A stretch of 48,348 nucleotides of DNA from positions 1 through 48,348 of the IMG/VR virus record IMGVR_UViG_3300042526_000206; one strand, given 5' to 3'. Of this stretch, positions 1 through 48,348 are shown in pieces; the stretch's first letter is position 1; each line of letters begins with the position of its first letter. Origin of the DNA: a virus. Made by a program: the position numbers and the translations under genes. The notes under the pieces are model-generated. The model made no database searches. It was given only the letters and a program-made list of their open reading frames with translations, and was not told where the DNA came from.

Positions 1-84
1 TATACCGAAAGATTCTCAATCGACTTCTTCGGTAACATGAGATGTAATCCACGCTACCAAGCTAAATTTGTAGCACTTACTTAA
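1..84 (+). CDS. C-terminal end of an upstream structural gene, possibly the major capsid protein (partial)
   Basis: An open frame runs from the first base of the window to a TAA at 82-84 and encodes the last 27 residues of a protein, ending in YQAKFVALT. The start lies outside the window. Its place directly before a small structural-type gene and the packaging genes makes a coat protein the most likely identity, but the fragment is too short to recognise a fold. The next gene starts 38 bases later with its own Shine-Dalgarno sequence. Identity is an inference from position only. Confidence 0.6.
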   Translation, partial: YTERFSIDFFGNMRCNPRYQAKFVALT

Positions 85-122
85 CATTCATTAGGAACTT
101 TTTTACTTAGGAGAAATTGATA

Positions 123-686
123 ATGGCTAGAAATGAAAACCCTCCCTTCGAGCGTGGTACTACCTTTTACGGCGGTGCTACAATTGACGCTAACGATCTT
201 GGTGGCGCAAACCTTGAAGGACAAGAGTTTGAATTTGAAGACTTAGTTACAGCAACCATTGGTTCTACCAAAATTGCTCGCTCTGGCCACAAGGTCAGGT
301 GTCGAGTAGTTCGTAACGCTGGATCTGCTGCTATTCTTCCAAAGACTATCACTGGATTTACCACTTCCACTACTGCTGGAACCTACGGTACTAAAGCTAC
401 CGGAACAGTTACAGCTGGTGGTGTTGGTTACCCAGTAGATGAACAACTCCCTGCAGCTGGTGTTCCAGTTGGGGACTTGTTCTATGTAGTTGTTGGCGGT
501 CCTGCGCTTATTTCACCCGCTTCTGGTGGTTGGACAGTAACGATTGCAGCTAACGATGTACTCAGTGCATTAGTTAACAAAGCTGTAACCAATGTCCTTC
601 CTTCCGGTGGGTTTGTAGTAGGCAGGGCTTGCTCCGGTGCTGCTACTTCTAGCACTGGCGATATTACTGCTTTCATTGGCAGATAA
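123..686 (+). CDS. small structural-type protein next to the coat gene (187 aa)
   Basis: The ATG at 123 is chosen over an in-frame TTG at 117 because AGGAG at 109-113 is well spaced from 123 and too close to 117. The product is rich in Gly, Ala, Val and Thr with alternating hydrophobic residues, as expected of a beta-rich protein, and has no signal peptide or membrane segment. A central Gly/Thr-rich stretch (about residues 75-115) resembles the loops of capsid decoration or stabilising proteins. It lies between the probable coat gene and a terminator, so it probably ends the head operon. Decoration or head-stabilising protein is a reasonable guess; I do not recognise the family. Confidence 0.75.
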   Translation: MARNENPPFERGTTFYGGATIDANDLGGANLEGQEFEFEDLVTATIGSTKIARSGHKVRCRVVRNAGSAAILPKTITGFTTSTTAGTYGTKATGTVTAGGVGYPVDEQLPAAGVPVGDLFYVVVGGPALISPASGGWTVTIAANDVLSALVNKAVTNVLPSGGFVVGRACSGAATSSTGDITAFIGR

Positions 687-699
687 GCCTTCGCTTAGA

Positions 700-720
700 C
701 ACTTGGGCAATGCCTAAGTG
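700..720 (+). other. stem-loop upstream of the terminator
   Basis: CACTTGGGC at 700-708 pairs with GCCTAAGTG at 712-720 (nine pairs, one G-U) around a three-base loop. It lies 13 bases after the stop of the preceding gene and 11 bases before the intrinsic terminator. No T-run follows it, so it is more likely a 3' mRNA stabiliser or processing hairpin than a terminator. Confidence 0.6.
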
Positions 721-731
721 AATGGATTAGT

Positions 732-764
732 AAGGGTGTAGCTTTTGTTGCACCCTTGCTTTTT
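732..764 (+). terminator. intrinsic (Rho-independent) terminator between head and packaging genes
   Basis: AAGGGTGTAGC at 732-742 pairs with GTTGCACCCTT at 747-757 (11 pairs including G-U wobbles) across a TTTT loop, and is followed by a T-run at 760-764. This is a textbook intrinsic terminator. It should end or attenuate transcription of the coat-gene operon before the packaging genes, whose first start codon is only 14 bases further on. Confidence 0.85.
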
Positions 765-777
765 ACATAGGATAGAA

Positions 778-1248
778 ATGCCTCCATCTTCAAACAAAAC
801 AGAAGCTAACTTACGCAGTAACCTGAAAGACGGAAAGAAGCTACCGCATCTTTCTGAGCTTGCTGAGAATTTCGTAAGGGTGGTTGGTGGTCCTTCTAAA
901 TTAGCAGAGATGCTTTTTGAAGAATGGATTGCTGCTGGTGAAGGATCTCTGGTTCGACAAAGAATATTAGATATCATTACTAGAGTTTGGAAGTTTGCTT
1001 CTGAGTCTGACGAAAAGCCAGATGACACTGGTCTTATGACTGACGAAGACCTTGACAGAGAGATTGACGGCGTTGTAAATCAAATCAAGGAGAAGTCAGA
1101 TGGAAGATCAAGAACCAAAGAGAGAGCTGACGCAGCTGGAAAAGTCAGTGATGAACTCGCTGCGGTGGTGGAAGACATCGGGTCTGAGCTCGCAGGAGAA
1201 TTTTCCAGACGGGATACTAACCCTCCAATCAGTAAAGAACCTGATTGA
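778..1248 (+). CDS. probable small terminase subunit or terL-associated protein (156 aa)
   Basis: The ATG at 778 follows the terminator directly; the upstream region gives only a weak purine-rich ribosome site. The protein is charged and mostly helical, with an N-terminal part (residues 1-80) that could hold a DNA-binding helical domain and an acidic, Lys/Glu-rich C-terminal half. Position immediately before terL is the classical place for a small terminase. The last 149 bases overlap the start of terL in another frame, which is long for a phage. I see no diagnostic HTH motif, so the small-terminase role is inferred from context. A regulatory or scaffolding role cannot be excluded. Confidence 0.65.
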   Translation: MPPSSNKTEANLRSNLKDGKKLPHLSELAENFVRVVGGPSKLAEMLFEEWIAAGEGSLVRQRILDIITRVWKFASESDEKPDDTGLMTDEDLDREIDGVVNQIKEKSDGRSRTKERADAAGKVSDELAAVVEDIGSELAGEFSRRDTNPPISKEPD

Positions 1249-3094
1249 TGAGCTGAATCTGACTGACAATAAACTGTCAGAAGACATGGCTCTCGATGTT
1301 GTTCAGAAAATTGTCGTTGCACATCTCTTAGATCAAAGCCGAAAACCTAAAGTAGCTAAAAAACAATTTGATGCTGTTGTTAAAAAACACTTTGATTTAA
1401 ACCCACCGATTGAACAGAAGGTCGAGCAAGTAACTTCTAAAGATAGAAGCAAAGAAACTTTTGATTACTCTGAACTTGGGCAAAGAGACAGTATTAGGTT
1501 TAAGAAACTTCTTGGCGAAGCTGCCAGACGCAAGATGGAAGCTCTTAAGATCTATGAGCCTACCGGAATCCAGCAAGCATTTCATTCGTCTAAAGCCACT
1601 CACCGATTAGTCCGTGGTGGAAACCGATCAGGTAAAACTACAGTGGCAGCTGTCGAATTGTCTAGAGCTGTTTGCGGTGTAGATCCTTTTTTAAAGTATC
1701 CGCTAGAAGGTGGCAGAGCTTTTTGCGTAGGTAGAAATCTTGATCATATTGGTAATGTAATGTGGAGAAAGCTAGGTAGAGCTGGTGCTTTTAGAATTAT
1801 ACGGGATTTAAAAACCAAACAATGGAGGACTTACAAACCTTGGGAAAAGTCAGACCTTGATCGGTTTCACCTTACTAAGCCATCACCTCCGCTAATTCCT
1901 AAAAGGCTAATCAAAAAGATAGCATGGGAAAACAAGGCCAAGAATATTCCTAAACTTGTTGTGCTAAACAACGGATGGGAAATAAGCTTTTACTCTTCAG
2001 AAGGTAAGCCACCTCAAGGTAGCGATATTGATATATTCTGGCTTGATGAGGAAATTGTAGATCCTGATTGGCATCCAGAATTAAGTGCTCGTATTTTGGA
2101 TCGAAAAGGTTGCGGGTTCTGGTCTGCTACTCCTCAAACTGGAACGGAAAAACTTCTTGAATTGCATGAACGAGCTTTGACAGAAAGAGAGAAGCACCCA
2201 GATGCCCCAGATGAAAGAACCGTGGACGAGTTTGTTATTATTTTGGATGACAACCCACACATCGGTGACAAAGAGAAAAAAGAATTTGCAGAAGGAATGT
2301 CAGAAGACGAACGGAAAGTTAGGATATCTGGCGAGTTTGCAATCAATAGTCTTAGGGTATTTCCAGAGTTTTCAAAAGCAATGCATGGAGTCGAGTTTTT
2401 TCAGATACCTAATGAGTGGACTAGGTATGCTGTTGTTGACCCCGGTAGGCAGGTTTGCTGCGTTTTGTTTTTTGCTATTCCTCCACCTATGCTTGGGAAT
2501 ACTATTTATCTATATGATGAGCTTTATATTTACAACTGTGATGCTGAACAGTTTGGCCAAAGAATGGCTCAAAAATCCGTAGGTCAGCAGTTTGAAAAGT
2601 TTGTAATAGATATGCATGGTGGGAGAATATCTGATATTGGTAGTGGTTTAAATGTTGAACAACAGTATTCAAGAGCGTTGCGTAAATACAAAGTTTATTC
2701 TGCTTCTACTGGCAGCGGTTTTCAATGGGGCTCAGATGATGTGCAGGGCGGTATTGAAGCTGCAAGATCATTTCTAAAAGTTAGAGAAGACGGGTCAATT
2801 AAATTAAAAGTATTTCCGCAATGTCCTAACTTTATGTGGGAAATAGAAAGGTACAGATACAAGAAAGAGCCAAGAGGTTATGTTACCGATAAGCCAGAAG
2901 ATAGAGGTAGGGTTCATGCTATGGCATGTTTTAGATACATGGCCATGAGTAATTTAAAATATGTGCAAAGGCACACTATGGAAAGAAAAGATGATACTGT
3001 GTTGAAAGCCTTGAAAGCGAAAGTCAGGCGCATGAACAAGCAAAACGGGGGCTTGGGCATGATTAATCTTGGCCCCGGTAAAGAAAAGGTGTGA
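1100..3094 (+). CDS. terL: terminase large subunit (664 aa)
   Basis: This is the ATP-driven packaging motor and headful/cos nuclease that docks on the portal. Visible motifs are Walker A GGNRSGKTT (about residues 173-181), a Walker B-like DIDIFWLDEE (about 309-318) with the catalytic acidic pair, and the first RNase H-like nuclease aspartate in AVVDPGR (about 447), followed by a second acidic motif in FVIDMHGG. The ATG at 1100 has a strong AGGAG at 1088-1092. About 170 residues precede Walker A, a longer N-terminal extension than usual. The gene overlaps the preceding one by 149 bases and ends three bases before the next ATG. Identification is firm. Confidence 0.95.
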   Translation: MEDQEPKRELTQLEKSVMNSLRWWKTSGLSSQENFPDGILTLQSVKNLIDELNLTDNKLSEDMALDVVQKIVVAHLLDQSRKPKVAKKQFDAVVKKHFDLNPPIEQKVEQVTSKDRSKETFDYSELGQRDSIRFKKLLGEAARRKMEALKIYEPTGIQQAFHSSKATHRLVRGGNRSGKTTVAAVELSRAVCGVDPFLKYPLEGGRAFCVGRNLDHIGNVMWRKLGRAGAFRIIRDLKTKQWRTYKPWEKSDLDRFHLTKPSPPLIPKRLIKKIAWENKAKNIPKLVVLNNGWEISFYSSEGKPPQGSDIDIFWLDEEIVDPDWHPELSARILDRKGCGFWSATPQTGTEKLLELHERALTEREKHPDAPDERTVDEFVIILDDNPHIGDKEKKEFAEGMSEDERKVRISGEFAINSLRVFPEFSKAMHGVEFFQIPNEWTRYAVVDPGRQVCCVLFFAIPPPMLGNTIYLYDELYIYNCDAEQFGQRMAQKSVGQQFEKFVIDMHGGRISDIGSGLNVEQQYSRALRKYKVYSASTGSGFQWGSDDVQGGIEAARSFLKVREDGSIKLKVFPQCPNFMWEIERYRYKKEPRGYVTDKPEDRGRVHAMACFRYMAMSNLKYVQRHTMERKDDTVLKALKAKVRRMNKQNGGLGMINLGPGKEKV

Positions 3095-3096
3095 TT

Positions 3097-3435
3097 ATGA
3101 GTGGATCTTCCGCAATGATTATTGGAGCTATTGCCAAAGAAGGCTTTAAAGATGCTTGCCAGTTTTTAGATTATTCGCCTAAAAACGAAGAACTTGATGA
3201 AAATTCTTGGACAGCAATAGGCGAATGGGCACTAAACAACCCAGATGGCAAGGTAAAAGATTTAGCCTCCCAGATCGCAAAACTTTGTAATAGTGAGCCA
3301 AATGAGAAATCTTTAGTTGCGTGGGAAGCTGCGATTATGGTACTTTATAACACTGTTATTGAGCCTGAAGAAAAGTTTGATCTTGACGGATGGCTTAAAT
3401 CAGTGAAGCCCCTAGAAATTGCTCAAGGAGAATGA
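3097..3435 (+). CDS. hypothetical small acidic protein (112 aa)
   Basis: The start is the ATG at 3097, with AAGG at 3086-3089; an in-frame GTG at 3091 overlaps the terL stop and is too close to the ribosome site. The product is acidic and probably all-helical, with Trp-containing segments, no membrane segment and no recognised motif. It sits between terL and the portal in a tight run, so it is co-transcribed with packaging genes. A packaging accessory or head-assembly role is possible, but function is unknown. Confidence 0.8.
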   Translation: MSGSSAMIIGAIAKEGFKDACQFLDYSPKNEELDENSWTAIGEWALNNPDGKVKDLASQIAKLCNSEPNEKSLVAWEAAIMVLYNTVIEPEEKFDLDGWLKSVKPLEIAQGE

Positions 3436-3436
3436 T

Positions 3437-3733
3437 ATGCCCTCGTTTGTTATGCCTAATATTTTTGTTGGTGATATGGTGCTTTGGTATCATGCAGCGG
3501 ATAGGACTACTGCGCCAAGGCCAGCGGTTGTTACTCATGTTGGAGCAGAAACTATTGCTTGCAGCGTGTTTGAAAAAGATAGCGTAACCATTCGGTGTAT
3601 GGATGGAGTAAGACATTTAGATGATCCTACTACACAAATACCTGAAGCCAGAGAAGCTGGAGCTTGGACTTTGGTTATGCGAATAACTGAACAACAACAA
3701 AAACAAAAAGGCGCATTTGCTGTTGCGAAATAA
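3437..3733 (+). CDS. hypothetical small beta-rich protein (98 aa)
   Basis: AAGGAG at 3425-3430 lies six bases before the ATG at 3437, one base after the previous stop. The N-terminal half (residues 8-55), with PNIFVGDMVLWYHA followed by alternating hydrophobic residues, looks like a small beta-barrel or SH3-like fold. The C-terminus carries a Gln-rich tail (EQQQKQKG). It lies directly before the portal gene. No family recognised; a small virion or assembly factor is plausible from position. Confidence 0.8.
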   Translation: MPSFVMPNIFVGDMVLWYHAADRTTAPRPAVVTHVGAETIACSVFEKDSVTIRCMDGVRHLDDPTTQIPEAREAGAWTLVMRITEQQQKQKGAFAVAK

Positions 3734-3736
3734 TAA

Positions 3737-5677
3737 ATGAAAGAAGACTCCCTCTTAGCCCCTATAGTTACTGCATGGTTGAAAAAAATTCAGCTTGCTT
3801 ATGATTTTAAGCAGGATGAATTTGGTAAGGATGCCGAAACTTGTATGCAGTTCTTTGATGGCCCATACGATTTTATGTATGGTCTCAAAAAGGGTGGAGG
3901 GGGAGGGCTTTCTTTTACTGGAAGCGCAGACGATTTCCCTAGACCTACCTTTGCTATGACGGTTAATAAAGTTGCAGAAATGGTCCAGCTCTTTGGGCCA
4001 GCACTTTATTCAAGAAATCCACATCGAAAAGTAAATCCAAGAGTTGTTATGGATATTCCTGAAGGGGCTTTTGCTCCTTTTAATCCGCAGCAATTTGGAC
4101 CAATGTTTGAACAACTTCAAGAGATGAACATTAAGCAGACAAAGCTTGATGGAGCTAGAGCACTTCTGCTTGAAAATTATTTAAATTTTACCCCTGATGC
4201 ACTTAACCTTAAAGATCATTCAAGACGAGCGATTGATGAGGCGTTAATTAAAGGCATGGGCGTACTTTGGACAAGGCCCTATGTATCTCCCGGAACAGGA
4301 AAGAAATTTGTTGGTAGCTTCTACGACACTGTAGACAATTTGGTTATTGATCCTGATATGGAAACAATTGCTGAAGCAGGATGGATAGCTAAACGCTGTG
4401 TTGATCCTGTGTGGCAAGTAGAACGAGATTTTGGCCTAGTTGCTGGTACTTTGTCTGGCCATCTTGAATCATATAACCAGCAAGGTAATCTCATGGGAGA
4501 AGGCACTGCTGGAGATTACAAGCGTAAACAAGGTAAAACAAATGACCTTCTTGTCTATTGGAAAGTCTACTCTAAGGTTGGTGTTGGTGGGCGTTTGTCT
4601 GGTGTTCCAAAAGAAAATCTTGAACCGCTAGAAGAGTACGGTGATTACGCTTATCTTGCTGTATGCGACAAAGTAGATTACCCGCTTAACCTTCCTCCTG
4701 ATATTCAAAATGGCGGGGATGACGCAGAAATTAAGCGAAGGTTAGAATGGGATACTCCATTCTGGGCTGATGACAGCTGGCCAATGACTCCTATTATTTT
4801 CCATGAAAGGCCAAGAAAAGTTTGGCCTATGTCGCATCTTAAACCCGGTCTTGGTGAGCTTAAATTTATTAACTGGGTGTATTCATTTATTGCTGGAAAA
4901 ATTAGAGTTTCGTGCAGAGATTTTCTTGCAATTAAAAAATCAGTTGGCGAAGAAATTAAGTCTACTATTCTTCACGGTACAGACTATGAGCTTTTAGAAA
5001 TAGATGAAACTCATGGTACTGTTACTGATGTAGTTCAATTCCTTCAGCATCCTCCATTTAATTCGGACATCTGGCAGGTTCTATCTGCCGTTGAGAGAAA
5101 CTTTGAAAAGCGTGTAGGGCTCACGGAGTTGGTTTATGGCGAATCGGCTGCATCATACCGTTCTGCCACGGAAGCTCAGAGTAAAACGGAACAAACGAAA
5201 ATTCGCCCTGACGATATGGCGAACAAAGTTGAAGACGCAATGACAGATGTTGCCAAGAAAGAAGCTCTTGCTGTTCGTTGGCATCTTACTGGTAACGATG
5301 TGGTTAATGTTGTTGGTAAGCCAATTGCTTTTCTATGGGATCAGCTTATTGTATCTAGCGATCCAAATGACATCTTGCACAACCTTGAATACAGAGTTGC
5401 TGCTGGCAGTTCGATGAAGCCAAACAAGCAGCGTGACGCAGATAACATGGGTCTTGCCATGCAAAATATCTTGCCTAGTCTATCCAGCTTCGCACAAAAT
5501 ACTGGAGATTTTACTGCAGTCAATGCGCTTCTTCAGGATTGGGCTAAGACGATGGACCTTGATATTTCTAAGTATCTGATTCAGCCACCGCCTCCACCTC
5601 CTCCGGGCATGATGCCACCAGAAGGCATGCCACCGGAAGGAGTGCCACCTGAAATGATGCCACCACAAGGAGCTTAA
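3737..5677 (+). CDS. portal protein (646 aa)
   Basis: Forms the dodecameric ring at the capsid vertex through which DNA is pumped and to which the tail attaches. Length, position after terL, the N-terminal helical segment, and a long alpha/beta core with PTFAMTVNKVAEMVQLFGP and later helical stretches fit a podovirus-type portal. The C-terminus (about residues 615-646) is a low-complexity Pro/Met/Gly tail of MPPEG/MPPQG units, related to the 192-residue protein at 32832-33410. There is no clear Shine-Dalgarno sequence before the ATG at 3737, three bases after the previous stop, suggesting translational coupling. Identification rests on context and general features rather than a catalytic motif. 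Confidence 0.85.
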   Translation: MKEDSLLAPIVTAWLKKIQLAYDFKQDEFGKDAETCMQFFDGPYDFMYGLKKGGGGGLSFTGSADDFPRPTFAMTVNKVAEMVQLFGPALYSRNPHRKVNPRVVMDIPEGAFAPFNPQQFGPMFEQLQEMNIKQTKLDGARALLLENYLNFTPDALNLKDHSRRAIDEALIKGMGVLWTRPYVSPGTGKKFVGSFYDTVDNLVIDPDMETIAEAGWIAKRCVDPVWQVERDFGLVAGTLSGHLESYNQQGNLMGEGTAGDYKRKQGKTNDLLVYWKVYSKVGVGGRLSGVPKENLEPLEEYGDYAYLAVCDKVDYPLNLPPDIQNGGDDAEIKRRLEWDTPFWADDSWPMTPIIFHERPRKVWPMSHLKPGLGELKFINWVYSFIAGKIRVSCRDFLAIKKSVGEEIKSTILHGTDYELLEIDETHGTVTDVVQFLQHPPFNSDIWQVLSAVERNFEKRVGLTELVYGESAASYRSATEAQSKTEQTKIRPDDMANKVEDAMTDVAKKEALAVRWHLTGNDVVNVVGKPIAFLWDQLIVSSDPNDILHNLEYRVAAGSSMKPNKQRDADNMGLAMQNILPSLSSFAQNTGDFTAVNALLQDWAKTMDLDISKYLIQPPPPPPPGMMPPEGMPPEGVPPEMMPPQGA

Positions 5678-5680
5678 GCT

Positions 5681-6337
5681 ATGCCACCACAAGGAAGTAG
5701 AGCGTTTACAAGTTTAACAGCAGAAGATCAATGGGCAATGGCTAATGGGCTGTCTAAGCCTAATTCTGGTTCATGGAAATATAACTGGAACACTAATGAT
5801 ATTGACAACGAATTTTCTACGATGCCACATTATTTGCAAGCTACTTTGCTGCAATCTATGAATGCTGCTAGGCAAAGAATTTATTCGCAACAGCTACAAT
5901 ACGATAATAACCAAAAAAGTAAAGCTGCTGCAGACGCTGCAAAAGCTGCTGCAGACGCTGAAAAAGCTGCAAAAAAAGCAGCTAACCTGTCAGGCGGTCA
6001 AGCATCAGTTCCATCAGTACAGCAACGCATGATGTCGAGGATGGGTCAAGCTGTCCAGAAGGGTGTGAATAAAGGTAAGATTAATTCTAACCAACTTGGC
6101 AAGTACCAAGTTCCGGGGCAGCAACCTACTTCGCCTTTGGCTAATCAGTTAGGTAATCCAGAGCCCAATTATCAATTTTACAGACCAATGCCAAACAAAA
6201 ATGTACCTGATGCAAATGGGGTTGCAACAAGAATTGGCTATGAGCAGTATCGTGGAGATGCTGGTCGAGATCAATATGCTAATGCAAAAACTCCAGTGCC
6301 TATGCCAAATAAACTTAGTACAAATGAGCTTCGTTAA
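5681..6337 (+). CDS. disordered duplicated protein A1 (218 aa)
   Basis: The ATG at 5681 follows AGGAG at 5667-5671, which lies inside the end of the portal gene; the first codons repeat the portal's last MPPQG-encoding bases. Residues 75-105 are an Ala/Lys-rich helix, followed by a motif block (VPSVQQRM, MGQAVQKGVNKGKIN, KYQVPGQQP) and a C-terminus of PVPMPNKLSTNELR. The same block and C-terminus recur in the gene at 7027-7557, making a two-gene duplication. Composition (Gln, Asn, Pro, Ala) predicts disorder. Function unknown; position after the portal suggests a scaffold, head-plug or ejected protein, but nothing in the sequence proves it. Confidence 0.8.
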   Translation: MPPQGSRAFTSLTAEDQWAMANGLSKPNSGSWKYNWNTNDIDNEFSTMPHYLQATLLQSMNAARQRIYSQQLQYDNNQKSKAAADAAKAAADAEKAAKKAANLSGGQASVPSVQQRMMSRMGQAVQKGVNKGKINSNQLGKYQVPGQQPTSPLANQLGNPEPNYQFYRPMPNKNVPDANGVATRIGYEQYRGDAGRDQYANAKTPVPMPNKLSTNELR

Positions 6338-6533
6338 TTAAGGATTTTAAAATGCCAACAAATGAAATACCATCAGTAGCACAGCGCATGAACGGCATGG
6401 GTGCAGCCAAAGGTACTGGTATTACTAAAAGTTCTATTAAGCAAAACTTGTTAAATAAGCCTCGTCAGCAAGGCCAAGCAAGATCACAACAAAAAGCAAA
6501 CCCTATTCCTTATAAGGTTCCCGGACAAGCAGC
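6283..6533 (+). repeat. near-perfect direct repeat, copy 1
   Basis: This 251-base stretch covers the last codons of A1, the intergenic ribosome site and the first 60 codons of B1. It matches 7503-7753 at an offset of exactly 1220 bases, with four mismatches by my count. Homology continues further upstream at lower identity (about 5983-6163 against 7282-7460). It is the trace of a recent duplication or gene-conversion event. Confidence 0.95.
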
Positions 6534-7011
6534 GCAACCATTAACAGCACCTTTGGGAGCACCTGCACCTGCCCCTACAGGACCATCAGCTGGATATGCA
6601 CCCGGTTTTGGTCCTGAGGGCCCAGTCAAATATGATGCAAATGGATATCCAATTCCACAAAAAATGCCAGATGAAAGGTTTAAGTATAAATATAATCCTA
6701 AGCCGGGTGGATTTAGAATGACACCTGAAAATCAAGCAAAATACGAGCAAAGTGCAGTGCCTATGTGGGATGGATTTAATACAAAGCCTCAAACAAATTT
6801 GTACACTGAAGACGGAATGCCTAACGGAATGTTTGGCATGACTACACTAAAAGGTTTTATGAGTAACAAAGACTATAAACCACCAACACCTGAAGAAATA
6901 GCAGCAGGAAATGCTAAGTATATGAGAGATTTTGCAGCTGGAACAGTAGGTGATCGACATAAACCTAACCCAAATAAAGGTTATGTAAATTACGCAGCAC
7001 AAAATCGTTAA
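6352..7011 (+). CDS. disordered duplicated protein B1 (219 aa)
   Basis: Begins MPTNEIPSVAQRMNGMG with a modest AAGGA site at 6339-6343. The first 60 residues are almost identical to those of the protein at 7572-8420 because the DNA from the end of A1 into B1 is repeated (6283-6533 and 7503-7753). It also carries a looser version of the A-type motif (PSVxQRM, then KVPGQ), so A and B are probably distant paralogues. The rest is Pro/Gly/Tyr-rich with no hydrophobic core pattern or membrane segment. Function unknown. Confidence 0.8.
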   Translation: MPTNEIPSVAQRMNGMGAAKGTGITKSSIKQNLLNKPRQQGQARSQQKANPIPYKVPGQAAQPLTAPLGAPAPAPTGPSAGYAPGFGPEGPVKYDANGYPIPQKMPDERFKYKYNPKPGGFRMTPENQAKYEQSAVPMWDGFNTKPQTNLYTEDGMPNGMFGMTTLKGFMSNKDYKPPTPEEIAAGNAKYMRDFAAGTVGDRHKPNPNKGYVNYAAQNR

Positions 7012-7026
7012 TTAAGGAGTTATACA

Positions 7027-7557
7027 ATGGCTAACACTTATATTACACAGGATGAATTTAACAAGGTATGGGCTCCACATGGAGGTCATCCGGGAATGCT
7101 TGGTCTTGATGCAACACCCGGATATGTAGATCCGGGTGATGGAAGCCAAGCTTGGAAATATACTAGGTACGGTGGTGCTACCGGAATGAAAAATCCTGTG
7201 TATATAAAGTACGCTAATATGGTTGGCGGTGGTTTTTTTGATAGGCCACTACCTAAAAAAACAACTACTCCTGCAGCACCTAATTTATCAGGAGGTCAAG
7301 CTACAGTCCCAACGGTAGAACAGCGCATGTCGAGGATGGGCCAAGCTGTTCAAAAGGGTGTAAATAAAGGTAAGATTAATTCAAAGCAGCTTAGCAAGTA
7401 CCAAGTACCGGGGCAGCAACCAGCTTCGCCTTTAGTAAATCGGTTAAGTGGTCCAGAAAATGACTTGGCTTTTAACATGCCCCGTAATCAATATGCTGGT
7501 GGTGCAAAAACTCCAGTGCCTATGCCAAACAAACTTAGTACAAATGAGCTTCGTTAA
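7027..7557 (+). CDS. disordered duplicated protein A2 (176 aa)
   Basis: AAGGAG at 7013-7018 precedes the ATG at 7027. The N-terminal 80 residues (Gly/Tyr/Trp-containing) are unlike A1, while residues 90-145 repeat the A1 block (LSGGQA, VPTVEQRMSRMGQAVQKG, KYQVPGQQP) and the C-terminus is the identical PVPMPNKLSTNELR. The paralogue pair A2-B2 follows A1-B1 directly. The conserved block between variable ends suggests a binding motif for a shared partner such as the portal or coat. Function unknown. Confidence 0.8.
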   Translation: MANTYITQDEFNKVWAPHGGHPGMLGLDATPGYVDPGDGSQAWKYTRYGGATGMKNPVYIKYANMVGGGFFDRPLPKKTTTPAAPNLSGGQATVPTVEQRMSRMGQAVQKGVNKGKINSKQLSKYQVPGQQPASPLVNRLSGPENDLAFNMPRNQYAGGAKTPVPMPNKLSTNELR

Positions 7558-7753
7558 TTAAGGATTTTAAAATGCCAACAAATGAAATACCATCAGTAGC
7601 GCAGCGCATGAACGGCATGGGTGCAGCCAAAGGTACTGGTATGACTAAAAGTTCTATTAAGCAAAACTTGTTTAATAAGCCTCGTCAGCAAGGCCAAGCA
7701 AGATCACAACAAAAAGCAAACCCTATTCCTTATAAGGTTCCCGGACAAGCAGC
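7503..7753 (+). repeat. near-perfect direct repeat, copy 2
   Basis: Second copy of the 251-base repeat, spanning the end of A2, the intergenic ribosome site and the start of B2. It differs from copy 1 at four positions, so identity is about 98 percent. The boundaries are sharp: identity stops at base 7753, inside the codons following KVPGQA. Confidence 0.95.
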
Positions 7754-8420
7754 TAGGCCAGAAATAGGTACAGCACCTGTTTCGCCTTTGGTTAATCAGC
7801 CAAATCAATTTGTAAATTATAACGCTCCTAGTAGGAACGACCTAGTAACAGGAGGCAGGAGCGAATACGCTAGTGATACAGCTTTCAGAGGCACAAACGC
7901 TGCTCCAGCACCTGTTCCTATGCCACAAAAAGCTTCCCCTACTCCACCTAGTGAGCCAATGAGTGGTGCTGCCTACGCTGCTAAATTTTATACTCCTTTT
8001 ACACCAGAACAAGCAGCAAAAAATGAAAAAGACGCTGCATTATACAAAAGTGATTATTCTCAATGGTTAGCTAACTGGAAAGTTGATCAAGCTAATAACA
8101 ATAAAAATTATCAACCGCCATCAAACCAGACTTCTACATCGTATAGGCCAACTGTAAATAATCCGCAAAACAATACTTACTCGCAAGTGCAAGTAGCTCC
8201 TCCAGAAAATGTAGGCGCTAAAATGAATGCCGATGGTTTCACTTATAATGATCCAAAAACAGGAAGGCTTATCTACACAAGGCCTCCAGTTTGGAATCCA
8301 GAAACAGATGGTCAGGAAGGTGTGGAAAGAACGCACAGAGCAAAAGGTGGTCAGTTTGCTATGGGATTAGATGGGAAAATGATTCCCGTTTTAGGACCAC
8401 ATCCCGGAGCCAAGAAGTAA
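7572..8420 (+). CDS. disordered duplicated protein B2 (282 aa)
   Basis: Shares its first 60 residues with B1 and then diverges. Later residues are Asn/Gln/Pro/Tyr-rich, including APVPMPQKASPTPP, a relative of the A-type C-terminal PVPMPNKLS motif. It ends HPGAKK. No enzymatic motif, signal or membrane segment is visible. It closes the duplicated four-gene block and is followed five bases later by a very small gene. Unknown function; probably a disordered virion or assembly protein. Confidence 0.8.
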   Translation: MPTNEIPSVAQRMNGMGAAKGTGMTKSSIKQNLFNKPRQQGQARSQQKANPIPYKVPGQAARPEIGTAPVSPLVNQPNQFVNYNAPSRNDLVTGGRSEYASDTAFRGTNAAPAPVPMPQKASPTPPSEPMSGAAYAAKFYTPFTPEQAAKNEKDAALYKSDYSQWLANWKVDQANNNKNYQPPSNQTSTSYRPTVNNPQNNTYSQVQVAPPENVGAKMNADGFTYNDPKTGRLIYTRPPVWNPETDGQEGVERTHRAKGGQFAMGLDGKMIPVLGPHPGAKK

Positions 8421-8425
8421 ATTAA

Positions 8426-8569
8426 ATGAAAAACTATCCTAATAGCAGCGTTCTTTACGATATGCTTATGAGCGTCTTGGGCCAAAAACCAGTTGCCCCC
8501 GGTGAGCCTCCACCGTTAGATAAAGAGCCAGATTATGAACAGCCACCTGCACCACCTATGAGGGGATAA
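8426..8569 (+). CDS. very small Pro-rich protein (47 aa)
   Basis: An ATG at 8426 opens a 47-codon frame ending at the TAA at 8567-8569, filling the otherwise empty gap between two larger genes. The product starts MKNYPNSSVLYDML and ends in a Pro/Glu-rich tail (QPPAPPMRG). The SVLYDML segment resembles the SVYDMY and SVYDIY motifs of the protein at 9521-10528. No strong Shine-Dalgarno sequence lies at the usual distance, so expression may depend on coupling to the upstream gene. Confidence 0.55.
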   Translation: MKNYPNSSVLYDMLMSVLGQKPVAPGEPPPLDKEPDYEQPPAPPMRG

Positions 8570-8572
8570 GCC

Positions 8573-9499
8573 ATGGACCCAAGAGAAGAAAGTTTGTTGC
8601 TTCAAATGCTTGATTCTGCAGGGGAAACCTTAGACAAGCCCGGAAGGTTTTTTCGTGGGCTTGGGAGCACTGCTCTTTATGGTTTGACTGGTGGAAATTA
8701 TGGTAAAGCTGATCCAAGGGCTATGTTAAATATTATTCCTTTTTCTGACACTCTTGGTTATACTGACCCAAAATCTGAAGTACACGCTAATGAAGCATAC
8801 TTTAGTAGTGGTCCTAGTGATGGAACTTTTAGCGGTGCGCTTAAACAAGCTGCTGGAGATATTTTTACAGACCCATCAACTTATTTAAGCCTTGGTTCTA
8901 TTCCTGCTGCGAAAATGCTTTTTAAAGCTCCAAAGATTTTAGGGTTTGGAGCTAAAGCTGCTAGTGTAGCTCCTGAGGTTTTATCTGCTTCAAAAATTGT
9001 TCCAGATATAATGCCTACAGTTTTTTCTACTTCTAATAGTTTTGGCGATATGGCTAATGCTGGTTCAAAAGGTTTTGATTACAGCGCAATTTTAGCAAAC
9101 GCAGGAAATTATTCTGATGACATAGCAAAGATAGATCCTCTTTCTAGTACAATGAACGCATTTCCTAGAGTAGTTCCAGATACCTATGCTGGTAAAGTTG
9201 CCTCTGGTTTAGAAGATGCTTATTCTTATTTAGATAATGCTGTTGGAAATTCAATTATGGCAAGGCCAGCTAATTTTGCAGGTAAAGTTATATCTACGCA
9301 GCTTGGTAACCTTGGGTCAAAAGAACCAGTGTTTGGTGCTTTAAGAGATTCCGCTTTGGAAATTGCACCAAAATTTATGAGCAATATGAGATCTGATCCT
9401 CCAGTTTTGAGGCAGCAATCTGATGGTTCAATTGGTTTTCAAGAAGATGATGAGACTAAAAGGCGATACCTTGAAAGACTTAACAGTAGCGAGTTTTAA
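8573..9499 (+). CDS. virion-type protein sharing an N-terminal module with the 1430-residue protein (308 aa)
   Basis: AGGGG at 8561-8565 precedes the ATG at 8573. Residues 20-115 contain LDKPGRFFRG, IIPFSDTLGYTDPKSE and DIFTDPSTYLSLGS, which line up in the same order with LDKYSGARAVRG, IIPFSDMLGWSKPEN and EVILDPTTYLTLGG near the N-terminus of the giant protein at 33430-37722. The remainder is Ala/Ser-rich with several short hydrophobic stretches. Sharing this module with a probable internal virion protein suggests that both are packaged or dock at the same place. Function unknown. Confidence 0.8.
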   Translation: MDPREESLLLQMLDSAGETLDKPGRFFRGLGSTALYGLTGGNYGKADPRAMLNIIPFSDTLGYTDPKSEVHANEAYFSSGPSDGTFSGALKQAAGDIFTDPSTYLSLGSIPAAKMLFKAPKILGFGAKAASVAPEVLSASKIVPDIMPTVFSTSNSFGDMANAGSKGFDYSAILANAGNYSDDIAKIDPLSSTMNAFPRVVPDTYAGKVASGLEDAYSYLDNAVGNSIMARPANFAGKVISTQLGNLGSKEPVFGALRDSALEIAPKFMSNMRSDPPVLRQQSDGSIGFQEDDETKRRYLERLNSSEF

Positions 9500-9520
9500 T
9501 TACACAGAAAAGAGGAACCG

Positions 9521-10528
9521 ATGGCATCATCACAATATAATTCTGTTTACGATATGTACAAGGGTAATGCTAACAAAAATACAAATGCGCCTAAAACAAA
9601 TACTTCTGAACCAAACGAGCCTGACCCAAATGCTCCAATATATTCTATGTATGGCAATAATCAATTTGGTAACCCTATTTTGCCAGATCAAAAACCTAAT
9701 TTTACTTCTGTGTATGACATATACGGCCAAGGAAAAATGAATGATTTTAGTGCTGGAGCTGGTAAAACTTCTGCATCCCCGTTAGACAAACCAAATCAAA
9801 ATCCAGTTATTGGCAATCCAGCTAGACCTTTTGTTCCTAGTGATCCATATATACCTGCAGATCCAACTCCTCCTGAAGAGTCAGATATAGATGACAGTGA
9901 GTACACGCCCGGTGGCGGTGGTTTTGGTGGTGGTTCTAGTGTAGGTCCAAAACCTAAGCCTCCCGGTGAGCCACCACCAAAAGATAAAGAACCAGTTCCC
10001 GGTCCTCCTCCTTCTCCACCCGGTGGTGGCGGTGGTGGTGGTGGTGGCGGTGGTGGTGGCGGTGGTGGTTCTAAGGGTGGTAGCGGTAGCGGTGGCGGTG
10101 GTGGTGGCGGTGGTAGCCCTATGGATAATCCATCCAGCCCTTCTGGTAAATTTGGTGCAGTTAGTAATAGTCCTGCTGGTAGTGGTGATGGGGCTCCTCT
10201 TAACCAATTTGTAGGAGAAGGTCCAGCTGGTGGTGGTGGAACTGAAATACCCGGACCAGAAGTACCAACTGATTCTCCTATGACTAAAGAAGAAGCATTA
10301 GCAAATGGCTATTTAGATCCAGTTGATGGTGTTAGCCCAGAGCCTTTACATACTGATTATGATCCTACAATTGGAAACTGGGTTACAACTTGGAGTGATG
10401 GATACAAAACTATTCTTGGTGGACCCGGAAGACAATTTAAAAAAGACGCTACTAGCCCTGCTGATGCAGCACCCGGAAAACCTTTTAGCGGTGGAAATGT
10501 TGGTGGCAGTGATAAAGGACTTGTTTAA
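9521..10528 (+). CDS. Pro/Gly-rich linker-like protein with repeated YDMY motifs (335 aa)
   Basis: Residues 1-70 carry three spaced copies of a short motif (SVYDMYKGN, PIYSMYGNN, SVYDIYGQG). A Pro-rich region follows, then two polyglycine runs (about residues 167-200) encoded by a GGT/GGC repeat, and a Gly/Pro/Asp-rich C-terminal third containing one aromatic segment (GNWVTTWSDGYKTILGG). This is the architecture of an extended flexible tether with short peptide-binding motifs. There is no signal peptide or membrane segment. Located between head/assembly proteins and the fibre block. Function unknown; tethering of a fibre or internal protein is speculation. Confidence 0.75.
   Translation: MASSQYNSVYDMYKGNANKNTNAPKTNTSEPNEPDPNAPIYSMYGNNQFGNPILPDQKPNFTSVYDIYGQGKMNDFSAGAGKTSASPLDKPNQNPVIGNPARPFVPSDPYIPADPTPPEESDIDDSEYTPGGGGFGGGSSVGPKPKPPGEPPPKDKEPVPGPPPSPPGGGGGGGGGGGGGGGGSKGGSGSGGGGGGGGSPMDNPSSPSGKFGAVSNSPAGSGDGAPLNQFVGEGPAGGGGTEIPGPEVPTDSPMTKEEALANGYLDPVDGVSPEPLHTDYDPTIGNWVTTWSDGYKTILGGPGRQFKKDATSPADAAPGKPFSGGNVGGSDKGLV
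10022..10118 (+). repeat. GGT/GGC trinucleotide microsatellite encoding polyglycine
   Basis: Two blocks of almost uninterrupted GGT/GGC codons separated by SKGGSGS codons. The run length makes replication slippage in multiples of three likely, which would change the linker length without breaking the reading frame. Confidence 0.9.
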
Positions 10529-10546
10529 CATTCAACGGAGATAAAG

Positions 10547-11044
10547 ATGAGCCTAAGTTTTTATGACGAAATGATTTCCTCTGGTGTTTCTCCTAAACTT
10601 GCTGACATGCTTGCTTCACGGACTCCTCCCGGAGCAAGCACGGACAGAGAGTTCCTTCATGGCCATTGCAACGGCAATCAATTTGAAGGTGCTCCAAACA
10701 TGGGCGATTACTATCAGTCCTATGCAAAGAAAGCTGGAATAAGCACCAAAGGAAAAATATACCTAAGCAGCCTTGCAAACTTTCCCGGCGACCCTAAAGC
10801 TTGGGTGTCAGACAGAGCGCATGCAGCCAAGGTTATTGATGAGAACGGTTGGGGTGCTGAAGGAGCTATCTCTAGGAAAGTTAAGAAAGTTTCCGAAAGA
10901 TTTAATAAAGATGTTGCAGATGACATCGTGCTTGAAAATGCCGAAAAACGCATGGGTAGCCAAGTTCTTTCTAAGAAAGAAAAAGTAGATCTTATTCACA
11001 AGACAAGATCCTCATTAAAGAAGGTTGTCAAAAATGGCAGATAA
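10547..11044 (+). CDS. hypothetical basic protein (165 aa)
   Basis: CGGAGA at 10535-10540 precedes the ATG at 10547. The protein begins with a short helix (SFYDEMISSGVSPKLADML), then a Gly/Asn-rich part with HGHCNGNQFEGAP, a segment KGKIYLSSLANFPGDPKAWVSDR and a Lys/Arg-rich C-terminal helix. Its last 11 bases overlap the next gene. It resembles an uncharacterised family I associate with environmental phages, but I cannot name it and see no catalytic motif. Confidence 0.75.
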   Translation: MSLSFYDEMISSGVSPKLADMLASRTPPGASTDREFLHGHCNGNQFEGAPNMGDYYQSYAKKAGISTKGKIYLSSLANFPGDPKAWVSDRAHAAKVIDENGWGAEGAISRKVKKVSERFNKDVADDIVLENAEKRMGSQVLSKKEKVDLIHKTRSSLKKVVKNGR

Positions 11045-11486
11045 TGTTATCCTCAATCCCGGCGAAGGCGGGGATACGATAGGCGCAGACGAAGTTGGTG
11101 GAGTCAAGTATGTAGTTGACAAAATTGCTTATGGTCCAGACGGATCTATAACTTTAGTCAGCCTTGATACCGGGCTTCCGATTAATCTCGTTAAATCTGT
11201 ATCGTCAGCAGTTGTGACTGGTAGTAAATCTACAACAGCTAATACCGCTGTAGCTTTGGTTGCTAGCTCGACTCCTACAACTAGGGGAATTATTGTTAAA
11301 AGTGCCAATGCTAATTCAGAGAATGTTTATATTGGTCCTTCTACAGTAACTCCCGGAACGACTTCTGCTACAGATGGATTTGAGCTGTACGCTGGCGAGA
11401 GCATGACGATTCCGATTGACGATGTCTCTAAGGTCTATGTAAACTCGACCTTCTCAGGGATGAAAGTTTTTTGGACCATGGTATAA
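11034..11486 (+). CDS. beta-rich tail-region protein (150 aa)
   Basis: The ATG at 11034 is chosen over the in-frame TTG at 11025 because GAAGG at 11020-11024 is nine bases away from it. The product is Thr/Ser/Val-rich with alternating hydrophobic residues. Its C-terminal half (NVYIGPSTVTPGTT, then FELYAGESMTIPID) resembles small beta-sandwich phage proteins that coat or attach fibres. First gene of the fibre block. Exact role unknown. Confidence 0.75.
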   Translation: MADNVILNPGEGGDTIGADEVGGVKYVVDKIAYGPDGSITLVSLDTGLPINLVKSVSSAVVTGSKSTTANTAVALVASSTPTTRGIIVKSANANSENVYIGPSTVTPGTTSATDGFELYAGESMTIPIDDVSKVYVNSTFSGMKVFWTMV

Positions 11487-11489
11487 AAA

Positions 11490-11774
11490 ATGAACCTGAT
11501 TCATCAGCCTAAAATATCAATTAAAAAGTTTACTGGTGCAGGTTATGTACCTACAGCGTCACAGCTAGGTATAGGCGAATTAGGTGTAAACTCGACAGAT
11601 TCAAGGGTCTATACAAAAAATCAATCTGGGGTCGTTGTAGATGTTGGAGCTGCGTCTATTTCGTCACTTACTGATGTTCAACTAACAAGCCTAGCAAACG
11701 ATAATTTTCTTCAGTACAACACTGCTGCTTCTAAGTGGGTAAATTCATCTGCTTTAGATGGCGGTAATTTTTAA
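11490..11774 (+). CDS. short fibre-type protein with N-terminal attachment-like module (94 aa)
   Basis: Residues 8-50 (IKKFTGAGYVPTASQLGIGELGVNSTDSR and on) match the pattern seen at the start of the next fibre genes: a basic strand, xVPSxL, then ELAxN and a short aromatic strand. This pattern is reminiscent of N-terminal domains of phage tropism-determinant and fibre proteins. The C-terminus ALDGGNF repeats the DGGxF tag of the two following proteins. There is no clear Shine-Dalgarno sequence, three bases after the previous stop. Probably a small fibre or adaptor protein. Confidence 0.7.
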   Translation: MNLIHQPKISIKKFTGAGYVPTASQLGIGELGVNSTDSRVYTKNQSGVVVDVGAASISSLTDVQLTSLANDNFLQYNTAASKWVNSSALDGGNF

Positions 11775-11786
11775 AAAGGAGTAAAC

Positions 11787-12737
11787 ATGGCAACTGTATT
11801 GAGAATTAAAAGAAGGGCTTCTGCAGGTGCAGCAGGTGCTCCGTCAACTTTAGCTCCTGCCGAGCTTGCATATTCGGAAGTAGACAATATTTTATATTAT
11901 GGGTTTGGAGATACTGGAACAGGAGTGTCTTCTACTGTTGTTCCTATTGCTGGAACAGGTTCTTTTTTAACAACTACTACAACCCAGACTGTATCTGGTG
12001 CTAAGACATTCTCCAACATTACTATTACTGGTGGTTCAGTAACTGGCATAACAGATTTAGCAATAGCTGACGGCGGTACTGGAGCGTCAACTGCAGCTAC
12101 AGCAAGAGCAAATCTTCTTCCATCATTTGCTGGTAATGCTGGTAAAGTTATGCTTGTAAACGCTGGTGCTACAGATGTTGAGTATGTTACCCCTAACCCC
12201 GGCACAGTAATTTCTATAGGCATGACTGTCCCTAACATTATGTCTGTTTCTGGTTCGCCAATTACTTCAACTGGCACATTAGCTGTGACTTTGACAACTC
12301 AAACAGCAAACTATGTTTGGGCTGGACCAACAACAGGATCTCCTGCAAATCCAACATTCCGTGCTTTAGTGTCTACGGACATTCCATCGTTATCATACTT
12401 GCCTTTAGCTGGCGGTACAGTTTCAGGAGCTTTAACCGTAACTGGGGATTTAACAGTTTCTGGCACTACAACTACAGTTAACTCAACCACACTTGTTGTG
12501 GCAGATAAGAACATTGAGCTTGCTTATGGCTCTACTACTGAAGCAGCAGCAACGGGTGGCGGTGTGACTTTGCATGGTCTTACTGACCATACTATTCTTT
12601 ACACTACTGGAACTTCTTCATGGGATTTTTCTGAACATGTTAACCTAGCTACTGGAAAAGCGTTTAAAATTAATGGAACAACAGTCCTTTCTGCTACCGC
12701 TTTAAGTGGTGTGGATATAGACGGAGGGAGTTTCTGA
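11787..12737 (+). CDS. tail fibre protein (316 aa)
   Basis: AAGGAG at 11776-11781 precedes the ATG. The N-terminal module (TVLRIKRRASAGAAGAPSTL, then PAELAYSE) resembles the other fibre genes here. Residues 90-130 carry ADGGTGASTAATARANLLPS, a repeat type common in phage fibres, and LPLAGGTVSGALTVTGDLTV in the middle is a typical fibre shaft sequence. The C-terminus ends DIDGGSF. It overlaps the next start by one base (TGATG). Part of the host-recognition apparatus; receptor unknown. Confidence 0.85.
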   Translation: MATVLRIKRRASAGAAGAPSTLAPAELAYSEVDNILYYGFGDTGTGVSSTVVPIAGTGSFLTTTTTQTVSGAKTFSNITITGGSVTGITDLAIADGGTGASTAATARANLLPSFAGNAGKVMLVNAGATDVEYVTPNPGTVISIGMTVPNIMSVSGSPITSTGTLAVTLTTQTANYVWAGPTTGSPANPTFRALVSTDIPSLSYLPLAGGTVSGALTVTGDLTVSGTTTTVNSTTLVVADKNIELAYGSTTEAAATGGGVTLHGLTDHTILYTTGTSSWDFSEHVNLATGKAFKINGTTVLSATALSGVDIDGGSF

Positions 12738-13738
12738 TGCCAAGTTATTGCGTTTCGGGTGCTGGAACAACGGCATACAATGGAACATACGATCCTTTTT
12801 CATCATCTGAATACAGAAAAGTAGGGACACCTACAATAAAGATTGTTTATAATGGTGATGAACTCTGGTATTTTATTAACGGCAGTACGGAAGGGTATAC
12901 TACAAGCAGTTCGAGTGCTACACCACCTCTGACTGGATGGACTGTTTCAGGAAACGGCACATCACCAGCACCAACGCTAACAGAGGGAGCCTGTTTAGTA
13001 GATCCTTATTGTGTGGCAGGAGCAGACAACGCAGCGGTAAATGGAACCTACAGTTATATTTCTGGGTCTTCTCCAACCACCATGTATTTTAGTTCTGGAT
13101 ATTGGGAAAAAGTTGGGGGTACAATCCAAATCGGCTACAACAATATGCAGTCGAGGTACACGATATCAGAGGGGTATTCGGATTATTATACTGCCGATTC
13201 TTTAACTGGTCCGTGGTCTGTTGCTTATGGTGGTACTGGAACAGCACCAACAGTTACAGCGGGTGCGTGTGGAGCAACACCTACTCCAACAGTTACAGCA
13301 ATTTCGCCATCAACAGGCACTACAGCAGGTGGCACAAGTGTTACGATTACCGGAACAGGTTTAACAGGTGCAACCGCTGTTACCATTGGAGGCACAGCAG
13401 CGACAGGAGTAACAGTTGTTAGCTCAACAAGTATTACTGCAACAACTCCTGCGGGCACAGCAGGGGCAAAAAGTGTTTTGGTTACAACAGCAGGGGGTAC
13501 TAATACAGCTAATAGCTTGTATACTTTTACTACCCCTTCACCTAGCCCAACTCCAGCAAATATTATTAGACCAAAAAGGAGTACAACTGCTACAGCTGTA
13601 CCATCTAGTCTTCAACCGTATGAGCTGGCGGTTAATATTCCTGATAAAAAAATATGGGTGGCTGACGCAAGCGGAACTCCAGTTTTAATGAGTGAGCTTA
13701 ATGATCTGCCGTCATCTATAGATGGAGGCACTTTTTAG
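12737..13738 (+). CDS. fibre/adhesin-like protein with twin Cys modules and an IPT/TIG domain (333 aa)
   Basis: Residues 1-175 hold two copies of a module of about 90 residues that starts SYCVSGAG / PYCVAGAD and ends LTEGAC / VTAGAC, each containing NGTY and aromatic strands, probably disulphide-bridged or metal-stabilised. Residues 185-268 (AISPSTGTTAGGTSVTITG onward) are an IPT/TIG Ig-like domain. The C-terminal part repeats the IRPKRS...VPSSL...ELAVN fibre module and ends SSIDGGTF. GGAGGGAG directly precedes the overlapping ATG. Likely a surface-binding protein; the order (binding modules before the attachment-like module) is unusual. Confidence 0.8.
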   Translation: MPSYCVSGAGTTAYNGTYDPFSSSEYRKVGTPTIKIVYNGDELWYFINGSTEGYTTSSSSATPPLTGWTVSGNGTSPAPTLTEGACLVDPYCVAGADNAAVNGTYSYISGSSPTTMYFSSGYWEKVGGTIQIGYNNMQSRYTISEGYSDYYTADSLTGPWSVAYGGTGTAPTVTAGACGATPTPTVTAISPSTGTTAGGTSVTITGTGLTGATAVTIGGTAATGVTVVSSTSITATTPAGTAGAKSVLVTTAGGTNTANSLYTFTTPSPSPTPANIIRPKRSTTATAVPSSLQPYELAVNIPDKKIWVADASGTPVLMSELNDLPSSIDGGTF

Positions 13739-13740
13739 CG

Positions 13741-15156
13741 ATGGCAAACACCATTCGACCGAAAAGATCATATACAGCAGCAGCAGTTCCTTCTGGACTT
13801 TTAGCTTCTGAGCTTGCAATCAATGCAGCAAGCCCTGCAAAAATTTGGATAGGTTCGGCTGATGGTTTAAGTTCGGTTTTAGTTGCATCATTGGCATTTT
13901 CAGACCATGTAGGAACTACAGATAACATAACACAAGGAACAACCAATAAATTTTATGCTGATGCTTTAGCAAGAGCATCTATATCTTCATCTGCAACAGG
14001 GCTAACTTATACTTCTTCAACAGGAGTGTTTTCTTTAAATGCTTCTTATGCAATTCCAACAATTGCAAAACAAACTCAATGGGATACTGCATATACCCAA
14101 ACTCAACAATGGAACGGAGGTGCTACCAATCTTATAGCAGCAACAGCAAGAACTTCACTAGGGTTAGTAATTGGCACGAATGTACAAGCATGGGATGGTG
14201 ACTTAGATGCAATTGCAGCCATAACAGGCACAACAGGAATATTAAAAAAAACATCAGCAAACACTTGGTCATTAGACACATCAACTTATTTAACTGCAAA
14301 CCAAACTATTACATTAAGTGGCGATGTTACTGGTAGCGGTTCTACAGCGATTACAACCACCCTAGCAACCGTATCAATTGCAAAAGGGGGCACAGGTCAA
14401 ACTACAGCTAATGCCTCTGTAAATGCTTTGCTACCAAGTCAAACAGGAAACAGCGGTAAATACCTTACAACCAATGGCACAGATACTTCATGGGGTACAG
14501 TTTCCGCAGGATCTTCAATTCCTTCTGGTTCTATGCAAATGTATGCAGGTGCAATTACTCAAACGGTAAGTGCTGGAACCGTTACAACTACAGCACCTAC
14601 TGGATGGTTATTGGCTAACGGGAATGCGGTTTCACGAACTACCTATAGTGCGTTATGGACAGCATTAGGAACGACTTCTAGCCCCTATGGGCAAGGCGAT
14701 GGAAGTACAACATTTAACTTGCCCGATTTAAGATCAAGGGTTCCTATTGGTGTGGGTCAAGCCTCTGGTCTTTCAAATAGAACTCTTGGGGGTACAGTTG
14801 GTGCAGAAACAGTTGCGTTGTCAACGGCTGAAATGCCACAGCATAACCATACAGCAACAGATTCTGGTCATGCCCATACAACATCCGTGGGTACACAAAC
14901 TGCTAATCACAACCACGCTTCAAACAATCTTGCCTTGTTTTTTGTTAACACTGGTGGAGGGGCGGTTTTATCTGGTGGAACAAGCTGGCAAGCGTATAAT
15001 TTTAACCAAGTTATGCAAGGTGAAACACAAACCCATACTCATAGTGTGACAGTTAATAATGGAACAGCTAATGTTAGTATTGGAAACTCAGGATCTGGCT
15101 CTGCCCATAATAATATGCAGCCTTCAATTGGGTTGAACTACATTATAAAAACATAG
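13741..15156 (+). CDS. tail fibre with phage tail collar domain (471 aa)
   Basis: Begins ANTIRPKRSYTAAAVPSGL and continues ELAIN, the shared N-terminal module. The middle has KGGTGQTTANASVNALLPS, a fibre repeat also present in the 316-residue protein. Residues from about 258 form a tail-collar type domain (QMYAG, then APTGWLLANGNAVSRTTYSALW and FNLPDLRSRVPIGVG), followed by a His-rich tip with HNH, HAH, HNH and HTH pairs like metal-binding short-fibre tips, and NMQPSIGLNYIIKT at the end. Very likely the receptor-contacting fibre. The previous stop lies two bases upstream. Confidence 0.9.
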   Translation: MANTIRPKRSYTAAAVPSGLLASELAINAASPAKIWIGSADGLSSVLVASLAFSDHVGTTDNITQGTTNKFYADALARASISSSATGLTYTSSTGVFSLNASYAIPTIAKQTQWDTAYTQTQQWNGGATNLIAATARTSLGLVIGTNVQAWDGDLDAIAAITGTTGILKKTSANTWSLDTSTYLTANQTITLSGDVTGSGSTAITTTLATVSIAKGGTGQTTANASVNALLPSQTGNSGKYLTTNGTDTSWGTVSAGSSIPSGSMQMYAGAITQTVSAGTVTTTAPTGWLLANGNAVSRTTYSALWTALGTTSSPYGQGDGSTTFNLPDLRSRVPIGVGQASGLSNRTLGGTVGAETVALSTAEMPQHNHTATDSGHAHTTSVGTQTANHNHASNNLALFFVNTGGGAVLSGGTSWQAYNFNQVMQGETQTHTHSVTVNNGTANVSIGNSGSGSAHNNMQPSIGLNYIIKT

Positions 15157-15166
15157 GGGAATTAGT

Positions 15167-15727
15167 ATGGAAAGCTTAAGTATAATTTTAACTCAAAAAG
15201 TAAATGTAGCTCTTAATATTTTAGAGGATGTTTACAACGTATCCTTAACAAAAACTAATAGCGAAGGCGTTACAAGAAATGTTAATATTCCAATAGAATT
15301 ATCATCGGATGACGGAATATTTATAAAATCACTAGTAGCAAAAGCATGGGATTATATTCCAAATGCTGCACCAGATCCGTTGTCACAAGCAAAAGCAACA
15401 AAGCTACAATTAATAAATAGCCAATGGACTGCTTTAGAAAAATCTGGTTGGGATTCTGGCCAAGGTTTTAACTTAGGTATTGCTTCTTCTGATGTGGCCT
15501 TATTAGTAGGGGTATTTTCTTTGGCTAAAGAAGCAGCAGCAATGGGTCTTCCTATTCCGTCAATTATAGCCATGAATAATTCTGTAGTTAATTTTTCAAC
15601 TATAGATGAAATGACTCTTTTGCTACTAAGATATGGTGCATCAAGATCGCAGATGTCAGAAAACTTTGCAGCAAAACGAAGAGATGTAGAAGCAGCAACA
15701 ACCATAGAAGAAGTTGAATCAATCTAG
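15167..15727 (+). CDS. tail-fibre assembly-type protein, DUF4376-like C-terminus (186 aa)
   Basis: AGGGG at 15155-15159 precedes the ATG at 15167. The second half has the features I associate with DUF4376-type proteins next to fibres: AKATKLQLINSQW, a GLPIPSI turn, TIDEMTLLLLRYG and a C-terminal RRDVEAATTIEEVESI. The N-terminal 60 residues are beta-rich. Its place directly after the collar fibre fits a fibre assembly chaperone or fibre-associated protein. It is the last gene before a structured intergenic region, so it may end an operon. Confidence 0.7.
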   Translation: MESLSIILTQKVNVALNILEDVYNVSLTKTNSEGVTRNVNIPIELSSDDGIFIKSLVAKAWDYIPNAAPDPLSQAKATKLQLINSQWTALEKSGWDSGQGFNLGIASSDVALLVGVFSLAKEAAAMGLPIPSIIAMNNSVVNFSTIDEMTLLLLRYGASRSQMSENFAAKRRDVEAATTIEEVESI

Positions 15728-15748
15728 GTGCGGAGATACACCTAGGTT
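15721..15748 (+). other. stem-loop spanning the stop codon of the fibre-assembly gene
   Basis: AATCTAGGTG at 15721-15730 can pair with CACCTAGGTT at 15739-15748 (ten pairs, one T-G) over an eight-base loop. No T-run follows, so it is more likely an mRNA 3'-end stabiliser or weak pause than a complete terminator. Confidence 0.6.
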
Positions 15749-15753
15749 AAATT

Positions 15754-15839
15754 GACGGGCTGGTCATACGGAGAAGCTTGTTGCGACTCTTAAAAAGACA
15801 TTGATTTTACCGAGTCAATTAGTAACACCACAGCCCGTC
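15754..15839 (+). ncRNA. candidate structured RNA closed by a 9-bp stem (unidentified)
   Basis: GACGGGCTG at 15754-15762 is perfectly complementary to CAGCCCGTC at 15831-15839, enclosing 68 bases. Inside, GACTC at 15785-15789 can pair with GAGTC at 15812-15816, or alternatively ATTGA (15800-15804) with TCAAT (15815-15819). The whole element lies in a 140-base gene-free gap. It does not have tRNA arms and matches no riboswitch or ribozyme core that I recognise. TTTGTT follows the closing stem, so an elaborate terminator is the main alternative. Confidence 0.4.
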
Positions 15840-15867
15840 TTTGTTACATACATATGGAGGCATTTTA

Positions 15868-16572
15868 ATGATCAGAATATTTACAGCTTTAGTTATCCTT
15901 TTGTCTTGCTATTCATTAGACGCACAAGAGCCTAAAAAAAACGAGCCATACATAAAGATAGCTGAAAAAGTTGAAGCTAAAGCTGGAAGGCTTGTAAAGC
16001 TAACTGTTCAAACTAATGGCAAGATGGTCAAATGGTTCTCAGCCTCAGATGAAAACGACCTTGTTGTGTCAGACACTGGGTTGTGGGCTATATTCTGCGC
16101 TACAAATCCCGGTAATTACCGTATTTTTGTTTACACTTCGATGAACGATATTCCTACTGACCCGCAGCTTTGCTTGGTTACGGTTGCTGGCGCTCAACCG
16201 CCACCTGTTCCACCTACTCCAGTAGATCCTGCCTCAGTGTTTGAATCAAAGCTAAAGTCTCTTATAGATGCAAATCAAAATCCTAAGAAAAACGACTCTC
16301 TTAGGTCATTGTCTTCGGTGTACTCAAAACTTTCTTCTGCATCACAAGACGAGAAGTACCAGACAATCAAAGAATTGTACGAATACGGCATAAAGGTATC
16401 ACTGTCTACTTTGGCAGCTGAAGAGGTTGTTGAGGTTAGAGATTTTATTGGATCATACCTCAATAGTTTAGCTCCAACATCTACTGAGAAAATGATAAAC
16501 AAAAGTGATCGTGACTTGTTTGCTAGTGAATTTAAAATGATTGCAGATACTCTTACTAAACTCTCAAAGTGA
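15868..16572 (+). CDS. secreted protein with signal peptide and Ig-like domain (234 aa)
   Basis: GGAGG at 15855-15859 precedes the ATG at 15868. Residues 1-21 are a clear signal peptide (MIRIFTALVILLSCYSLDA) with LDA-Q as a possible signal peptidase I site; LLSC could instead be a weak lipobox. Residues 25-105 look like one beta-sandwich domain (VEAKAGRLVKLTVQTNGKMV onward), then a Pro-rich linker (QPPPVPPTPVDPA) and a helical C-terminal half. It stands directly before the papain-like protease. Role in envelope modification, lysis or superinfection exclusion is possible but unproven. Confidence 0.8.
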   Translation: MIRIFTALVILLSCYSLDAQEPKKNEPYIKIAEKVEAKAGRLVKLTVQTNGKMVKWFSASDENDLVVSDTGLWAIFCATNPGNYRIFVYTSMNDIPTDPQLCLVTVAGAQPPPVPPTPVDPASVFESKLKSLIDANQNPKKNDSLRSLSSVYSKLSSASQDEKYQTIKELYEYGIKVSLSTLAAEEVVEVRDFIGSYLNSLAPTSTEKMINKSDRDLFASEFKMIADTLTKLSK

Positions 16573-16579
16573 GGCTTAC

Positions 16580-17572
16580 ATGAGCGATGAATCTTTTTTC
16601 CGTTCAGTTGGTGGCAAGGTTCCATACCTAGGACAAGAAAAAGCTAGCTGGAATTTTGGGAGGATCGCACCTGCTGACATGAGCGATGATCAGAAAAAAA
16701 CTGACACTCTTGCCAAAGAAAATTTTGTTGAATTTAAGCTGGTTGGGGAGACTGACGAATCAAAGGACAGGGCGTTTCTTTGGGACTTCTCCAAGAAGGC
16801 TAACAACGGCAAGCATTTCGAGGCTTTTTACCAACAAACTGGCAGCTGCGTTGGGAACGGTATTGGTCAGGCTATGTGGTATCTTCAAGCTGTTGAGTCA
16901 ATCAGGCTTGGTGACGCAGAATTAGTAAAGCTTCCTTTCTGGCTACTGCCATATGGAAGGTCTAGGTATATTGCCGGGATGCATGGCAGGGGTGAGGGCT
17001 CTTTTGGGTCTGCTGCAGCTGAAGCTATGCGAGTAGATGGCACAATGGAATCAGACCTTGAAGGTTTACCTCAGCCAACCTCTTCTGGTGGTCTTACTTG
17101 GGGTTCCAAGGCTGAAATGGAATGGTCTGATGGTGGAGCTATTAAAGATAAATGGCTTTCCATAAGCAGGAAGCACTTAGTTAAGAGCACGGCGCAGATC
17201 AAAAGTGGCAAAGATGCTAGAGAGGCTTTGCTTAACTACTACCCATTGACTATTGCCAGTATGTTTGGCACTAGCCCTTTAGTAGTAAAAGCTGTTGGTA
17301 CTCCAGCAGTAAGGCTGGCTAAAAGGACCGACTCATGGGGTCACCAGATGTGCGTAATTGGGGTGTTAAATCACCCTGAGTTTGGCTGGATATTCTATGT
17401 GTTGAATAGTTGGGGAACTTCTGTCCATGGTGAGCCATGTGGTAACTACGATGAGCCAGCTGGTGGTTTTTGGATTACTGAGGCTGATATGGATTGGATC
17501 TGCAGGGATGAGTGTTTTGCTTTTTCCCAGTTTAACGGGTTCCCAACGCAAAGTGTTAGTTGGAGAATGTAA
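16580..17572 (+). CDS. papain-like (C1-type) cysteine protease (330 aa)
   Basis: The catalytic triad is visible: Cys90 in QQTGSCVGN (oxyanion Gln just before), His255 in DSWGHQMCV and Asn276 in YVLNSWG, in the order and surroundings of bacterial papain-fold peptidases. The ATG at 16580 follows AGTGAGG eight bases after the previous stop. No signal peptide, so access to the envelope would need a holin or virion delivery. Neighbours are a secreted Ig-like protein and a holin-like membrane protein, which suggests lysis or envelope degradation; a virion-associated or maturation protease is the alternative. Enzyme class is confident, substrate unknown. Confidence 0.88.
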   Translation: MSDESFFRSVGGKVPYLGQEKASWNFGRIAPADMSDDQKKTDTLAKENFVEFKLVGETDESKDRAFLWDFSKKANNGKHFEAFYQQTGSCVGNGIGQAMWYLQAVESIRLGDAELVKLPFWLLPYGRSRYIAGMHGRGEGSFGSAAAEAMRVDGTMESDLEGLPQPTSSGGLTWGSKAEMEWSDGGAIKDKWLSISRKHLVKSTAQIKSGKDAREALLNYYPLTIASMFGTSPLVVKAVGTPAVRLAKRTDSWGHQMCVIGVLNHPEFGWIFYVLNSWGTSVHGEPCGNYDEPAGGFWITEADMDWICRDECFAFSQFNGFPTQSVSWRM

Positions 17573-17630
17573 TTCTATTGTGTATTTATGCCCATTTTGT
17601 TACAACTTACGCAGCCCCTAGGAGGTTCGT

Positions 17631-17900
17631 ATGTCATCAGAATGGGTTGTCCTTATAGACAAGCTTGGTATACCTGTTTCCGTAATGATAGGTATGGGGT
17701 TTGCGTTCTACAAGATAGTAATATGGTTAGGCATGCATGTTGTAGTTCCGCTAAAAGATAAACATATGTCTTTCATTGATCAGTTGCAAGAACTGATCGG
17801 GAAAATTGTAGCAGTACAAGGTTCAATTGATTCAAAAGTGCAACAGATAAACGATAAACTTTTTGACGACAAATTTAAAAAGGAGAAACAGAATGGTTAA
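17631..17900 (+). CDS. holin-like small membrane protein (89 aa)
   Basis: A strong AGGAGG at 17620-17625 precedes the ATG. Residues 12-40 form one hydrophobic membrane-spanning stretch (LGIPVSVMIGMGFAFYKIVI and on), followed by a charged amphipathic coiled-coil-like tail ending in Lys-rich residues. This fits small single-pass holins or spanin-like anchors. The position one gene after the papain-like protease supports a role in lysis, but the family cannot be assigned from motif alone. The last eight bases overlap the next gene. Confidence 0.7.
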   Translation: MSSEWVVLIDKLGIPVSVMIGMGFAFYKIVIWLGMHVVVPLKDKHMSFIDQLQELIGKIVAVQGSIDSKVQQINDKLFDDKFKKEKQNG

Positions 17901-18207
17901 TTTTCCTGATAGCCTACCGACAGATGCTTTAATAACTTTAATCGATAAGCTTAGGGGTAAAGATGTACCTAATAAGCTTGTTTATCAAGCTGCATGGAAT
18001 GTAGCTGGATATGGCATTGATCAAGTAGTTCAAAACCAAAGGCCAATTATAAAGAACTCAGAGCCTAGGACAGATGAAGACGATGCTTTAACATTAGAAT
18101 CAGTCCTTGCTATGCAAGGCAACAATGAAGAAGGTCTTAAAGCATTTGTTCCTTATTGGCTTGTTATTGCAATTGCAATGAGGATTTTAAAGAATGTTCT
18201 GGAGTAA
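17893..18207 (+). CDS. small protein with C-terminal hydrophobic segment (104 aa)
   Basis: The ATG at 17893 is preferred over an upstream in-frame ATG at 17863 because AGGAG at 17881-17885 precedes it. The N-terminal 60 residues are helical and charged; residues 85-100 (FVPYWLVIAIAMRIL) form a short possible membrane segment. Together with the previous gene it may form a two-component membrane unit. Function unknown. The gene overlaps its neighbours on both sides, so the whole 17.6-18.8 kb stretch is translated as a coupled unit. Confidence 0.7.
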   Translation: MVNFPDSLPTDALITLIDKLRGKDVPNKLVYQAAWNVAGYGIDQVVQNQRPIIKNSEPRTDEDDALTLESVLAMQGNNEEGLKAFVPYWLVIAIAMRILKNVLE

Positions 18208-18532
18208 CAAACCGTTCTTTGGGATGCCTCCAAGATCAAGCTCTTGGAGAAAAGTAAGAGATTCTTTTATAAAAAAGAACCCTACTTGTGCAGCTTGTGG
18301 TGGTACTAAAAATCTTGAGTGCCACCATAAAATACCTTACCATGTTGACCCGCATCGAGAGCTTCTTGAAGATAACTTAATGACTCTCTGTGAAGGTCCC
18401 GGTAATTGCCATTATGTTTGGGGCCACTTGTTAAACTGGAAAGCGTATAACCCTACGGTTGTTGACGATACTAAAGCTTTCTTGGAAAAAATAAACAAAA
18501 GGCTTACACATGATTTGGCAAGCAAGGAATGA
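18194..18532 (+). CDS. HNH endonuclease (112 aa)
   Basis: Contains the zinc-binding HNH pattern: CAAC (Cys32, Cys35), ECHHK (His44/45), DNLMTLC (Asn61, Cys66) and NCHYVWGH (Cys72, His73, His78). Length is typical of small free-standing phage HNH nucleases, which often assist terminase during packaging. Here it is about 15 kb from terL in a cluster of lysis/tail genes, so it could instead be a homing-type nuclease. The start overlaps the previous gene by 14 bases and the end overlaps the next by 23. Confidence 0.88.
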   Translation: MFWSNKPFFGMPPRSSSWRKVRDSFIKKNPTCAACGGTKNLECHHKIPYHVDPHRELLEDNLMTLCEGPGNCHYVWGHLLNWKAYNPTVVDDTKAFLEKINKRLTHDLASKE

Positions 18533-18833
18533 CTGTAAGCTTTTAGTAGATCTTTACAAAGAAGATATGCTGCAAAGCAGTGACCATAAAATTAAAGCCA
18601 TTAAGCTCATATCAAAAATATTCTACAACTTAGTTCCCCGCACCTCTTCTCTTGATGTACCTAACATTGAGATAGCTGTAAAGATAATTGATTGGTTCGT
18701 TGATGAGAAGCCTGTTGACTGGCGAGACATAGCCAAAGCAATAGGTTCTTTCTTGGAAGTCATAGAGCTAGGTTTAATAGAGTCAAAACTTTTAGCCCAA
18801 GAACAACATAAAGCTGTGGAAAAATTAGAATAA
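18510..18833 (+). CDS. hypothetical helical protein (107 aa)
   Basis: AAAGG at 18498-18502 lies before the ATG at 18510, which is inside the HNH gene. The product is predicted all-helical and acidic, with amphipathic segments (KAIKLISKIFYNL, IAVKIIDWFVDE, IAKAIGSFLEVIELGL) and no cysteines beyond one near the start. No family recognised. Probably co-translated with the HNH nuclease; a partner or inhibitor role is only a guess. Confidence 0.7.
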   Translation: MIWQARNDCKLLVDLYKEDMLQSSDHKIKAIKLISKIFYNLVPRTSSLDVPNIEIAVKIIDWFVDEKPVDWRDIAKAIGSFLEVIELGLIESKLLAQEQHKAVEKLE

Positions 18834-18849
18834 GAGGTTACTATAGGCT

Positions 18850-19509
18850 ATGAGTTTTCCGTTTTTAAATACCGATAACTTGGTTAGTATTTTAAGTGAT
18901 GAGGCTGAATACATGGCGTACCGAATAACCCCTAACTCCAGCGCAAAATCTTTAGTAATGAAGATTCGTGGAACTACTGGGAAGTCGAAGAAAGGTTTAG
19001 CCTATAATTCTGCTGGTGTAGTGTCAAGTTATACCCGTGAAGGTGCAGCTCCGGTAAGCTTTCCTTTAGTAAGCCTTGCTTCTGCATCTGCATCTTGGGT
19101 CAGCGGTGGCTTTATTGAGCTTAACCAGTCTTTAGCTGGTGGCTTGTATCGGGTAGACATACCTAATGCTGCCCTTCTGTCAGGTGCTCAGTATGTGCTT
19201 ATAAGTATAAGCTTTACTGGAACCTTAGAGGAAGAAGTTCTTGTGCGATTAGACCTGCCTTTCGTAGCTTTAACTGGTTCTGGAGCTAAGAGCCATACCG
19301 TTCAAGTTAATAGCACAGCTGGCAATGTGCCTGTGGTAGCAGCTGCTGTTTGGGTTTCCACTGATCTTGCTGGCGACAATGTAATCGCTAGCGGTAGAAC
19401 CAATACATTTGGTACGGCTACATTTTTACTTGATGTTGGCTCATACTATCTATGGGTATTAGACGAGGCTTACTTGGCTAACAACCCTACAACTATTACG
19501 GTGGTATAA
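18850..19509 (+). CDS. beta-rich tail-region protein (219 aa)
   Basis: Starts MSFPFLNTDN after AGAGG and a short spacer. Residues 10-130 look like a beta-sandwich with GGLYRVDIP and ALLSGAQYVLISISF, similar in style to the 97-residue protein at 20928-21221 (GVYKATIPVS, AGKFYYLAVTY). Residues 140-219 resemble a transthyretin/prealbumin-like fold (VPVVAAAVWVSTDLAGDN then GTATFLLDVGSYYLWV). It precedes the head-tail adaptor. Probably a tail or baseplate-type attachment protein; not assigned to a named family. Confidence 0.75.
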   Translation: MSFPFLNTDNLVSILSDEAEYMAYRITPNSSAKSLVMKIRGTTGKSKKGLAYNSAGVVSSYTREGAAPVSFPLVSLASASASWVSGGFIELNQSLAGGLYRVDIPNAALLSGAQYVLISISFTGTLEEEVLVRLDLPFVALTGSGAKSHTVQVNSTAGNVPVVAAAVWVSTDLAGDNVIASGRTNTFGTATFLLDVGSYYLWVLDEAYLANNPTTITVV

Positions 19510-19510
19510 A

Positions 19511-20752
19511 ATGGCAACGACAAATATCAACATCAATCCTAGGCCACTACCTTCAGCTCCATTGAAGCAGTTTGTTATTCGTGGTATAGCGTTTACTTAT
19601 CAAGATGCAATCAATCACCTGCTTGACTTCTTGGGTGCAGATGTTGGTGCTGAAGCGTTGAGGACAGCTAGGCGAGCTATACAAAATACGCTCCGAACAT
19701 TTCCAAGAATGCATAGGTGGTCCTATTATTACAATCATGGAAGAATCAATACAAACGGATCGTATTCTACTGGTACAGTATCTTACGATTTCACTGGTGG
19801 TGCTTACGAGAGAATGCTTGTATTAACTGGTGGTACTTTTCCAGCATGGGCATCTGAAGGTACTGTTAGAATTAATGACGCTAACTACAAGATAGCTTCT
19901 GTTGTGTCATCCACTATTGCTATGCTTGACTCAGCGCAAAGCCCTAGAGAAGATCTTCCTGCAGGTACAACCTTTGTTATTTTTTGTGATGAGTATCTTC
20001 TTCCGCTTGAATTTATTTCGGCAGACGAAGGCCTAAACAAAAGTAACTTTACTAACCTGTCCTATGTTCACCCAAGAGAGTGGTTAAGTAATGTCGAGAA
20101 TGGTAACAACTATTCTAGTGATCCTTACATGTATACCATTACTGGCCATTCGACACTACAAGGCAGGTTAAGCTTTAGGGTTTATCCGTTCCCTTCGACA
20201 AGTAAATCGTTTGATTTCTTATATCAAAAGGGTGCTAGGCAAGTAGCGGTAGAACTATACACTGCTGGCACTGTAGCTGCTAACACAAGTAATGGGCCAA
20301 CTACAACTATTACTGCTACTGGTGCAACCTTTACTAGTTCCCTAACTGGATCAATCATAAGGATAAGTGCAGATAGCTCTGATTTTCCTACTGGTTTAGA
20401 CGGTGACAACATAGCTGAGTATGAACGCCAGATTGTAGGGGTTGTTAGCTCAAGCCAGATAATAGTTGACGAGCCTATATACGCAACCTTCACTGCAAGA
20501 AAATATTCTATCAGTGATCCTATTGATGTTGAGCAAGGCGTAATGTTAGATCCGTTTTTGCGTGGTTGTGAGTATCAAGTTAGCTTGCTTCGTAGCAAAG
20601 CTAATGCTCCAGATCTTTACCAGCTTTACATGGCATCTGTTAAGCAAGCACAAGCTGCTGACAGCAAAGTTATCCAAAGGAGAAGCGCAAGTCCTGATAC
20701 TTATATTAGACCTAGGCTTGCTTCATTCCCGTTAGGAGGCAACATTGGCTGA
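19511..20752 (+). CDS. probable head-tail adaptor / tail tubular A-like protein (413 aa)
   Basis: The N-terminal 60 residues are helical (YQDAINHLLDFLGAD, LRTARRAIQNTLRTFPRMHRW) as in gp4-type adaptors and tail tubular A proteins, followed by a long beta-rich insertion and a C-terminal helical return (DPFLRGCEYQVSLLRSKANA, SVKQAQAAD). It ends in a Pro/Arg-rich tail. The gene starts one base after the previous stop. The role is to connect the portal ring to the nozzle. The assignment is by architecture and position, since sequence similarity cannot be tested here. Confidence 0.65.
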   Translation: MATTNININPRPLPSAPLKQFVIRGIAFTYQDAINHLLDFLGADVGAEALRTARRAIQNTLRTFPRMHRWSYYYNHGRINTNGSYSTGTVSYDFTGGAYERMLVLTGGTFPAWASEGTVRINDANYKIASVVSSTIAMLDSAQSPREDLPAGTTFVIFCDEYLLPLEFISADEGLNKSNFTNLSYVHPREWLSNVENGNNYSSDPYMYTITGHSTLQGRLSFRVYPFPSTSKSFDFLYQKGARQVAVELYTAGTVAANTSNGPTTTITATGATFTSSLTGSIIRISADSSDFPTGLDGDNIAEYERQIVGVVSSSQIIVDEPIYATFTARKYSISDPIDVEQGVMLDPFLRGCEYQVSLLRSKANAPDLYQLYMASVKQAQAADSKVIQRRSASPDTYIRPRLASFPLGGNIG

Positions 20753-20924
20753 ACAAGCTAAAGATGTGACGATCATTGAGGATTTTAGAGGGATCATAGA
20801 TTCAACTAACGCTGACCTTATCCCTGCTGGAGCAATGGTTAATCAGAACAATGTTATTTGTATTAAAAGAAATCAACTAGAAATTAGAAGCGGTTACAAG
20901 AAGGTAGTGTTTGATGAGGAGTAA
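20745..20924 (+). CDS. short N-terminal-type segment of a nozzle protein, TTG start (59 aa)
   Basis: A TTG at 20745 follows AGGAGG at 20734-20739 with five bases between and overlaps the previous stop by eight bases. The 59-residue product contains STNADLIPAGAMVNQNNV and IRSGYKKVVF, the pattern I associate with the N-terminus of much longer tail nozzle proteins. Here that segment stands alone, and the remainder may be the 755-residue protein 1.4 kb downstream. The non-ATG start hides the gene from ATG-only searches. Confidence 0.75.
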   Translation: MAEQAKDVTIIEDFRGIIDSTNADLIPAGAMVNQNNVICIKRNQLEIRSGYKKVVFDEE

Positions 20925-20927
20925 ATT

Positions 20928-21221
20928 ATGTTCATGGGATTCGTAAATAATAATTCGACATTTACAGCTGTGTACCCTGTTGTTGGGGATTTTGGTGATC
21001 CTATAACAACAGCGTCCACTTATACGGTATACGGACCATTAGGTGATGTGATGGCTGGATCTTCAGGATCTTCAACCTTAATAGTTCAAGGCGTTTACAA
21101 AGCGACTATACCAGTATCTTCTGTAAATCTTTACGAAGCTGGAAAGTTTTATTATCTTGCCGTAACTTACACCACCAGTGGTCACAGTAAAATGGCGAAC
21201 TTTACTTTTGGAGTGGTATGA
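20928..21221 (+). CDS. small beta-sandwich tail protein (97 aa)
   Basis: AGGAG at 20916-20920 precedes the ATG at 20928. The product is Thr/Tyr/Val-rich with strands such as STYTVYGPLGDVMAG, GVYKATIPVS and GKFYYLAVTYTTSG, compatible with one Ig-like domain. It overlaps the next gene by four bases (ATGA). The style resembles the first domain of the protein at 18850-19509. Probably a small tail-tube or fibre-attachment component; function unknown. Confidence 0.75.
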   Translation: MFMGFVNNNSTFTAVYPVVGDFGDPITTASTYTVYGPLGDVMAGSSGSSTLIVQGVYKATIPVSSVNLYEAGKFYYLAVTYTTSGHSKMANFTFGVV

Positions 21222-21640
21222 GTTATTTAGGTTACTATCAAAGAGGCGACGAAGTATTTATTAATATAAATACATTGTCAAGGTTAGGAGAAAAGATAGC
21301 TCCTGACAATGCTCCATTAGTATTACTTTTTAATTCTACCGGAGCTTTAGAAAAACAATTTACTGCGCCTAAGGTTGGTAGAGTTTCAGATATATTTCAT
21401 TTTGGTGCTGAGTATTTTCTTAAATCTGGTGTGTCTTCAGGTAAATACACAGCCATAATAGCCTACGATAAAAACCCAGACTTTTATATATATCCTATTT
21501 ACTTTGATGTCTATGATTCAGGCGATAATCATGGTAGCCCTGTGTCAATGATTGCAGTAAAGTTTGAGAATGCAAACTATGTTGTTTCGCAATTAAGTTC
21601 TGGTTCAATCATACGAGGAAGATTAAATGAAAAGTATTAG
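21218..21640 (+). CDS. beta-rich tail-region protein (140 aa)
   Basis: Coupled by ATGA to the previous gene. The protein begins SYLGYYQRGDEVFININTL and contains further strands (APLVLLFNSTGALEKQF, SGKYTAIIAYD, FYIYPIYFDVYD), consistent with an Ig-like or jelly-roll domain. Its C-terminus SGSIIRGRLNEKY overlaps the next gene by 14 bases. No recognised family. Co-located with nozzle-type proteins, so likely a virion component. Confidence 0.75.
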   Translation: MSYLGYYQRGDEVFININTLSRLGEKIAPDNAPLVLLFNSTGALEKQFTAPKVGRVSDIFHFGAEYFLKSGVSSGKYTAIIAYDKNPDFYIYPIYFDVYDSGDNHGSPVSMIAVKFENANYVVSQLSSGSIIRGRLNEKY

Positions 21641-22127
21641 CAAAGGCCTTTTTAAAGCTGTATGCAAAAACCCTGACGGTTCTATTGCATGGGAAGAAAG
21701 TTTTTCTAATGGTACTACTGACCAAGGTAGAACGCTTGGTCTTAACAATATATTTACAGCTAGTACCCAAAGCCCTAGCTGGTTTATAGGTTTAATTTCT
21801 GCTACATCATTTAGTGCTTTGTCTACACTAGATACTGCTGCAACTCATAGCGGTTGGATAGAGTCAACAGATTACACTGAAGCAACCAGAAGGCAATGGA
21901 ATCCCGGTGCTCCAGTATCATCTGCTGGAACTACGACTATGACTAGTAGTGCAGCTATTGTTTTTACAGCAAGCACATCGGTGTCAATTAAAGGTGCGTT
22001 TCTAGCTAGTGCATCAGCTAAGAGTTCTACTGCTGGTGTACTGTGGGCTACTGGAACTTTTGTTAGTGATCAAAACTTAATTACTGGACAAACTATAAGT
22101 ATCACCTATCAAACAAGTTTAACTTAA
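21627..22127 (+). CDS. conserved-style tail-region protein (166 aa)
   Basis: Has the layout of a family I recognise by pattern but cannot name: an N-terminal KAVCKNPDGSIAWEESFSNG, a GLNNIFTA strand, WFIGLISA, SGWIESTDYTEATRRQW in the middle, and a C-terminal beta-half with KGAFLASASAKSS and TISITYQTSLT. Such proteins are common near tail fibre genes of environmental phages. The gene overlaps the previous one by 14 bases. Virion role likely, precise function unknown. Confidence 0.75.
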   Translation: MKSISKGLFKAVCKNPDGSIAWEESFSNGTTDQGRTLGLNNIFTASTQSPSWFIGLISATSFSALSTLDTAATHSGWIESTDYTEATRRQWNPGAPVSSAGTTTMTSSAAIVFTASTSVSIKGAFLASASAKSSTAGVLWATGTFVSDQNLITGQTISITYQTSLT

Positions 22128-22134
22128 GGTACGC

Positions 22135-22353
22135 ATGGAAAACAATATAGCTATAGGGTCAGCTTTTTCAGTTGGCCCAAGCATTTTAACCAGAGGTTAT
22201 TCTGGTAGCACCTTTTCTGTTGCTGGATCTGATTTTTTTGCCAGTTCTGTTACAGTTGGTTCATTGTTTTATATGACTACTGTAGATGACGGAGATCCAA
22301 GCAGCAGCTATTCTAAAGTTTATTACCTTTATGTTGGAAGAATAGGTAGGTAA
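22135..22353 (+). CDS. small hypothetical tail-region protein (72 aa)
   Basis: AAGGTA just before the ATG at 22135 and a stop one base before the next ATG make this a tightly packed gene. The product is Ser/Gly/Val-rich with strands around TRGYSGSTFSVAGSDFFASS and YSKVYYLYVG. It could be a separate small protein or the detached N-terminal part of the nozzle protein that follows immediately. Confidence 0.65.
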   Translation: MENNIAIGSAFSVGPSILTRGYSGSTFSVAGSDFFASSVTVGSLFYMTTVDDGDPSSSYSKVYYLYVGRIGR

Positions 22354-22354
22354 A

Positions 22355-24622
22355 ATGCCAGATACATTCTTAAAAGCTAGCACTGGTGAGCTATACATTT
22401 TAAATGGAATAGATAAAGCTATATGTTGGGATGGTATAAAATCTCAAGCTGGTACTGCCAGTGTAGAATCAGTTGTTCTTCGACCTACGCTTGAAGGTGC
22501 TGGTGTTGGGACTCTTTCTGGTAAATATTATTGCTATGTTAGATTTATCGATGCTGACGGGACAGCTTCGAACCTTAGCCCACTAAGTTCCCCTGTTACT
22601 ATTAACTCTAAGTCAGGGTCTATTCTTGATGCTTCATCAACTACTCCTGTTGTTCTAGAAAGCACGGCTCACGGTCTTGCTACTGGGCAAACCGTAACTG
22701 TAATTGGCATGGGTGGCATAATAAGTGCAAATGGCACATTTACTATTGATGTTATAGACGCAGATTTTTTTATTCTTGTAGATTCATCTAACGATGATTT
22801 AGATTACACGGGTGGTGGTACTTGGTATGCTGGTGTTCAGAGAGTTGTATATAGAAATGTTCAAGTTCCTTCTGACCCAAGGATTGTCAAGCGACAACTC
22901 CTAAGAAACACTAACGGTCAGTCTGAAGTATTTTTTGTTGACTACGAAACAACTGATTTAAAATCTACAGTATTTTTCTCAACGCTTACGGATGAGCAAT
23001 TAAGTGACAAGGAAGATGTACCACTTTATGATTCTGATATGAATCAAATAGCCAATGGGTTTTCTGAGATACCTAACTGGAAACCTTTCGCTGCTTCTGT
23101 AAATGATAGGGTTTTTTATGCTGGATCAGTTTCGTATTCAACAGGTTCTGCAAAAGTACAAAATGGTAACGCTCTTGTGTATGGAATTGGAACTGATTGG
23201 AAGCGCACATTTTCAGGGCGTAGGTTTTTTACTAATGATTCTGTAAAACCTGCTGTTGTTGCTAGTGTAGATGAAGGAAATCAAGTCATAACTTTAGTTG
23301 AACCTTTTGTTGGCAAGACAAGTCCTTTTACTTCGTATACGATTTCCCCTCCATATCTTGAAAAGAAAGCATTATATTATTCTGAGGTTGGTCAACCTAA
23401 AAAAATTAGAACTACAAGCGGTTTAGTTTTACAAGAAGAGCAAGATGAGATTGTTGGACTATTAAACCTTGACACATTTCTTTTAATTTTCTGTAAGAAC
23501 AAACTGTTTAGGCTTACTTTTGGTAATTCTCCTGACACTGACGGAAGTATTTATCCAGCGTCTTACACTAGAGGATCAGTAAATCAAAAGTGTGTTATAT
23601 CAAAAGGTTCTGCAGCTATAACTCTTGATCGTCTGGGTGTATATGCTTATTCAGAAGGTAAGGAGGAACCTCTAAGCTATCAAATAAATTCTATTTTTGA
23701 AGGAACAAATAAATACTACTCTGTAAACTGGAAATACTCTGACTATTTTCATGCTGTTCATATTTCTTCGAAGAGTACCATAAGGTGGTTTGTTGTAATG
23801 GGTGCAGGTAGATACCCTAGGCATGCGTTATGTTACAACTATAAGACTGATACTTGGTGGGTCGAAGAATTTTCTACCCCAATCATGTCGTCATGTCAAG
23901 ATTTTGATGTATCTTCCTCCACTTGTTTTCTAGGTACTAATAACAATAGGATACTTAGGTATCCATTTGGTAATCTTGATGGTCTAGATTCTTCTACAAG
24001 TATTGTTAAAGGTTCTATCACGGCAAGCTCTACTATTTGGTTGGAAGATTCTAATGTAAATTTTAGTTCTATAGGGTGTGTTAATAATCCTATTGGTCTT
24101 CGTACTGCATCAGGAAAATCTATATACAGAATAGTAAAAAAGGTACAAAATTCTAGAATTTATTTTGATCGACCAGTGATTGAAAAGTTAGATGTATCTA
24201 TTTATACCCTCGGATCTATGCCTTGGGTTTTTAGGACTGGCAATTTTAGAATTGATGGCAACGATAAAAATATCGTCAGGAGTATTGAGTTTAATTTTCA
24301 ACCTACTTCTATAACTTCTCCTTTTAATGTTAAGTTTTATAGAGACAGATTAAACGAAACTCTTATTTTCAAAAAGCCATATAGAAAACAGACTGAGCAA
24401 GAGTTTTATGTGTCTGATGATGGCAAAAGTTTGATAGGTGATTTCTATCACGATCTTGGGTCTGTTGCTCAAAGGTTTGACACCCACCGAGAAAGCTCTG
24501 TAGATGGTGTAAAGTATATATCGATTGAGGTTGATGGCTTGTCAACCGACAGCCAAGAACTAATTTATGGCATAAGGCTTGATGGTGTATTTCATGCGCC
24601 AATAGATCCTAACAAGGGGTAG
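22355..24622 (+). CDS. probable tail nozzle / tail tubular B-like protein (755 aa)
   Basis: AGGTAGG precedes the ATG at 22355. The N-terminus (TFLKASTGELYILNGIDKAICWDG) and the many short beta repeats with Gly/Asp turns fit the beta-propeller-type nozzle proteins of short-tailed phages. An interior segment DEIVGLLNLDTFLLIFCKNKLFRL followed by GSVNQKCVISKGSAAITLDRLGVYAYS is typical of these propeller proteins. The expected N-terminal segment of such proteins is encoded separately at 20745-20924. Forms the distal tail tube/nozzle by inference. Confidence 0.7.
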   Translation: MPDTFLKASTGELYILNGIDKAICWDGIKSQAGTASVESVVLRPTLEGAGVGTLSGKYYCYVRFIDADGTASNLSPLSSPVTINSKSGSILDASSTTPVVLESTAHGLATGQTVTVIGMGGIISANGTFTIDVIDADFFILVDSSNDDLDYTGGGTWYAGVQRVVYRNVQVPSDPRIVKRQLLRNTNGQSEVFFVDYETTDLKSTVFFSTLTDEQLSDKEDVPLYDSDMNQIANGFSEIPNWKPFAASVNDRVFYAGSVSYSTGSAKVQNGNALVYGIGTDWKRTFSGRRFFTNDSVKPAVVASVDEGNQVITLVEPFVGKTSPFTSYTISPPYLEKKALYYSEVGQPKKIRTTSGLVLQEEQDEIVGLLNLDTFLLIFCKNKLFRLTFGNSPDTDGSIYPASYTRGSVNQKCVISKGSAAITLDRLGVYAYSEGKEEPLSYQINSIFEGTNKYYSVNWKYSDYFHAVHISSKSTIRWFVVMGAGRYPRHALCYNYKTDTWWVEEFSTPIMSSCQDFDVSSSTCFLGTNNNRILRYPFGNLDGLDSSTSIVKGSITASSTIWLEDSNVNFSSIGCVNNPIGLRTASGKSIYRIVKKVQNSRIYFDRPVIEKLDVSIYTLGSMPWVFRTGNFRIDGNDKNIVRSIEFNFQPTSITSPFNVKFYRDRLNETLIFKKPYRKQTEQEFYVSDDGKSLIGDFYHDLGSVAQRFDTHRESSVDGVKYISIEVDGLSTDSQELIYGIRLDGVFHAPIDPNKG

Positions 24623-24624
24623 TA

Positions 24625-27552
24625 ATGGCAGCAGATCACATGGAAATTGCCACCTATGGTGTTCTGCCAATAATAATAGACCCATCTGCACCAGAAGGAA
24701 ACTTACATAAAGTTCCTTACCAATATAGCTACCCAACTCCAGACCCAAGTAATGATGGAACTATGTTTTATGGTTGGGAGATAAGAGCTTTAAATAATTT
24801 TAATCAGTTAGACACTGCTTACAACGGTTCTTGTACAATTTCTATGACTGGAGGGGGAAGGTTAATAACTCCAGATTCTCCTGATCCAGTTAGCTCGTAC
24901 ACTAAAAACTTTTCTGGAGGCATTGTAACCTTTGGTCTTGGTTATACATGGAAGTATTTACCAGCTGTAAATGATGTTGGAAATTTAGCTAACACTTACT
25001 CTGTAAAGTTTGAAGGAGGAATTACTGGGGCTTCTTCTGAATCATTTAAGTTTGTCAAAAGCCCATTGTTTACAGATTTAAGCGTTAGAAAAGTATCGGG
25101 CTCAAATGCGCTAACTGAAATAGATATCGATCTAAGTCAAACTGCATTTATAGAATATGAAATTTGCGTTAACTCTAAGCTAGACACATCGTACGAAGGT
25201 TGTGCAAGTTGGCCAGTAATATCTACAGCTCAAGTTGAAATAAATAACTTGCCCGATTTTCTTATATACACTGGGTCAAAAAGTTTTAGCTTTGATTATA
25301 AAGGTAAAGCGAATCTAGCGAATCTTACATTTGCAGTTAAAAAAGAATATCTTGCTGACAAAAATTTTAGCTTAAATGAAGCTTTACTTTCACAATCTAG
25401 TGCCGAACTTTATGTAATTTCTAATTCTACATTTCCCGGCAAAGGAATATATCAAGCTGGACCTATAACAATAAACTTTTTAAATAACGAAAACAAAAAC
25501 AAAACATTTGAAACTCCACCTAGGTATGGAAGGCCTTTAAGATTAGAAGATATAAACAGGGTTGGTGTCAAAGGAACATTTAAAGGTTCAGCTACAGTGG
25601 GGTCAGGGCTAGACCCTTACGACCCTTCACTCAACAATAATTCGTATGAACCTATAAGTTCTACATTTTCTTCTGCTGGTGCTTTTTATTATCCATTAGA
25701 TTTAGATGACTCTCCTACTATATATTACCTACCTAAACACCACTGCGCCGTACATGGATCATTGACTAAGCCTTACAATGTTCTTGCTAGTAGAGCGTTT
25801 GAAAATCCTAAAGTTCTTAGCAGATTTCTTTCTGCAGAATGCATTGCGATCTATGAAAAGCTAGACATAATGCTTTGCGCTCCAAACAAATATGAGGTTA
25901 TGAACAATAGGCCTGAGCAGTTAATTGGTTCTACAGAAGGGCGTGACAAAATAAATTGTGAGTGGCCTATAACTGGGGAGTTCGGAATACATAGCTATGT
26001 TGCGTCAATAGCTCCGGTGGTTATAAGAAATTATGAGTCTGGTTATGATCGAGAGATATGTTCTTTTCCATGCGAAGGGTTTTTCCCTGCTTGCGCTTCT
26101 CCGTCACTTTTAGATGGGCAGGAAAAAAGTATAGAACAGACTCATGTTAAAATTCCTTGCACTTTAGCTAGAAATACTGATGCTTCAACTGGTGAGTCAA
26201 TCCTTACTGTTGCAGTAGCTATAACTAATTTTGGTTTTTCCCCTCAAGTTAAAGAGGACGAAGAGTGGTGGATAAACGGAACGCTATGGCCTTATGTTTT
26301 TGGTATTCCTGATACTTTGACTGGTAAGCGTACAACATTTTGCCCGTACACATCTAGGACTCAAGAAAGTATGCATTCTAGAACTGCTTACCCTGACCCA
26401 ACTTCTTTTGGAAACAGTTATGTGGCGTACAACGGTAGGAATGTTTCGTATGGGGTACTTAGATCTGACAAGTTTGCATTTCAAGTTGCAAGTCCTGACC
26501 CTTATTCTAATACTTATGCGCCATTTAGTGGCAATGTTTGGTTGCTAAACACTCATTTTAATTTGCACTTTTGTAATGTGCAAAAGACTAGCAAAGAGCC
26601 TGTTCCTTCTTACACTTATTTTGAAATACCTGCAGCTTATGCTGACACTAGGTATACTTATGACCCCAATAACCTTATGGAGCACGACCCAGATAAAGTT
26701 GGTGAGAATGGCTATATGTTAAATCATGGCAAGTGCATCGAATACCCGAAAGGTTACAAGAAAAAAGTACGAAGCAAAGATTTAAATAACCTTGAAAAAG
26801 GCTGCATTCAATTAGAAGAAGGATATTGGAACGGGAGAGAATTTCACGGAAGAGAACAGTATTACTGCGTCATTCCTATGATCGAACCAGCAGGATGCAC
26901 TAATATTAAAGCTGACGGAGCACCCGGATCAGGTGCTCAAATACTTAACACTAATCACATAGCGTCAATCGAAACCATCAAAGAGTATGCAGCTAGTGTC
27001 AAGAATACTAAGACTTCAGGTATGCCCAAGATAAAAGAAAAATATAGTAAAGACGGCGAGTACAATTTCTTTGTTAAGCCAGAGGATTTTCAAGGGGGAA
27101 AGTATTTTTATTTCCATATTAAGTGTCACCCATACGCTGGTGTAGACTACCTTAAACTTACACAAAAGTATGGTGAAGAAGGTGATTTAAGAGACAAGTA
27201 CGACTGGAGTATAGATGCATCTTCTGTTGAGTTAGACTTATCTTTGCTAGAAAAATACGCTAGCCGATACAACAAGGTGGTTTACCATCATTTCCCAAGT
27301 GACCCAGAAAGTTCTAAAGATAAAAATGAAATTGACAGTACGGACAGTGCAAGCGAATTGCAGCGTAGTAATTGTTTAGCAATGAAAGAATCTTCCAAAG
27401 CTTTACCTAATGTTTTTTTTAATTGCTACAAAACGACATTTGAAAAAACAATTATGGCTACAAGTAAAAAAGATCTTGCAGCTTTTATCCTGCATGAGTT
27501 TACTGAACAGCCTGAGAATGCCCAAGACATAGGCGGAAGGTACAGAGAATAG
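24625..27552 (+). CDS. large Cys-rich protein of unknown function (975 aa)
   Basis: AAGGGG at 24614-24619 precedes the ATG at 24625. The first 300 residues are beta-rich, like fibre or adhesin domains. The rest contains about twenty scattered cysteines in short motifs (EGCASW, HHCAVHG, REICSFPCEGFFPAC, IPCTLARN, GKCIEYP, IKCHPYAG), an unusual number for a cytoplasmically assembled phage protein and suggestive of metal sites or disulphides. No signal peptide or membrane segment. A small Cys-rich protein follows one base later. Probably a virion appendage; no family recognised. Confidence 0.75.
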   Translation: MAADHMEIATYGVLPIIIDPSAPEGNLHKVPYQYSYPTPDPSNDGTMFYGWEIRALNNFNQLDTAYNGSCTISMTGGGRLITPDSPDPVSSYTKNFSGGIVTFGLGYTWKYLPAVNDVGNLANTYSVKFEGGITGASSESFKFVKSPLFTDLSVRKVSGSNALTEIDIDLSQTAFIEYEICVNSKLDTSYEGCASWPVISTAQVEINNLPDFLIYTGSKSFSFDYKGKANLANLTFAVKKEYLADKNFSLNEALLSQSSAELYVISNSTFPGKGIYQAGPITINFLNNENKNKTFETPPRYGRPLRLEDINRVGVKGTFKGSATVGSGLDPYDPSLNNNSYEPISSTFSSAGAFYYPLDLDDSPTIYYLPKHHCAVHGSLTKPYNVLASRAFENPKVLSRFLSAECIAIYEKLDIMLCAPNKYEVMNNRPEQLIGSTEGRDKINCEWPITGEFGIHSYVASIAPVVIRNYESGYDREICSFPCEGFFPACASPSLLDGQEKSIEQTHVKIPCTLARNTDASTGESILTVAVAITNFGFSPQVKEDEEWWINGTLWPYVFGIPDTLTGKRTTFCPYTSRTQESMHSRTAYPDPTSFGNSYVAYNGRNVSYGVLRSDKFAFQVASPDPYSNTYAPFSGNVWLLNTHFNLHFCNVQKTSKEPVPSYTYFEIPAAYADTRYTYDPNNLMEHDPDKVGENGYMLNHGKCIEYPKGYKKKVRSKDLNNLEKGCIQLEEGYWNGREFHGREQYYCVIPMIEPAGCTNIKADGAPGSGAQILNTNHIASIETIKEYAASVKNTKTSGMPKIKEKYSKDGEYNFFVKPEDFQGGKYFYFHIKCHPYAGVDYLKLTQKYGEEGDLRDKYDWSIDASSVELDLSLLEKYASRYNKVVYHHFPSDPESSKDKNEIDSTDSASELQRSNCLAMKESSKALPNVFFNCYKTTFEKTIMATSKKDLAAFILHEFTEQPENAQDIGGRYRE

Positions 27553-27867
27553 ATGGCAACTCCTTGTAGGCATGTACCAATGATTCCTAACTCTTGCCCA
27601 ATATGTGCAGTATACGCATTTTACCCACACATGAAAGAGGTTTACGATAGGCAGCACCCTAACGCAGATGATTTAAAAGATGCTATTGGTGAAGACATCA
27701 AGCCTAAGTCATCTTGTTTTCATCGAGGCAAGGTAAAGAAGAGAGCTGATTGCAACTGCCCATTTAAATTTGTACATGAGTGCGAGGTTCATGGGGAGTG
27801 TACAATAGGACCGAACAAAGATGGAATCCATTCTTGTTTTGGTTGTACAGATTATTCAATTGAATAA
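27553..27867 (+). CDS. small Cys-rich zinc-ribbon-like protein (104 aa)
   Basis: The ATG at 27553 directly follows the previous TAG. Ten cysteines occur in 104 residues: PCRH, NSCPIC, SSCFHRG, ADCNCPF, HECEVHGECT and HSCFGCTDY. The C-terminal half (CFHRG, CNC, CEVHGECT, CFGC) resembles small Cys-clusters I associate with proteins of Planctomycetota and environmental phages, probably binding one or two zinc ions. Role unknown; partner of the 975-residue Cys-rich protein by position. Confidence 0.75.
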   Translation: MATPCRHVPMIPNSCPICAVYAFYPHMKEVYDRQHPNADDLKDAIGEDIKPKSSCFHRGKVKKRADCNCPFKFVHECEVHGECTIGPNKDGIHSCFGCTDYSIE

Positions 27868-27898
27868 TTCTTTGTAAGGGGTTAATATTTGATAACCC
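27851..27898 (+). other. palindrome and stem-loop at an operon joint
   Basis: ATTATTCAATTGAATAAT at 27851-27868 is a perfect 18-base palindrome over the end of the Cys-rich gene. It is followed by GGGTTA (27879-27884) pairing with TAACCC (27893-27898). No T-run follows. The 44-base gap to the next gene holds this hairpin and an AAGG ribosome site only. It could be a protein-binding site or a processing point; nothing more can be supported. Confidence 0.45.
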
Positions 27899-27911
27899 AT
27901 AAGGTGAAAAA

Positions 27912-28493
27912 ATGGCACAAACATTTGAGCAACTTGTAGCATCAAGTTCAAGGATTGTAAAAAAAGAATGGTCTTCTCCTTCAGAGTTAGCTCAGGAGCT
28001 ATACTCTTTGTTGGCTAATAGTGGAGTGTCAAGTGCATACGGAACCGCCTCAAAATTAATTACTCCGGTGTATGCTGAGGTTAGTACAACTACAAAGTCT
28101 TCTTACCCAGACAATGCAAGTTTGTATAAGGATAATAGTAGGGTAGATTTTCAAGGTTTAAAAAACCCAACGGACCCTAATTACCCTGAGGTTCCGCCAC
28201 TTATTGTAAAGCGAACAGTTCCAATTGCAAGTGGTGGTGGCGGTGGTGCAAGCAATGGTTCAATAGATGTTAAAATTGATGCTGCTGTAGCTTATGGTAC
28301 GGTTACTTCTAGCGAAGGTTACAATCATGCTATTCCGGGGAGGGTTGATATTCAAGTAATCTATAGCCCAACATCATCAGTGTTGCTTAAAAATATTAAA
28401 GTTTTAAATGCTAACGACAGCTTTAAGGTTCCGGTTGGTGCAGAAGCGATTGTGTTTTTTAGTGCGTATGCTTTGTTTCCTGTTTGGTTATAA
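27912..28493 (+). CDS. beta-rich structural-type protein (193 aa)
   Basis: AAGG at 27901-27904 precedes the ATG at 27912. The N-terminal 45 residues are helical (EQLVASSSRIVKKEWSSPSELAQELYSLL), then a Gly-rich hinge (SGGGGGASNG) leads to a C-terminal beta domain with RVDIQVIYSPTSSVLLKN and VPVGAEAIVFFSAYALFPVWL. The aromatic, hydrophobic C-terminus suggests packing into a virion complex. First gene of the internal-virion-type block. Function unknown. Confidence 0.75.
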   Translation: MAQTFEQLVASSSRIVKKEWSSPSELAQELYSLLANSGVSSAYGTASKLITPVYAEVSTTTKSSYPDNASLYKDNSRVDFQGLKNPTDPNYPEVPPLIVKRTVPIASGGGGGASNGSIDVKIDAAVAYGTVTSSEGYNHAIPGRVDIQVIYSPTSSVLLKNIKVLNANDSFKVPVGAEAIVFFSAYALFPVWL

Positions 28494-28502
28494 GGAGAAA
28501 GT

Positions 28503-29147
28503 ATGGGTTACAATGAAGAGATGGCTAAGTATCAGGCAGATATGGCTGTATACGAAGCTCAAGTTGCTGCTGCTGCTCAGATAGCTTCTGCTAAAGCTGC
28601 TGCTCGAGCTGCAATTCAAGCAGCTAATATAGCGTCAAAGGCTAATGTTGACAAAATTAATTTAGATAAGGGAAGATATAGGGATATCTTTGGCAATATT
28701 ACAGCTAATGATCCTAACAAAGATCCAGCAATGCGAAGCCAAGCTGACTACTATGCAAACAACCCTATTACTAGGGATTCGCTTGGCCTTGGTGGTGATG
28801 CAGTGTCAGATACGGATAGGCAGATACAAGCCAACAGGGCTGTAGCGCAGAGTAGCGTAAAAGCTGCAACAGAAAGAAAAGATAATGCAACAGGGTTAAC
28901 AGCTAGAGGGATATCTTATAGAAGCCCGCTGCTTGATACGCTAAATAGCACTACAGATATGCAGCAAGCTAACGCAAACGCTTTAGCGTCTAGTGGATCT
29001 AAGATAGCGCAGCAGCAAGCTAACGCTGGATACAATCTAGCTGGCCAGAAAGCTGTTGAAGAACAAGTTGCAGGTGCTGCAGGTGCAGAAAAACAAAGGC
29101 AAAATGTTATTAATAATTACACTGGCTTAATAGCTGGCTTAATGTAA
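28503..29147 (+). CDS. Ala/Gln-rich helical protein, probable internal virion (ejection) protein (214 aa)
   Basis: AAGGAG at the end of the previous stop codon drives the ATG at 28503. Residues 1-50 are an Ala-rich amphipathic helix (YEAQVAAAAQIASAKAAARA); the C-terminal half is Ala/Gln/Asn-rich with further helices. ITRDSLGLGGDA and SPLLDTLNS align with VSRTSLGLAEQM and SPVLSGLLDS in the next protein, so the two are distant paralogues. Composition and placement before giant proteins match ejection proteins of short-tailed phages. Inferred, not proven. Confidence 0.7.
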   Translation: MGYNEEMAKYQADMAVYEAQVAAAAQIASAKAAARAAIQAANIASKANVDKINLDKGRYRDIFGNITANDPNKDPAMRSQADYYANNPITRDSLGLGGDAVSDTDRQIQANRAVAQSSVKAATERKDNATGLTARGISYRSPLLDTLNSTTDMQQANANALASSGSKIAQQQANAGYNLAGQKAVEEQVAGAAGAEKQRQNVINNYTGLIAGLM

Positions 29148-29157
29148 GGAGTGCTTT

Positions 29158-29982
29158 ATGAGTCTTGCTAGTGACAGAAGAGATAGCCTTAACGCACAAC
29201 ATCAAGCTGCAAGGGATGCTTGGCAGCGACAAAAAGCTGCTGCTGCTGCAAGAGCTTATCAAATTAATAAAGAAAATTGGTCACTTAATAATCAGCAGCA
29301 AGCTAGAGATTTTTCTTATGGACAGCAGAACAAAGCTTATCAAGAAGCTCAAAATATTGCAAAAATAAAAGCAGAATCTTCAGCTAAACAAGCTGAACTT
29401 CAAGCAGCAGCTCAAGCGCAAATATCAGCGATAAGGTCAGCTTCATCAGCAGCTGTTGCTAATATAAATGCTAGAGACAGTATGCTTAACCCTCAGTTTA
29501 AGCAGGACAGGTACGATGAATTAAACCCTAAAGTTTTAGGAGCAATAAATGAATCACGCAAAAATTATGGTATGTATAATGCGTTAGGTGGAGATAAGCC
29601 TGTTAGCAGAACCTCGCTTGGTCTTGCAGAACAAATGCATAGTGGTGCTCAAGTAGCTAACATGGGCAATGTTGCTAACAATACTTACTCAGGTTTACTA
29701 CAGCGATCAGCTGATAAGCTTGCCAACAAATACCAGAGTCAAGGTTATGGTTCAGATAGTCCGGTGCTTTCTGGCTTGCTAGATTCGCAAGCTGGCTTAT
29801 CTCGAACAATGGCAGAAGGGACGGCGCAAAAAAATTACACAGATACTAAAACAAATAACCAGCAATACGGTCTAGACTCAAACAATTTGCTGGCACAAAG
29901 GCAGGGAACTTTAGCTGATTTAAAATCAAGCACTCAGCAAGGTAATAGTTCTTTGCTTGGTCTTCTTGGTAAAGGTTTATAA
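29158..29982 (+). CDS. Ala/Gln-rich helical protein, probable internal virion (ejection) protein (274 aa)
   Basis: GGAG before the ATG at 29158 gives a good ribosome site. The first 110 residues are a long Gln/Ala/Lys-rich helix (RDAWQRQKAAAAARAYQ, KAESSAKQAELQAAAQAQ), the rest is Ser/Asn/Gln-rich and ends SSLLGLLGKGL, a short hydrophobic tail. It shares the SLGL and SPxL motifs with the previous protein. A membrane-active internal protein is a reasonable hypothesis given the helical, hydrophobic-ended design. Confidence 0.7.
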   Translation: MSLASDRRDSLNAQHQAARDAWQRQKAAAAARAYQINKENWSLNNQQQARDFSYGQQNKAYQEAQNIAKIKAESSAKQAELQAAAQAQISAIRSASSAAVANINARDSMLNPQFKQDRYDELNPKVLGAINESRKNYGMYNALGGDKPVSRTSLGLAEQMHSGAQVANMGNVANNTYSGLLQRSADKLANKYQSQGYGSDSPVLSGLLDSQAGLSRTMAEGTAQKNYTDTKTNNQQYGLDSNNLLAQRQGTLADLKSSTQQGNSSLLGLLGKGL

Positions 29983-29991
29983 GGAGCTGAC

Positions 29992-32802
29992 ATGACTATA
30001 CGATATGATGAATACGGCATGCCTTACGATGATGGCGAATATAATTATGAAGAAGAGTTTGTTCCTCAAGAACAGTCTATTCCTCAAGAAGAGTTTGTAA
30101 GTAATGAAAGTGGCGAATACAATTATGCCCAAAATGTACTGCAAGAAAATCCTATTGTAATTGTTGATAATTCTTTTGAGCCACCTGCACCAACTCCTGT
30201 TGATGACCTTACTGCTATACCAGAAGATCCTTATGCAAACGAGCTAACAGAATTTCAGTCTGAATCATTAACAGATCCTTATTCGTATGACATATTAGAA
30301 GATGCTTACGATACTGTAAATGAACCTGATGTATCAATTGACCCTTTAGCTTCTACAGACATAGGAGCATACGACTATAGACCTGCGTCCATGCAAGGAC
30401 CTCCTTCAGAACTTATGCGTGATCCTGCTATATCTTTTACAATTCCTGATAGCTCTTCACCATATATTTCAATACCTACTCTTCTTCGTAATAGAAGTTT
30501 TAATTTAAACGATTCCCTTGGAATATCTAATCCATCCTCTGTAGATTCTAGAATAGAAAGCCCTGCTGCTGGTTCTCTAACTGCTAGCGATTCTGCTTCT
30601 AAAGCTAATTCTATGACTGCATATGGAGACTACCAGCCACAAATAGAGCCAAATGTTAGCCGAGATATTCGTGCTTTACCTGAGTCTGCAGCTTTTCCTA
30701 GTAGCAATCTAGCGCAAGCATCAGTACCTCCAACTCCTACTACTTCGCCAGCAATTCCAGCTGCAACAGATCCTAATGCACAACTAAGAAAAGATATTAC
30801 TGATAAGGAAAATTACAAAAGAGATGTTGAGCTCTACAAAACTCAAACTGGTTATGAGGCAGGAGCTACTGCTGACAGAATACAAGCATATGAAGATGCT
30901 CAGAAGCAAAAACAAAAAATAGCAAGCGAAATTGAATATAAAAAAAATCTAGAGTCAAAAATAAATCAAGCTATATACAACAAAGATGTTTTACCTAAAG
31001 CTGGACCAGCTATTGGTGGTTCAGCTGCTGGAATAAGTGACGCTCTAGAACAAAGCTACGGAACTTTATCTCCAAACGATCTGCCTGAAACTAGCACTGC
31101 TTTAACTGATAAACCTTTAGTTTCAAAACCAATAACAACTCTTATAAAAGATAACCCAGATGACGCTTCAGAAAGGAAAGCTACTAATACTTTTCTAGGT
31201 AGAAACTCAAGAGGCGAGCTTGTACCTGAATCAATACCTTTTGCTGCAGATATCGTGGATAAAAATTCAGCAGAAAAAGCTTACAGTAAAGTTTTTGGTT
31301 TTAAAATGGCTGAACTAGATAAGCTTTTACCAAAAGGCGACTTATTAAAAAGCCAGCTTAGAACACAGGCGTTGCGTAACGGGCTAGACAATGCTTCGTT
31401 GGAAAGAATTTTTGATGTTGTTACTGAATCTAATACAAAAAGAGACAACCAAACTCGTTCTGATTTTGCTAGCAATTTTGGGAAAAGCAGCTCGTCTTCA
31501 AACGAAAAAGGAATTACAGAAAGGGATTCTTGGGCTGGCCCAAATGATGTAAAGAAAGATCTAGCAACAAATAACCAAACAAGAACAGGTCAAAATCTTG
31601 AGGAAGGATCAAAGAGTGCATCAGGAACTACATCAGGTGCCTCTTCTGGCCAATCCCAAAGAACATCGTCTACAGATAATCGAATGGCTTTAGCTAGCCT
31701 TAAAAGTAATATGGAAAGAAGCATTGCTGAAACTATATTAAAGAGATCAGATGAGATAAGAAAGCAGGTTGACGAAAAGTTTGACCCTGATCTGGCAAAA
31801 TACAAGCAAAGGTACATTGAGCTTCCGTCGTCTGCTGACTCAGAAACAAAAAGATCTACATGGATTAAAGACTTAACTCAAGCTGGAAATTCGTACCCTA
31901 AGCTGGCTATTCAAGCATCAGATCCTGCAGTTGCTCCTGCTATTCAACAGTTTTCTAAAAGGTTTGATACAACTAAAGCAAACTTAAGGGAAGGTTTGAG
32001 CGACATAAATATTAAGCAGGGCTTATTTAATCAAGGAGATGAAAGGGTTGGCGAATCTAGGAAAGTAAATGAAATGTCTAACCCTAAGATAAGTAGGATT
32101 TTAGATGGAAAAATTGATAATAGTATTGTGTCAAAATTATTGTCTGGAGCTAACTCAGATATAGAGTATGAAACTCAAAGAGATATTTATAAAACAGAAA
32201 GCAAACTTGATACCCAAGTTTTTGGACCACCGCCAGATCCTAATGATCGTGCTGCTGTTGCAAAATACCAAGCGAATATTCAAGGCTATGCAACATCAAC
32301 TGAGTTTGGTCAGGCAGTTATGGCAGCAAAAGTTCTTGAAGCTCATAACGATATAATGCAAACTTTAACTGAGCCTTCTAAAGTACCTGCTGATTCTCAA
32401 AACCCAAGCAAAAGAACTCTTGTTCCATTCACAAGATACCTTGATCAATTATATTCTGAAGTTTCTAGAGATCCAACTGGTAATGCAGTTAGGGGTGCAG
32501 TTGGAATGGAACTTGCCTTAAGAATACCAGCGTACAAACTTGAACTAGATAAACTTCAAGCTTCAAGAGACTATGTTTTTAAAGATAAAAACCTAGAAGC
32601 TTTAGGGTACATGGTTAAATATCTTGCTGATCCAGTTAACGGCAGGTATTATCAGCAGCAAATAAACAATATGGCTCCTGAGAAATTAAAAGGTGTTCGG
32701 CCATATACCCCACCATCAAATAATCCGGCGTTTAAGGGTGGACCAAACCCACTGTTTAAGGGCGGGCCAGCTTTACAGCAAAACTTTAAGTATAATCAAT
32801 AG
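29992..32802 (+). CDS. large acidic/helical internal virion-type protein (936 aa)
   Basis: AAGGAG and a seven-base spacer precede the ATG at 29992. The N-terminal 60 residues are strongly acidic and contain a doubled unit (GEYNYEEEFVPQEQ, then EEFVSNESGEYNYAQN). Residues 60-260 are Pro/Ser-rich and disordered, and the remainder is mainly charged helices with Gln/Asn-rich linkers and no catalytic motif that I recognise. Length and location fit an ejected internal protein. The C-terminus has a repeated PAFKGGPNPLFKGGPAL unit. Confidence 0.7.
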   Translation: MTIRYDEYGMPYDDGEYNYEEEFVPQEQSIPQEEFVSNESGEYNYAQNVLQENPIVIVDNSFEPPAPTPVDDLTAIPEDPYANELTEFQSESLTDPYSYDILEDAYDTVNEPDVSIDPLASTDIGAYDYRPASMQGPPSELMRDPAISFTIPDSSSPYISIPTLLRNRSFNLNDSLGISNPSSVDSRIESPAAGSLTASDSASKANSMTAYGDYQPQIEPNVSRDIRALPESAAFPSSNLAQASVPPTPTTSPAIPAATDPNAQLRKDITDKENYKRDVELYKTQTGYEAGATADRIQAYEDAQKQKQKIASEIEYKKNLESKINQAIYNKDVLPKAGPAIGGSAAGISDALEQSYGTLSPNDLPETSTALTDKPLVSKPITTLIKDNPDDASERKATNTFLGRNSRGELVPESIPFAADIVDKNSAEKAYSKVFGFKMAELDKLLPKGDLLKSQLRTQALRNGLDNASLERIFDVVTESNTKRDNQTRSDFASNFGKSSSSSNEKGITERDSWAGPNDVKKDLATNNQTRTGQNLEEGSKSASGTTSGASSGQSQRTSSTDNRMALASLKSNMERSIAETILKRSDEIRKQVDEKFDPDLAKYKQRYIELPSSADSETKRSTWIKDLTQAGNSYPKLAIQASDPAVAPAIQQFSKRFDTTKANLREGLSDINIKQGLFNQGDERVGESRKVNEMSNPKISRILDGKIDNSIVSKLLSGANSDIEYETQRDIYKTESKLDTQVFGPPPDPNDRAAVAKYQANIQGYATSTEFGQAVMAAKVLEAHNDIMQTLTEPSKVPADSQNPSKRTLVPFTRYLDQLYSEVSRDPTGNAVRGAVGMELALRIPAYKLELDKLQASRDYVFKDKNLEALGYMVKYLADPVNGRYYQQQINNMAPEKLKGVRPYTPPSNNPAFKGGPNPLFKGGPALQQNFKYNQ

Positions 32803-32831
32803 GTTTTTTATTTCTTAACCAAGGAGTTTCT

Positions 32832-33410
32832 ATGTTACAGTCTTCGTCAATGCCTCAAATGAATCCAAATGCCATCATGGATATGATTAATAAATCGCAA
32901 GGACCAGAACAGGAAATGGGCATGGATGCTATGCAAGGTATGCCACCTGAATCAATGGGTCAGGACATGGGTGATGCGCCACCTATGGACCCAAGCATGA
33001 TGGGTATGGACCCAAGCATGATGCCTCCACCTCAGCCAACTGGTGGTTATGACACTGGCGAAGCAATGGATATGCTTCAGCAACTAAACCTTCCACAAGA
33101 AGCAATAGATCAGCTACTGTCAGCTATGTATTCTTCTTCTGGAGATAGCAGTGGCATGATGGGAACATCACCTGCAGCTGAAAGTCAAGCTGGAAATATG
33201 CAGCTTCTCCAAGAGCTTCTTGGGCCAATAATGCAGCAGCAAATGATGCAACAGCAGATGATGCCACAAGGTATGCCACCAATGGGCATGGACCCAAGCA
33301 TGATGGTTCCACCAATCCCACCTCAACCACCAATGGGTGGACCTCCAATGCCACCCCCCGGCATGCCACCGATGCCACCACAAGAGATGCCTCCTATGCC
33401 ACCATCTTAA
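32832..33410 (+). CDS. Met/Pro-rich low-complexity protein (192 aa)
   Basis: AAGGAG at 32820-32825 precedes the ATG. About one residue in five is Met and the sequence is built of short units: MDPSMM, MPPEG, MPPQG, GMPPMGM, QQQMMQQQMM. One central helix (residues 75-105, DMLQQLNLPQEAIDQLLSAMY) breaks the pattern. The C-terminal third is Pro/Met repeats like the portal C-terminus. No catalytic motif. A flexible, hydrophobic Met-rich protein beside internal virion proteins could bind membranes or the portal tail; unproven. Confidence 0.75.
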   Translation: MLQSSSMPQMNPNAIMDMINKSQGPEQEMGMDAMQGMPPESMGQDMGDAPPMDPSMMGMDPSMMPPPQPTGGYDTGEAMDMLQQLNLPQEAIDQLLSAMYSSSGDSSGMMGTSPAAESQAGNMQLLQELLGPIMQQQMMQQQMMPQGMPPMGMDPSMMVPPIPPQPPMGGPPMPPPGMPPMPPQEMPPMPPS

Positions 33411-33429
33411 ATAAAAGGGCTTAAATAAC

Positions 33430-36400
33430 ATGGGTATATTTACTGGCTCGTTCTTTGATGACGATGAAGAAAAAAAACGGCGTGACCGCATGGAAGGTTT
33501 GACTCCTGACTACAAGACTCTTCTTCCACAAGAGGAAGAGTCTTCTGCTTTAAAGAGTCTTGGTTCTGCTAGCATGTCTGGTTTATCTATGCTTGGAAAT
33601 GCTTTAGATAAGTATTCTGGAGCAAGAGCTGTAAGAGGTGTGCTTGGTGACAAGCCTGAAGAAGCTTTATCTATTATCCCATTTTCTGATATGCTTGGAT
33701 GGAGTAAGCCAGAAAATATTGTTTCAGGTCAAGACTTAAATAAAAAGTATGGTGTATCAAAACTGCTTGGTGATGAAGGCGTAATGTCTACATTGGGCGG
33801 GATAGCTACAGAAGTTATACTAGACCCAACAACTTACCTTACTCTTGGTGGATCAGCACTAACCAAAGCTGGTGCAGCTTTATCTAAACATGGTTATAAC
33901 CCTGCAAAAAATGTTGTTCAAGCAGCTCAAGGTTTGAAAAACATGGATGAACTTCAGTGGCTTGACAACGGAAAAATATTGTCAAGCTTAAGGCAGACAG
34001 GTGTTCCTGAATCAGAGATTGCTTCTCAGTTTTTAAATCAACCTTTAGGTGGACCTCTTGGTTTTAAAATACCGTTTATGAAAGATAGAATTGCGTTGAC
34101 TGGTGACGCAGGTGTGGCTGTTGCTAACGCAGCAGAAGGTTTAGGCAACGCAATTAGTGGTGCATATCAATACGCTAAAGGTCTGCCTTATGTTGGCAAT
34201 ATGGTTAAAGGTGCTGGAGAAGGAGCAAGTATTATTGGAAGAGCAGCCAACGCTGCATTTGACAGTAGATACAACAACGCAATGTCACCTGAAGGTCAGG
34301 CTATTTTTAAAGAAGCAAGCGAAGATGCAGCGATAAATGCTTCAAGAGCAAGAGCTGAAAAGAATCTTTTAAGGAATGCCTTAGGCGAAGATAACAAGTA
34401 CCCAGAGCTAGCTAGATGGGCTGTTGATAATGGCGAAATGATAAAAGATTTTAATCTAAACCCTGCAAAGCTTTCGTTGAATACTGCTGCAGCTTCATCT
34501 ATGAACGATGCTCTTAGCTTTATCAAAGCATCTAACCCTGATTTTGCAACACTGACAAACCAAGAACTTCTGTTTAAAGCTGAGTCTATTTTTAATCGTG
34601 CTAACCCTTATTCAAAAATGGGTGGTATGATTACTAGGCCAAGCAGCAATGTGCCTTCGCTTAATGCCATGAGTATGGCTGACATGCAAAGGGTTCTTGC
34701 TGGTGGAGATGATACATTTAAGCTAGATGGTTTAGTTCACTTGGGAGATGGCACTACAGTTAACACAACCTATTTCCCTAGGTATGGAAATGAAGTTGTT
34801 GATGGCAGAATTGCAAGGACAACTAATCTTGCCAACGCTGATGCTTCTGTTGCTGCTAATCTTACTACTGCAAGAACTCTTGGGTCTTTACCTCAAGGAG
34901 CATTAGACGTAGAGAGGATGGCAAAAGATGTAGAGATAGCAGCGCTTAAGTCTACAACTGAATCAAGAATACTTGATCAAAAGATTGGGAAAGCTGCAGA
35001 AAAAATTGCTGTTGATTATTTAAAATTTCCAGATGCTCAAGTGTATAACAATTCAAAAGATGCTGGTGATAAGTTAACTAATTTGTTTGGTTCCAATGCT
35101 CTTGATAGACTGGAAGGCTTAGGTAAGTTTAAAGATAAAGGATTGCCTATACTTACTGATGACGCATACAAAGTGTTGAATGACATCAATAATGTAGTAC
35201 CAGAGATAGCTAGGCAAGAAGCAGCAAAGCTTGGCATACACCCAGATGAATGGCTTCGCAAGTTTGGAATAAGTGACGATCACCTTAAGGCAGCACTGTT
35301 AGATCAAACTACTTACAACACGGCAAAGAGTTACTCAAAAGGTTACAGCTTAAACGGCATGGTGCAAACACCATCAGGTAAAATAATTGAGAACCCATTA
35401 ATTGACAATGCTTTTAGAATCCGAAACGAACTTAAACTTCAAGGCAAAGACCCATCGTTTATTGCTAACCTGCCAATCGTTGACGATGTAACTAAGAGTC
35501 AGATCCTTGCAGCTAGAAACGCAAGGGATATTGCTGAGACTATGGCAAAGCAAAGTCCTGCACATCTTCCAGCTGGTACAGTTATTCCAAATAACAATTT
35601 GTTTACTGGCAAAGTTGGTGACGCTCCTGTTGGTGCTCCTTTCTATGAGCACATTCTTGACTCGCTAGATAAAAGAATATCTTCGTCATTCACTGGGGCA
35701 ACTAAAGCTAAGGCTGTCTTTAATAATGTTCTTAAAACTGGGATGAATACGGTTGACCCCCACAATACCGTGACATTTGAAACAGCTCTTAGGAATACAA
35801 GATTAGATCCAGACAGAGCAATTAAAAACTATGCTGACAGTTACTTAGATACTAATAGGTTTGCTGATGTTAAAACAAACCCATTAGATCAGCCTACTTT
35901 GCAAAAAATAGAAGAAGCAACTGTTGATTTGCAAACTAACAGAAGGCAATATGTTATTGATGAGCTCGCTGCTGATTTAAAAATTGAGCCAGCAGATTTA
36001 ATGGCAAACATTAATAACTATGGTGAGCAAATAGCAAGAAAAGAAAATGAGCTGGCGTTCAGGCAAGTATTTAAACAGCTTAGAGTTCCAGAAGCATCAA
36101 TTAAAAACATAACTCAAGATGTACTTAGCTTTACTCCTGCAGCTCCGCTTCATCCTGTCCTTAAAATGTTTGATGATTACTCAGAAATATTAAAGGGTGG
36201 CTTGACTGTTATAGCTCCCGGTTTCCATGGTCGTAACCTTATCTCAGGTCAGACTACCAATGTGGCATCTGGCAGTTCAGGTACAAGGCCATGGGAAGTA
36301 ATATCTAATGCGTATCAAGCAGACAAGGCTGCATCTGGTAAGGTAATTAACAATATATCTAGCGACCTTCCTTTGTTTAAACAGATTAATGAGCAAAGAA

Positions 36401-37722
36401 TAAATAAAGGCTTGGCTCCTCTTACAGATGAGCAAGCAACCAGAAGATTTAACGAGATGCTATATGAGTATGGGGTTATTTCTCCTAGCAAAATTGGAGA
36501 GATGGTTGTAGATCCAGCTGGTCTTGCAGCTAAGGTGGCACAACAAGTTCCGGGTGAAGTACCAACAAGATCTGCTGCAAGTTTGACTGGTGGTTTCTGG
36601 GATTTAGTTAAGCGTGGGCCAGACAAACAGCTTGCCGACACGATTCTTCCTGATGGAACAAGAATTAGGTTAGCTGAAAAAGGAAAGTTAGAAACAAACT
36701 TTCAGAATCTTATACCAGCAAAAATTGTTGACGGGCAAATACAAAAGAACATAGATAACTTTGCGCCATTTACTTGGGGTAGAGATGTTAATCAAAAGAT
36801 TGAAGGTGCTAATAGAGGTGGAGCTTTCCTTGGATTTTTAAAACAGGGATATAGCCCACAACAGGCAGCTAACTTGGTAGCAGAAAGCCATGTTGACTAC
36901 TCCGCTTTGACTAGCTTTGAAAAGAATGTAATGAAGAGAGCTATACCTTTCTATACATTCACCAAGAAGATGGCTCCGTTTGTAGCAAAAGATATCTTAG
37001 AGCATCCCGGTGGTCTTACTGCACAGTACGCTAAGACAGCTGGAAGGATGAGGTCTGGTGATGAGAACACAGCACTACTGCCTACGCATTTAGGTAGCGG
37101 TATGCTTTATGACACAACAGAACTAAGCCAAGCTTTAGGTGGCGTTAAACCTGAGGGTACACGCACATTCTTTACTGGGCTTGATCTTCCAGTTGATGCT
37201 GTCTCTGCATATCTTAGTGATCCGTTTGGGCGCAAACCATTCCGAGGTTTTGAATCTTTGCTTGGGTCTTTAAACCCAGTATTTAAAATGCCATTGGAGA
37301 TGGGAACAGAGAGGCAGTTCTTTGGTCATAGAAATCTTGATGACTTGTATAGTCCAACAGGCAACAGGCTTCTTGACCAAGCGTTAATGAATAGTCCTTT
37401 CTCTAGGCTAATTGGCATGGGAAAAACTTTAGCTGATGAGCGAAAAGATCCTCTTACTAAAGCCCTTAATCTTACCTTGGGTGGTAGGTTTACAGATGTG
37501 GACACAGAGAAGTGGGCTAACCTAAGAGCTAAAGAGTTAATTAAAGAAAGGCTGACTGGCACTAGTGGTATAGGCACATTTGAAAAGGTGTATGCTAGAC
37601 CAGATAAGATTCAAGAACTTACGCCAGAACAAATTGAATTACTTAGGCTACAGAGGAACATGGAATTGAATGCGTTGCTGTACAAGAAGGCACACCCTAG
37701 ACAGCAGCCTATATTTCAGTGA
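33430..37722 (+). CDS. giant internal virion / polyvalent-type protein (1430 aa)
   Basis: The largest gene in the window; its ATG follows AAAGGG with ten bases spacing. The N-terminus is acidic, then residues 60-150 carry the module shared with the 308-residue protein (IIPFSDMLGW, EVILDPTTYLTLGG). The middle is helical and charged. The C-terminal 300 residues include HVDYSALTSFEKNVMKRAIP followed by FYTFTKKMAPF, a motif style common in large phage internal proteins. No lysozyme or protease motif is visible. It closes the late operon and overlaps the convergent gene by 14 bases. Confidence 0.75.
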   Translation: MGIFTGSFFDDDEEKKRRDRMEGLTPDYKTLLPQEEESSALKSLGSASMSGLSMLGNALDKYSGARAVRGVLGDKPEEALSIIPFSDMLGWSKPENIVSGQDLNKKYGVSKLLGDEGVMSTLGGIATEVILDPTTYLTLGGSALTKAGAALSKHGYNPAKNVVQAAQGLKNMDELQWLDNGKILSSLRQTGVPESEIASQFLNQPLGGPLGFKIPFMKDRIALTGDAGVAVANAAEGLGNAISGAYQYAKGLPYVGNMVKGAGEGASIIGRAANAAFDSRYNNAMSPEGQAIFKEASEDAAINASRARAEKNLLRNALGEDNKYPELARWAVDNGEMIKDFNLNPAKLSLNTAAASSMNDALSFIKASNPDFATLTNQELLFKAESIFNRANPYSKMGGMITRPSSNVPSLNAMSMADMQRVLAGGDDTFKLDGLVHLGDGTTVNTTYFPRYGNEVVDGRIARTTNLANADASVAANLTTARTLGSLPQGALDVERMAKDVEIAALKSTTESRILDQKIGKAAEKIAVDYLKFPDAQVYNNSKDAGDKLTNLFGSNALDRLEGLGKFKDKGLPILTDDAYKVLNDINNVVPEIARQEAAKLGIHPDEWLRKFGISDDHLKAALLDQTTYNTAKSYSKGYSLNGMVQTPSGKIIENPLIDNAFRIRNELKLQGKDPSFIANLPIVDDVTKSQILAARNARDIAETMAKQSPAHLPAGTVIPNNNLFTGKVGDAPVGAPFYEHILDSLDKRISSSFTGATKAKAVFNNVLKTGMNTVDPHNTVTFETALRNTRLDPDRAIKNYADSYLDTNRFADVKTNPLDQPTLQKIEEATVDLQTNRRQYVIDELAADLKIEPADLMANINNYGEQIARKENELAFRQVFKQLRVPEASIKNITQDVLSFTPAAPLHPVLKMFDDYSEILKGGLTVIAPGFHGRNLISGQTTNVASGSSGTRPWEVISNAYQADKAASGKVINNISSDLPLFKQINEQRINKGLAPLTDEQATRRFNEMLYEYGVISPSKIGEMVVDPAGLAAKVAQQVPGEVPTRSAASLTGGFWDLVKRGPDKQLADTILPDGTRIRLAEKGKLETNFQNLIPAKIVDGQIQKNIDNFAPFTWGRDVNQKIEGANRGGAFLGFLKQGYSPQQAANLVAESHVDYSALTSFEKNVMKRAIPFYTFTKKMAPFVAKDILEHPGGLTAQYAKTAGRMRSGDENTALLPTHLGSGMLYDTTELSQALGGVKPEGTRTFFTGLDLPVDAVSAYLSDPFGRKPFRGFESLLGSLNPVFKMPLEMGTERQFFGHRNLDDLYSPTGNRLLDQALMNSPFSRLIGMGKTLADERKDPLTKALNLTLGGRFTDVDTEKWANLRAKELIKERLTGTSGIGTFEKVYARPDKIQELTPEQIELLRLQRNMELNALLYKKAHPRQQPIFQ

Positions 37723-38026
37723 TAGTAAAGTTGTAGATAGCTTCAACCAATTTCTTCTTAAGCTTATAGATGTCTGTCCTATATCCTTTAACATCTTCGA
37801 CAACTGTACCGTGATTTTCTAGGTCACGGTACACGAAGTCAGCAACATACTTACATATCTTCTTACCATTAACCTCAACCTGATATGAAACTTGTGTTGC
37901 TAGATCTGAGATCACCCCCTCTCTTAGTAGAAGTAAAAGTTCTGCATACCTTTTACCCTCCTTCTGTGAGTGAAATTTTATCCCATCCACAATCACGATT
38001 TTGTTGCCGTATTTATTTCTTCTCAT
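37709..38026 (-). CDS. DUF1064-type PD-(D/E)XK nuclease-like protein (105 aa)
   Basis: Shows the DUF1064 layout: YGNKIVIVDGIKFHSQKEGKRY at the N-terminus (Glu23), YVADFVY (Asp63) and VVEDVKG (Glu77, Lys80), then YKLKKKLVEAIY. The spaced Glu, Asp, Glu-x-x-Lys residues fit a metal-dependent nuclease of the restriction-endonuclease fold. Length is typical. It lies at the 3' end of the early operon, overlapping the previous gene by 14 bases, and its stop overlaps the giant late gene on the other strand. Role in recombination or DNA processing is inferred. Confidence 0.8.
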   Translation of the reverse strand: MRRNKYGNKIVIVDGIKFHSQKEGKRYAELLLLLREGVISDLATQVSYQVEVNGKKICKYVADFVYRDLENHGTVVEDVKGYRTDIYKLKKKLVEAIYNFTITEI

Positions 38027-38372
38027 TAGGTTTTCTTTTTAAGGTTTTATTCTTGTTAAGTTTGAATATGCTGCCGTCTTCCATCATCCCCTTAACACGA
38101 TCAAACTCTTCAGTGGCCTTTTCGTACCCATGCACAAAGTTCCTCACTGCTTGTATGTAGCCAAGTTCATCCAGTGTTTCTAAGGTAAGACACCAAGTCT
38201 TAGGTTGTGTTTCTTTTATCCAGCTTACCCCAACCCAACTAAGCTTAAGCTCTAGGTCATGCTTAGTGTAGTTGTCTTCGTTGGTGTAGCTTGCATCCCT
38301 TATAAGATTGCTCCACTCTTCCTTGTCTATCTTCTTGTTGTCTTTGTTGTAGTACAGAAGTTCGTCTGGCAT
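38013..38372 (-). CDS. hypothetical protein (119 aa)
   Basis: ATG with first base 38372 is chosen over the GTG at 38378 because AAGGAG (38378-38383) overlaps the GTG but lies five bases before the ATG. The product is charged with a Trp-containing middle (LSWVGVSWIKETQPKTWCLTL) and a Lys-rich C-terminal tail. No family recognised. It lies just downstream of a terminator-like hairpin after recT, so it may be expressed only by read-through or from an unseen promoter. Confidence 0.75.
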   Translation of the reverse strand: MPDELLYYNKDNKKIDKEEWSNLIRDASYTNEDNYTKHDLELKLSWVGVSWIKETQPKTWCLTLETLDELGYIQAVRNFVHGYEKATEEFDRVKGMMEDGSIFKLNKNKTLKRKPNEKK

Positions 38373-38382
38373 TGTCACTCCT

Positions 38383-38424
38383 TAAAAAATCAGGGGTCAC
38401 TGTTATGTAACCCCTGTTTTTGTT
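38383..38424. terminator. bidirectional intrinsic terminator between recT and the last two early genes
   Basis: CAGGGGT at 38391-38397 pairs with ACCCCTG at 38410-38416, with two further pairs after one mismatch and a short loop. A T-run follows on the + strand (38417-38424), and on the - strand the stem is followed by ATTTTTT (complement of 38384-38390). It can therefore stop early transcripts leaving recT and late transcripts that read past the end of the giant late gene. Confidence 0.8.
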
Positions 38425-38428
38425 TAGC

Positions 38429-39295
38429 CTATCTAGGTTCTCCAGATTCTGGAGTGTCCTCTAATAAGTCCTGAGATCCAACAGCCTTATTAAGTTGATC
38501 CTTTAGGAGACTTGTCTTAGATCTCCTTGCTGTATCATCCTGTTTACTGGCTTTATTTTCAACAGGAAAATCAACATTCGGAGCCATTGAGAAGCCTACA
38601 TTATGGAACGGTCTTTCGTCTTCATCGATAGCTGAATGCAGGTCAGTACAAAGTGGCAATCTCTTAGCCAGCTTTCTAATGACAGTCTTCTTAGCCATCT
38701 CGGTAAACGCCGTATTCCACGGGGAATCTCCACCAGCCTTAGAGTATTTATCACGATGCTCAAGGATCTGATTGAGACTCATGTACTCTATATCAGTGGC
38801 GTTGTTCTTAAAGAACACTGATGAATAGAAGCCAATGATATCGCCGGGATCTCCACCTAATGATGGCTGATGATTAAAGCATGGGTTGTCAGAGTAGCTG
38901 ATGCTGAAGTGGTCCTTACTGTAGACTACCCGTGCATCAAACCGTAGCACACGATCAGACCTATACGCCAGCTCGATCAATCCACGATAGCCAATCTGAA
39001 AGTTAGCAGTAGTGCCAGCCTTGCTACGGTATGGTATCAGGTATGCCTGACCCAATGCTCCGGTCAATTCTATGCCAAGCTCTGCTGCCTTTACGATGCC
39101 AGCTAAGATGCTAGCTTGCGTACATTCCAGCAGTGCTGGTGTAGTCTGCACTAAGGTCATCGCTGTTCTGATTAGCTTCTCTGGTTTAATGTTCGCTGAA
39201 CATGCCATGCCAATCTGTTCTTTAACTCTGGGCTCGGACAGAAAAGTCCTAAGCTGTGTCGCCTTGTTAGTGGCGGTTGTCAATTCCGTACTCAT
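38429..39295 (-). CDS. recT: RecT family single-strand annealing protein (288 aa)
   Basis: Anneals complementary single strands during phage recombination, working with the exonuclease encoded just upstream. Recognisable features are TALV-like LVQTTPALLECTQASILAGI, then AAELGIELTGALGQAYLIPY, FQIGYRGLIELAYRSDRV, and WNTAFTEMAKKTVIRKLAKRLPL near the end of the core, all hallmark RecT segments. The C-terminal 60 residues are Lys/Asp-rich and disordered. The start overlaps the exonuclease stop (TAATG). Identification is firm. Confidence 0.95.
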   Translation of the reverse strand: MSTELTTATNKATQLRTFLSEPRVKEQIGMACSANIKPEKLIRTAMTLVQTTPALLECTQASILAGIVKAAELGIELTGALGQAYLIPYRSKAGTTANFQIGYRGLIELAYRSDRVLRFDARVVYSKDHFSISYSDNPCFNHQPSLGGDPGDIIGFYSSVFFKNNATDIEYMSLNQILEHRDKYSKAGGDSPWNTAFTEMAKKTVIRKLAKRLPLCTDLHSAIDEDERPFHNVGFSMAPNVDFPVENKASKQDDTARRSKTSLLKDQLNKAVGSQDLLEDTPESGEPR

Positions 39296-40194
39296 TAGTA
39301 TTCTTCTTTCTCGCTAAGTTTAAAACTGGTTTTGTAATAGCTACTTGCTTTAACAACAGACTCCTTGCGCTCTATAACTTTCCTTTCTATTACGCCTCCG
39401 CTTGGGAACCTTCCTACTTCTGCATCTCCCATCATCAAGATCAGATCAGCTTGCGCCTTGTCTTTTAATCTTGCTGCTTCATCTTCCTTTTTCTTTTCGT
39501 CAAGGTAAGTATGCAGTAGGGTAATGCTTTCCATTGGCAAGTCAACGCTCTTGCCTGTGATCGATTTAAATTTCTTTACAAACTCTCGCCCTGATTTAGT
39601 GCTAGTGTCAGGTGACGGTGGGTTTCTATTGGTTACCCTAGCCCAGAACTCGTGGGCTATGTCTTGCAGATGCTTGATCACATCTTCATCTCTATCTACT
39701 CTATAGATTCTAAAGTCTGATGTGTCAATCAGCACTGGTACATAGGCGGTCTTGTGTCCGCTTATACCCATCTGATAGTGGACCTGCACTAGATACTGAA
39801 TAGGTATCTGGTCAGTCATCTCTTCGCCCCACTTGATAGCGTTGCGAGATCCAGTAGTCTTAACTTCTACTACTACCTCCTCACCGTCAGGCATGATAGC
39901 AATCCTATCAAGAGATGCCATGATGTGAGGGTGATCAGCCAGTGACATGATAGGTAGTGGTGGTGCTTTGATCTGCGCCTTCATTACTCTACCAAACTCA
40001 TCTGCTACTATAGGTTCAAGTATGTTTCCCCAGTGGGTGAACTGATTACTGAACTCATTGATCTCTTCTGATGTCTTGTCTAGGTACACATCGAAGGCAG
40101 ACTTCCAAGGGTTAACGCCAGCTAATGAACTGATGTCACTAGCACCTACCCCCTTCTTCCTAGCCTTCAGCCATTCTGTTCTGTCCATGTCCAT
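39295..40194 (-). CDS. YqaJ-family viral exonuclease (299 aa)
   Basis: A lambda-exonuclease-type 5'-3' enzyme that resects ends for RecT. Motifs in order: GVGASDISSLAG (15-26), the HWGNILEP Glu60, ASLDRIA Asp96, VVVEVKTTG (Glu110, Lys112) and the QYLVQVHYQM Gln141. Together these are the catalytic signature of the YqaJ family. AAAGGA precedes the ATG with six bases spacing. The gene overlaps the preceding nuclease gene by 35 bases, and its stop overlaps the recT start, so the pair is translationally coupled. Confidence 0.93.
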   Translation of the reverse strand: MDMDRTEWLKARKKGVGASDISSLAGVNPWKSAFDVYLDKTSEEINEFSNQFTHWGNILEPIVADEFGRVMKAQIKAPPLPIMSLADHPHIMASLDRIAIMPDGEEVVVEVKTTGSRNAIKWGEEMTDQIPIQYLVQVHYQMGISGHKTAYVPVLIDTSDFRIYRVDRDEDVIKHLQDIAHEFWARVTNRNPPSPDTSTKSGREFVKKFKSITGKSVDLPMESITLLHTYLDEKKKEDEAARLKDKAQADLILMMGDAEVGRFPSGGVIERKVIERKESVVKASSYYKTSFKLSEKEEY

Positions 40195-40636
40195 GACTAA
40201 TCCTTTCGCCGACTTTATAAAACTTATTGGTTGGAATTAAAACGCACGGTTCAATATCTTCTGAGTCGTTCCTGTCTGTCCTCCCTCCTAGTATTATGTT
40301 CTGGTTGTAGAAACAATCGAAGCTTGCTACATACACCCCATCTAAAGCACTGATAGCAAGAGCAAACTTTATTCCTGTTAAGTCATATAAGTTCTTAGCC
40401 ATCATCCACTTCTTAAGTGACAGCATGTATCCACCAAACAGATTGATTTCTCCCATGGTGTAGTTCCTTTGCTTGATCTCAACCCAAGCTACGATCTTGT
40501 TACCACGCTTGGCTATGTAGTCTATCTCCCACTTCATGGGTGCGCTTATCATTTCGCAGCCCATATATTGTTCGATAGCTGCAGCTATTTCTTTCTCATT
40601 ATCTTTATTTTTTTTTGTTTCGTAGGTCTTTTGCAT
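40160..40636 (-). CDS. small PD-(D/E)XK-type nuclease (158 aa)
   Basis: The ATG with first base 40636 has GGAGG four bases away and is preferred over an upstream in-frame ATG at 40789 that lies deep inside the neighbouring gene. Residues 37-55 contain WEIDYIAKRGNKIVAWVEIK with Asp39, Glu53 and Lys55, the core of a metal-dependent nuclease of the restriction-endonuclease fold. The size suggests a junction-resolving or end-processing enzyme. It sits directly before the YqaJ exonuclease and RecT in a recombination operon. Confidence 0.8.
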   Translation of the reverse strand: MQKTYETKKNKDNEKEIAAAIEQYMGCEMISAPMKWEIDYIAKRGNKIVAWVEIKQRNYTMGEINLFGGYMLSLKKWMMAKNLYDLTGIKFALAISALDGVYVASFDCFYNQNIILGGRTDRNDSEDIEPCVLIPTNKFYKVGERISHGHGQNRMAEG

Positions 40637-40890
40637 GAGTCCTCCATGTCTAGGTAAAGTTTCAGGTATCCTGCCATGTCTATTACATTGTCCCTCTTGT
40701 GACTTGAGATCTCCCGGCATAGCTTTGTTGCAACCATGCAAAGAAGCACATCTTTTGGTGTTACATTCTTCTTTAAGATTAAGCTCCATAGTTCTGCTGT
40801 CCTTTTGTAGTTATCATCGGGAGTACCGTAGTGTTTGCCCCTCTCCCTTATAGTGTCAATCACTTCTGTGAACATATCTTTTTTAATCAT
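40585..40890 (-). CDS. DUF6378-like protein (101 aa)
   Basis: The ATG with first base 40890 follows an AGGA at 40899-40902; an in-frame TTG three bases earlier is less likely. The core, RGKHYGTPDDNYKRTAELW then VTPKDVLLCMVATKLCREI and DNVIDMAGYLKL, fits the DUF6378 family of small phage proteins with conserved YG, N, W and D residues. The fold resembles MazG-type all-helical proteins, so nucleotide metabolism is possible but unproven. It overlaps both neighbours. Confidence 0.75.
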   Translation of the reverse strand: MIKKDMFTEVIDTIRERGKHYGTPDDNYKRTAELWSLILKKNVTPKDVLLCMVATKLCREISSHKRDNVIDMAGYLKLYLDMEDSCKRPTKQKKIKIMRKK

Positions 40891-41185
40891 CAAAGTATTC
40901 CTCGTTAATGTCAGCTGACCTTACAATCCTAACCTCTTCCGTATTATCCTTGCCCGGATAAACTAACACAGCTAAGGCAGCTGCTGTGCATAGCGTGTGC
41001 CCTCCATAATCAAGTGCTACAATGAATGCGTTTGACTGTTTGGGGTACAGCATTATCCTTGCTAGATCCTTAGCCTGTTTGACCTGAGCTTTGGTGTATC
41101 CTGTCCTACTGTATACACCCATAACTTTACAGAACAGTACCTCTTTCTCTTCAGGTACTCGATCCTTCTTAGGTGATCTTCGCAT
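40883..41185 (-). CDS. hypothetical small basic protein (100 aa)
   Basis: ATG with first base 41185; GGAGG five bases before it overlaps an in-frame TTG at 41197, which is therefore rejected. The N-terminus is basic (MRRSPKKDRVPEEKE). The middle has a strand-turn-strand pattern with FIVALDYGGHTLCTAAALAVLVY, and the C-terminus is acidic. No family recognised. It overlaps the serine recombinase gene by 17 bases. Confidence 0.7.
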   Translation of the reverse strand: MRRSPKKDRVPEEKEVLFCKVMGVYSRTGYTKAQVKQAKDLARIMLYPKQSNAFIVALDYGGHTLCTAAALAVLVYPGKDNTEEVRIVRSADINEEYFDD

Positions 41186-42302
41186 TGCTACCTCCAATAG
41201 ATTTAAGTTCGTTCCTTACATACAAAGCAATAAGCTTAAGCGTCCAACCTAACTTGCCTTGCTTGAGTAACCTTCTGCCATAGGTCCAGCACCGTTGGTT
41301 AGCTACAGTTTCCGGTATCTTAATGTTGTTACGCTCAAGCTCATCAAGTATCAGGCGATAGGTTACATGAGTGCGCTTAGTGTACTGGTGGTTGTCAACA
41401 ATACCCTGAGCTACATCATCATTGCTTGGCCCAACCCTGATGTCTCTGGAGTAGCCAATCTTCTGGCTAATCCTTGAAGAGATCTCGTTGATAGCGTTCA
41501 CCCTGCATGTGGATACAACCACTGGGTCATGCGTACCAACCATCTCCTCTATGCGCTTAAGCTTCTTAGACTTGGCTACCATCCTTGACATCAGTGCTTG
41601 GCGCAACCGCTTATGAATGCTAACCTTTTCTTTTCTTTTGTTAGGCTTGGCTATCATCTGTCGTTCATAGCCTGAAGCCTTGACCTGCGCTAGCACCCTC
41701 AGGTACATCTTAACTAGCATCTCGCCAATAGCTTTCTCCTCTGGCATCTCGAACCCTCTCTTGTGTTCGCTACTCCATCTCCAACAGTAGGGTGTGTTGC
41801 GATACCCGATTGGCATGCTGGTATTAAATGGCGTAGCACCAACAAAGAACTCTTCTACATACTTACGCCTTGCACCTTGCACTTCTCTTGTGCGGGTTAC
41901 AATTCTACTGCGCTCGAAGTCTGCAACTGACGCTAGGATTCCAGCCATCAGCTTACCCACATCTGAATCAGTGGAGACATTGATATCTAGTAGGTGGACA
42001 GCAACGCCCTTCTCTTTCAGTACCTCCATAGTCTGCGCCATGTCACGCATACTTCTGAATGCACGGTCAAGCTTAGTGACGATGACTGCATCACCCATCT
42101 TGGCTTGCCTTAATATCTTTGCACCACCTGCTCGCTTCTCAAAGCCTTTGGTGGCAGAGGTGGCTGCATCTTCGATGATTACAAAATCATGGGTGGCTTT
42201 AAATTTGTAGTCGTAAAATCTTTGGAGGCATTCTGTTTGTGCAACAAGCGTCAACTCTTGCTTGCTTGTACTGCCTCGAACATACCCGTATACTGTCGCC
42301 AT
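41169..42302 (-). CDS. serine recombinase with non-standard C-terminal domain (377 aa)
   Basis: The resolvase/invertase catalytic domain is clear: YGYVRGSTSKQ with R9, catalytic S11 and Q15, VTKLDRAFRSMRDMA, and DFERSRIVTRTREV. The ATG with first base 42302 has AAGGAG five bases away. Residues 150-377 contain neither the zinc-ribbon nor the coiled-coil of large serine integrases, but a basic, Lys/Arg-rich helical region. Length is between resolvases and integrases. No attachment site was seen next to it. DNA inversion, resolution or regulation are all possible. Confidence 0.85.
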   Translation of the reverse strand: MATVYGYVRGSTSKQELTLVAQTECLQRFYDYKFKATHDFVIIEDAATSATKGFEKRAGGAKILRQAKMGDAVIVTKLDRAFRSMRDMAQTMEVLKEKGVAVHLLDINVSTDSDVGKLMAGILASVADFERSRIVTRTREVQGARRKYVEEFFVGATPFNTSMPIGYRNTPYCWRWSSEHKRGFEMPEEKAIGEMLVKMYLRVLAQVKASGYERQMIAKPNKRKEKVSIHKRLRQALMSRMVAKSKKLKRIEEMVGTHDPVVVSTCRVNAINEISSRISQKIGYSRDIRVGPSNDDVAQGIVDNHQYTKRTHVTYRLILDELERNNIKIPETVANQRCWTYGRRLLKQGKLGWTLKLIALYVRNELKSIGGSNAKIT

Positions 42303-42313
42303 AGCATCTCCTT

Positions 42314-42844
42314 TCAAGAGAATAAGTTTATCATATTTTGTTCTAGTATGAACTCTATATTTGCCTCACTATAACCAATGATGATTGACTCACCATACAC
42401 GCCAGCTGTGTAGTGCTTTCGCATTGATGTCAAAGTATCTATCAGTGTGTAATCAATCATTGGATCGAAGAGTTTAGACATCTTCAATGCGATTGAACCA
42501 ATGACACCTGTCGCTCCATCTAACCTGATGTTCCCGTTGTGTACTTTATTCTTGGTTTTCCAAGCTGTATGCAACGCTTCTAAAGCTTTGTTCTCGCCAG
42601 TCTTCTTGTCATCAAAGCATGACTTGTCAAGCGATATAAGATAGTGGATGTTATGCTCACCGTCATCTGTGTAGTGGCTAGTAAAATCTATCTCTGTCTT
42701 CTTTGGATTGTCTACTTTAATAACCTGAGTAAAGGTACTTCTTGATTTACCTATAGGTTTAAATGCCATCTCTTTAAATGGCCCAATGCATAACTTCTTC
42801 CATGAGTTAAGCGTCAGTGTTGGTGGACTTATTTCAAATCGCAT
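42314..42844 (-). CDS. hypothetical protein (176 aa)
   Basis: GAGG upstream of the ATG with first base 42844 serves as ribosome site. The product starts RFEISPPTLTLNSWKKLC, is Lys/Asp-rich in the middle (EIDFTSHYTDDGEHNIHYLIS) and ends ANIEFILEQNMINLFS. One Cys-Phe-Asp-Asp stretch but no motif recognised. It overlaps the upstream gene by 16 bases. Probably an early phage protein of unknown function. Confidence 0.75.
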   Translation of the reverse strand: MRFEISPPTLTLNSWKKLCIGPFKEMAFKPIGKSRSTFTQVIKVDNPKKTEIDFTSHYTDDGEHNIHYLISLDKSCFDDKKTGENKALEALHTAWKTKNKVHNGNIRLDGATGVIGSIALKMSKLFDPMIDYTLIDTLTSMRKHYTAGVYGESIIIGYSEANIEFILEQNMINLFS

Positions 42845-43194
42845 TCGTCATCCCTCATCTTTCTTACAATAATATATTTCTCGCCGAACCCTTCAGGGAT
42901 CTGCTTACCTTTAGCCATGGTTCTAAGTGTGTCCGACAGTAAGAGGTTAAGCCATTCTGTTATGGCACTAGCTAGCACCCACTGTGCTTGCTTCTCTTCT
43001 GTCGTTTCAGCGTGGGGAAATGTTACCAGTGGTTTGCCAGCTGTCTGCTGCTTGTCTACCTGACCTACGCATACCACTACGCTTTGCCCATCCATTGTGC
43101 CAGCTAATTCGCAGAGCACAAGCTCTGCCATCAGCCTATCTTTACTACCCTTCTTAGTTACAATTTTGTAACCGTGTTCTGTTCTACTAGACAT
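42829..43194 (-). CDS. hypothetical protein (121 aa)
   Basis: AGGA six bases before the ATG with first base 43194. The product has a strand-rich N-terminal half (VLCELAGTMDGQSVVVCVGQV) and a helical middle (QAQWVLASAITEWLNLLLSDTL), with an acidic C-terminus. No motif recognised. The 67 bases between it and the 809-residue gene hold only a short frame without a start codon. Confidence 0.75.
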   Translation of the reverse strand: MSSRTEHGYKIVTKKGSKDRLMAELVLCELAGTMDGQSVVVCVGQVDKQQTAGKPLVTFPHAETTEEKQAQWVLASAITEWLNLLLSDTLRTMAKGKQIPEGFGEKYIIVRKMRDDECDLK

Positions 43195-43261
43195 GTTGAA
43201 TCCTTTCGTTTAGAAGTCGAAGTTGTAATCGAATACTTTCCATCTGTCTACACCAATAATA

Positions 43262-45691
43262 TTATTTATTGAAAATACTTTTGCTCCTTATGATCGTGGG
43301 GAAATTGATATCAGATGCTAGTGCTATGCCCACTAGACGCAAGTCTTCTCTGATATCTAAGTCTGGGAAACCACTTCTAAGATGTGGGATTGGATGCTCA
43401 GTAACAGCTGACCCGTAGTTGTCAGCAACTATCATCCTATCAGTACGGCAATTGATAGAACTGTCAAGCTTGACATTCATCGTAAGTCCATTGCGTGATA
43501 GGTACATATTATTTTCGCATGGCAAAGAGAACGAATTGCAGTTGTTGATTGTGTAGTTCATAGCAGTGGGTGCTATGATGTGACCAGCTAGTATACGGCA
43601 GTCGTGGGCTGTGGCTATTGCACCATCTGAATCAACATAGAACTTCTTAACTGCTGCCCTAGCTGCTGTTGCTATTGATGGGTCGTAGTCCTCCTTGCTT
43701 AGATGTGCAAATCTCCTGCGATATAGTGAGCAGTTACCTATCTCGCTGTCTTCTTGCATAAGATCGTGAAGCTTGCGACCCTTGTCGCTAAAGATACGCA
43801 TGCTGTCAATAGATTCTAATGCAGATATGTATTGTAGGAAAGCACTGATAAACTTATCGCTTACCTCATGCTTGCATACATCATCGTAGTTAGGCAGGTT
43901 GGTAAAAGACTCACGCCAATCGTCATTGCCATGCTTGACTTTGTATTTCTGTACCAGCTTAAGCGTGTCGCAGTTGATGGCAGTCGTGATGCCTGTTGGT
44001 CTATGCTTGACGAACAGTCGTTGGTATTGCCGTGGATTAATACACTGGTGCTCGTCAACATATTTCTGGAAGCTAGTAGAACCTAACCGTTTCATCTCGC
44101 CACCGTGATCAGATCTTACCCCTTCATACACGATCATGTCGTGGCCTATCTCTCTGGGCTTAGAGTACACATGAGTAGTAATGCCACCACTCCACGAAAG
44201 ACCAGTGCTGAACACACGCTCAAAGAACTTAGGTGATATCTTGTCGTTGCGAATATAAAGGTCCTTGAACTCTGAGTAACTTGATCTGTCCTCATACGCT
44301 GGTATACCCATGTATTGCCTGATACTATCAATGCGCTCTAGATCATTACACAGCAGACCGCCGTCTAGTCCAGTTGTCATCCATCTGTGGGAGTTTCTTG
44401 CGTCAAAGTACGCTGCTGTACCAGTCCCCTCCATCGTAAGAGTGGCTTCCTTCTTAGAGTAGATCTGTGCCATCAGCTTTTCGTACTTGACACCAGCATC
44501 AATGCCTTTGAACCAGTAATAGCCAGCACTCATGCCGTTGACTTGAGAATTAGTTCTCGTGTCTAAAGGTGATATCGTGTTGTACTCAGTGCGTGACGCA
44601 CTCATGGTGCGTGTCACTTGCGGTAAGTTAGCAGGTGATGCTAGTACCCATCTGTCCTTGCGATACCATTTGTTCCACTCGTTGTTGCGGTGGGCTATCT
44701 CTATTGCTCCTTCGTGGTTATCGATGTGTGGGTAATCGCCTTCTGAGTTATAGTGTGTTGTCCACTTAGATTTGAATCTGTCTACAAAGTTGGGTTCACC
44801 TTTGCTAAACCCTAGCTCGCAGTTGATCATGGTCTCATCGCTTATGTCCTTGCGCCTTGACTCTCTGATGCAGCCCATCATAACCCTCCCCATGATGTGT
44901 GCCATGTAGCTATCCATCATGCGGTACGCCTTGGCTACTAACTCTTCAGGAACATGCTTATCTAGAATATCTCTGGCGTTCTTGGAAAACATTTGCATTC
45001 CGTAGTCACCGCTTGTCACCTTCGATGTGGTTCTCTTAAGTCTTACAAACACTTCTTGCATAGCCTTAGTGTTGTCATCGAACACACTAGGCTTCTCGCC
45101 AACCACACGATAGTACCCATCTAAGCAAGCACCATGCCACCTACTGCAAGACCAGCTGTCACTAGCTGATTGGACATCGCACACAAAGGGCCATGCCGGG
45201 TAGTAACCTAAGACATAGTTGATCACATATGATCGTAGTGTGTGGAATGTCTTCTCGACTGGATCTGCTGATAGATGTGGAGCGTCACGGCGCATGCTTG
45301 ATAGCATGATCTTCATATCTTTCTTGTGATACCCTGCCTCTTCCCTGAATGTAGCGAGGGCAAACTTAATGTGATGAACTATCTTTCTGTATGATGCAGT
45401 ATCTCTGCAGATGTTACGCTTGTACAATGCGCTGAGTTCATCCATTAACTTAAGCCTTGGCCCAACCATATGAACGATTGCACCTGTACCGTCAGTTACC
45501 ACCTGTGCTATGTGGTGCATAGCATATCTCCACAGGTTTGTCCTTGCAGTAATGTATTGGTTGTTGCCATAGTATATGAACTGCTTGTCGCAGCCATTGA
45601 TCTTTTCTTTGTCATGCTTCATAGCAATCCTACGGTGATCAGCCATGCCAAACAGTTTCCATTGAACGCCTAGTATATTAACAGTCTTCAT
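43262..45691 (-). CDS. large protein of unknown function (809 aa)
   Basis: AAAGGAG before the ATG with first base 45691 fixes the start; an upstream in-frame TTG would run through the dyad described separately. The sequence is rich in Arg, His, Tyr, Asp and Ser, with many short motifs (CDVQSASDSWSCSRWHGACLDG, GTGTAAYFDARNSHRWMTTG, LSWSGGITTHVY) but no enzyme signature, signal peptide or membrane segment that I recognise. Its leader copies that of the 275-residue gene, so the two are probably regulated together. It follows the metallopeptidase/vWA gene with an 80-base structured gap. Confidence 0.75.
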   Translation of the reverse strand: MKTVNILGVQWKLFGMADHRRIAMKHDKEKINGCDKQFIYYGNNQYITARTNLWRYAMHHIAQVVTDGTGAIVHMVGPRLKLMDELSALYKRNICRDTASYRKIVHHIKFALATFREEAGYHKKDMKIMLSSMRRDAPHLSADPVEKTFHTLRSYVINYVLGYYPAWPFVCDVQSASDSWSCSRWHGACLDGYYRVVGEKPSVFDDNTKAMQEVFVRLKRTTSKVTSGDYGMQMFSKNARDILDKHVPEELVAKAYRMMDSYMAHIMGRVMMGCIRESRRKDISDETMINCELGFSKGEPNFVDRFKSKWTTHYNSEGDYPHIDNHEGAIEIAHRNNEWNKWYRKDRWVLASPANLPQVTRTMSASRTEYNTISPLDTRTNSQVNGMSAGYYWFKGIDAGVKYEKLMAQIYSKKEATLTMEGTGTAAYFDARNSHRWMTTGLDGGLLCNDLERIDSIRQYMGIPAYEDRSSYSEFKDLYIRNDKISPKFFERVFSTGLSWSGGITTHVYSKPREIGHDMIVYEGVRSDHGGEMKRLGSTSFQKYVDEHQCINPRQYQRLFVKHRPTGITTAINCDTLKLVQKYKVKHGNDDWRESFTNLPNYDDVCKHEVSDKFISAFLQYISALESIDSMRIFSDKGRKLHDLMQEDSEIGNCSLYRRRFAHLSKEDYDPSIATAARAAVKKFYVDSDGAIATAHDCRILAGHIIAPTAMNYTINNCNSFSLPCENNMYLSRNGLTMNVKLDSSINCRTDRMIVADNYGSAVTEHPIPHLRSGFPDLDIREDLRLVGIALASDINFPTIIRSKSIFNK

Positions 45692-45701
45692 TGTAACTCC
45701 T

Positions 45702-45721
45702 TTTACTCTGGGCAGAGTAAA
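45702..45721 (-). promoter_or_regulatory. dyad operator or RNA hairpin before the 809-residue gene, copy 1
   Basis: TTTACTCTGGGCAGAGTAAA is a perfect inverted repeat with nine-base arms and a two-base centre. In the - strand transcript it lies immediately 5' of AAAGGAG and 11 bases before the start codon. It closely matches the element at 47873-47890, and both sit in the same place relative to the ribosome site. It may be an operator for a dimeric regulator or a translational control hairpin. Confidence 0.75.
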
Positions 45722-45730
45722 CACCAGCTT

Positions 45731-45759
45731 GACTCGGCCCTCAACGCAAGGGCCAAGTC
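45731..45759 (-). other. strong stem-loop between the vWA gene and the 809-residue gene
   Basis: GACTCGGCCCT at 45731-45741 is complementary to AGGGCCAAGTC at 45749-45759 (11 pairs with one G-T) across a seven-base loop. No T-run follows on the - strand, so read-through is likely; an mRNA processing or stability hairpin fits better than a terminator. Confidence 0.65.
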
Positions 45760-45771
45760 ATCGCTGTAATA

Positions 45772-47022
45772 TCATTGCACTATATCTACTACCACACCAT
45801 ACTCAGGTGGCTTGCCAACATGATAGCCTTGGCAGTGGCGCACCCAGATTACATCTACACCGGGATCATTGGGGTAGCAGCTAAAGCAATCCGTAAGTGA
45901 TACGATCACCTCAGCTTCTGCAACCAGAGCTTTCTGTATTGCATCTACATGGCTAGTGCCACCACCCTGTGGCTTAGGCATAACGAGCTCATCGTCAGGT
46001 GCTACCTCGACCACCTCGTATGCATCTACATTGTGCATGATTAGCACAACATCACACTTGGCAGTGTCACGAAACGCACGGATCTCTGCCATGAAGTCAC
46101 CAAGGGTTTGGTTATTGATTGACCCTGATGTGTCAACCAGCACTGCCACCTTAGGACATGCCTTCCCACCAAGGATAGGTAGTATCACACCCTTGGCAGC
46201 TCGCCTACTGGGCCGAGTGTACACATAGTCCTGCTTAACCTTGCGGGTTAGCAGGTCCTGAAGCACACGCCTCCAGTCAACACTTGCACGGACTGCGTCA
46301 ACTGCTTGGCGTAAGCCAGCTGACATGCTGCCCTTGCTCATCTCAGTGGCTGTAGCCACCATCGCACGGGCATCGCTCTCTGCCTCGCTTGGGTTAGGTG
46401 CTTCGAGTACCTCACCGAACCCGCCCTTGCCACCTTGCTTCTTGCCGGGCTGTGGCTTGGGCTGATCGCCGGGCTTGTCGCTCGGCTTGTCAGATGGCTG
46501 ATCGCCACCGCTACCCTTGTCACCGGGCTTGTCGCCGGGTTTACCCGGATCATCACCGGGCTTGTCAGGCTGCTCTGGCTGCTCGCAGTCAGGCAAGAGG
46601 GTATAGTATTCCTCTGCCGTCTTGTTGCTAGGCATGCTGGCATACTGGCCGACACCAGCCATGCAAGCACCAGCTGGTAAGGACATGCCACCCTCGATGA
46701 CTATCTGGTTTATCGCAAGGTCACAGGCAATGTTCCATCGCTGGTGGTTCCTGTTGCCCTTGCGACAGTGATGCAGCACTGCCACATGCAGCACTTCGTG
46801 GCAGATCACACCTACTATCTCACGCTCTGAGAGCGTATCAATGAACTCTGGATTGTAGATGATCTCTCGCCCATTGGTGGCGAAGGTCTCAACTTCTGGT
46901 GAACACCTGCCGGGCAATCGCATGGCTATCGCACTGTAGAATGCGCCAGCTCCACGATTGCCAAACCGACCAAGCATCAGCGCAACGAGTGCTGATTTAT
47001 ACTTCCGTTCCATGTCGTGCAT
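45772..47022 (-). CDS. fused HExxH metallopeptidase / vWA-domain protein (416 aa)
   Basis: AGGAGG six bases before the ATG with first base 47022 fixes the start. Residues 66-110 hold the zinc site HEVLH (75-79) and a downstream WNIACDLAIN, as in DUF2201-type putative metallopeptidases. Residues 140-210 are a disordered linker of KPGD/KPSD repeats. The C-terminal part (from about 285) is a vWA domain with VLVDTSGSIN (DxSxS MIDAS motif) and VSLTDCF. Such proteins work with MoxR-type AAA+ ATPases, one of which is encoded nearby. Possible remodelling or protease role; the target is unknown. Confidence 0.85.
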   Translation of the reverse strand: MHDMERKYKSALVALMLGRFGNRGAGAFYSAIAMRLPGRCSPEVETFATNGREIIYNPEFIDTLSEREIVGVICHEVLHVAVLHHCRKGNRNHQRWNIACDLAINQIVIEGGMSLPAGACMAGVGQYASMPSNKTAEEYYTLLPDCEQPEQPDKPGDDPGKPGDKPGDKGSGGDQPSDKPSDKPGDQPKPQPGKKQGGKGGFGEVLEAPNPSEAESDARAMVATATEMSKGSMSAGLRQAVDAVRASVDWRRVLQDLLTRKVKQDYVYTRPSRRAAKGVILPILGGKACPKVAVLVDTSGSINNQTLGDFMAEIRAFRDTAKCDVVLIMHNVDAYEVVEVAPDDELVMPKPQGGGTSHVDAIQKALVAEAEVIVSLTDCFSCYPNDPGVDVIWVRHCQGYHVGKPPEYGVVVDIVQ

Positions 47023-47033
47023 AACGCACCTCC

Positions 47034-47861
47034 TTAGTTAGAACTACCAGCAAGAATAGCTGCAGTTGACGCTGCAACCTTGACATCATCCAACGCCTTG
47101 ATGATCTGCGACAGATCGGTTTGTAACGCCGTCTGGAAAAATTCTGCTTTCTTGATAAGACTCTCGCATTCCTTCTCACGATTGGCTAGGGCATAGCCCT
47201 TCAATTCTCCTGAGCTTACATCTTCGTATACTAGACCGCACTTGCGGTTTAGATCCTGAATTGCAGCTGACAGAACAGATTGACGCTCTTCGTCATTCAG
47301 CTCATGCCTGAAGATAGAGAACCTGAACTCGTTAGCCGTGGCTGCAGAGATGGCGTTGCCTACGCTGTCAAGCATAGACTTCATATCCTCTGACACCCAG
47401 TACACCGCACCAGCATCTTTCAAGGGAATGCCGTTAAAGCCTGAGTGTGGGCTTGTGAGCATGCGTCTAAGGCAATCCGTGAGTTCGATAGGGCTGACAC
47501 GCCCTGCTGCTTTCTTGTACTCTTGTGACACCCTATCGACTAAAGTCTGGTCGAATGGTGACACCGTCATACTCTCATCCTCGAACATAATGAAGCTGCG
47601 CTCATGCTCAAGGTCATTGGCTTCGAGACCTTTAGTCTCCTTGACAACTTGGTAACCGTTCTTCCCTTTAAGGGGCCTGATCAACCAAGTCTGTCCGCAA
47701 TAGACTTGCTTCAATGCGTGGAGCAAGGAAGCCAATTTAGTGCGTGGGTTAGGTATAAACCCTTTAAGCCCGATACTCTCGAAACCTGCAGCAATAATGG
47801 AGTGGTCGCACTCCAATGCGTTCCACAGTACAACGATACCACGACCTTTGATGCTAATCAT
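47034..47861 (-). CDS. 275-residue protein between ATPase and metallopeptidase (275 aa)
   Basis: CGGAGG five bases before the ATG with first base 47861 gives a strong ribosome site. The product contains GRGIVVLWNALECDHSIIAAGF, a region RVSPIELTDCLRRML, the segment GAVYWVSEDMKSMLDSVGN and a C-terminal Lys/Gln helix ending AASTAAILAGSSN. I do not recognise a named family with certainty. It lies eleven bases upstream of the metallopeptidase/vWA gene and shares its leader dyad type with the 809-residue gene. Confidence 0.75.
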   Translation of the reverse strand: MISIKGRGIVVLWNALECDHSIIAAGFESIGLKGFIPNPRTKLASLLHALKQVYCGQTWLIRPLKGKNGYQVVKETKGLEANDLEHERSFIMFEDESMTVSPFDQTLVDRVSQEYKKAAGRVSPIELTDCLRRMLTSPHSGFNGIPLKDAGAVYWVSEDMKSMLDSVGNAISAATANEFRFSIFRHELNDEERQSVLSAAIQDLNRKCGLVYEDVSSGELKGYALANREKECESLIKKAEFFQTALQTDLSQIIKALDDVKVAASTAAILAGSSN

Positions 47862-47872
47862 TTGAACCTCCG

Positions 47873-47890
47873 TTACTCTCTGGAGAGTAA
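47873..47890 (-). promoter_or_regulatory. dyad operator or RNA hairpin before the 275-residue gene, copy 2
   Basis: TTACTCTCTGGAGAGTAA is a perfect inverted repeat (eight-base arms, two-base centre). It lies one base upstream of the GGAGG ribosome site and 12 bases from the start codon in the - strand transcript, the same arrangement as the element at 45702-45721. No convincing -35/-10 pair overlaps it. Confidence 0.75.
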
Positions 47891-47896
47891 AATTCC

Positions 47897-47949
47897 GTGC
47901 TAACTGGCACTCATCAGTAGGGGCAATACCCCTAGACCCCGTGTGGGGT
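47897..47949 (-). other. row of short stem-loops in the gap after the ATPase gene
   Basis: Three hairpins follow each other in the 94-base gap: GTGC/GCAC (47897-47910), TAGGGG/CCCCTA (47918-47934) and ACCCC/GGGGT (47936-47949). None has a T-run on the - strand. Together with the dyad at 47873-47890 they make the leader of the 275-residue gene highly structured, suggesting post-transcriptional control or mRNA processing. Confidence 0.5.
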
Positions 47950-47955
47950 TTCGTG

Positions 47956-48348
47956 CTAGATCATCAACCTGAGCATGTCCTGATGCTCCTTACTCCATTT
48001 GACATATGCCGGGATCTTGAGCATTTTCTTGACAAATGACTTCGCATCTTTGGCAAACAAGCTCTTGAAATACATGGCAGCAAACTCAGGGCTCATCCTT
48101 GTAGACAAGGTGACGCAAGCGTCAAGCTCCTTCTCTGACGCATTCGTGCTGCGCTCTGCCAAGCCAGCTGTGATTGCATACCTAATGTCTTGGCCATCTG
48201 GTATGTCGCAGCCAGATGGGTCCATTAGCATCTTGGGAAGATCGAACTTCCCGAACACGCTAAGCCAACCGTAATATGATGGGGCCACAGCTGGCCCTAT
48301 CAACCCATTTATGATGTCATAGTCCGGTTCATCGAACCGTGACAACAT
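47956..48348 (-). CDS. C-terminal part of a probable MoxR-type AAA+ ATPase (partial, at least 130 aa)
   Basis: The frame runs off the right end; the ATG at the very edge may be internal. The visible part is helical and matches the C-terminal tail I associate with phage MoxR-type ATPases that accompany vWA proteins: PKMLMDPSGCDIPDGQDIRY, then AITAGLAERSTNASEKELDA and LSTRMSPEFAAMYFKSLF. The AAA+ core with Walker motifs would lie outside the window. The neighbouring metallopeptidase/vWA gene strengthens the assignment. Medium confidence until the rest is seen. Confidence 0.6.
   Translation of the reverse strand: MLSRFDEPDYDIINGLIGPAVAPSYYGWLSVFGKFDLPKMLMDPSGCDIPDGQDIRYAITAGLAERSTNASEKELDACVTLSTRMSPEFAAMYFKSLFAKDAKSFVKKMLKIPAYVKWSKEHQDMLRLMI

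Follow-up and report, generated by a model that had tools for sequence, protein, structure and literature searches.

A C-terminal tag and a common module as the probable head-to-tail joint between tail fibre segments of a phage

In the window analysed here, i.e., the whole 48,348-nucleotide stretch of IMG/VR virus record IMGVR_UViG_3300042526_000206 (positions 1 to 48,348), four consecutive fibre genes encode proteins of 94, 316, 333, and 471 aa with a module in common, the first three ending in a short DGG tag. Our main reading, to which we give a probability of about 0.8, is that fibre segments are joined head to tail by a C-terminal plug, the tag, that fits into a probably trimeric socket, the module. 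Its basis, observed here, is the distribution of the tag, the matching of its variable residue with module classes, the cases of fused segments, a codon effect at gene junctions, and the homology of the socket with the start of gp37 of phage T4; direct contact between tag and module, trimeric segments, and a gene order that is also the fibre order are what we infer. The genes and their parts are as follows:

11490..11774, + strand: 94-aa first segment, the putative adaptor (ORF): module, one “LTDV..” stretch, and C-terminal tag LDGGNF
11490..11645, + strand: module of the 94-aa protein, residues 1–52, with a weakly predicted collagen XV/XVIII-like trimerization fold
11754..11771, + strand: tag LDGGNF of the 94-aa protein; x is N, as expected ahead of an R-class module
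11776..11781, + strand: AAGGAG, separate Shine-Dalgarno-like site of the 316-aa gene (sequence reading)
11787..12737, + strand: 316-aa second segment (ORF), N-terminal R-class module and tag IDGGSF
11787..11948, + strand: R-class module of the 316-aa protein, residues 1–54, proposed socket for the tag of the 94-aa protein
12717..12734, + strand: tag IDGGSF of the 316-aa protein
12723–12727, + strand: GGAGG inside this tag, possible Shine-Dalgarno, 9 nt upstream of the start codon (ATG) at 12737
12737..13738, + strand: 333-aa third segment: N-terminal YCVSGA..NGTY region, TIG Ig-like domain, module, and tag IDGGTF
13286..13531, + strand: IPT/TIG domain (PF01833) of the 333-aa protein, residues 184–265 (Pfam, E 1e-15)
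13556..13696, + strand: module of the 333-aa protein, residues 274–320, on the C-terminal side
13718..13735, + strand: tag IDGGTF of the 333-aa protein
13724–13728, + strand: GGAGG inside this tag, 12 nt upstream of the start codon (ATG) at 13741
13741..15156, + strand: 471-aa terminal segment, the putative tip (ORF): N-terminal module, phage tail collar domain, untagged
13741..13887, + strand: module of the 471-aa protein, residues 1–49, proposed socket for the tag of the 333-aa protein
14584..14745, + strand: Phage Tail Collar domain (PF07484) of the 471-aa protein, residues 282–335 (E 1e-16)

The sequence-only reading had claimed that the three consecutive proteins end in ...ALDGGNF (94 aa), ...DIDGGSF (316 aa), and ...SIDGGTF (333 aa), and the ORFs read from the window agree with it. 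It had also proposed a module common to these proteins and to the 471-aa collar fibre; we located this module of about 50 residues in each of the four, including on the C-terminal side of the 333-aa protein, where it had been announced. When the modules were aligned at both levels, the six protein pairs scored 4.5–12.3 s.d. above shuffles, with a DNA identity of only 48–62%; the modules, thus, reflect an old homology and not a recent DNA duplication, and duplication at the DNA level inside the window was rejected. No Pfam family was found over the module at E ≤ 1 in the four window proteins or the N-terminus of T4 gp37; the PF07484 match of the 471-aa protein lies well above its cut-off (61.1 bits versus 24). 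The R class of the 316-aa module was shown on an identical-looking protein in another locus (L378).

In the mechanism that we propose, these proteins would be consecutive segments of one tail fibre, in the order 94, 316, 333, and 471 aa, and the module of each segment would probably form a small trimer, the socket. Non-terminal segments would end with a six-residue plug, [hydrophobic]-D-G-G-x-[F/Y]-COOH, and the plug of one segment would bind the module of the next, giving a head-to-tail joint like that of T4 gp36 to gp37. Residue x would be tuned to the socket, being mostly N (or E) for an R-class module and T/S for a K-class one; the tip would need no plug, and the plug would be absent where a single chain combines two fused segments. 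Where the next start lies at most 3 nt from the stop codon, the glycine codons would usually read GGAGG, the same DNA serving also as Shine-Dalgarno.

Is such an ending more than chance? Among ORFs of at least 50 aa in the window and 29 loci, it is found only in members of this gene series. In 78 other loci, GGx[FY] ends 17 of 464 background ORFs of at least 80 aa, and all 17 look, from their starts and neighbours, like fibre-series genes or cut pieces. Across the whole viral collection, the tag pattern was found in at least 120 stretches and the scrambled pattern GDGxF-stop in 38, two raw counts that are not comparable because the scrambled pattern is four-fold less degenerate. Among the tag matches listed, 114 of 121 end an ORF that is at least 60 aa long or is truncated by the contig end, which holds for 5 of the 27 scrambled matches with a real stop. 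A set of 422 module proteins has the strict motif 170 times at the C-terminus and 7 times elsewhere, six of these seven sitting one residue from the protein end.

The presence of the tag depends on the gene that follows. In viral loci chosen by the module, 47 of 49 module proteins with a module gene next are tagged, versus only 9 of the 80 without one; for eight of these nine exceptions, the next gene is a coiled-coil-like intervening gene (seven) or an FPPYFPP-repeat gene (one), the remaining one being L208. Seen from the module, GGx[FY] ends 108 of 132 genes directly before a module gene in viral loci sought by module (24 lack it), 71 of 79 preceding genes in a second module-based scan, and the preceding gene is tagged in 11 of 12 loci on bacterial genome contigs, although such “module-selected” loci are not fully independent, since the query modules mostly came from genes already seen after tags. 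Fused segments fit this picture: no tag is found where the anchor module is fused to a 1118-aa fibre (L004/L012), nor at the place where a 333-type module continues directly into the tip (L368/L370, L373, and L381–383).

One has to keep in mind the departures from this rule. Eighteen of the 113 genes after a tag have no module at E ≤ 1e-3, several of them being coiled-coil-like or unrelated (MAQIIDKQMS..), and the follower of the 316-aa tag, the 333-aa protein, carries its module away from the N-terminus. In Synechococcus phage ACG-2014f, an HNH endonuclease gene without a tag stands ahead of a module gene; in S-CBS2, the neighbour upstream of the module gene gp032, gp031, ends SGGTFGSG; the first segment of Limnohabitans phage DC31 ends ESGQY; in Vibrio phage 172P1, the protein that follows the first tag (LIDGGVY) has a different N-terminus (RAELDKIA..); and in P-SSM2, a coiled-coil-like gene stands after a tagged protein.

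The modules fall into two classes, R (IRIKRR..ELAxNE) and K (KRS..GELAxNxxD), and residue x of the tag (N/E or T/S) goes with the class to which the following module belongs and not with that of the protein's own module, a matching that may partly reflect shared ancestry since neighbouring genes travel together. This was measured on 118 non-redundant pairs with complete upstream ORFs. With a module-less upstream protein, x is N/E in 27/45 pairs when the next module is of class R and in 2/19 when it is of class K (p 2.8e-4); the corresponding counts are 3/6 and 0/38 for an R-class upstream protein (p 0.0015), and 4/4 and 1/6 for a K-class one (p 0.048). Given the next class, no difference was detectable in the 118-pair set between module-less and R-class upstream proteins (p 0.68 and 0.11).

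These observations bear on another explanation, in which the tag is a C-terminal cap with which its own protein completes folding or trimerization, or a site bound by a shared fibre chaperone, unrelated to the next protein. The tag does form the very end of fibre proteins whose C-terminal regions are otherwise different, it is also found on some coiled-coil-like proteins, monomer models (see below) do not support docking, and T4 provides a precedent in its known fibre chaperones (PMC3004832). We nevertheless hold a cap to be unlikely, because the tag depends on the following chain gene, x follows the next module and not the protein's own class, and the fused versions have no tag.

The codons of the tag call for a separate discussion, as the DGG codons could be kept for the DNA, GGNGG being the Shine-Dalgarno of the next gene and the protein tag a by-product. 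The first Gly codon is indeed GGA (resulting in GGAGG) in 26 of 31 distinct junctions with the next start at most 3 nt from the stop, against a background of 18% GGA in these genes overall (3,885 Gly codons), and two of the window tags, at 12723 and 13724, follow this pattern. However, GGA is found at 4 of 41 junctions with gaps of 4–20 nt and at none of 27 with gaps over 20 nt, while the protein tag is still kept; F/Y, D, and x are conserved without any Shine-Dalgarno role, and the tag of the 94-aa protein reads GGCGGT, with a separate AAGGAG. Tags lying far from the next start refute Shine-Dalgarno as the sole cause, and we consider this by-product explanation very improbable.

We give still less credence to the idea that the shared ends are recombination seams, i.e., gene-end DNA conserved for fibre-tip exchange, with no binding involved. 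It is true that in close relatives (the window, L003, and L012) the distal segments differ and the proximal ones are nearly identical; yet the low DNA identity of the window modules given above, the differences between the three tags at synonymous sites, and the conservation of the motif at the protein level in T4-like gp36 ends with another third residue (D[FY]G) all stand against it. Read-through of the stop codon into a joined protein was also rejected: the first two genes of the window are in frame, but gaps of −1, 1, or 2 nt in many relatives mean that it cannot be general.

The plug-and-socket reading has its closest counterpart in T4, where gp36, a trimer, is reported to bind gp37 at its N-terminal region, the contact on the gp36 side being made by the C-terminal end (PMC3004832, PMC9603124); according to a 2022 review, the long tail fibres as a whole had not been presented at atomic resolution (PMC9603124). 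A profile built from ten T4-like gp37 N-termini, compared with the four window proteins, nine other window proteins, and 65 shuffles, had the four as its top matches, with E-values of 3e-13 (residues 2–58 of the 94-aa protein), 7e-6, and 0.0016, the 471-aa protein being a weak match (0.025 versus 0.069 for the best shuffle). T4 gp37 was, in turn, found by the K-class profile at 8e-17. Of 1,190 module-bearing records, 11 T4-like phages were examined, and in every one gp37 is preceded by a gene ending D[FY]Gx[FY], with an additional Ser in one case; an ending D-[aromatic or G]-G-x-[F/Y] in the upstream neighbour covers these 11 phages and the three window proteins. With the same module at the N-terminus of gp37 and a similar C-terminal ending on the upstream gene, as in the window, the tag–module joint looks homologous to that of gp36 and gp37. 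The third position, however, is F in the T4 tag and G in the window tags, and T4 has one such joint, against three consecutive ones in the window, where two module classes and a matched x are seen. The Pfam family Phage_T4_gp36 (PF03903) matches T4 gp36 and not the 94-, 316-, and 333-aa proteins. The common docking peptide suggested by the sequence-only reading is, thus, supported by the dependence on the following chain gene, the class matching of x, the missing tag in fused segments, and this apparent homology, and tags are present in related phages.

Short conserved peptides joining a fibre or spike to another are also described for the receptor-binding proteins of phages K1E/K1-5/SP6 and of Klebsiella phages (PMC6872550). 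These resemble the window tag as short fibre-joining peptides but are N-terminal (7 or 11 residues in K1E/K1-5/SP6) and not C-terminal; they differ between phage groups, whereas the window-type tag is common across groups, and they dock a second protein to a T4gp10-like domain, whereas the window tag appears to join segments in line. We found no such N-terminal docking here, the sole gp10-named Pfam match being a below-cut-off Gp10_C within the collar region of the tip protein (471 aa). Tagged series like that of the window are found in Prochlorococcus phage P-SSM2 (75 aa, INGGNF, then 527 aa, LDGGTF), and similar ones in Synechococcus phage S-CBS2 (gp050, SGGSF, then gp051, IDGGTF, then gp052) and Vibrio phage 172P1 (146, 173, 159, and 598 aa, the first three tagged); in these records, the fibre genes are hypothetical or otherwise named, with no joint annotated. 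Of two further sources, one describes Vibrio phage Peru-2 as T7-like (PMC13320782) and has no bearing on the joint, and the other, on jumbo phages, has branching as its subject (PMC9700779). Within the terms searched, we found no literature on a DGG tag or a conserved C-terminal motif in phage fibres.

Structure prediction was attempted on AlphaFold2 monomer chains in which tag and next module are in frame (the 94-aa protein of the window with the start of the 316-aa one, and L336 with a 14-residue natural spacer), the fibres themselves being probably trimers. The modules were folded and the tag region was of low confidence (block means of 73 and 56 in the window chain and 53 in the L336 chain; pTM 0.38 and 0.47), so these models lend docking no support. 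For both predicted modules, collagen XV/XVIII trimerization domains rank first (Z 4.6–4.8, with the next unrelated row at 3.4, and 3.1–3.7, with the next rows at 2.5), all matches being weak (Z < 5) where a Z under 8 may mean a common arrangement only; Foldseek is also weak for these domains (E > 1). Streptococcal phage hyaluronate lyases match a predicted module over their N-terminal region (first ~67 residues). Both likenesses come from the structure ranking; no sequence similarity to the module was found, and membership is not claimed. Sequence searches of the PDB with the module profile, with a relative of 159 aa, and with the 316-aa protein gave no convincing match, the engrailed matches being short chance ones, and none at E ≤ 0.01 for T4 gp37 residues 1–70 or T4 gp36.

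Beyond this phage, we lean slightly towards a general, interchangeable joint, made of a plug [ILVT]-D-[G/F/Y/C]-G-x-[F/Y]-COOH and a small socket of trimeric form, in which two or more matched classes fix the segment order, that would span T4-like phages, cyanophages, Zobellviridae, phage-like bacterial loci, and the phage studied here. The modular exchange of fibre tips, also suggested by the sequence-only reading, is compatible with our data, as relatives that keep their anchors vary in the distal parts. The reading yields a testable prediction on the last six residues of T4 gp36. If it is true, the gene products of one fibre, their order, and the tip that touches the host would be predictable from sequence alone, and such prediction would extend to viruses known only as environmental contigs.

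The virus record of 48,348 bases carries the following fibre series, called as ORFs:

11490-15156, + strand: four consecutive fibre genes, coding for proteins of 94, 316, 333 and 471 aa

The sequence-only reading had pointed to tagged ends on three of these proteins and to a module shared by all of them, collar fibre included, and both observations were confirmed. The first three proteins end in LDGGNF, IDGGSF and IDGGTF, respectively; the fourth, of 471 aa, has a tail collar domain and no tag. A module of about 50 residues is common to all four. It is N-terminal in the 94-, 316- and 471-aa proteins; in the 333-aa protein it occupies residues 274-320, in the order TIG domain, module and tag, the module directly adjoining the tag. 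The proposed module alignment was run at both levels and gave 4.5-12.3 s.d. above shuffles for the proteins and 48-62% identity for the DNA; the modules are related as proteins and are not near-identical DNA. Elsewhere in the window (5681-8420), a unit of two genes is repeated in tandem (218 + 219 aa, followed by 176 + 282 aa), with near-identical ends of the first members (..PVPMPNKLSTNELR) and near-identical starts of the second members (MPTNEIPSVAQRMNGMGAAKGTG).

Relatives gathered by the portal (24 loci) or by the 94-aa protein (5 loci) have the same gene series in shorter or longer versions: 95 aa (tag), 316 aa (tag) and 691 aa (module, no tag) in L003/L009; 95 aa (tag), 362 aa (tag) and a module gene in L015; and, in L004/L012, an anchor module fused to a 1118-aa fibre, the tag being absent. 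A scan for tag DNA followed by a start codon, with no module required, returned at least 120 stretches. Among the 121 matches listed, 114 end an ORF that is at least 60 aa long or truncated at the edge of its contig. For 113 of them the next ORF has at least 35 aa, and it carries the module in 95 cases (E<=1e-3); the remaining 18 include weak matches (L049, L054, L104), coiled-coil-like genes and a MAQIIDKQMS.. gene. With the scrambled control, 38 stretches matched across the entire collection; 27 have a stop, and 5 of these 27 end such ORFs.

We also compiled loci through the module, without asking for the tag, the query modules coming mostly from genes found after tags. In the first set (78 loci, 80 kept minus two already in the sample), 132 of the 139 module ORFs have a preceding ORF, which ends in GGx[FY] in 108 cases (DGGx[FY] in 81 of them; 96/120 in distinct pairs). 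Leaving out 10 proteins cut at a contig end, module proteins carry the tag in 47/49 cases when a module gene comes next, against 9/80 when it does not. In eight of these nine, a coiled-coil-like gene (7 cases, coiled coil assigned by eye) or a FPPYFPP-repeat gene (1 case) stands before the next module gene; the ninth is L208. Background ORFs of at least 80 aa end in GGx[FY] in 17/464 cases, and all 17 look like fibre-series genes or fragments from their starts and neighbours. In a second module-based scan (82 new loci among 120 stretches), 71/79 preceding ORFs are tagged, the eight misses including DGGNW (twice), DAGNF and DGGTI, and in bacterial genome contigs 11/12 loci are, including Stutzerimonas, Limnohabitans, Bowmanella and Endozoicomonas records. 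Cultured carriers are Vibrio phage 172P1, Synechococcus phage S-CBS2 (gp050-052), Prochlorococcus phage P-SSM2 and Limnohabitans phage DC31, whose first tag is ESGQY.

Some module genes follow other ends. In phage ACG-2014f, an HNH endonuclease gene without a tag precedes the module gene, and S-CBS2 gp031, upstream of module gene gp032, ends in SGGTFGSG. In nine loci (L235, L246, L259, L263, L240, L230, L232, L238, L265; about 3400-4000), coiled-coil-like proteins of 145-203 aa, mostly coming after a tagged fibre protein, stand before the module gene; five have tag-like ends (KDGGSF, KTGGTF, KSGGTF) and four end in IDDF or DDDF. In L207, L214, L217 and L258, long FPPYFPPYFPP-repeat proteins ending in FPPxFK replace the tagged protein immediately 5' of the module gene. 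In L384-L387, L390 and L392, fibre-like genes end in DCGTY, DCGEY, DCGVFG or DAGVFG, and small genes before module genes in LDGQTY, LDGSTY or FDANTY; the motif is thus wider than DGGxF. S-CBS2 gp051 (L352, 5001-6125), annotated "head decoration protein", is a middle fibre segment, judging by its module, tag and neighbours. In L381-L383 (1-5001), a 333-type segment is preceded by a collagen-like (GDQGWQGDQGFQG) protein, at least 1666 aa long, with the end IDGGAF; here the plug sits on a collagen-like rod. Two tagged proteins of 172P1 (L188, 5040-6001) begin with a RAELDKIA..LDRE region and not with the module; the first tag must have a different partner.

The tag contains two glycine codons. 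The first is GGA, giving GGAGG, in 26/31 distinct junctions with the next start at most 3 nt from the stop, against 4/41 at gaps of 4-20 nt and 0/27 beyond 20 nt (27/53 at gaps of at most 3 nt versus 8/55 otherwise among the matches listed in the tag-DNA scan). The tag bases thus often double as a Shine-Dalgarno sequence, yet the peptide persists where they cannot. The window fits this rule: the 316- and 333-aa tags contain GGAGG, with gaps of -1 and 2 nt, and the 94-aa tag is GGCGGT followed by a separate AAGGAG.

Residue x of GGx[FYW] follows the next module, which is of class R (IRIKRR..ELAxNE) or K (KRS..GELAxNxxD). The comparison covered 118 non-redundant pairs whose upstream ORF is complete, drawn from 326 distinct pairs after removal of two with an ambiguous class. 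In these, x leans towards N/E before R and towards T/S before K, regardless of the upstream protein: N/E occurs in 27/45 before R versus 2/19 before K when the upstream protein has no module (p 2.8e-4), in 3/6 versus 0/38 when it is R-class (p 0.0015) and in 4/4 versus 1/6 when it is K-class (p 0.048). With the next class fixed, no difference was detectable in these pairs between upstream proteins without module and those of class R (p 0.68 and 0.11), and a less strict pair set agrees on x versus next class. Matched binding partners would show this pattern, although common ancestry of adjacent genes can also add to it.

Eight other contigs (L367, L369, L372, L374, L375, L376, L379, L380) share the 333-aa layout (YCVSGA..NGTY front, module, tag), compared for these three parts, the TIG domain being established in the window protein; in all eight, the preceding protein ends in VDIDGGSF and a module gene comes next. 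In L368/L370, L373 and L381-383, a similar front part and module continue into the tip as one chain, and the tag is absent; in front-part relatives L371 and L391, the module was not detected. Among 422 module proteins, only this type has an internal module at the cut used, with two weaker internal matches in L235 and L246. In a reading compatible with this, the 316-aa tag would bind the internal module of the 333-aa protein, whose front domains would project as side arms.

In AlphaFold2 models of two tag-plus-module chains, from the window and L336, the modules are folded and the tag region has low confidence. Block means are 90-91 and 75-87 for the first and second window modules and 72-93 for the L336 module, whose very start is at 60. 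In VIA-align, five collagen XV/XVIII trimerization entries score Z 4.6-4.8 against the first model, where the next unrelated row is at 3.4; against the second model such entries score 3.1-3.7, ahead of rows at 2.5. Two antagonist-bound spike entries rank among the first seven on both lists and, to judge from title and range, probably contain this domain as well; N-termini of streptococcal phage hyaluronate lyases rank lower. Scores are weak, Foldseek's own E-values for the collagen domains exceeding 1, and a fold like the collagen XV/XVIII trimerization domain is tentatively suggested, chiefly by the agreement of two models from different proteins.

The start of T4 gp37 is itself a module (K-class profile, E 8e-17). 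Residues 8-55 of the 94-aa protein match the distal long tail fibre subunit of Citrobacter phage Merlin by tblastn, and the Merlin gp37 start is matched in 1,190 records of the phage collection. When 13 window proteins and 65 shuffles were ranked with a profile built from ten T4-like gp37 starts alone, the four fibre proteins came first; the match of the 471-aa protein is weak (0.025 versus 0.069 for the best shuffle). The gene preceding gp37 ends in D[FY]Gx[FY] in all 11 T4-like phages examined (T4, T6, 133, PEi20, Lazarus, Proteus PM2, Klebsiella 15882-3-5, Merlin, with an extra Ser, Pectobacterium PM2, Miro and GEC-3S); outside this group, the end preceding a module gene is IDGGTYS in Methylophilales phage Melnitz-2 and DEGTY in Achromobacter phage Motura. 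Passages of PMC3004832 and PMC9603124 describe trimeric gp36 binding the N-terminal region of gp37, C-terminal end to N-terminal end; a search by sequence found no solved structure for either side of this joint.

The sequence-only reading had proposed a common docking peptide or a modular exchange of fibre tips. The docking peptide holds up on the tag distribution, the matching to the next module, the fusion cases and the homology of the socket to the gp37 start, together with the binding reported for T4: the C-terminal plug of one segment would contact the matched, probably trimeric, N-terminal socket of the next, and gene order would give the order in the virion. T4 gp36-gp37 would be a joint of the same kind, used in the window three times in series.
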